Source: a virus. From it: a stretch of DNA of 28,753 bases. The DNA is taken from IMG/VR virus record IMGVR_UViG_3300014711_000005, positions 1-28,753 of that record; one strand, 5' to 3'. Below the pieces are notes generated by a model. That model did not search any database, was not told the origin of the DNA, and saw only the letters and a list, made by a program, of their open reading frames with translations. Positions 1 to 28,753 of the stretch are shown piece after piece (the stretch's first letter is position 1; every line of letters begins with the position of its first letter). The translations under genes and the position numbers were made by a program.

Positions 1-102
1 GCCCACACTCATGACGGCATCAAATGGATTTGCCTGAACCCAATGACGGCAGACCTTTGGAACGCATGGCAAGCCGCCCACAACATCAAGGGGGGCGCAT
101 GA
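1..102 (+). CDS. Partial C-terminus of an unknown early-operon protein
   Basis: Frame 1 is open from the window edge to a TGA at 100-102, giving the last 33 residues of a protein whose start lies outside the window. The fragment is rich in tryptophan and histidine (for example ADLWNAWQAAHNIKGGA at the end) and has no motif I recognise. Its stop overlaps the next start as ATGA, the arrangement used by every junction in this operon, which is the main reason to believe it is coding. Function unknown. Confidence 0.5.
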   Translation, partial: AHTHDGIKWICLNPMTADLWNAWQAAHNIKGGA

Positions 103-689
103 CCCTCACTCCCAACCCCATCGCTGCCACCCTGCCCACAGGCGTGGCCATGCTGCGGCCGTGGGCTGCGCCGGTCACGCTGCGCCAGGTCGATCCGCAC
201 ATCACGGTGCTGCAGCGCGTCAACACCTTGCTGACGCCTACCACCCTGCTCGCAGCGGTCGAGGGATCGTCCGCGCTGGACGCGCAAGAGATCGCCGCCG
301 TCATCAACCCGCTGCGCCTGGCGGTCGACGCGCTGCGCACGCGCACGGCCACGTTTGACGACTGGTTGCGGCTGGCCAGCGTGGTCAACATCGCCAACGC
401 CATCGAGCGCCAGGGCGTGGTGCGCGGCATGGCGTCAGAGCTGGCCAAGTGCGAAGCGGCCGTGCAAGCCATCGGCGACCGCACAGGCGACACCCACGAC
501 ACCTGGAAGTCGCCCACGCTCTACGCCGCCGAGATCACGGCCATCAGCGACCTGGTGCACTGGCACAAATTCCAGCTGCAGCAGCTGTCTTACAAAGAGT
601 ACGCCAGCGCCCGTGACTACGCGGTGGCCAAAGTCCGGTCAAGCGGCGGGCGGGCGTTCAATTTGAAGGGAAGCCATGCGAACACTTGA
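99..689 (+). CDS. Hypothetical early phage protein
   Basis: A 196-residue soluble protein that I do not recognise. I chose the ATG at 99 rather than the in-frame ATG at 24 because 99 overlaps the preceding stop as ATGA and has a purine-rich Shine-Dalgarno stretch (AAGGGGGG, 89-95) at the right distance. The sequence is mostly alpha-helical, with a leucine/alanine-rich centre and a more polar C-terminal third holding a His-Trp-His cluster (about residues 155-157). There is no signal peptide or membrane segment. It sits in a translationally coupled early operon upstream of a small membrane protein and a DNA-binding protein. A role in replication, regulation or host take-over is possible, but nothing in the sequence decides between them. 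Confidence 0.75.
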   Translation: MTLTPNPIAATLPTGVAMLRPWAAPVTLRQVDPHITVLQRVNTLLTPTTLLAAVEGSSALDAQEIAAVINPLRLAVDALRTRTATFDDWLRLASVVNIANAIERQGVVRGMASELAKCEAAVQAIGDRTGDTHDTWKSPTLYAAEITAISDLVHWHKFQLQQLSYKEYASARDYAVAKVRSSGGRAFNLKGSHANT

Positions 690-813
690 AGCCATCGCCG
701 CCATCGTCACTGGCGTGCTGGCCATGATCGGCCTGTGGACCGTGTCAATGGCCGTGCGCATCGAAACGCAGCGCCGCAAACGCATGCGGGAACTGAAGAA
801 GGAGCAGCTATGA
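676..813 (+). CDS. Small single-span membrane protein (45 aa)
   Basis: ATG at 676 (after AAGGGAAG) to TGA at 811 gives 45 residues. It overlaps the preceding gene by 14 bases and the next gene as ATGA (810-813), so it fills the junction exactly. Residues 5-26 are hydrophobic (start EAIAAIVTGVLAMIGLW) and the remaining third is strongly basic (RIETQRRKRMRELKKEQ), giving an N-out/C-in helix with a positively charged cytoplasmic tail by the positive-inside rule. Such early small membrane proteins can act in superinfection exclusion or in modulating host membrane enzymes. That is inference only; no family is recognised. Confidence 0.6.
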   Translation: MRTLEAIAAIVTGVLAMIGLWTVSMAVRIETQRRKRMRELKKEQL

Positions 814-1034
814 CCGAAGCCACACTGGTGCAGCGCATCGAGCTGCTGACAAACGCCGTGCAGACCCTCAGTGCCATGATGGGCGCACGCCTGACCCGCG
901 CCCAACTGGCTGAGCGCCTGGGTGTGCACCGCAACACCCTGGCCAAGCGACTGGCCGAGCCGGGCTTTCCCCTGCCGGGCAAGGATGGAAAGTGGCTGCT
1001 GAGTGAAGTGATTGAGTGGGAGCGGAGTCGATGA
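810..1034 (+). CDS. AlpA/excisionase-like helix-turn-helix DNA-binding protein
   Basis: Start chosen at ATG 810 (ATGA overlap with the previous stop, GGAGCAG just upstream), giving 74 residues. The second half reads LTRAQLAERLGVHRNTLAKR followed by a wing and an IEWE-type C-terminal helix. This is the layout of the MerR/AlpA-like winged helix-turn-helix used by phage regulators and recombination directionality factors: 'x-x-LAERLGVxRxTLxRRL…FPxPxxxGxWxxSEVIxW'. It is the DNA-binding protein nearest the integrase gene, so an excisionase (RDF) role is reasonable, but a general transcription regulator fits equally well. The stop overlaps the start of the HNH gene (ATGA, 1031-1034). Confidence 0.7.
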   Translation: MTEATLVQRIELLTNAVQTLSAMMGARLTRAQLAERLGVHRNTLAKRLAEPGFPLPGKDGKWLLSEVIEWERSR

Positions 1035-1549
1035 TTTCAGACGAACAACAATTTTTAGAGCGGTTAAAAAAAGGGTTTACCTATGACCCTGAAAGCGGAA
1101 TTTTTACGCACAATATAAAGAAATCTTTTCCTGTTTCAGGTGTTATTGCTGGATGCAAAAACCCTATTGGCTATACAGTAATAAATGTATCCAAGAAGAT
1201 TTATTTAGCCCACCGTCTTGCTTGGCTTTATGTTTACGGGGAGTGGCCAAAGCATTGTATTGACCACATCAACGGCAATCGTTCTGACAACAGGATTTCA
1301 AATTTGAGAGATATACCAAAGGCCCAAAATCACCAGAACTTAAAAGGGCCAACAAAAGCAAACAATGCACGCGCACTTGGCGTTCATTTTTCAACCAAAA
1401 GAAAAAGGTTTATTGCTCAAATAGCCATTGACAAAAAAAGAGTTTACATAGGAAGCTATTCATCAAAAGAAGAGGCGGCGCAAGCATACTTAATAGCCAA
1501 AGAAAAAATTCACCCATCTTTTTCAAGCGAGTCTTTTTGCAATATCTGA
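1031..1549 (+). CDS. HNH homing-type endonuclease with C-terminal AP2 domain
   Basis: 172 residues from ATG 1031, chosen over the in-frame upstream start at 1016 because it overlaps the previous stop as ATGA. An HNH_3-type nuclease domain occupies about residues 60-102 (AHRLAWLYVYGEWP, then IDHINGNRSDNRISNLR with the Asp-His pair at 78-79). It is followed by an AP2-like DNA-binding domain at about 115-157 (LGVHFSTKRKRFIAQI, then GSYSSKEEAAQAY). This pairing is common in phage free-standing homing endonucleases, which cut intron- or endonuclease-less alleles and spread by repair. The gene is strikingly AT-rich and uses AAA/ATT/TTT codons, unlike its GC-rich neighbours. It probably arrived recently. 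Its last 27 bases overlap the 3' end of the convergent integrase gene. Confidence 0.9.
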   Translation: MISDEQQFLERLKKGFTYDPESGIFTHNIKKSFPVSGVIAGCKNPIGYTVINVSKKIYLAHRLAWLYVYGEWPKHCIDHINGNRSDNRISNLRDIPKAQNHQNLKGPTKANNARALGVHFSTKRKRFIAQIAIDKKRVYIGSYSSKEEAAQAYLIAKEKIHPSFSSESFCNI

Positions 1550-2527
1550 GGCTGAGGCGTTGTAGTAGGTCAATGATCGAGTAGTTGACCGCCACCCAAA
1601 GACGCGACACAGGTCAAGCACATGCAGCCGCTGGGCCAAACGCGTGGCGGCGGTGTGGCGAGCGTCGTGGAAAGTAAAGCCCGCCAGCCCCGCCCGGTCA
1701 CGCGCCCGCCTGAAAAGGGCGTCCAGCGTCTGGGGCTTGAGCCCGAAAATCCGCTCTCCATCGAAGCCACGGGCCATCTCGATCACGCGCACGGCTGATC
1801 GGGTCAGCGGCACGTCACGCTTGCCTGTCTTCCCGTCCTGCACCCGCACCTGGTCGGGCCGCAAATCATCCCAGCGCAGGCCGCACAATTCGCCTGCGCG
1901 CATGCCTGTTTGAAGGGCCAGCACAAAGCACACCGCCACCGACTCAGACACGCTGCGCACGCGGCGCTGGCCACCGTGCCGCGCTGGCCAGCCCAGCTGC
2001 CTGAGCATGCGGCGCACCTCGGGCCCGGTGATGATGCGCTCACGATGGTCAGGCTCAGCCGGGCGGCGCACGTCTTTGACTGGGTTGACCTCGATCCACC
2101 CCCACTCACGCCGGGCGCACTCAAGCACGGCGCTCAGCAGCGTCAGATCTCGCAGCACGGTGCTGCGCGAGACCTTGGTCAAGCGGTCATCGCGCCACAG
2201 CGCCACATCGGCCGCAGTGATGTCGGCCAGCTTGCGATCGATGCGCAAGGAGGCGTGGTCGGGCTTTTCGTAAGCAGCCAGGCGAATGGACTCCCAGCGC
2301 TCGCCCTTTTTGTGCGGGCTGACCTCTTCGGCGTAGCGGCGCAGCGCATCGCGCAGAGTTTTGGTGCTGCCAGGGCTGGCACCGCGCAAAGCCCGCAGCT
2401 CGGTCGACCGCTGGGCCGCCCAGGCGTTGGCTTGGGTTTTGGTGTCAAAGGTGCCGCTGTCACGCTGGCCAGCAATTGCAATCTGAATGGACCAGCGACC
2501 AGTTGCCGTTTTTTTTGGTGTCGCCAT
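1523..2527 (-). CDS. int: Tyrosine-family site-specific integrase
   Basis: 334 residues, normal length for a lambda-integrase-type tyrosine recombinase. Order: short N-terminal arm-binding-like region (about 1-50), core-binding SAM-like domain (about 57-145), catalytic domain (about 165-334). Catalytic residues visible: Arg210 in LQTGMRAGELCGLRW, a Lys near 233-236, His287 and Arg290 in HDARHTAATRLA, Trp312 where many relatives have His, and nucleophile Tyr321 or Tyr322 in TYYNASASDIAKRL. It should insert the phage at a host attB and, with an excisionase, remove it. The gene is transcribed away from the candidate attP directly upstream of its start. No good Shine-Dalgarno precedes ATG 2527, so translation may be weak. 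The 3' end overlaps the HNH gene in antisense. Confidence 0.95.
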   Translation of the reverse strand: MATPKKTATGRWSIQIAIAGQRDSGTFDTKTQANAWAAQRSTELRALRGASPGSTKTLRDALRRYAEEVSPHKKGERWESIRLAAYEKPDHASLRIDRKLADITAADVALWRDDRLTKVSRSTVLRDLTLLSAVLECARREWGWIEVNPVKDVRRPAEPDHRERIITGPEVRRMLRQLGWPARHGGQRRVRSVSESVAVCFVLALQTGMRAGELCGLRWDDLRPDQVRVQDGKTGKRDVPLTRSAVRVIEMARGFDGERIFGLKPQTLDALFRRARDRAGLAGFTFHDARHTAATRLAQRLHVLDLCRVFGWRSTTRSLTYYNASASDIAKRLA

Positions 2528-2747
2528 TTGGGGATTTTGATGGGGATTTTTTGGTGTTTGCTTTGTGCAAACTGGTGCAATGAACGCACTTTACCAAAAT
2601 CCCCGCAAGCATGAAACCCTGATTTGGTGCGGGTTGCAGCGGTGGCTGCACTCGCTTGCACTTTGCACTGGTGCCCCCGACAGGCACCACAAACCTCATG
2701 GTTAAGCGGAAAACCCATAAAAATGGGGATTTTTTGGGCCGGGAATG
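2528..2747. other. attP: Candidate attP with arm-type repeats
   Basis: This gene-free stretch between the integrase start and the late terminator has the architecture of a tyrosine-integrase attachment site. A core at 2669-2689 is flanked by repeats. GGGGATTTT occurs at 2530-2538, 2542-2550 and 2725-2733 in direct orientation and at 2596-2604 inverted. Two of these lie in a 15-base identical stretch ATGGGGATTTTTTGG (2540-2554 and 2723-2737) on opposite sides of the core. GTGCAA occurs at 2565-2570 and 2575-2580, and inverted as TTGCAC at 2656-2661 and 2663-2668. These are plausible integrase arm or accessory-factor sites. The arrangement is seen in the sequence; the function is inferred. Confidence 0.7.
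2669..2689. other. att core (7-7-7) matching a tRNA 3' end
   Basis: Arms TGGTGCC and GGCACCA are perfect inverted repeats around a 7-base centre CCCGACA, the geometry expected of a tyrosine-recombinase core with a 7-base overlap. Bases 2669-2684 are, on the minus strand, CCTGTCGGGGGCACCA, the pattern of a tRNA T-stem, acceptor strand and CCA end. No other tRNA part is present, as expected for attP. The host site is inferred to be a tRNA gene beginning GCCCCCG, perhaps an arginine tRNA. Confidence 0.65.
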
Positions 2748-2780
2748 AAAAAACCCACCACCCTTTGCAGAGCGGTGGGC
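2748..2780 (-). terminator. Factor-independent terminator of the late operon
   Basis: On the minus strand CCCACC (2779-2774) pairs with GGTGGG (2759-2754) across a 14-base loop and is followed at once by six T residues (2753-2748). It lies about 70 bases after the endolysin stop, at the end of the minus-strand late genes, and would keep late transcripts out of the attP/int region. Confidence 0.75.
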
Positions 2781-2822
2781 AAGGGCCGGGTAAGCGGCCT
2801 TGGAGACAACGGCAATCAGTGA

Positions 2823-2850
2823 ATCATTTTCTTGGCGTCAGGAAAATGAT
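2823..2850. repeat. Perfect inverted repeat at the endolysin stop
   Basis: ATCATTTTC (2823-2831) and GAAAATGAT (2842-2850) form a perfect 9-bp stem with a 10-base loop, starting at the endolysin stop codon. There is no T-run after it on the minus strand. It may be a 3'-end protecting hairpin, a protein-binding site or part of a tandem terminator with the stem at 2748-2780. Confidence 0.6.
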
Positions 2851-3314
2851 CAGGCAAAAGCTCGGGTGCCCTGCTCGTCAATGATCAAGGCCGCCCGGCG
2901 CGGCGGGGTGTCGTGGGTGTTGGGGATGCTGATGTGCGTCCAGCCGCCGCCGTTGGGCTTGGCGAATTCCCGGATGCATTGGTCAAAGCTCAGGCCGCTG
3001 GCCAGGATGGCGCGGACCACCTGGTCGGGCGTCATGCCGGGCACCTTGATGTCGGCGGCGCAGCCTTTGGTGTGTTGGCTGGTGTCTTTGCTGCCAATAG
3101 CCCGGTTGACGGGCAGTGTGCGCAGGCCGCTGGTGACGACGATGGGCTTGCGCACCAATGCACGGACTTGCTCCAACAGGTTGGCCAAGCGCGTCAGGTT
3201 GGCCAGCTGCAAGGCGTCAGGCTGGTTGTCGATTCCAAGCCGGTCGGCGGTTTCGCTGTGTGTCAGCTCGGCCAGCGTGAAATTGGGCGTCAGGTGGGTT
3301 TCTTGGACTTCCAT
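2850..3314 (-). CDS. Endolysin, M15-family peptidoglycan peptidase
   Basis: 154 residues with the zinc-binding pattern of M15 (VanY/M15A-like) peptidases: His81 in SQHTKGCAADI, Asp88 in the same motif and His127 in GGGWTHISI. The N-terminal NFTLAELTHS and the SGLRTLPVNRAIG segment are typical of phage M15 endolysins. It should cut peptide bonds in the peptidoglycan stem or cross-bridge during lysis. There is no signal peptide, so release depends on the adjacent holin (3318-3833), three bases upstream in the operon. It is the last gene of the late transcript; a hairpin and a terminator follow. Length is ordinary for the family. Confidence 0.92.
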   Translation of the reverse strand: MEVQETHLTPNFTLAELTHSETADRLGIDNQPDALQLANLTRLANLLEQVRALVRKPIVVTSGLRTLPVNRAIGSKDTSQHTKGCAADIKVPGMTPDQVVRAILASGLSFDQCIREFAKPNGGGWTHISIPNTHDTPPRRAALIIDEQGTRAFA

Positions 3315-3317
3315 GGC

Positions 3318-3833
3318 TTACCCCTTGCTGGCCATGAGTTCGGTCTTTTGCTGGCTGCCGTGGCTGCTGCCAAAGTAGAAGCTCAACACGACCATCAATG
3401 CGCCGTCCAGCGTGCCTAGCACTCGGGCCACCAGTTCGCGCATGCTTTGGTCGACCACGTGCGTCAGCAAAAACCACTGCACCAAGCCCCAGGCCAGCAC
3501 TACCAGAACGGCCAACACCCCTGGAATTCGGCTGCGCGTGCTGGTCTGCATCTCGCGGGCGCTCTTGCGGTCTTCCACCACCAGGGCGGCCAGCTTTTCT
3601 TCGTTGGCGTAGCCCAGCTCGGTCATGCGGACCTTGAAGTCCATCTCGGCCTTTTTGAGCGCGGCGATCTGTTCGGGTGTGGCCGATGCCATCAATGTGG
3701 GCAGGTCTTCGGGCTTGCTGGATGGGTCGCCCAGCGCCTCGGCGGCCAGCTTGGCCGCCATCGCGCCAAACGGCCCACCAATGGCTGCGCTCAGCATGGG
3801 CGCTGCCGACTTCAAAATGGTTTTCAGGTCCAT
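3318..3833 (-). CDS. Holin, 3TM (GTA-holin-like) family
   Basis: 171 residues. The N-terminus has an Ala/Gly-rich weakly hydrophobic helix (about 8-35). A charged amphipathic middle (about 50-98) follows, then two clear membrane helices: PGVLAVLVVLAWGLVQWF (about 104-122) and a segment around LDGALMVVLSFYFG (about 141-156), ending in a polar tail. This is the shape of the 3TM holin family first described for gene-transfer-agent release. It would permeabilise the inner membrane and let the M15 endolysin downstream reach the wall. It sits 12 bases after the outer-membrane protein gene and 3 bases before the endolysin gene. Confidence 0.85.
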   Translation of the reverse strand: MDLKTILKSAAPMLSAAIGGPFGAMAAKLAAEALGDPSSKPEDLPTLMASATPEQIAALKKAEMDFKVRMTELGYANEEKLAALVVEDRKSAREMQTSTRSRIPGVLAVLVVLAWGLVQWFLLTHVVDQSMRELVARVLGTLDGALMVVLSFYFGSSHGSQQKTELMASKG

Positions 3834-3845
3834 GGTGCTGTCCTT

Positions 3846-4955
3846 TCAAAAAGTTCTGGAAACGCGCAGGCCGACTGCTGAGCCTTTGCGGTGGGTTAGC
3901 AGACCCGTTCGGCTGCTGGCATCGTCTTGTGTGCTGGTGGCCTGCAAGGTGCTGGCCCAGCCGCCGGGCCAGTCATGCCGCCAAGCCAGGCTGACGCTGG
4001 GCACCGTGACGCGCTGACCGTTGGGTGGCTTGGGGTAGGTGGTGCGGTTGTCGTATTCGCTCCATCCGATGGCCGCGGTGTCTGCTGGGCCTGGCCGGAC
4101 AATGGCCTCCAGCGTGGTGCTGCTGCCGTGCCATTGGTACGGGCTGGCCGGGTTGACCTGTTCGCCCGCGTTGGTGTTGCGCGAGGCTCGCAGGGTGAGC
4201 CAGTGGGTGACTGGCAGTTCGGCGGCCAGGTAGGTCATGTCGTAACGCATGCGGCGCTGGTATGGCTTTTTGGCCCCGCTGGCGTCATCTTGGTCCTGCG
4301 TGGTGTGCAGCCAGCCGGCACGCAGCTGCAGCCCGCTGGCCAAGTGCATGGCATTGATGCTGGCCCCATGCTTGCTGTGGGCCACCGTGGGGCCGGTGGC
4401 CACGTAAGGGCCGAGCTTGTCGTCTTGCCCGTCGACCTTGGGCCGGTACATGCCGACCATGCCATCGATCAGCCAGCCGCCGTGCAGGCCCGTGGCGTAG
4501 GCTTGGCCGCCAAATGCGCCCTGAGCGACTTCGCGCAGGCCGTGGAAGCGGCAGTAGGCGTCGGGCTCGCTGATCCATGGCCCTTCACCCATGGGTCGGC
4601 ACCAGCTCACGCGGTAGGGCAAAACGCCCAGGCGCAGGCCCAGGCCATCGGCAAGTCGCCAATCGGCATCAAGCCTGTCTACGCGCCACCCACCCACCTG
4701 GTGCGATTGCCCGCGGGCGGTGAGCTTGACTGCGCCCGCATCGGTTTGAAGAGTGGTGCTGGCATCCAGCGTGGCCCATGCCCCTGCGCTGCGCCATGTT
4801 TTGGCCGGGCTGTAGTCAGGCAGGTAGCGGGCTGGCCCGCCCTGAATATGCCAGGCGTCAACACCCACAGTGGCCGAGACTTCGGCGCGGATGGCCGTGG
4901 CCGCAAGCAGAGTGAGCAGCATGATGGCCGGGGTGATTAAGCGGGTCAAAAGCAT
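3846..4955 (-). CDS. Phage-encoded outer-membrane beta-barrel protein
   Basis: I place the start at ATG 4955: it overlaps the upstream stop by 10 bases and begins a clear signal peptide (hydrophobic core PAIMLLTLLAATAI, cleavage after AIRA at residue 24). The mature protein of about 345 residues is built of alternating polar/hydrophobic strands and short turns (for example GLQLRAGWLHTT, WLTLRASRNT, AVGLRVSRTF). It ends in Phe, as expected for the BAM-recognised beta-signal of outer-membrane barrels. A conserved-looking SWCRPMGEGPW...AYC stretch (about residues 118-138) carries the only two cysteines, which could form a disulfide. Porin-like function is inferred. It lies in the late operon between a secreted protein and the holin, so it may act in lysis or in blocking re-infection. 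Confidence 0.8.
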   Translation of the reverse strand: MLLTRLITPAIMLLTLLAATAIRAEVSATVGVDAWHIQGGPARYLPDYSPAKTWRSAGAWATLDASTTLQTDAGAVKLTARGQSHQVGGWRVDRLDADWRLADGLGLRLGVLPYRVSWCRPMGEGPWISEPDAYCRFHGLREVAQGAFGGQAYATGLHGGWLIDGMVGMYRPKVDGQDDKLGPYVATGPTVAHSKHGASINAMHLASGLQLRAGWLHTTQDQDDASGAKKPYQRRMRYDMTYLAAELPVTHWLTLRASRNTNAGEQVNPASPYQWHGSSTTLEAIVRPGPADTAAIGWSEYDNRTTYPKPPNGQRVTVPSVSLAWRHDWPGGWASTLQATSTQDDASSRTGLLTHRKGSAVGLRVSRTF

Positions 4956-5401
4956 GGCTTGACCCCTTGCCCTGCCAGCGGGATGGCGCTGTATCCGACC
5001 GCTGGCGCATTGTCGGCCAAGCATGTTTGCATGTCTCTGACAAGCCGGATGCCTCGGTCCACCAGCCCAGTGCTCTTGGCCATGGCAGCGGCGCTGTCAG
5101 GATTGATGCCGATCAGGCTGCCAAAGGCGCTGCGTGTGTCAGGGTGGGCCGGGTCGAGCATGCAAGCCGTGAGCCATGTGCTGCCCACCAGCACGGGCTG
5201 GCCACTGTAGGCCTGCAACACATCAAACCGCTCAATTCGGTTTTTGGTGCGGCGGGCCTTGCCTGCCGTGCCGGTGGCCCCGGCAGACTCGTAGCCGTCT
5301 TCCAGCTGGGCGATTTGCACCTGGCGCGTGTTACTGCAGTAAAAGTCTGCCGCCTGGGCGGTTGCGCACAGCACAGCCAAAGCAAAAATGGTGTATTTCA
5401 T
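4946..5401 (-). CDS. Secreted cysteine-containing protein, unknown
   Basis: 151 residues beginning with a signal peptide (Lys2, hydrophobic core TIFALAVLCATAQA, predicted signal-peptidase I cleavage after Ala17). There is no valid lipobox, so it is probably a soluble periplasmic protein rather than a lipoprotein. The mature part has four cysteines (residue 22, in LTACML, in MQTCLAD and the penultimate residue), enough for two disulfides, consistent with a periplasmic fold. I do not recognise the family. Its start overlaps the upstream coiled-coil gene's stop as ATGA, and its end overlaps the beta-barrel gene by 10 bases, so the three products are probably made together. Confidence 0.8.
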   Translation of the reverse strand: MKYTIFALAVLCATAQAADFYCSNTRQVQIAQLEDGYESAGATGTAGKARRTKNRIERFDVLQAYSGQPVLVGSTWLTACMLDPAHPDTRSAFGSLIGINPDSAAAMAKSTGLVDRGIRLVRDMQTCLADNAPAVGYSAIPLAGQGVKPCF

Positions 5402-5703
5402 CGCGGCAACTTGTTGACGATCTGCCCGATCTGCGAGGACATCACCTGCAGATCAGATTTGATGGTTTTCATGTCTGCAGCCATGGCGGCGAAACCGGTC
5501 TGCAACTCCTTTACTGCCTGGTCGGTGTTGCGCTGGCGGTCGTCAATCGCCTGCACCTTGGCGGGCGCTTCCTTGAGGCGCTGAATGTCGTTTTTAATCT
5601 CGCTGAGTTGCTGGCTTCCAAAAAATATGAGCGCAGCAAAGCCGCCCAGCACCTTGAGGTCCATCCCAAAAACTTGTTTGTCGACGGTCTGAGTTTGTGT
5701 CAT
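5398..5703 (-). CDS. Membrane-anchored coiled-coil protein
   Basis: 101 residues. A short N-terminal tail is followed by one hydrophobic segment (VLGGFAALIFFG, about residues 18-29). A long polar helix (about 33-98) then shows heptad-like spacing of Leu/Ile/Val/Met, as in a coiled coil. This is the topology of Rz-type inner-membrane spanins (N-terminal anchor, periplasmic coiled coil), but no sequence motif proves that, and a holin-associated or XhlA-like role is also possible. The stop overlaps the next start as ATGA. It opens a three-gene envelope set directly before holin and endolysin. Confidence 0.75.
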   Translation of the reverse strand: MTQTQTVDKQVFGMDLKVLGGFAALIFFGSQQLSEIKNDIQRLKEAPAKVQAIDDRQRNTDQAVKELQTGFAAMAADMKTIKSDLQVMSSQIGQIVNKLPR

Positions 5704-5718
5704 AAGGCCTCTCTTAAA

Positions 5719-6198
5719 TCAAACGGTGGCGGGGGCAAAAAAGCTTTGACGAAACGGCATCCACACGGCGGCGAAGTCAGCGATGTTTTCCTTGGTCATC
5801 ACCAGGCTGTTGCCGTTGGCAAAATGGAATCGGGTCGGCTGAAAGGCCGCACCCTGCAGCTGCTTGGCCATCAGCACAGCCATCAGGCCGTTTTGATCAT
5901 CCCGCGTAGCGCTGCACATCACGCCATCAAACTCAACGCCAATCCACTTTGGATCAGGTTTTTGATTAGGCTTTTGATCAGGCTCTGGTTTTGGATCTAG
6001 CACTTTGGGTGGCTGTGGAATTTCCTCAATGACCCAACACCCATCCCACTTTGCACGCTTCCCTTCCTGGATCGCCGGGGCAGGCGCATCAATCGCGCCT
6101 GCTGGCAAAAGGAAAACGCCCGGTTCAAGGGGCGATTCGTCGGCAGTCGTGAAGCCAGCAAAATAGCCAGCAGAGTCCAGTTGAATGACTTGTTTCAT
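5719..6198 (-). CDS. Tail-fibre assembly-type protein (DUF4376-like C-terminus)
   Basis: 159 residues. The N-terminal third resembles tail-fibre assembly proteins (GYFAGFTTADESPLEPG, then a W-D-G-x-W element near residues 51-55). A repetitive Pro/Lys/Asp linker follows (KPEPDQKPNQKPDPK, about 69-83). The C-terminal part matches the pattern of DUF4376-type domains: QNGLMAVL, RFHFANGNSLVMT and a final VWMPFRQSFF. It lies 9 bases after the tail-collar fibre gene, the usual place for a fibre chaperone, and probably helps that fibre trimerise. The linker repeats are short and may vary between relatives. Confidence 0.75.
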   Translation of the reverse strand: MKQVIQLDSAGYFAGFTTADESPLEPGVFLLPAGAIDAPAPAIQEGKRAKWDGCWVIEEIPQPPKVLDPKPEPDQKPNQKPDPKWIGVEFDGVMCSATRDDQNGLMAVLMAKQLQGAAFQPTRFHFANGNSLVMTKENIADFAAVWMPFRQSFFAPATV

Positions 6199-6207
6199 GG
6201 CGTCCTC

Positions 6208-7053
6208 TCAATACTTGATGCAGGCCAGCAAGGCCACGTTGCGTGGGCGTGTCTCAGTGCCGCCTGTTGATCCTGATTGGACTGTTGTTCCTCCAGAACC
6301 GCTCGGAAATCCACCCAAAACACCAGAAGTTGCAGTACCGTTAAGGGTGTGCGTGTGGCTCTTAAAGTCGTCGGCCTGAGCACTACCTATAGACCGACCT
6401 GTATCAACAGCTCGGCCATCTGCCCAACCTCGTATAAATTCACCGCGCAGGTCTGGAAGGTTGAATGTCGATGTTCCATCACCAAGGCCCCAAAGTGATT
6501 GCATGTAGGTGTGGGTGCCGCTTTGAGTGCCAGAAGTCGTGATTGCCGTGCCGAACAAAGTGCTGGTCACTTGGAATGTGTTGGCACTGACGTATATCAC
6601 GTAGTAATCGGTCGTCGTGTTCAGGCCCGTCGGCAATGCACCAGTGGTGCTCAGGCGAATGCGCTCACCGCCAGTAAACCCGTGGGCGGTCATCGTGAAA
6701 ACTGCCGGGGCCGCAATGGTTACTGTGAATGTTTTTGAAGTAAATCCAGAGTTTGTTACCAAAGCGGCAAATAGATCTGCATATGTTGTGCGAGAAACTG
6801 CAGCACCATTGGCCTTTAATGCACCGGATGGAGCCGACCCGCTTGCCACATAAAAAACCGACCCCGTTGGAAGCCCTGATGTAATTCCTAGCGCAGCACG
6901 TGCCTCTGCTTTTTCGGCATCAGTTGGCGCAGGCGCCGTAGCATCGCCGCCAAGCCTGCCGACCACATAGTCCCAAAGCTGGCCAAAAGCCGCTTTGGCC
7001 TCTGCATTGGTGGGGGTTCCAGCAATGCCTGTTTTTCCGGGGGGTGCGCTCAT
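6208..7053 (-). CDS. Tail-collar-domain tail fibre protein
   Basis: 281 residues. After a short N-terminal adaptor (1-60) comes the first half of a phage tail-collar domain (about 60-105, VASGSAPSGALKANG and YADLFAAL). A beta-rich insert follows at about 108-187 (TAHGFTGGERIRLSTTGALP and YYVIYVSANTFQVTS). The collar then resumes with FNLPDLRGEFIRGWADGR (about 197-214), a metal-type SHTHT motif near 232-236 and the ending GTETRPRNVALLACIKY, the standard close of this family. The insert is a small domain found in many phage tail proteins, placed here in a loop. The protein is likely the distal fibre and may contact the host surface. The fibre-assembly gene follows 9 bases downstream. Confidence 0.92.
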   Translation of the reverse strand: MSAPPGKTGIAGTPTNAEAKAAFGQLWDYVVGRLGGDATAPAPTDAEKAEARAALGITSGLPTGSVFYVASGSAPSGALKANGAAVSRTTYADLFAALVTNSGFTSKTFTVTIAAPAVFTMTAHGFTGGERIRLSTTGALPTGLNTTTDYYVIYVSANTFQVTSTLFGTAITTSGTQSGTHTYMQSLWGLGDGTSTFNLPDLRGEFIRGWADGRAVDTGRSIGSAQADDFKSHTHTLNGTATSGVLGGFPSGSGGTTVQSGSTGGTETRPRNVALLACIKY

Positions 7054-7089
7054 TGTCGATTTCCTTTCGGTTTTGTGTGTTGGTTGAGA

Positions 7090-10000
7090 TCAGTAGGCCT
7101 GCACGACAGCATCGATCAGGCCGGTCACGGGGGTGCCCGAGGCGTTGAGCACTGTCACCAGCGGCCCCAAGGTCAAGTTTTGTTTGTCGGCATAGCGGGC
7201 CGATGCGCCGCCGTTGCCGTCGGTCTGCACTGTGAGCTTGACGTTTTTGACAGCGGTCAAGCCAGCAGGCAAGGTTAGACGGGTGCCACCTGGCGACACC
7301 ACCAGATCATCAAAAGTCACAGTCACATCAGGCACATCCAGCAAGGCCGACAAAGTCTGGATCGATTCGACGCCCGCGCCGCCCAAAGTGGTAATGCGAA
7401 AGCGCATGTCTTGTGCGCCAACAACATCGATCCAGCCTGGCCACACCTTCCAAACAGGCAAAGACCCAAAAAACGGATCTGCGTCTGCGCCATAAAAGGC
7501 GTTTGCATCAGCCCCAAAAAACGCAGAGACGTCATCCGTCTGGTATTCGATGGTGTAATTGGCCGCGACAATCTGATGTGTAAGAGACAGGCGGCCTGAT
7601 GCATCGACATAGACGCTGAACTCGTACTGCATCGCACCGCTTTGCGAGGTGGCAAAGAAGACATCTGCATCAGACCCATAAAAAGGCCCATCGTCCGCCC
7701 CATAAAAGGCATCTGCTCCGATGGCTTGCAGCACAGCACCAACCACGGTGCAGCCGGTTTTTGTGCCAGTCCACAGCGGGTGCTGTGGCCATTCGTTAAT
7801 GATGTTGTCGACCACCTGATCACCAAGATCGGTCACGATCTGAGCGGCGTTGACGCTCTCGTTGCCCGTAGTGTCCACCGCCTTGATCAACAGGGTCACA
7901 GGGCCAGTGGGCCGGTTGACCATGGTGTATGGGCTCTCAGTGATCAGTCCGTCATGCAAGTCTGCAGCCGTGGCCCACCAGGTGTTCTGGCCGTAGTTAA
8001 AGCGGATCCTGTAGCCCGCCAGATCAGGCACATTTACAGGCGACCAGCTCAGCACATCGCCACTGACTGTGAAGCTGGCCACATCTGGCGGCGGGGCGCT
8101 CAGGCCTCGCACGGTGTAGCTGACGCGCCCGATGCCGCCAATCTGGCCCAGCCCGTTGAATGGCCGCAGCTCGATGTCCCACGACTCGGACAGCCCCGCG
8201 ACCCAGGTGAAAGACCGCGCGTCTGTGGTGCCCATGACCTGAAGCGGCGCACCATTGGCCGCACCATACACCCGCACAGTGCCTGCGTTTTCGTTGATGG
8301 TGAATGAGACGGTTAACTCGGTGTACCAGGTATTACCCTGTCGCTTGAGAATCTCGGTGACATAAGCGCCCGTGATATTGGGCAGTCGGTTGAGCAGACT
8401 GATATTGGGCGGCGGCGTATACGCGCCCGTCAGCACATAGGGCCAAAACTCATCGGGCAACGGCACCACGGTCACACGCGCCCCAGCCATGTTGTCGGTC
8501 GGCTCCACCTTGGCAACCACCACGCGCTGGCCAGGTGTGGCCTTGAAGTCGTAGATCCACAGCGCGTCGAGCGGTTGGCCGTTTGCGCCAGGCAGCGCCA
8601 CGCCAGCAGGCCATGCGCTGGCCAGCGTCACTGTGCGCGTGCTGCCGGTGAATGCTGCAATGGTGAACACGCGGTATTGCGTCTCGCCGACCAGGCGCAG
8701 ACCGATGTATCGACTGCTGGCCCCGCCCGGTCCGGTGGCGGGGATGGTGTCATCCAGCGTCAGCGTCACAATGCCGCCCGACTCGGTGGCCGACTGGATG
8801 CGCCCGCTGTAGCCCCACTGGGTCATGTCGTGGCTCAGGGCCAGCACGGTGCCGCGGCGGTAGGTCAAAAACTCCAGGTCTTGCTCAAACGTGATGCTTT
8901 TGGCCATGTAAATGTTTTGCGCCATGGCGTGGCGAGCCAGCAGGGCGGCATGGCCCTCGCTGGTGATGCCCTCATTGCTCAGGCGGGCGGTGGTGCGCGG
9001 GTTGCTCACGCCGGGCGCGATCACGCGCAGGCTGTTCCAGCTGTTGCTGCGGTTGCGGTCAAAATAGCCGTATTCGATCTCGTCCGCGCGGTCATTCGTG
9101 TCATAGCTCACACTGAAAGACCGGGCCTTGATGTTGCCCATGTTGATGACGCCCTCGACCGGCTGCGCATCGTCCAGCCACTGCACGCCCAGCCGCCCCT
9201 CGGCCCAGCTGATGGTGGCCAGGCCTGCGTAGGCAATCGCGCCCATCAGCTCTTCGTGGCTCATGGCGTCCTGTATCACCGCGTCAAAAGTCAGGCCCTT
9301 GGCCGCGCACCAGACCATGAAGCGCTTGAGGCCTTCGACATCGATTCGGCTGTCTGGCCAGCCCAGGCCCGCAACCAGCTTGCCGTTTTCGTCATAAATG
9401 CCACGGGCCAGTTGCAGGATCTGTGCGCCAGGGTTGCTCAGGCCGTTTGTGCGGTTGGTGGCCGTAGTCCAGGCACTGCCATCCCAGTAAGGCATGGGCT
9501 TGGCGGTGGCGATCCAGTTGAGCTCGTCCACCGCGCCGCTCAGCTGCCCGCTGGCCTTGGCCGTCATGGCCACAATGCTCTGGCCGGGGTAGCTGCTCAG
9601 GTCTTGCTGAAATGACTTGAGCTGCGTCCACTGCACCGTGTTTTGGGCACTGGTGCTGGTTTCGTTGGTCGTCAGCTTGCGCAGGCGAACATCGTATTGG
9701 CCAGCCGCCACAGGGATGGTGTAGCCCACGCGCAGGGGGCTTGTGTTGGAATTGGTGAGCTTTGCAATGCCCGCTTGGTAAGGCACATCACGCCAGCGCT
9801 TGACAGGCAGTGGTCCGTATGTGGTTCCGATGTACTCGCCTTCGGGGGTGTAATTGAAGGTAAAGCCGTCCTCGTAGGCTGTGTACTCTTCGCGATAGGT
9901 GGCGCCGGTGGGCAAGCCGATCCAGTCTGCAGAACCAGTTGCGCGGTACTGTATTTCAATCAAAGCCTCGCGCCACTCATAAGCGCCGTTGGTGGCGTTG

Positions 10001-10917
10001 ACTGCAAACACATTGGCCTCCAGATCGATGCCGATCTGCAGCGTGTTAGGGCTGGTTGTGCGCTGCACCCAAGGGCCGTAACCGCTTGGCGCGTCCAGGA
10101 GGCCACCTGCGATGGTGTCGACGCTGTTGTTGGGCAGGCCTGTTGGGTAGCTGCTGCCAGGCAAGCCATAAGCCCGGAAGCTGACACCTTGATAAGACTC
10201 AACCGGGGTCTGGCCAATGCGAACATTGCTCACGCCGTGACAGTTGATGCCCGCATGAAACTGCTGCACCAGGTACTGGTCTTGCCCAGAAAAAAAGCTG
10301 TACGGCTGGCCCGCCAAGTCGGGCACCACATAGGGCTGGCCCAGCACCAGGCTCATGGGCTGCCAAATGCGCATCTGGTTGCGGCCGCCGCTCAGGCTGT
10401 AAGTCGGCTCGGTGGTGTTGACGGCCAAGTCCATGCCCATGCCGCCGCGCTTGGGTGGCGGCAGCAGCTTGTTGATGACCATTGCGCCGGCGGCGAAGAC
10501 CACGGCACCAGCAATCGCCAGCGACAACCCTGTCAGCTTTGTGACGCCAGCAAACCAGCTGCTGGTGCCAAGTGTGAAATAAGCCAGCGCCGCAAACGCG
10601 ATGATCTTGACCACCTCTTTTTGCACCGCAGGCCTGCACTCGATCACCTGCGCATGGTGCACGCGTGTGCGGCCCCACATGAGCGCGGGCACCTGCAGGC
10701 CGCCCACTTCCACAATCCAGGTGTCGGTCACGCCGTGACGCTGCAGCACGGCCAGCAGCGTCTCGCCGTCTTCCATCAGCACGGCCACGCTGGTCTGGCC
10801 CTGCTGGGTCAGCGGGTGCGGGGTCACCACCAGCTGGGCGCTGCGCTCTGGCAGCAGGCCGGGGCGGCGCTTGAATGGCGGCTCTGTCAGCGGCATGAGG
10901 GTTGTTTTTACTTCCAT
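7090..10917 (-). CDS. Tail tip host-specificity protein (J-like)
   Basis: 1275 residues from ATG 10917, chosen because it overlaps the previous stop by 10 bases; a longer in-frame form would begin inside the upstream gene. The N-terminal 100 residues are followed by two hydrophobic segments (about 102-120 and 128-148, the second LSLAIAGAVVFAAGAMVI) as in lambda I/J-type tip proteins. The middle matches the J/phage-tail central region (GYFDRNRSNSWNSLRV, the region before ALLARHAMAQNIYMAKSI), followed by fibronectin-III-like domains (about 830-1040, for example FTVSGDVLSWSPVNVPDLAGY). Near residues 1066-1150 there are Asp-rich repeats of the form FYGADADPFF. It forms the tail tip and usually decides receptor binding. 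Confidence 0.93.
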   Translation of the reverse strand: MEVKTTLMPLTEPPFKRRPGLLPERSAQLVVTPHPLTQQGQTSVAVLMEDGETLLAVLQRHGVTDTWIVEVGGLQVPALMWGRTRVHHAQVIECRPAVQKEVVKIIAFAALAYFTLGTSSWFAGVTKLTGLSLAIAGAVVFAAGAMVINKLLPPPKRGGMGMDLAVNTTEPTYSLSGGRNQMRIWQPMSLVLGQPYVVPDLAGQPYSFFSGQDQYLVQQFHAGINCHGVSNVRIGQTPVESYQGVSFRAYGLPGSSYPTGLPNNSVDTIAGGLLDAPSGYGPWVQRTTSPNTLQIGIDLEANVFAVNATNGAYEWREALIEIQYRATGSADWIGLPTGATYREEYTAYEDGFTFNYTPEGEYIGTTYGPLPVKRWRDVPYQAGIAKLTNSNTSPLRVGYTIPVAAGQYDVRLRKLTTNETSTSAQNTVQWTQLKSFQQDLSSYPGQSIVAMTAKASGQLSGAVDELNWIATAKPMPYWDGSAWTTATNRTNGLSNPGAQILQLARGIYDENGKLVAGLGWPDSRIDVEGLKRFMVWCAAKGLTFDAVIQDAMSHEELMGAIAYAGLATISWAEGRLGVQWLDDAQPVEGVINMGNIKARSFSVSYDTNDRADEIEYGYFDRNRSNSWNSLRVIAPGVSNPRTTARLSNEGITSEGHAALLARHAMAQNIYMAKSITFEQDLEFLTYRRGTVLALSHDMTQWGYSGRIQSATESGGIVTLTLDDTIPATGPGGASSRYIGLRLVGETQYRVFTIAAFTGSTRTVTLASAWPAGVALPGANGQPLDALWIYDFKATPGQRVVVAKVEPTDNMAGARVTVVPLPDEFWPYVLTGAYTPPPNISLLNRLPNITGAYVTEILKRQGNTWYTELTVSFTINENAGTVRVYGAANGAPLQVMGTTDARSFTWVAGLSESWDIELRPFNGLGQIGGIGRVSYTVRGLSAPPPDVASFTVSGDVLSWSPVNVPDLAGYRIRFNYGQNTWWATAADLHDGLITESPYTMVNRPTGPVTLLIKAVDTTGNESVNAAQIVTDLGDQVVDNIINEWPQHPLWTGTKTGCTVVGAVLQAIGADAFYGADDGPFYGSDADVFFATSQSGAMQYEFSVYVDASGRLSLTHQIVAANYTIEYQTDDVSAFFGADANAFYGADADPFFGSLPVWKVWPGWIDVVGAQDMRFRITTLGGAGVESIQTLSALLDVPDVTVTFDDLVVSPGGTRLTLPAGLTAVKNVKLTVQTDGNGGASARYADKQNLTLGPLVTVLNASGTPVTGLIDAVVQAY

Positions 10918-11363
10918 GTGTAAAACCCCTCGATGCGCTGGCCACGCCATGCAAAGTCGCGCAGGCGGCTCAGCGACGCATTGCCCATCACGGCCGAGTT
11001 GTGCAGCACCCACACCTCGCCCCGGTACACAAACACGGTGCCGATGTGCCACAGCAGGTGGCCGGCCTCATTGGGGCTGGTGATCAGCACGCCGCAGCCG
11101 TGCACCGGCTCGGCAATGCGCTGGGCCAGTGCGTCACGCGCTGCGCTGATTTGGGCGGCTTGCCCTGCCCGGCCCTGGGCGTGGCAGGTCAAAGCAGCGG
11201 GCACCGTGACCGTGCGGCCAAACACTTGGCGCTGCACGTCCAGAAACAGGTGCGCACAGTCGTATTCGCCGGGCACATAGGCTGCGCCCACGTAGCTTTG
11301 CGCGTCTGCAAAGTCTTGGGTTTCGTCGCGGCCTTGCTGGGCAGGGGTGGTGTAGTTGTTCAT
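10908..11363 (-). CDS. NlpC/P60-family tail assembly peptidase (K-like)
   Basis: 151 residues with a catalytic Cys in PGEYDCAHLFLDV (about residue 36) and a catalytic His in LLWHIGTVFVYRG (about 107). This is the pattern of NlpC/P60 cell-wall peptidases found beside J in lambda-like phages, where gpK takes this place. It probably trims peptidoglycan during entry or acts in tip assembly. It follows the DUF1833 gene by three bases and overlaps the J-like start by 10 bases. Confidence 0.88.
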   Translation of the reverse strand: MNNYTTPAQQGRDETQDFADAQSYVGAAYVPGEYDCAHLFLDVQRQVFGRTVTVPAALTCHAQGRAGQAAQISAARDALAQRIAEPVHGCGVLITSPNEAGHLLWHIGTVFVYRGEVWVLHNSAVMGNASLSRLRDFAWRGQRIEGFYTWK

Positions 11364-11366
11364 GTG

Positions 11367-11834
11367 TCAGCCCTGGAAAAGCGCGGGCGCGTTGACCGGG
11401 TCAAACCGGATGCGCACCGCCGTCTGGCGCATGGTGTCGTCGGGCCCCATGTTGGCCGTGACCAGCGTGGGTGTGATGTTGATGCCGCTCAGCTGCGCAA
11501 TGAACTCATAGTCCACCACCGTGGGTGTGGCGCGGCTCACCAGCTGCAGCGTGGCCAGCAGCGAAGCGCCCACGGGCAGCCCCTCGATGGCGGCGGTCAG
11601 CTCGCGACCCACGTTGTCGATGCGGATCTGAGCGCGGGGGTTCTCTTGCTGCGCCTGCGTGGGCAGCTTCACCCCAAAAGGCAGCGCCACATAAGTGTGG
11701 CCGCCAATCACCCAGTCACGCGTGTCGTTGACGATGCGCACCGGGCTGGCAAAGCTGGCGTGGTCAATGACCATCAGCTCCAAAAAGCCATGGTTGTCGG
11801 TGACCGCCTGCAGTTGTGCAATGCTCTGGGCCAT
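11367..11834 (-). CDS. DUF1833-type minor tail protein (L-like position)
   Basis: 155 residues from ATG 11834, which shares one base with the preceding stop (TGATG). A longer in-frame extension upstream runs through the preceding gene in another frame and is rejected. The sequence fits the DUF1833 family of phage proteins: ELMVIDHASFASPVRIVND near the start, a HTYVALPFGVKLP segment, ARAQIRIDNVGRELTAAIE-like middle and a C-terminal RQTAVRIRFDP. In lambda-like gene order this slot belongs to gpL, the iron-sulfur tip protein, but I see no cysteine pattern here, so only the position is shared. Likely part of the tail tip. Confidence 0.85.
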   Translation of the reverse strand: MAQSIAQLQAVTDNHGFLELMVIDHASFASPVRIVNDTRDWVIGGHTYVALPFGVKLPTQAQQENPRAQIRIDNVGRELTAAIEGLPVGASLLATLQLVSRATPTVVDYEFIAQLSGINITPTLVTANMGPDDTMRQTAVRIRFDPVNAPALFQG

Positions 11835-12202
11835 CAGTAGACGCTCCGCAGGTATTCGAGCTGCAAGCTGCGCTCGGCAAACGTCCAGGCGCGGCTGCCG
11901 GGCTTGAGCGGCCCCAGGTTGCCACCCACAATGCGGGCCTGCACCACGCTGCCCGTGCGCGGGTTGGTCCACGCAAACCAGTCGGCACCCCCGCCGATCT
12001 GGGTGTAAACCCAGTCTTCAAAGTCGATGGCGTTTTGCTTGGTGCGAAAGTACAACGTCACCGGCACGGTGACCATGGTGTCGCTGGCCATGCGCCGCTG
12101 CTTTGGCACGCTGCGCTCCATCTCGCTGCGCAGCACCACGGTGGCGGGCTGCTCGGCGGTGTCTGCCCAGGCAATGTCGACGTAGGTGGGGAAGGTGGCC
12201 AT
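11834..12202 (-). CDS. Minor tail protein (M-like)
   Basis: 122 residues. The layout matches gpM-type minor tail proteins: an N-terminal strand region, a VTVPVTLYFRTK segment, an aromatic helix DFEDWVYTQIGGGADWFAW (about 60-78) and a C-terminal SLQLEYLRSVY. The gene directly follows the tape measure, as M follows H in lambda, and precedes the DUF1833 and NlpC/P60 genes, completing an M-L-K-J-like order. It probably forms part of the tail tip below the tape measure. Assignment is by order and overall shape rather than by a unique motif. Confidence 0.75.
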   Translation of the reverse strand: MATFPTYVDIAWADTAEQPATVVLRSEMERSVPKQRRMASDTMVTVPVTLYFRTKQNAIDFEDWVYTQIGGGADWFAWTNPRTGSVVQARIVGGNLGPLKPGSRAWTFAERSLQLEYLRSVY

Positions 12203-14512
12203 TTACTGCGCTCCGCGTGGGGTGAACCGGCTGCCAATGGCGTTGAACAAACTGCCCGACCCGCTGGCCACGCCATCGGCCAGGCCGTCTTGCACTTGGC
12301 GCAAAATCACGTCGATGGTGGTGGTGCCGTCGCCGTTTTCGCGCTGCTGCACATCGGCTGTCTGGCCGCTGGTCGGCATGACGTTGACAATCACATTCGA
12401 GCCGCCGCCCGACATGGTCACGGGGATGGTGCGGCCATCGGGCAGGGGGACATAGGCCTCGTTCATGCGGCCTTCGCCAAAAATGGCCAGCTGAGGCGTG
12501 TTGGCAATGCCACCGCTGCTGTAGGCGTGCAAGGGCAACGGGCCAGCATCCGTCATGACGCCACCATTGGCAAAATACTGGCCCAAGTCCTGCGAGCCAA
12601 ATTCAGCACCAGAGCCAAATCCAGCCGATCCACCACCACCAAAAAGCCCGCTAATCGCCGTGCGCAAAATACCCGACAGCGGCCCCGTGATCGACTGTTG
12701 GATCTGCATGCGGATCATGTCGCTGATGATGCTGTCAGCCAAGCTCTTGAAGTCCAGCTTGCCGGTTTTGACGAAGTTGACCAGCGCGTCTTCCATGCCC
12801 CTAAAAGCGTTGGTCATGACGTTTTTGGTGTTTTCCCCCATCTTGCTGATGCTGAGCTGGTATTCCTTGACCGCATCGCTCACGCCGCGCATGGCGTCAT
12901 ATTGCTGGCTGATTTGGTCGGCCTGCTGTGCCATGAACTGGGCGCGGGTTTCGTTGGCCAAGCGCTGCACGGCGGCCAGGCGCTCGGTCGCTTCAATCTG
13001 GTTAATCAAGCCATTGTTTTGGTCTTCCAGCACCATCGACTCAGCCTGAGCGACTTTGGTGGCCAGCTCGCGCTCAAACGTCAGGCGAGCCACCTCTTCG
13101 GCGGTCTTTCCGATCAACTCGGTATTGAAAGCCATGGCCCGTGCTTCATCTGACATGGCAAGAATCATGCGTCCATAGGCCAGCTCGGCCCGCTCTTGTT
13201 GCTCATTCAGCTCGCGCATGACTTTTTCTTCGGCTTCGTTGGCTTGTTTTTTGTAGTTAAAGGCGTCAATCTGCGCCGCAATGGCCAGCGCCTGCTCGCG
13301 CTGCACCTGGGTGAATTTGTCGCCGCTCACGGCCAACATGCGCTGCACCTCGTCCACCTTGCTCATTTGGCCGCTCAGGTTGGCGTATTGCGTGGTCAGG
13401 CTGTTGACCAGGTTGGCGCCAAAGTCACTTTGCGCTTTGGTGTCCTTTTTCTCCACAATGGGCGCTGCCGACTTGGCCTGTGGCCGCATGAACCGGCGCG
13501 ACACCGCATCGCCCGTGTCGCCAGCGCCAGACAACGCCTTGAGCGACTCCAGCTCGCGCAAATAGCCAAGCTGCTTTTTGGTCTTGGCAATGTCGGCATC
13601 GATGCTGTCCATGCCGGTCTTAGTCGCAAAAATCTTGGATGAATAGGCCGCGCGCTCTTTTTCCAGATTGCGCAGATCCTCTGACAAGGCACGGATATTC
13701 TCGCCCTGCGTCTTGAACGGGTTGATGGTGCCCATCGTCAAAATGGCGTCCATGAAACCCTCTGAATTCTTGATGCCCGCCAGCAATGCCTGGCTGATCT
13801 CCATGAGTGACGGCAGCAGCTGGCTCATGATGGACATGCCCGCAGCCTCGCTGGTCAAGCTCAACTTCTTCATGTTGTCATTGAAGTCAGCTGCAGCTTT
13901 GGCTGCATCCCCACCAAGATTGACGCCCAAGCGCTCAGCCTCTGTGGCCATGCTGGCCAGACCCTCTTTGCCGAGGTTCAGCATCGGGATCATGTCCTCC
14001 CCCGACTTGCCAAAGACCTTCATGGCCAGCGCCGCCTTGGCGGGGCCGTCTGCATAACCTGAAAACCGCTCGGCCATATCTTCCAGCACCTTGTCGGTGC
14101 TGCGCAGGTTGCCGCTGGCGTCCTTGAACGACACGCCCATGGTCTTAAAAATCTCAGCGGCCTCGTCGCTGCCGCCTGCTGCCTCGCCCATGAGCTTGGC
14201 CAGCTTGCGCATGCCACCGCCTAGCTGCTCGGTGGTGGTGCCAACCGACTCACCGGCAAAGCGCAGCTTGCTCAACGCCTCGACCGACACGCCCGTTTTC
14301 TCGGACATCTCGTCCAGCTGGTCCATGGTGTCCAGCGCTTTAGACAGCATGGTCACCGCACCCGCCACACTCAGCACGCCAGCGGCCATGGGGCCCATCA
14401 GGCTGGTGGCGCGGGTCACGGTGTCGCCAATGCTGGCGATGTTGCGCTTGGCCGACTCCAAAGCCGCCTTGGTCTGGTCTACCGCCGTCAGGACAATTTT
14501 TGCTTCAGACAT
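12203..14512 (-). CDS. Tail tape measure protein
   Basis: 769 residues starting ATG 14512, seven bases after the stop of the frameshifted chaperone. The N-terminal half is helical with hydrophobic stretches (SLMGPMAAGVLSVAGAVTML). The middle is long and coiled-coil-like, and the C-terminus carries the lambda-type tape-measure domain (FVKTGKLDFKSLADSIISDM and RMQIQQSITGPLSGIL) and a glycine-rich end. By the rule of about 0.15 nm of tail per residue it predicts a tail near 115 nm. It is threaded in the tail tube and likely helps form the DNA channel in the host membrane. There is no obvious lytic motif. Confidence 0.95.
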   Translation of the reverse strand: MSEAKIVLTAVDQTKAALESAKRNIASIGDTVTRATSLMGPMAAGVLSVAGAVTMLSKALDTMDQLDEMSEKTGVSVEALSKLRFAGESVGTTTEQLGGGMRKLAKLMGEAAGGSDEAAEIFKTMGVSFKDASGNLRSTDKVLEDMAERFSGYADGPAKAALAMKVFGKSGEDMIPMLNLGKEGLASMATEAERLGVNLGGDAAKAAADFNDNMKKLSLTSEAAGMSIMSQLLPSLMEISQALLAGIKNSEGFMDAILTMGTINPFKTQGENIRALSEDLRNLEKERAAYSSKIFATKTGMDSIDADIAKTKKQLGYLRELESLKALSGAGDTGDAVSRRFMRPQAKSAAPIVEKKDTKAQSDFGANLVNSLTTQYANLSGQMSKVDEVQRMLAVSGDKFTQVQREQALAIAAQIDAFNYKKQANEAEEKVMRELNEQQERAELAYGRMILAMSDEARAMAFNTELIGKTAEEVARLTFERELATKVAQAESMVLEDQNNGLINQIEATERLAAVQRLANETRAQFMAQQADQISQQYDAMRGVSDAVKEYQLSISKMGENTKNVMTNAFRGMEDALVNFVKTGKLDFKSLADSIISDMIRMQIQQSITGPLSGILRTAISGLFGGGGSAGFGSGAEFGSQDLGQYFANGGVMTDAGPLPLHAYSSGGIANTPQLAIFGEGRMNEAYVPLPDGRTIPVTMSGGGSNVIVNVMPTSGQTADVQQRENGDGTTTIDVILRQVQDGLADGVASGSGSLFNAIGSRFTPRGAQ

Positions 14513-14518
14513 TACAGG

Positions 14519-14854
14519 TCAGGCCCCACTTTGTTTGCGCCACAGGCGCAAGGTTTCTCTTTCCATCACTTGCACCGCCTCGGTTACCTCGGGCCAGTCG
14601 ACTCGTGGCACCTCTTGCATCTCCAGCACAAAGGCCAAGGCCTCCATGCGCAGGCCAATCGGCCCATTCATGCCCACGCTCCACTGCGTGGCCATGGCCC
14701 TGAACACGGTGAATGGGGCCACGTTTTCGGGCCACACGTCCAGGTGCTCTGGCGCTTTTGGCGTTTCGGCCTTTAGTCCAAAGGCTGCAAGGGCTTGGTC
14801 GATGTGTTCTTTGTCCTCAAACCCCTCGATCAGTCTCCTTGCAGCCTCGATCAG
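14519..14854 (-). CDS. Tail chaperone extension (DUF1799-like), made by -1 frameshift
   Basis: This frame has no strong start of its own but is open continuously from the slippery site at 14854-14860 to TGA 14519-14521. Entering by a -1 shift adds 111 residues to the 109-residue chaperone, giving a product of about 220 residues like lambda gpGT. The added part begins LIEAARRLIEGFEDKEHIDQ. It ends in a DUF1799-type domain (VWPENVAPFTVF, ATQWSVGMNGPIGLRMEAL, VMERETLRLWRKQ). The longer product would bind tail tube and tape measure during assembly. Independent initiation at GTG 14737 is the alternative; the signals at the junction favour frameshifting. Confidence 0.82.
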   Translation of the reverse strand: MIEAARRLIEGFEDKEHIDQALAAFGLKAETPKAPEHLDVWPENVAPFTVFRAMATQWSVGMNGPIGLRMEALAFVLEMQEVPRVDWPEVTEAVQVMERETLRLWRKQSGA

Positions 14855-14860
14855 TTTTTT
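14782..14860 (-). promoter_or_regulatory. Programmed -1 ribosomal frameshift signal
   Basis: On the minus strand a canonical heptamer A-AAA-AAC (14860-14854) is in the correct zero frame, and the chaperone stop TGA follows at once. After a 6-base spacer, AGGCTGCAAGG (14847-14837) pairs perfectly with CCTTGCAGCCT (14792-14782), an 11-bp stem with a 44-base loop. A GAGG sequence seven bases before the heptamer may add Shine-Dalgarno-like stimulation. This is the full set of elements known from lambda G/GT-type frameshifts. Confidence 0.85.
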
Positions 14861-15180
14861 CGTTTTGCCTCGGTCAGCTCTTTCAGGTACGCCCTAAAAA
14901 TCTCGCCCTGAGCGGCGGGGTAGTTGTCGAGCAAGTCGGTCAGCGCGGTCAGGCTGTAGGGCACCTCGGCGCCGTCATCCCCTTGCACGCCCGCCCAACC
15001 CGCCACGACCTTGTGCAGCGTTTCGGCACCGTCTTGGGTGCTGGTCTCGCCGATCCACTTGGCCAGCGCAGCCTTGTTTTGGTGCCGGAAGGTGAAAGAC
15101 ACCTCTAGCGGCTCAGACAAGCCAGGCACAGACAGCGGCACAGCCGCCACAAAGGTGGGTTTGGGGTTGAGCTTGAACAT
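14851..15180 (-). CDS. Tail assembly chaperone (G-like)
   Basis: 109 residues from ATG 15180; a TTG three codons upstream is an alternative start. The sequence (FKLNPKPTFVAAVPLSVPG, then FTFRHQNKAALAKWI) and the C-terminal helix (AYLKELTEAKRKN) match phage tail assembly chaperones of the lambda gpG position, between tail tube and tape measure. It ends exactly at a slippery heptamer, and a -1 shift adds the 111-residue extension. The unshifted form is normally made in excess and coats the tape measure during tail assembly; neither form is usually in the virion. Confidence 0.87.
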   Translation of the reverse strand: MFKLNPKPTFVAAVPLSVPGLSEPLEVSFTFRHQNKAALAKWIGETSTQDGAETLHKVVAGWAGVQGDDGAEVPYSLTALTDLLDNYPAAQGEIFRAYLKELTEAKRKN

Positions 15181-15189
15181 GCGCGGCAA

Positions 15190-16149
15190 TTACTTGGTGT
15201 AGATGATCAGGTCGTCGTTGCCCACTACAGGCACGCTGCGGGTGTCAAAGCCGATCAGGCGGCGGCCATTGGCGTCGGCCTTGGTCGGGTTGATCAGTTG
15301 CACGGCGGCCATGTGCACGCCCACAATGGCGCCAGCGGCGCTGCCGTGCTCCAGGCTCACGGCCTGCAGGGTGTTGCTTTTCACGCTGGTCATGAAAGTG
15401 ACTTCTTGCGCGGCGGTCAGGTCCAGCTGGATCGAGCCGGTCACGGCCCGGTCGGTGATGTCGATGAATTCACCACCCAGCAGCGGGGTGTATTGCACAG
15501 CGTTGCCAATGTCCAGCTGCAAGCCCTGGCTGGTGTAGCTGGTGCCACCGGTCACAGCGCCGGTGGCATAAGTGCCGCCAAACTTGACGTCGCCCGTGTT
15601 CGGGTCAGTGATGACGATGGGCTGCTTCCAGGCGGTCAGGGTGGTGGTGGGGTTGGCCACGGCGGTCACGCCACCGTCTTTGCCGGTGAAGCTGAAAGCC
15701 AGTGTGGGCCGCTCGCCAATGCCCATCATGAGCTTGAAGGTGCCCTTGGCCCCCAGCAGCTTGTGCAGCACGCCGTCGTCGTAGTAGTACAGCGTGGCGC
15801 TCTTTTGGTTGCTGGGGGTGTCGGGGGCGTATTGTTTGTAGCCGGCTGCGCCCGTTTCGGCAAAGCCACAGGCGCGGAGCAGCTCGCCCCAGGGCGCGGC
15901 GGTGCCAGCGGTGCCGCTGCCTGCCAGTTCGACCGTGAAGTCGATCGACACATACGCGGTGCCCACCAGCTGCTCGCTCGCGCCAAAGTAGTTGCGCACA
16001 ATGGATCGGTCCACGTTTTGCGCGTTCAGCGGGTTGATGGTCACATCACTGATCAGCAGCGCGTTGGCCGCGCCCGTGGGCGTGGCGTCGGTGCCCTCAG
16101 TGGTTTCGATCTTGGCCAGCATGGCCGTGTTGCGGATATAGCGGGGCAT
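15190..16149 (-). CDS. Major tail tube protein
   Basis: 319 residues. The N-terminus (RNTAMLAKIETTEGTDATPTG, here broken at RNTAMLAKIE and GTDATPTG) is typical of tail tube proteins in lambda-like phages of this type. The rest is beta-rich, with a repeated tube fold and a large middle loop (about 130-240) that includes YYYDDGVLHKLLGAKGTFKL and TLAFSFTGKDGG. It should polymerise into the non-contractile tail tube. The position between the tail-terminator-like and chaperone genes agrees. There is no sheath gene anywhere in the window, supporting a siphovirus. Confidence 0.93.
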   Translation of the reverse strand: MPRYIRNTAMLAKIETTEGTDATPTGAANALLISDVTINPLNAQNVDRSIVRNYFGASEQLVGTAYVSIDFTVELAGSGTAGTAAPWGELLRACGFAETGAAGYKQYAPDTPSNQKSATLYYYDDGVLHKLLGAKGTFKLMMGIGERPTLAFSFTGKDGGVTAVANPTTTLTAWKQPIVITDPNTGDVKFGGTYATGAVTGGTSYTSQGLQLDIGNAVQYTPLLGGEFIDITDRAVTGSIQLDLTAAQEVTFMTSVKSNTLQAVSLEHGSAAGAIVGVHMAAVQLINPTKADANGRRLIGFDTRSVPVVGNDDLIIYTK

Positions 16150-16151
16150 GT

Positions 16152-16583
16152 TTACTCCAGGTTGAGTGATTGGGTGCGGTGGCGAACCAGGTAAGACATG
16201 AGCGCACAGCCCATGCGGTCCTGTTCGTGGTCAAAGTCAAAATTGATGGCCTGCAGCTGGCAGTCGGCCACCAGGCCGCCCAGCGTGGGGTCTGCGGCCA
16301 GGCGGGCGTAGGCGTCTTGCATCAGCTGGTCCACCGCCAGGTCTGGCGACAGGCTGGTGCTGCGGGCATAGCACTCCACCACCACAATGGTGTCGGCGTT
16401 GATGGGTGCGCCAAAGATGGCCAGGCGGTCCATCTGCGACTCTTGCAACCGCACCACCACAGCGGTCTGCCATTCGGCGGCCAGCGGCTTGATGCGGGCG
16501 CGGCTGATGTTGGGGCTAACAGGCGTGCCAGCGGCCAGCGCCTGTACCATGGCCCCAACCACATTGGCAAACACGGTGGTCAT
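16152..16583 (-). CDS. Tail terminator-like protein (U-like)
   Basis: 143 residues with the mixed alpha/beta pattern of tail-terminator proteins: an N-terminal helix (ANVVGAMVQALAAG), a strand-rich middle (TAVVVRLQESQ, ADTIVVVECYARS), a helix around DQLMQDAYARLAADPTL and a closing strand CALMSYLVRHRTQ. It precedes the tail tube gene by two bases and overlaps the upstream connector gene as ATGA, matching the Z/U position in lambda. It probably caps the finished tail and docks it on the head. Family assignment rests on shape and order. Confidence 0.7.
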   Translation of the reverse strand: MTTVFANVVGAMVQALAAGTPVSPNISRARIKPLAAEWQTAVVVRLQESQMDRLAIFGAPINADTIVVVECYARSTSLSPDLAVDQLMQDAYARLAADPTLGGLVADCQLQAINFDFDHEQDRMGCALMSYLVRHRTQSLNLE

Positions 16584-16867
16584 GCGGCGGCCTCCAGCGT
16601 CAGGGTGCTCACGCCGGTGCCGTCTGGCTGGTGCACGGTGACAAGGTAGCTTTTGCCGTTAACCACAACAGGCTTGCCAATGGGGTCGGCAGGCACCTGG
16701 GCGGTGGGCAGCGTGACCATAGGGGCCACGCTGCTCATGCCATAGGGCCCCGCATCGCCCAGGGCGTAGGCAGCGTCAAAGATCACCGACATGCTTTTGC
16801 CGTCAACGAGCGCCGTGGTGGCAAACTCGTTGTCCTCAAAAAACACGTTGAAGTTCTCGTCCAGCAT
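16580..16867 (-). CDS. Head-tail joining protein (gpFII-like)
   Basis: 95 residues, beta-rich: a short N-terminal part with acidic/aromatic NVFFEDNEF, a central SVIFDAAYALGDAG segment, then GKPVVVNGKSYLVTVHQPDG and TLTLE strands. The last part (reported as a value that the protein reads in a 'need-to-know' strand-turn-strand) is the typical core of lambda gpFII-like completion proteins. The gene lies between the capsid fusion and the tail-terminator-like gene, the FII position. It should form the junction ring where the tail attaches. Sequence similarity to lambda FII itself is weak. Confidence 0.7.
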   Translation of the reverse strand: MLDENFNVFFEDNEFATTALVDGKSMSVIFDAAYALGDAGPYGMSSVAPMVTLPTAQVPADPIGKPVVVNGKSYLVTVHQPDGTGVSTLTLEAAA

Positions 16868-16900
16868 GCTGCGGCCTTGGGCTTTGCGGTTCGCCGTCTA

Positions 16901-18913
16901 TCAGACGGTGATGGCGTCGACCATGGATGCGAACGACTCGATGTTGCGCACGGCCACATCGACGTCCTGCAGTGCCACGACACGCACGGTGCCAGCGGTG
17001 GAGCCGGTGTAAGGGTCCACCATCAGGTCCAAGCTGCCCCACATGCCAATCATCAGGTCGGCCCAGTTGCCGAACAAGATGGCCGACAGGTTGGTGCCGG
17101 TGCCCTTGGTCAGGTTGGACGGCACAGCGTTGGTGATGGCGGTGCTGTAGCCGTTCAGCGGTGTGGTGCCGTTCTCAAAGATAGGCTGGCCGTTGGAAGT
17201 GGTGAACTTCTCTGTGCTCTTGAGCTTGCCGCGCACCTTGGCGTTGGTCAGGTAGCCCATGGTGCCCACGTCGGCGTTGGCCGATGCAATGGCAGTCTCC
17301 AGCGCCACGATGTTGGCCCATGTGGGCGCAGCGCCGTTGGTGCCGCCCACCACTGCGGGTGTGGTCAACAGGGTCAACAAGCCCGATGGCTGGTTGCTGG
17401 CACCAGAGCCGTTGATGGCGGCTTGCTGGATGGCCAGGCCCAACACGGTGGCCAGGTCAGTCTGCACCAAGCTCTCGACCGCGATGGAGCTCTGCAGCAA
17501 CAGGCGGCGCGAGATGTCGGTATAGCCGCCCACAGTCTTGGGCGTCATGGTCACTTGGCCGAAAGTCTGCTGGCTCTCGGTTGGGGCTGTGTTTTCAGCC
17601 ACCCAGTAGGCCGTGGCGCTGCCGGTCTGCTTGGGGATGGCGACTTGGCCGACCAGGCCGGTCATCATGCGAGCGCCCAGGCCGTTGATGACCATGGCGT
17701 TGCGCAGAATGTCGATGAAGCTGCCAGACAGCAAGTCTGTAGCCACAGTGTTGCCGCCAGCGGTTGCGGTGCCCACCGTTAGGTCGCGCTTTTGCACGTC
17801 GTTGGGGATGAACAGGCCGCGGGCCGATTTGCCCATCACTTTGGCTTGTGCATCAGAGCACTCGCGCTCAAAAGCGGCGGCACGCTGGGCGGCGGCGTCT
17901 GTGGGGTTGGCCAAGGCGTTGATGGCACGCAGCATGCTGAACTGCTTGACCTCTTTTTCGCTCATGCCGATGTCGGCAGTGGGCACAGGCTTGGTGCTGA
18001 TCGAGCGCAAGGCTTCGGCCTGGAACTGCTCGACCGTGTGACCAGCTTGAATGGATTTCATGGCCAGTTCGGCACCGCCAGGGATGGATGCGGCGATCTT
18101 GGTGATTTCGGCGGCGTGGTTACGCTCGACGACTTGGACGTTTTCAGTCATTTTGGGTCCTTTGATGGTGGGTGTGATGGTTTGGGTTTGGGTGCGCTCG
18201 GCGTCTGCTGTGGGCATCAGGCTCGTGCCGGTGGCGGCGGGTTCTTCGGCGGCGGCTTCGGGGTCTTCGCTGTCGTCACCGACTTCGATTTCCACCTCCA
18301 CCGTCACCTTGGCCCCACGCTGCTCTGGCACCGCAGCACTGCGGCCCACGCCAACGCTGGCGTCTGCTGGCACGCTGACCAGCGAAACTTCGTAAGGCTC
18401 CCAGTCGGTCACGCGGTAGGTTTCCACACCGTCCTTTGTGCTTTCCAGAATGGCCTCATGGATCATGTAGCCCACGCTCACGTTGCGGCGAATGCCGTCG
18501 CGCACGTCTTGCCACACTTCTTCTGCGCGAACGCTTTTGCCAAAGCGCACCACAGCGCGGACAACCTTGTCCGTGCCGATTTCGACAGATTCGACAACGC
18601 CAATGACATCGCGGGTGTCATGGTCGCAAAGCAGGTTGGCACCGCTGCGCAGGCGGCCAGTGCGCATGCTGCTCGGGGTGCAGTCCAAAATCTCCACGCC
18701 CCACCAGCGCTCATAAGGCGTCTCGCTGGCAAAAGCCAGCGTGGCGGTGCGGGCGGCTTCGTCAATGGCCGCACGCTCCACCACCAGCGCACGGGCCAGC
18801 GGCTTGCCAGCACCAGGCGCACCGGCTGGGCCTCCCTGGTTGATCTGGTCGCGCAGCGCAGCGCCAATGTGTGCGCCAATCTGAGGTTTTGTTTCGGGTG
18901 TTGCGGTGGTCAT
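16901..18913 (-). CDS. Prohead protease-major capsid protein fusion (HK97 type)
   Basis: 670 residues. Residues about 38-195 form a U35/HK97 prohead protease: His98 in NLLCDHDTRDVIG, NVSVGYMI near 145-151 and the catalytic Ser177 in EVSLVSVPAD. An acidic linker follows (about 203-228). Residues about 255-370 are the helical delta/scaffold region, and about 380-670 an HK97-fold capsid subunit (GGNTVATDLLSGSFIDILRN, TDISRRLLLQSS, FGNWADLMIGMWG). The protease would cut off the scaffold during maturation and so free itself from the shell. Such fusions are known in phages. An internal start with a good ribosome-binding site (18149-18163) could also give capsid protein alone. A conserved hairpin repeat lies 36 bases upstream of the start. 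Confidence 0.95.
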   Translation of the reverse strand: MTTATPETKPQIGAHIGAALRDQINQGGPAGAPGAGKPLARALVVERAAIDEAARTATLAFASETPYERWWGVEILDCTPSSMRTGRLRSGANLLCDHDTRDVIGVVESVEIGTDKVVRAVVRFGKSVRAEEVWQDVRDGIRRNVSVGYMIHEAILESTKDGVETYRVTDWEPYEVSLVSVPADASVGVGRSAAVPEQRGAKVTVEVEIEVGDDSEDPEAAAEEPAATGTSLMPTADAERTQTQTITPTIKGPKMTENVQVVERNHAAEITKIAASIPGGAELAMKSIQAGHTVEQFQAEALRSISTKPVPTADIGMSEKEVKQFSMLRAINALANPTDAAAQRAAAFERECSDAQAKVMGKSARGLFIPNDVQKRDLTVGTATAGGNTVATDLLSGSFIDILRNAMVINGLGARMMTGLVGQVAIPKQTGSATAYWVAENTAPTESQQTFGQVTMTPKTVGGYTDISRRLLLQSSIAVESLVQTDLATVLGLAIQQAAINGSGASNQPSGLLTLLTTPAVVGGTNGAAPTWANIVALETAIASANADVGTMGYLTNAKVRGKLKSTEKFTTSNGQPIFENGTTPLNGYSTAITNAVPSNLTKGTGTNLSAILFGNWADLMIGMWGSLDLMVDPYTGSTAGTVRVVALQDVDVAVRNIESFASMVDAITV
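18149..18163 (-). promoter_or_regulatory. Internal ribosome-binding site and start inside the protease-capsid fusion
   Basis: On the minus strand AAAGGA (18163-18158) stands six bases before an in-frame ATG (18151-18149), codon 255 of the fusion, exactly at the boundary between the acidic linker and the delta region. Initiation here would give a 416-residue scaffold-plus-capsid protein without the protease. It recalls the nested Nu3 start in lambda C. Confidence 0.5.
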
Positions 18914-18949
18914 GTGTGTGGCCTTTGCTCGGGATTAAATGCGGGGGTC

Positions 18950-18988
18950 TGTAAACTTGTTAAGACAAAACGGTTTACATTTTTTTCA
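18950..18988. repeat. Hairpin repeat, copy 1
   Basis: Minus-strand reading starts at the stop codon of the small basic gene (18988-18986), continues with six A residues, then TGTAAACCGTT, a TTGTCTT centre, and AACAAGTTTACA. The halves form a near-perfect inverted repeat. It differs from copy 2 (25716-25753) by one base and one A in the A-run. It is AT-rich in a GC-rich genome and lies 36 bases upstream of the protease-capsid start. On the plus strand the stem is followed by a T-run, so it could stop antisense transcripts. Function unknown. Confidence 0.9.
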
Positions 18989-19201
18989 GGGGTGCAACAG
19001 CGCCACCAGCTCGGCTTCGCGGCGGCGGCGCGTGCGGCGCAACGGGGCGGGCGGCGGCATCCAGTGCCAAGGCGCGCCCGTGCGAAATGGACGGCGGCGG
19101 CGTTTCTTGGTACCGCCAGCCGCGGACTCATCGCTCACCTTGCCCCAGGTGTCTTTCCAGGTGTAGGCCCAGCTTTTGGCCCAGCTGCTGCGGCGGGTCA
19201 T
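18986..19201 (-). CDS. Small basic tryptophan-rich protein
   Basis: 71 residues from ATG 19201, which overlaps the stop of the giant protein as ATGA (a GTG five codons upstream is rejected for that reason). The N-terminal third has tryptophans every four residues (SSWAKSWAYTWKDTW), as in small proteins of capsid modules in related phages. The middle and end are very basic (TKKRRRRPFRTG, LRRTRRRREAE) and Pro-rich. It could bind DNA, RNA or the acidic surface of another virion protein; none of this is proven. The stop codon is the first triplet of hairpin repeat copy 1. Confidence 0.65.
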   Translation of the reverse strand: MTRRSSWAKSWAYTWKDTWGKVSDESAAGGTKKRRRRPFRTGAPWHWMPPPAPLRRTRRRREAELVALLHP

Positions 19202-22200
19202 GCCGACGGACCCCACTCGTCACCCTCGGCGCCAGTGCCGGTCACGGGCACATCGTTCACCTGGATGATGTTGGCCTTCAGCGTGGCGGCCAGAATGTCG
19301 GCCACGATGGCCGCTTGCAGGCCTGCGCTCTCTGCCGTGGCTGGGCTGCCCAAAATGATGCTGTAGCCTGTTGCGTTGCCGCGCACACGGTCATCGGCGC
19401 TCTGGCCGCTGTCTTCATGAATGACCGGGCAGGTCAGTTTCACCGATGCCGTTGACGCTGCAGTCAAGAACATCTGCAACGGGTTACCGTTGGGGATGAT
19501 GATCTTCTGGCTTGTCGCGTTCGCCTTGATCGGGTTGGTCCAAGTCCAAACCAAGCCTGGCAGGTGCATGATGCGCTGCGTGGCCTGATACAGCTCAGCA
19601 AAGCCAGGCTGCAAAATGCCGCCCGTTGTGTTGGCCACAGCCACCTGCATGCTGGTCGGCTCGTAGCTGAAGATGGATTCCAGCACCGCGTTAAACGGCA
19701 TGGTGTATTGCGGCGTGTTGTTGCTGCTCACCTGGAACTGCAGACTCATGTCCAGCGAAAGCGTCAACGTGGTGTCAAACTCCAGCTCTTTCCAGTCATA
19801 CCCGGGCACACGGGCCTGCACGGTGTAGGTGTCTTGGTCCACCACAATTTGCGTGTTGTTGCCTGTGCCTGTGGCGGTGGTCCAGGTGGCGTCGGCCAGC
19901 TTTTTCCAGCGTAAGTTCCAGGTCACAGACAGACCAAGCGGGTTCAGGCCTGTCACACTGGCGCGGCTGCCGTTCACATCGGCCACGGGGATTTCATTGG
20001 CCGTGGATTCAATGATTCCCGTGGTTTTGACCTCAGACAGCAGGTCGGTGACGCTACCACGAACAAAATGGATCGAGTCGTCCACTGTGTAATCGGCCAA
20101 GTCCAACTTGCCACCAGTCGAACCGGCCACAATGTTCTGCTCAATGGCAAACGACGACCACTTGTTGATCAGCGCGTTATACATGCGCTGGGCGCTCCAG
20201 GCCAAAGTGCCAGTGGCTGCGGCCAGCACCTTGGTGGCTTCATTGACGGTGATCAGCGCGGCGTCAGCGGCACCCGTGGTGTCGTTGATGTAGTTGCTGT
20301 CCACGGCACCGCTGGCCGAATAGGTCAAAAGGCCTTTTTTCGCGGTAGCAGCGGCAAACGTCACAGACTGGCCAAGCCAGCCGTTTTGGCGGAAGTCCAG
20401 CGTCCAGTTGATGGTGTTCAAGACAGTTTTGTCATCCAAGCTGTCCACGAACGGCAGGAAGCCGTCTGCGGCATCCATGAATGTCGGGTCACGGAAGAAC
20501 TCACTCAGCGGCACGCCGCTTTCTGCCGTAGTGGCGATGATCTTGCTTGGGTAGCGCGTGGCCATGGCCGATGGCTTGATGCGCATCTTGGGGGCGTAAC
20601 CAACTTTTTCGACATGCAAAGACGGACGGAAGCCAATGACGCCATAAAAGCCAGCGTTGCCCGTTGGCGTGCTGCCAGCTGCCCAGCGGAAGATGCCACC
20701 AGACTGCATGACAGGATCGACCCACCACCACTTGTTGGACGAGCCAAACGTGTTGGGGATGGTCGCAGCGCTGCCCGTGTAGGTGTAGGTGTCCATCAGG
20801 ATGTTCGACGTACCGTTACCAAAGATCGAACCGCCGTATTTGAAGCCCACCATCTTGCTGTTGTTGGTGGTGTAGCCCATCTGCCAGACCACATTCGTGG
20901 CCGTGCCGTTGACAGTCAGGCCGTTGATGACGGATGCGGGCAAGAAGTAGGCATGGATGGCCACCTGCGCACCATTGGGGCAATTCAGGGTCAGCGTGGA
21001 GTTGCTGATATTCCATGTGGCCCCCGCTTCGGTGTTGCTAAACACAGTGCCAGACCCGCTGGCCACGATGTTGTAGGTGACCGTGGAGTCGGACAGGTTA
21101 AGCGTGGAGCCGTTGCGGAATTCGCTGGTTGTGGCCGTGCCATAGCCAAGCGTAGCGGTCGGGCTGATGGTGAGCGTCGAGCCATTGGTGACGTTTAGTG
21201 TCGATCCGCTCTCAAACTGAAAAAGATCACCACGTGCGGCTGGCGTCCAAAGCACATCGTCTTTGTCAAATGTCAGGCTGGCGGTGTTGCCAAACTTCCA
21301 CTGAGTCGAACTGCGCACGGTCTTGTTGTATTCGCCCATCGTCAGTGCGCCAGCTGTCCAGTTGAGCTTCCATGTGCTCAACAAGCGGTACACCCCGCCA
21401 TCGCTGGACTGATAGTCAGGCTGTGCGCTGTTGGCCGGTAAGGCCTGCGAGTGCGATCCAAAGGCATACACCTCGTCAAGATTGCGCGATGCCGACCCGT
21501 TCAGCACCTTGTTGGTGTAGTCGGGCGAAACGCCTGTGATCAAAGCGGCCTGGGCGGGTGTCACGCTGCCCATGGCTGGGTCGGACAGCATGAAAACGGG
21601 AAGGCTATAACCGGCATCGTTCAGGTTGTACGAACGGGACTGCGACACATAACCAGTCTTTCTGGCCTGCCAGGTTTGAGCGCGGGTGTCCACCTTGGTG
21701 GTGGCGTCGCGGTAAGAGCCCGCCGTGCCTGTCCACACCATGTAGGCGTAGTTCAGGGCTTGGCTGAAATCGCCGGCCTGCACTGCGTTGACCATCACGT
21801 TGGTGCCGCTGTTGATGTAGAGCGTGACGCCCGTGAGGTTATTGGCGTCACCATCGTTGAATTCCAGCTTGACGGTGCGGCGGTAGGTGCGGGTGTTGTT
21901 GCTGTACTGCCTGGTGTTGGTCAGGACGTTGTACCCTGCCGGGAAAATCGGATCGTCCAGAATTTCATTGGCCGTCGTGTTGGCGCCCAAAAATGTGGTG
22001 GATGGGTCGCGGTAGAAGATGGGCGCAAAACCTGTCACCGGAAGATTGTTCGGGAATGCCCACTTGATGTCGGGGTTGGAACCCGTGGTGTTGCCAGAGG
22101 GAACGCTGAAATACTCGAACTTGCCAAGAGAAACCACGCTGTTGGCGTCAAAGCCTGTTCCCTGCCCACCAATGGCGCGGTAGATCGTGACTTTCTCAAT

Positions 22201-22767
22201 GCTGCCGTAGCTGCCGCCAATGCCAGCGTTGGCACCAACGGCGTCGCCGTAGTAGTCCATCATGATGTCGCCACACTGGTATTCGGCATAGCGGAACGAC
22301 AGCACGGCCGCGCGGTTGGAACCGCCGATCTGAACCCAAGCCACATCGTTCCATTGAATTTTTGGCTTTTTCGTTGGAAAGTCTGGCGGGTTGGTGGTCC
22401 ATAAACCAATGGTTCGGCCACCCAAGGCGTTATCGTAGTTGTTGTAATTGAACGTCGCGCCTTTTGCCTTGATAAGTGACGTGCCCTGCACCTTGTAGCC
22501 GCTGCGCCAGGTGCCCGTGCCGTAGCTTTCATTGAAGCGGAAAGATGCACCGTCGAGCAGGCTGTAGACCCACTCGGTGTCGTCATAGATTGCACCGTCA
22601 GCAATTTCCAGAATCACCTTCTGCATGGAAGGAATCTGGATCATGTTGGTGCCCAGCGAAGTGCCAAAACCCGCCGCGATGATGTTTTGCGGGGTTGCAG
22701 AATCTCCGCTTGCAGACAGCCTAACGGTGACGGTGCCGCCAAGGGTGCCGGTTACTGTGACTGCCAT
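19198..22767 (-). CDS. Giant beta-rich putative virion surface protein in the head module
   Basis: 1189 residues, rich in Ser, Thr, Gly and Asn, with almost no Cys and no signal peptide. Residues about 500-620 show short repeated strands and turns (GSTLNVTNGSTLTISPTATL, NGSTLNLSDSTVTYNI, NISNSTLTLNCPNG), as in a beta-helix or beta-roll. About 930-1010 looks like an Ig/fibronectin-like domain (VTWNLRWKKLADATWTT). The C-terminus has a helix (LQAAIVADILAATLKANI) and ends VPVTGTGAEGDEWGPSA, an ending seen on other phage structural proteins. Its place between the portal/hydrolase genes and the capsid gene is odd for a fibre. I infer a capsid fibre or spike, but a misplaced tail fibre is possible. 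Confidence 0.75.
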   Translation of the reverse strand: MAVTVTGTLGGTVTVRLSASGDSATPQNIIAAGFGTSLGTNMIQIPSMQKVILEIADGAIYDDTEWVYSLLDGASFRFNESYGTGTWRSGYKVQGTSLIKAKGATFNYNNYDNALGGRTIGLWTTNPPDFPTKKPKIQWNDVAWVQIGGSNRAAVLSFRYAEYQCGDIMMDYYGDAVGANAGIGGSYGSIEKVTIYRAIGGQGTGFDANSVVSLGKFEYFSVPSGNTTGSNPDIKWAFPNNLPVTGFAPIFYRDPSTTFLGANTTANEILDDPIFPAGYNVLTNTRQYSNNTRTYRRTVKLEFNDGDANNLTGVTLYINSGTNVMVNAVQAGDFSQALNYAYMVWTGTAGSYRDATTKVDTRAQTWQARKTGYVSQSRSYNLNDAGYSLPVFMLSDPAMGSVTPAQAALITGVSPDYTNKVLNGSASRNLDEVYAFGSHSQALPANSAQPDYQSSDGGVYRLLSTWKLNWTAGALTMGEYNKTVRSSTQWKFGNTASLTFDKDDVLWTPAARGDLFQFESGSTLNVTNGSTLTISPTATLGYGTATTSEFRNGSTLNLSDSTVTYNIVASGSGTVFSNTEAGATWNISNSTLTLNCPNGAQVAIHAYFLPASVINGLTVNGTATNVVWQMGYTTNNSKMVGFKYGGSIFGNGTSNILMDTYTYTGSAATIPNTFGSSNKWWWVDPVMQSGGIFRWAAGSTPTGNAGFYGVIGFRPSLHVEKVGYAPKMRIKPSAMATRYPSKIIATTAESGVPLSEFFRDPTFMDAADGFLPFVDSLDDKTVLNTINWTLDFRQNGWLGQSVTFAAATAKKGLLTYSASGAVDSNYINDTTGAADAALITVNEATKVLAAATGTLAWSAQRMYNALINKWSSFAIEQNIVAGSTGGKLDLADYTVDDSIHFVRGSVTDLLSEVKTTGIIESTANEIPVADVNGSRASVTGLNPLGLSVTWNLRWKKLADATWTTATGTGNNTQIVVDQDTYTVQARVPGYDWKELEFDTTLTLSLDMSLQFQVSSNNTPQYTMPFNAVLESIFSYEPTSMQVAVANTTGGILQPGFAELYQATQRIMHLPGLVWTWTNPIKANATSQKIIIPNGNPLQMFLTAASTASVKLTCPVIHEDSGQSADDRVRGNATGYSIILGSPATAESAGLQAAIVADILAATLKANIIQVNDVPVTGTGAEGDEWGPSA

Positions 22768-23214
22768 TTACTTGCTCTCCACCATGTGCAGCACCCCGGG
22801 GTGCATGCGCCATGCTTCCTTGTGGCCAATCACGGTGGCGCAAACCTCGCTGCAAAACCACTTGGTTTCATGTTCACGGCTCACAAACGGCAAAACGCTG
22901 CGCACGCACCCCACCAGGTCATATGGGCGGCCACGGTGGTCAGCCACAAAACTCCAAAACGCGCCCTCGCTCACATGGGGCAGCGCGATCACATCCCACT
23001 TCGCTGGGTCCAGTTGCATGCGCTTGATGCGCACACCGCCCTCGGTGCCCACGCTGCTCAGGCAGTCCACTTCGGCCTCGAAAGGGTTGCCCAGGCAGAT
23101 TTCGCTGTGGCTGTAAATCGACTTTGTGAAAAACCGGATCGCCCGGTTCACCAAGCCATGCCAGCCGGGGCGGGTTCCTTTGTACGATGCAAGGTGCAGG
23201 ACCATGGGGCTCAC
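22768..23214 (-). CDS. Permuted papain-like (YiiX/NlpC-P60 superfamily) hydrolase
   Basis: 148 residues with the order of catalytic residues found in permuted NlpC/P60 (YiiX/YaeF-like) enzymes. His36 in IYSHSEICLG comes first, and Cys121 in KWFCSEVCATV near the C-terminus comes second; RPYDLVG (about 96-102) lies between. Members cut amide bonds in peptidoglycan or acyl/peptide substrates. Here the gene overlaps the portal stop as ATGA and touches the giant protein gene, so the product is likely a virion or late protein. It may be a wall-degrading enzyme delivered with the particle. There is no signal peptide. Confidence 0.8.
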   Translation of the reverse strand: MSPMVLHLASYKGTRPGWHGLVNRAIRFFTKSIYSHSEICLGNPFEAEVDCLSSVGTEGGVRIKRMQLDPAKWDVIALPHVSEGAFWSFVADHRGRPYDLVGCVRSVLPFVSREHETKWFCSEVCATVIGHKEAWRMHPGVLHMVESK

Positions 23215-25112
23215 TCCCGTGTTTCGATGGTGTATTCGGTGACGGTGCTGACGATTTCGTCGGCGCTGTCGCGTTTGACGGTTTGCACCGCGCGAGTGGG
23301 GTGCTGCACCACCACTTGGGCGGGCGGCACGGTGGCGTCCAGGTTCACCACGGGCGCGGCCACGTTGATGGTTTGCTCTGGCACGTTCACGGTGACAACC
23401 GGGGCGGCCTGCTGGGGCACGTTGACGATGATGGGCATCTCTGTTGCAACCTCTTTGATGTGCGCTTGCATGCTGCCCACCAAGCCGCGCATTTGCGCCT
23501 CAATGTCGGCGGTGGACAGCTGCACGGTGGTGGATCGGCTCATGCCGGTCAGGGCGGCCATCAGCTCGGCGTGCTGGCGTTGGGCCTGGGCGGCGCGGTC
23601 TTCGGCCTCCAGGCTGCGCCCCCCGTTTGGCTGGGTGAGCTGCGCCCCTGCGTTGGCGGCGGTTTGTGCGCCTGGTGCGCCTTCGTAGGCGGTGAGCTGC
23701 ACGCCAAATTCGGCGGCCAGTGCCTGCGCTTGGCCAATGGCTTTAATGGTGTCTTCGTAGTCGTAGCCCATGCTGGCGCACAGGTCTTGCGGAGCCATCA
23801 GGCCTGCTTTGACAGCCAGCACTTTGGCGTTCATGTCGGCTTGTGGGTCTACCCATTCCCAGCGGCGGGCCTGCCATTCGTGGCGGGCAAACTTGGCGGC
23901 TTTGCTGGCGGGCAGGGCCGATCCGTTGGGCATGGTGATGGCACCAGACAGCAGGGCCATTTGCAGCCACTGTCGGTAGACCGGCTCGACAAAGCAGCCG
24001 ATAAACCATTCCTGGTCTTTGGTCCAGCGGTCACGCTCTTCCAGCGTGCCCGACCGGATGCTGGAAAAGCTGACGCCTTCCAGGTCGTTGGCCAGCGAGT
24101 GGTAGGCCACGCCCCAGCCGGTGGCGATGCGCTGCAGGGTGGTTTTGGCAAATGGGCCAAAGACTTCGTTGGGGTATTTGCTTTCGTGCGGCTGAAATGT
24201 CACGCCCTGGGGCAGCGTGTCATACACGCCGGGCTGGCTGGTGCTGATCTGTTGGCCGTTGTCTTGCTGGCCAAGCGGGGCCATGCCGTCTGGCGTGGTG
24301 AAAAACCCGTAATGGTTAGCCCCATGTTCGGCAGCCAGCAGGGCCGACAGCATGAACCCGCCCAGGTGGTGCAGGCTGAGCATGCCGGGGGCCATCCATG
24401 GGATGCCGCGCACTTGCTCGGCGCGGGTGACTTTGAAGCGGTGCAGCGTTTCGTCGGTGCTGACGCGCACGCGGCGGCGGTTGCTGCGCGCGCCGTCGCT
24501 GGGGTGCGCCTCAAACAGATGCAGGGCCACGGGGCGGCGGTAGTCGTTGACTTCCACGCCCATGATGACGGTGTTGCCGTTGTGCGTGCCGTTGAATGTG
24601 GTGTCGATGCGGTCCACATCGATGACTTGCAGCGCAAAGTTGAAGCGGTTGCCCGCGTCTGCGCCTTTGACGATGCGCACCAAAAACTCGCCGTCACTGG
24701 GCAGGCTGCCCATGATGCTGCGGCACAAGTCTGCAAAGCTCATGTGGCCGGTCACGTCGGCGGCCTTGCTCCATTCGGCCCAGGCGGCTTCAATGGCGGC
24801 GTTGGCCGTGCGGTCGGGTTTGCCGGGGCTGTCTTCTACCCGCGCTTGCAGGCGTATGCCCACGGGGCCGACCACGTTGTTTTGCACCATGTCCACAAAC
24901 TTGGCAGCGTAGTCGTTGTTGTGCACCAGCTCGCGGCCACGGCGGCGCAGCAGGTCCAGGTCGTTTTGCAGTTCTTGGTTGATGCTGTTGGCCGTGGCAA
25001 ACCAGTCAGCCGTCATGCGGTCAATGCGGGCGGCGGCAAAGCGGCGAATCTGCATGCCGTTGGTTTTGCGCGTGAGCCAGTTGGCGGCGCGTTGAAAAAT
25101 CGTGGGTTTCAT
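23211..25112 (-). CDS. Portal protein (lambda gpB family)
   Basis: 633 residues. The lambda-type portal core covers about 1-500: RIDRMTADWFATANSINQEL near the start (start and end of this motif at about 29-48), LRRRGRELVHNNDYAAKFVDM, FLVRIVKGADAGNRF, VRGIPWMAPGMLSLHHLGGF and ERDRWTKDQEWFIGCFVEPV. A C-terminal extension of about 130 residues follows, Ala/Gln-rich, then beta-like with repeats such as VTVNVPEQTINV and a final VKRDSADEIVSTVTEYTIE. The 12-subunit ring would sit at one capsid vertex, take DNA from the terminase and join the tail. Lambda gpB is 533 residues, so the extension is the unusual part. Start overlaps the gpW-like stop as ATGA. Confidence 0.95.
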   Translation of the reverse strand: MKPTIFQRAANWLTRKTNGMQIRRFAAARIDRMTADWFATANSINQELQNDLDLLRRRGRELVHNNDYAAKFVDMVQNNVVGPVGIRLQARVEDSPGKPDRTANAAIEAAWAEWSKAADVTGHMSFADLCRSIMGSLPSDGEFLVRIVKGADAGNRFNFALQVIDVDRIDTTFNGTHNGNTVIMGVEVNDYRRPVALHLFEAHPSDGARSNRRRVRVSTDETLHRFKVTRAEQVRGIPWMAPGMLSLHHLGGFMLSALLAAEHGANHYGFFTTPDGMAPLGQQDNGQQISTSQPGVYDTLPQGVTFQPHESKYPNEVFGPFAKTTLQRIATGWGVAYHSLANDLEGVSFSSIRSGTLEERDRWTKDQEWFIGCFVEPVYRQWLQMALLSGAITMPNGSALPASKAAKFARHEWQARRWEWVDPQADMNAKVLAVKAGLMAPQDLCASMGYDYEDTIKAIGQAQALAAEFGVQLTAYEGAPGAQTAANAGAQLTQPNGGRSLEAEDRAAQAQRQHAELMAALTGMSRSTTVQLSTADIEAQMRGLVGSMQAHIKEVATEMPIIVNVPQQAAPVVTVNVPEQTINVAAPVVNLDATVPPAQVVVQHPTRAVQTVKRDSADEIVSTVTEYTIETRE

Positions 25113-25675
25113 GCGCCAAATCTCACAAAAATGCGGCCCGGCACGCCGCCGGTGCCGGGGCTGTTGGCCATTTGCTGGGCTGCCTCTTCCCGCGCCACTT
25201 CGCCGCGCAGGCGGTCGCGCAGTTGCAGCAGTTCGCCCATGCTGTAGTGCTTCAGTCGGCGGCCAGCGATTTCGTATTCCTGCACGTTGGTGCTGGCGGT
25301 TTTGAGCATGACGGCCTCAACGGCATCGAGCATCACCCGGCTGGGGCTGCGGCTGTCAAGTTTGGTGACGGCATCAAACGATGGGGCGATGGTGATGCGC
25401 CCAGCGCCTACGGTGTAGACCTCGCCCGCGTTGGTGGCTTGCGCCCGCCAGTCGTAGGCGCCTGCGTGCCAGGCGTTGGTGGTGGTGGCCGTCACGTTGA
25501 CCAGGTGGTCATCGCCTTGCGCAGCGCTGGTGATGACGATTTTGTGGTCGGCGTTGATGAGGGTGTAGACCAAGGCCCACCCAGCGCTGGCCGGGTAGTC
25601 GGCCAGGGTTTTGAGCCACTTGGCGGTGTCGCCAGCGACGATGCTGGCCGGTTCGGTGGTGGGGATGGTTGTCAC
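25109..25675 (-). CDS. gpW-like head-tail connector with N-terminal extra domain
   Basis: 188 residues. The C-terminal part (about 100-165) resembles the gpW family: LDAVEAVMLKTAS, then EYEIAGRRLKHYSMGELLQL and an arginine-rich helix RDRLRGEVAREEAA. It ends GRIFVRFGA. The first 100 residues are a beta-rich Ig-like or connector domain (WALVYTLINADHKIVITSAA, AYDWRAQATN). It lies next to portal, the W position. It would seal DNA in the head and help tail joining. The N-terminal domain is extra compared with lambda gpW, which is 68 residues. A hairpin repeat lies 40 bases before the start. Confidence 0.65.
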   Translation of the reverse strand: MTTIPTTEPASIVAGDTAKWLKTLADYPASAGWALVYTLINADHKIVITSAAQGDDHLVNVTATTTNAWHAGAYDWRAQATNAGEVYTVGAGRITIAPSFDAVTKLDSRSPSRVMLDAVEAVMLKTASTNVQEYEIAGRRLKHYSMGELLQLRDRLRGEVAREEAAQQMANSPGTGGVPGRIFVRFGA

Positions 25676-25715
25676 GGTGGTTTCGGGTGGTTTGCCCGAA
25701 ATGTCACCGATGAGA

Positions 25716-25753
25716 TGTAAACCTGTTAAGACAAAACGGTTTACATTTTTTCA
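25716..25753. repeat. Hairpin repeat, copy 2
   Basis: Minus-strand reading starts at the stop codon of the Mor-like gene (25753-25751), then five A residues, TGTAAACCGTT, a TTGTCTT centre and AACAGGTTTACA. The outer 8 bases and the inner GTT/AAC pair as an inverted repeat with one bulged A. It is the partner of copy 1 (18950-18988), in the same orientation, and lies 40 bases before the gpW-like start. Both copies begin at a gene's stop codon and stand before a start in an otherwise overlapping operon. Confidence 0.9.
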
Positions 25754-26155
25754 GCTTGGCGTCTGTCCCTTGCCGTTGATGATTTTCCACAGCGCCATGC
25801 GGCTCAGGCCGTAGCGGCGCTCCAGCAGGGCCATGCGCTCACCTGCCTGGTGGTCGCGCTGGATGGCGCGGTTGCGGGCGCTGCGTTCGCGGCGGGCGCT
25901 TTCGGTGGTGCCGGGTATGTAAACCCGATCGCCCGCATATTCCCGATGCTTTTGGTCGCTGATGGCCAAGGCCATGGCGGCCAGCTGGTCGCGGTGTTCT
26001 GCCAGTGCTGCGCAAAAACTGGGGGCCATTTGCAGCACAGCGTCCAGCACATCGTCAATCAGGTCATCAGTCGCGGGCGCAAACACAGGCGCAGCATTTG
26101 TGGCCAGCAGGTCTGGCGCTGATTTTTCGGCTGAGGTAGCGGATTTTTTCACCAT
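25751..26155 (-). CDS. Mor-like DNA-binding regulator
   Basis: 134 residues. The C-terminal half fits the Mor/C transcription activator domain: GDRVYIPGTTESARRERS, then RNRAIQRDHQAGERMALLE and the helix-turn-helix RYGLSRMALWKIINGKG at the end. The N-terminal half is an acidic helical region (DDLIDDVLDAVLQMAP). Mor-type proteins of phage Mu bind dyad sites and switch on middle or late promoters. Its gene overlaps the large-terminase stop by 7 bases, and its own stop starts hairpin repeat copy 2. It may regulate capsid gene expression, though a packaging-linked role is also possible because relatives occur next to terminase genes. Confidence 0.75.
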   Translation of the reverse strand: MVKKSATSAEKSAPDLLATNAAPVFAPATDDLIDDVLDAVLQMAPSFCAALAEHRDQLAAMALAISDQKHREYAGDRVYIPGTTESARRERSARNRAIQRDHQAGERMALLERRYGLSRMALWKIINGKGQTPS

Positions 26156-28194
26156 GTTCGGGCAGGTCCTTGTTGGCGCGATGGGCGGCGCATGAGTGGG
26201 CGGGCCGGTTGCGGCTGGGGTGTGTTTGGCGTGGCGTCCAAACTTTCAAATTTATCTGGTGATGGCGTGTTTGTGTCGGTGTTTGTGATCGGGATTGCAA
26301 ACAAATCTCCGCTGCGGGGTTGCACCGCTTCTTCCAGCTTGTCCCACATGGCGCTGGTGTAGGTGTGCAAGCCCAGGGCGTGGGTCACAAAGATGGCGTA
26401 GACACTGCAGTCCAGCACTTCGTTGCGTGCCCGCTTGGTGTTGACCCACTTGTATTCAATGCCCCGGCTGGTCTTTTGGGGCACACGGCTTTCGGCGGTG
26501 AGCTGCACATAAAACTCGGGCGGCAGGTCTTTGGAAAAGTGCACGTATCCAGGACCTGGCTGGGTGACCATGAGGCGGCCATAAACCAGGTCTTTGGCGG
26601 TGTCGGTGCCAACGTACCACAGGCGCACACCGCGCTTGAGCACTTGGCCGCGCCAGTTCACGTCCTGGATGGTGGCCTTGCCTTTGACCATCTTGCTGGG
26701 CTGCGGGTCGCCACGCACGGCAAACACGCGCTGGCGGTCGCGCAGGCGGCAGTAGTTGTACGCCTGGTGCGTGAAGTGGCCACCCGTGTCCACAGCCATG
26801 GCCTCGATCTTCATGCCGCGCCCGTTAGCGTGGGTGAAAACGGTCTCTCGGTAGGCGTCCAGCTTGTCCCATTCTCGCTCGTCGGCGGGGTTGGCCATGA
26901 TGACGGTGTAATCCACCGCCCACATTTCCTCGCCCCGGCCAATGGCCCAGGTGACCAGCTCAAAGCGGTTGTCTTGCACGTCGCACCCGGTCACCAGCAC
27001 CAGGCCGCCATACGGCACGGTGAATCTGCGGTAGTTTTCGGCGCGGCGGGCCAGGGCGTTTTCGTCGGCCTTCTCCAGCGATTCTTCCCAGCACTCGCCC
27101 AGCGTTTCGTTGACAAAGCCTTCCAGCGGCCCTGTCTCGCCAGCCTTGGCTTTGGTGCTGGCCTCGATGAATTCGCGCACGATGTCTGACCATTCGCGCT
27201 GCGGGCTGTAGGCCGTCCAGATGTGGAAAGCCACGTGTCGCGGGGCGTTGCGCTTGTCGCCCTGGGCGTTGCGCCAGATCTGGTCGTGGCCATACCGGTA
27301 TTCGCCGCAGCCGCTGACCCAGCAGGCACCCCGCTCCCAAAGGCGCAGGTAGTCGGCTTGGGTGATGCTGGCCCGGCAGTGTGGGCACACGTGTCGCACC
27401 GTGGCCGGGTCCGATCCGTCCCATTTAAACCCGTGGTCCACCTTGCGCCCCCCCCACAAAATTGGGTGCTCTGCATCGCAGTGCGGGCAGGTGATGTGAT
27501 ACGTCATACGGGCGTCGGCGTGGTCTTCTCGGTATTCCACATGGCTCAAGCCCTTGACCCGTGGCGTGCTGCCCGCGATCAGCTTGGGGAACGGTGCGCC
27601 CTCCAGCCGGCCACGCGCCAAGGTGATAGGGTCCGATGATTTTTCAACCTTTTGGTCAAAGCCATCTGCCTCGTCCAGCATGGCCACAGCTACCGTGATG
27701 CGCCGATAAGCCCGAGCCGCTTTGCCGCCCAAGATGTGCAGCACCGACCCCAAAAAGCTCTTGAGCTTCATCGTGTCTTCTTTGCCCGACAGCAGCACCG
27801 GCTTGATCGCGTCCACATCACGCAGCATCGGGTCGACCTCAGACTTCACAAACGAGTCACGGTCATCGTCGGTCGGCTGCCACAGCGCCTGCTTGCGACG
27901 GCGGTGAACAGCGTTGTAAGCAATGAAGGCCAGCAGCGTCTTGGTGTACCCAACCCGCTTGGCCTTGCGCACCGTCACCTCCTCGATGTCGTCATTGCTG
28001 AAAGCATCCATCCACCCGCGCTGAAACGGGTACGCCTGCCACCGCCCCTGCGTGTGGCTGGACTCGGCCGACAAGAAAAAGTTTTCTTCGGCCCACTTGC
28101 TCAGCGACTGCGGCACCACCGCCTGCAGCGGCGACAGCCCCGATGTGATGGCAGCCAAAACCGCCCGCAGGGTTTCGCTTGGTGCGCGACTCAT
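26149..28194 (-). CDS. Terminase large subunit (GpA family)
   Basis: 681 residues, near lambda gpA (641). The N-terminal ATPase has a Walker-A-like KAKRVGYTK at about 77-85 and a Walker B AMLDEADG at about 171-178. Paired CPHC motifs (Cys236/239 and Cys270/273) form a zinc-ribbon-like knuckle. The C-terminal nuclease region holds VTGCDVQDNRFEL, AVDTGGHFTHQAYNY and DCSVYAIFVTHALGL. It cuts concatemers at cos and drives DNA into the prohead through the portal. GpA-type terminases belong to cos phages, so cohesive ends are expected; the cos site probably lies just beyond the window's right edge. The start overlaps the small-subunit stop as ATGA. Confidence 0.96.
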   Translation of the reverse strand: MSRAPSETLRAVLAAITSGLSPLQAVVPQSLSKWAEENFFLSAESSHTQGRWQAYPFQRGWMDAFSNDDIEEVTVRKAKRVGYTKTLLAFIAYNAVHRRRKQALWQPTDDDRDSFVKSEVDPMLRDVDAIKPVLLSGKEDTMKLKSFLGSVLHILGGKAARAYRRITVAVAMLDEADGFDQKVEKSSDPITLARGRLEGAPFPKLIAGSTPRVKGLSHVEYREDHADARMTYHITCPHCDAEHPILWGGRKVDHGFKWDGSDPATVRHVCPHCRASITQADYLRLWERGACWVSGCGEYRYGHDQIWRNAQGDKRNAPRHVAFHIWTAYSPQREWSDIVREFIEASTKAKAGETGPLEGFVNETLGECWEESLEKADENALARRAENYRRFTVPYGGLVLVTGCDVQDNRFELVTWAIGRGEEMWAVDYTVIMANPADEREWDKLDAYRETVFTHANGRGMKIEAMAVDTGGHFTHQAYNYCRLRDRQRVFAVRGDPQPSKMVKGKATIQDVNWRGQVLKRGVRLWYVGTDTAKDLVYGRLMVTQPGPGYVHFSKDLPPEFYVQLTAESRVPQKTSRGIEYKWVNTKRARNEVLDCSVYAIFVTHALGLHTYTSAMWDKLEEAVQPRSGDLFAIPITNTDTNTPSPDKFESLDATPNTPQPQPARPLMRRPSRQQGPARTW

Positions 28195-28724
28195 TCGTCG
28201 CCTCCGATCGGCTCGTCATCCACATCGTCAGCCGGTGCCAGCGACTTGGCCACCAGGTCAGCCGTGGCCCGCACCCACTCGTTGCGAGCGTTGGCCAGCA
28301 GCGACATGACCTGGTCACGCGCCGCCTCGGGCAAGTCTGGGCAGGTTTTGCGCAGCGCGGCGGGCAGCTGGTCAAAGCGCTCCACCACCGACATGCTGGC
28401 CGTGGCCAACACCTCCGCCAGCAGCGCAATGGGCGCGAACTCACCACGCGCCACAGCGTTCTTGATCTCGATGCCGTGCCGCTGCTCACGCGCCAGCGCA
28501 GCCCGCTCTTGCACCAGGTCAAGCCCGCCCATCTCTTCGGACTGGCGGCCAGCGGCCACCTCGCGCAGCCAGGCGCAATACTGGCGCAGCTGCAGGGCCA
28601 GCGGCTGCCCGCGCTCCACCACACCATCGCTCACCAGCTGGCTCACCCGCGCCTCGCTCACGCCGATCAATTCGGCCAGCTCGGCCTGTGCGCCCTGCCG
28701 ATCCAGTGACTCAGCCGCCCTCAC
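28191..28724 (-). CDS. Terminase small subunit (Nu1-like)
   Basis: 177 residues from a GTG start at 28724 with a good Shine-Dalgarno (AAGGGG, five bases upstream). The N-terminus is a helix-turn-helix (GAQAELAELIGVSEARVSQL) that should bind cos DNA, followed by a GVVERG turn. The middle has a long helix (REVAAGRQSEEMGGLDLVQE) and the rest is helical for oligomerisation and binding the large subunit. The order small-large terminase at the start of the late operon is the lambda pattern. Overlaps the large subunit start as ATGA. Confidence 0.88.
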   Translation of the reverse strand: MRAAESLDRQGAQAELAELIGVSEARVSQLVSDGVVERGQPLALQLRQYCAWLREVAAGRQSEEMGGLDLVQERAALAREQRHGIEIKNAVARGEFAPIALLAEVLATASMSVVERFDQLPAALRKTCPDLPEAARDQVMSLLANARNEWVRATADLVAKSLAPADDVDDEPIGGDE

Positions 28725-28753
28725 TTAAGCCCCTTAGCAAAACCATGAAACAG
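28721..28753 (-). CDS. Possible C-terminus of an upstream gene
   Basis: The minus strand is open from the window edge to TGA at 28723-28721, giving LFHGFAKGLK and overlapping the small-terminase GTG start as GTGA. Ten residues are too few to identify anything, and the region could equally be non-coding cos-proximal DNA. Confidence 0.2.
   Translation of the reverse strand: MFHGFAKGLK

Follow-up and report, generated by a model that had tools for sequence, protein, structure and literature searches.

How might a phage with a holin-like gene and an endolysin gene, without a recognisable Rz/Rz1 spanin pair, deal with the outer membrane of its host? In a survey of spanins, about 13% of phage genomes lacked a recognisable spanin, and its authors considered an outer-membrane protein a possible o-spanin in such spanin-less phages (PMC6139136). 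The stretch of DNA analysed here in full, referred to as the window, is a 28,753-base fragment of a lambda-like tailed phage from which most early genes are absent. A sequence-only reading had pointed to three overlapping genes in it, here named P1, P2 and P3, and had proposed that they form either an outer-membrane disruption system in place of spanins or a superinfection-exclusion set.

Genomic organization of the P1-P2-P3 locus

The minus strand of the window encodes terminase, portal, capsid, gpJ and tail fibre. From gpJ (7090-11052) onwards, the order is tail fibre, P6, P1, P2, P3, a holin-like gene, an M15 endolysin gene, a terminator-like stem and integrase. The features around the trio are as follows.

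5719..6198, minus strand: P6, tail-fibre-linked protein (159 aa) of the same operon, upstream of the trio; in L058 and L066 also upstream of lysis genes
5398..5703, minus strand: P1, predicted inner-membrane protein (101 aa) with one transmembrane (TM) stretch followed by a coiled-coil-like tail; homologues lie directly 5' of P2 in every phage locus
4946..5401, minus strand: P2, secreted four-cysteine protein (151 aa), overlapping P1 by 4 bp; in no Pfam or NCBIfam family
3846..4955, minus strand: P3, porin-like outer-membrane beta-barrel with signal peptide (369 aa), overlapping P2 by 10 bp; in no Pfam family
3318..3833, minus strand: holin-like membrane protein (171 aa); phrog_1544, E 2e-22 (PHROG function unknown), one homologue being annotated as holin
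2850..3314, minus strand: M15 peptidase endolysin (154 aa); PF08291, E 6e-19, and phrog_894 endolysin, E 3e-39
2753..2780, minus strand: terminator-like stem 3' of the endolysin gene, of 12 pairs and followed by a T run

Coordinates and predictions agree with the arrangement described earlier, that is, overlapping genes for a membrane coiled-coil protein, a secreted four-cysteine protein and a barrel directly before holin and endolysin. The holin-like gene begins 12 bp beyond P3, and the endolysin gene follows after a further 3 bp; the holin assignment draws on similarity to a holin-annotated gene and on position, with no named profile behind it. P3 starts at an ATG of its own that an AAGGGG ribosome-binding site precedes; position 5024 in the ORF list is only where the longest frame starts.

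Between gpJ and the endolysin, adjacent genes lie 3 to 36 bp apart or overlap slightly, and the stem (2780-2753) is the probable end of the late operon. Given this tight row of genes and the terminator-like stem after the endolysin, P1, P2 and P3 look like late genes. A promoter scan returned one promoter-like site in 4.8 kb, which is the number expected by chance; a late-operon position without an above-chance promoter would favour a lytic-phase role over that of a prophage-expressed gene. The three are real genes, since homologues are kept in other phages and dN/dS in the pair L052/L054 is low (about 0.15 for P1, 0.30 for P2 and 0.07 for P3), ratios that indicate purifying selection on the trio. 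Values of P3 dN/dS and identity from comparisons with the window were out of frame and were left aside.

Elsewhere in the window, a 1189-aa protein, probably beta-rich and structural, is encoded at 19198-22767 (minus strand), between the portal side and a capsid protease-fusion gene. At the same site L054 and L055 encode a protein of 1270-1296 aa whose N-terminus differs, adjoining an inserted holin-endolysin-trio module. A 148-aa ORF with NlpC/P60-type or hydrolase-like resemblance (22768-23214, minus strand) lies between the portal and the 1189-aa protein, where L054 and L055 hold the lysis module. Beside the integrase and opposite to the late operon, an ORF at 1016-1549 (plus strand) probably encodes a homing-type HNH endonuclease.

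Predicted properties of the three proteins

The tail of P1 is charged and helical, and by composition the protein would fit the topology of an i-spanin (N-terminal TM plus periplasmic coiled coil); its best PHROG match is an Rz-like spanin at a non-significant E value of 0.005. P2 carries a signal peptide and four cysteines. In the family alignment C22 and C150 are invariant. C80 and C127 go together: this phage and every chromosomal member have both, and the other phages have neither, a pattern as expected if they form a second disulphide. The structure model of P2 reached a pLDDT of 46, and its fold matches were discarded as meaningless.

P3 carries a signal peptide, and its C-terminal residue is F. 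Its AlphaFold model contains about 15 strands, with a mean pLDDT of 58 and values above 80 in the C-terminal half; Foldseek matched this moderate-confidence model to porins (E 8e-6), as would be found for a porin-type outer-membrane barrel. At the sequence level, Pfam gave no porin match and profile searches no solved relative. Residues W118, C119, W127 and C135 are invariant across all members, and the strand order, in a weak part of the model, suggests that the W118-C135 loop may correspond to the porin constriction loop. The invariant cysteine loop would suit a channel better than an anchor, which counts against a spanin-like reading.

Search for spanins in the window and its relatives

All frames were scanned heuristically for ORFs with a TM stretch plus helix that overlap proline-rich lipoproteins. 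The scan works, because it recovered embedded Rz/Rz1 genes in relatives (L053, L058, L060, L068, L069 and L070). No Rz/Rz1 pair was found in any frame of the late region of this fragment, in agreement with the sequence-only reading, nor, with relaxed lipoboxes included, any Rz1-type or u-spanin lipoprotein or other lipobox-bearing candidate for an o-spanin. P1, P2 and P3 are themselves devoid of a lipobox, and none shows the combination of lipobox and C-terminal TM that characterises a unimolecular spanin. In gene position, the trio lies in or near the lysis cassette, as spanin genes do.

Among close tail relatives, the trio (the window, L054 and L055; n=3) and Rz/Rz1 (L058, L060, L068, L069 and L070; n=5) are mutually exclusive, L058 and L060 carrying near-copies and the pair in L070 occupying another site. 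This comparison leaves out the distant tail relatives L071-L109, where the Rz/Rz1 scan looks insensitive. The two larger trio phages, G874 (37.8 kb) and G875 (33.3 kb), yielded neither a late-strand lipoprotein nor Rz/Rz1 by the scan. L053, which belongs to another background, encodes an embedded Rz/Rz1 pair in addition to trio, holin and endolysin, and PHROG supports this pair (Rz-like spanin, E 4e-10 and 5e-4). The idea that the trio stands in place of spanins therefore fits the alternation seen in close tail relatives, but is not general; likewise, the expected co-occurrence of the trio with the lack of Rz/Rz1 holds for the window, G874 and G875, but not for L053.

Lipoproteins do occur elsewhere in trio phages: G874 encodes one among its early genes, on the opposite strand, and in L115 a 201-aa lipoprotein (287-892, plus strand; lipobox LTGC) lies directly 5' of P1. 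Either might be an o-spanin-like partner, and the L115 protein a possible extra outer-membrane partner.

Distribution of the trio among phages

Single-sequence searches with P2 and P3 found nothing in viral contigs and phage records. Neither protein had a match in 50,697 phage records, including by tblastn with other phage members as queries, and neither is represented in profile libraries. Phage relatives were recovered by profile searches, for which the P3 profile had to include chromosomal relatives. The full trio is present in eight further phage contigs, namely L051/L110, L052, L053, L054 (37.8 kb), L055 (33.3 kb), L114, L115 and L119; independent contigs are few and mostly fragments, L052 and L055 being near-copies across the trio stretch. 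A ninth contig, L120, encodes P1-P2 without P3. P1 lies 5' of P2 in 9/9 phage loci. About five contexts and four endolysin types (M15, transglycosylase-type, lysozyme-type and GH108-like) are represented.

Window and L119: trio after tail genes, before a holin-like gene
L052, L054 and L055: between portal and capsid, in the order holin-like gene, M15 endolysin, P1-P2-P3, DUF1353-like gene
L053: trio, then a tail-fibre-like gene, a holin and a transglycosylase-type endolysin, with Rz/Rz1 last
L115: trio followed by a TM protein, a GH108-like endolysin and a holin
L120: P1-P2 followed by a lysozyme-type endolysin
L110 and L114: trio 3' of a collagen-like protein, with no lysis gene within the contig

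The endolysin and holin assignments in L053, L115 and L120 were compared with PHROG; the labels GH108-like and DUF1353-like are our own reading of the sequences. In L120, a distant phage, P1-P2 (927-2568, plus strand) immediately precedes the lysozyme and the barrel is absent, so P2 may work without P3. The terminase-sharing Polaromonas, Variovorax and Duganella prophages offer no lysis comparison, because holin and gpJ were not found in those genomes.

Chromosomal relatives of P2 and P3

P2 relatives occur in 10/84 genomes of one Burkholderiaceae-type genus, and a class-level genome sample contained none outside it; among 401 family-level genomes, clear P3 relatives were confined to the same genus. 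At L036, L037, L038 and L046, P2-P3 pairs without P1 are located among housekeeping genes, away from lysis genes. These pairs match the phage trio in containing both families, in identical order and with similar overlap, but differ in lacking P1 and nearby lysis genes and in falling into a separate clade at 26-32% identity. Phage and chromosomal forms separate with support of 100/100 for both P2 and P3, which ruled out a recent capture from a chromosome. A cellular relative of the P2-P3 pair therefore exists, but the form found in phages is old, specific to them and joined to P1. Genes of the set occurring separately and far from lysis genes had been named as a refuting case; the trio proved to be a conserved unit beside lysis genes, but the chromosomal pairs and the P3-less L120 depart from it.

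Other chromosomal P2 copies adjoin S8 subtilases and CHASE2 kinase, FecR/LysM and EAL genes. At L039-L045 and L047, P2-family proteins, sometimes two, flank S8 subtilases near genes for a response regulator, a FecR/LysM protein, a histidine kinase of the CHASE2 type and an EAL protein; these loci constitute an undescribed bacterial gene cluster.

Such neighbourhoods, which include P3 barrels, would suit a role in uptake or sensing, in which P2, as a small solute-binding-like protein, and the P3 porin, derived from a bacterial pair, alter nutrient or signal exchange across the outer membrane. The best match of the P2 profile is a periplasmic phosphate-type binding protein (1twy, E 0.012), and one family member matches TIGR04505 (E 0.0023). 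Both matches are weak, however, hhalign comparison with alignments of periplasmic binding proteins gave no support for homology, P2 has no Pfam match and a poor model, and late expression would leave little time for nutrient gain; we regard this role as improbable.

The nearby sensor genes could also suggest, by analogy with T4 RI, which acts in lysis inhibition, that the module informs the holin of a signal from the periplasm or the surface and so sets the timing of lysis. The trio, or P1-P2, adjoins holin and endolysin genes, and P1 is membrane-bound with a soluble tail. Similarity to known antiholins is nevertheless lacking, and the holins differ among trio phages, which makes a timing sensor the most remote of the roles considered.

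Possible role at the outer membrane

What was observed directly is the structure of the genes, their place in the operon, their conservation, their repeated occurrence next to lysis genes and the porin-like fold match of P3. From this we tentatively propose that P1-P2-P3 form a trans-envelope module, adapted to phages, that belongs to the late lysis region and acts at the outer membrane. The trio would be produced late in infection together with holin and endolysin. P1 would be anchored in the inner membrane, its coiled coil extending into the periplasm, P2 would be an oxidised periplasmic partner in contact with the other two proteins, and P3 would be inserted in the outer membrane. After removal of the wall by the endolysin, the module might open or weaken the outer membrane in spanin-like fashion, with a porin-type barrel as outer component in the Rz1 lipoprotein's stead. 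An outer-membrane lysis step is the most likely role because the trio keeps with lysis genes despite changes in endolysin, holin and position, because it lies in the late operon and because it alternates with Rz/Rz1. Several features argue against it: Rz/Rz1 in L053, the chromosomal P2-P3 pairs, the lack of P3 in L120 and the lack of a lysis gene in the L110 and L114 contigs. L053 and the chromosomal pairs also imply that the trio is not simply a spanin under another name.

The porin-like nature of P3 and the coexistence of the trio with Rz/Rz1 in L053 would also fit surface conversion or superinfection exclusion. P3, helped by P2 and P1, would then take the place of a receptor or mask it, and the lysogen or the infected cell would be resistant to related phages or would not trap progeny. 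Porins are encoded by other phages too, and in the Escherichia coli prophage DLP12 the porin gene nmpC adjoins the lysis genes essD-rrrD-rzpD/rzoD. In DLP12, however, nmpC and the lysis genes face opposite ways, whereas P3 runs in the direction of its neighbouring lysis genes, overlaps P2 and belongs to a late operon with no above-chance promoter; a receptor mask would also leave the constant link to P1 and P2 unexplained. We consider conversion or exclusion, the main rival to a role in lysis, possible but rather unlikely.

For the outer component envisaged in the spanin survey, the trio is a concrete candidate, conserved in several phage backgrounds but represented neither in sequenced isolates nor in profile libraries, and it is suited to the standard lambda complementation assay. 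With some doubt, the trio might represent a third architecture for outer-membrane disruption, in which an inner-membrane protein with a coiled coil, a periplasmic protein with disulphide bonds and a porin-type barrel replace or supplement lipoprotein spanins, the outer two sharing ancestry with a differently used bacterial pair. Should the trio serve in exclusion instead, it would amount to phage porin conversion carried out by three proteins.

Comparison with known systems

The trio resembles lambda Rz/Rz1 in its lysis-region position, in a predicted inner-membrane protein of type II-like topology whose tail would form a coiled coil, in overlapping genes and in periplasmic cysteines. It differs in having a secreted protein and a porin-like barrel rather than an outer-membrane lipoprotein, and in coexisting with Rz/Rz1 in L053. 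Lambda Lom, a small Ail/OmpX-type barrel, is likewise encoded 3' of tail genes, but by a single gene without P1 or P2.

Lc of phage PA-2 is a conversion porin, and Lc and DLP12 NmpC share with P3 a phage-borne porin-type barrel adjoining lysis genes, although no sequence relation to P3 was found. P3 does not fall into a porin family by sequence, and it does not form a transcription unit of its own, being encoded on the same strand in overlapping genes with a promoter-like site at chance level. NmpC stands alone, whereas P3 is linked to P1 and P2. By analogy, nmpC in DLP12, of the conversion kind, is the nearest precedent for a porin gene beside lysis genes.
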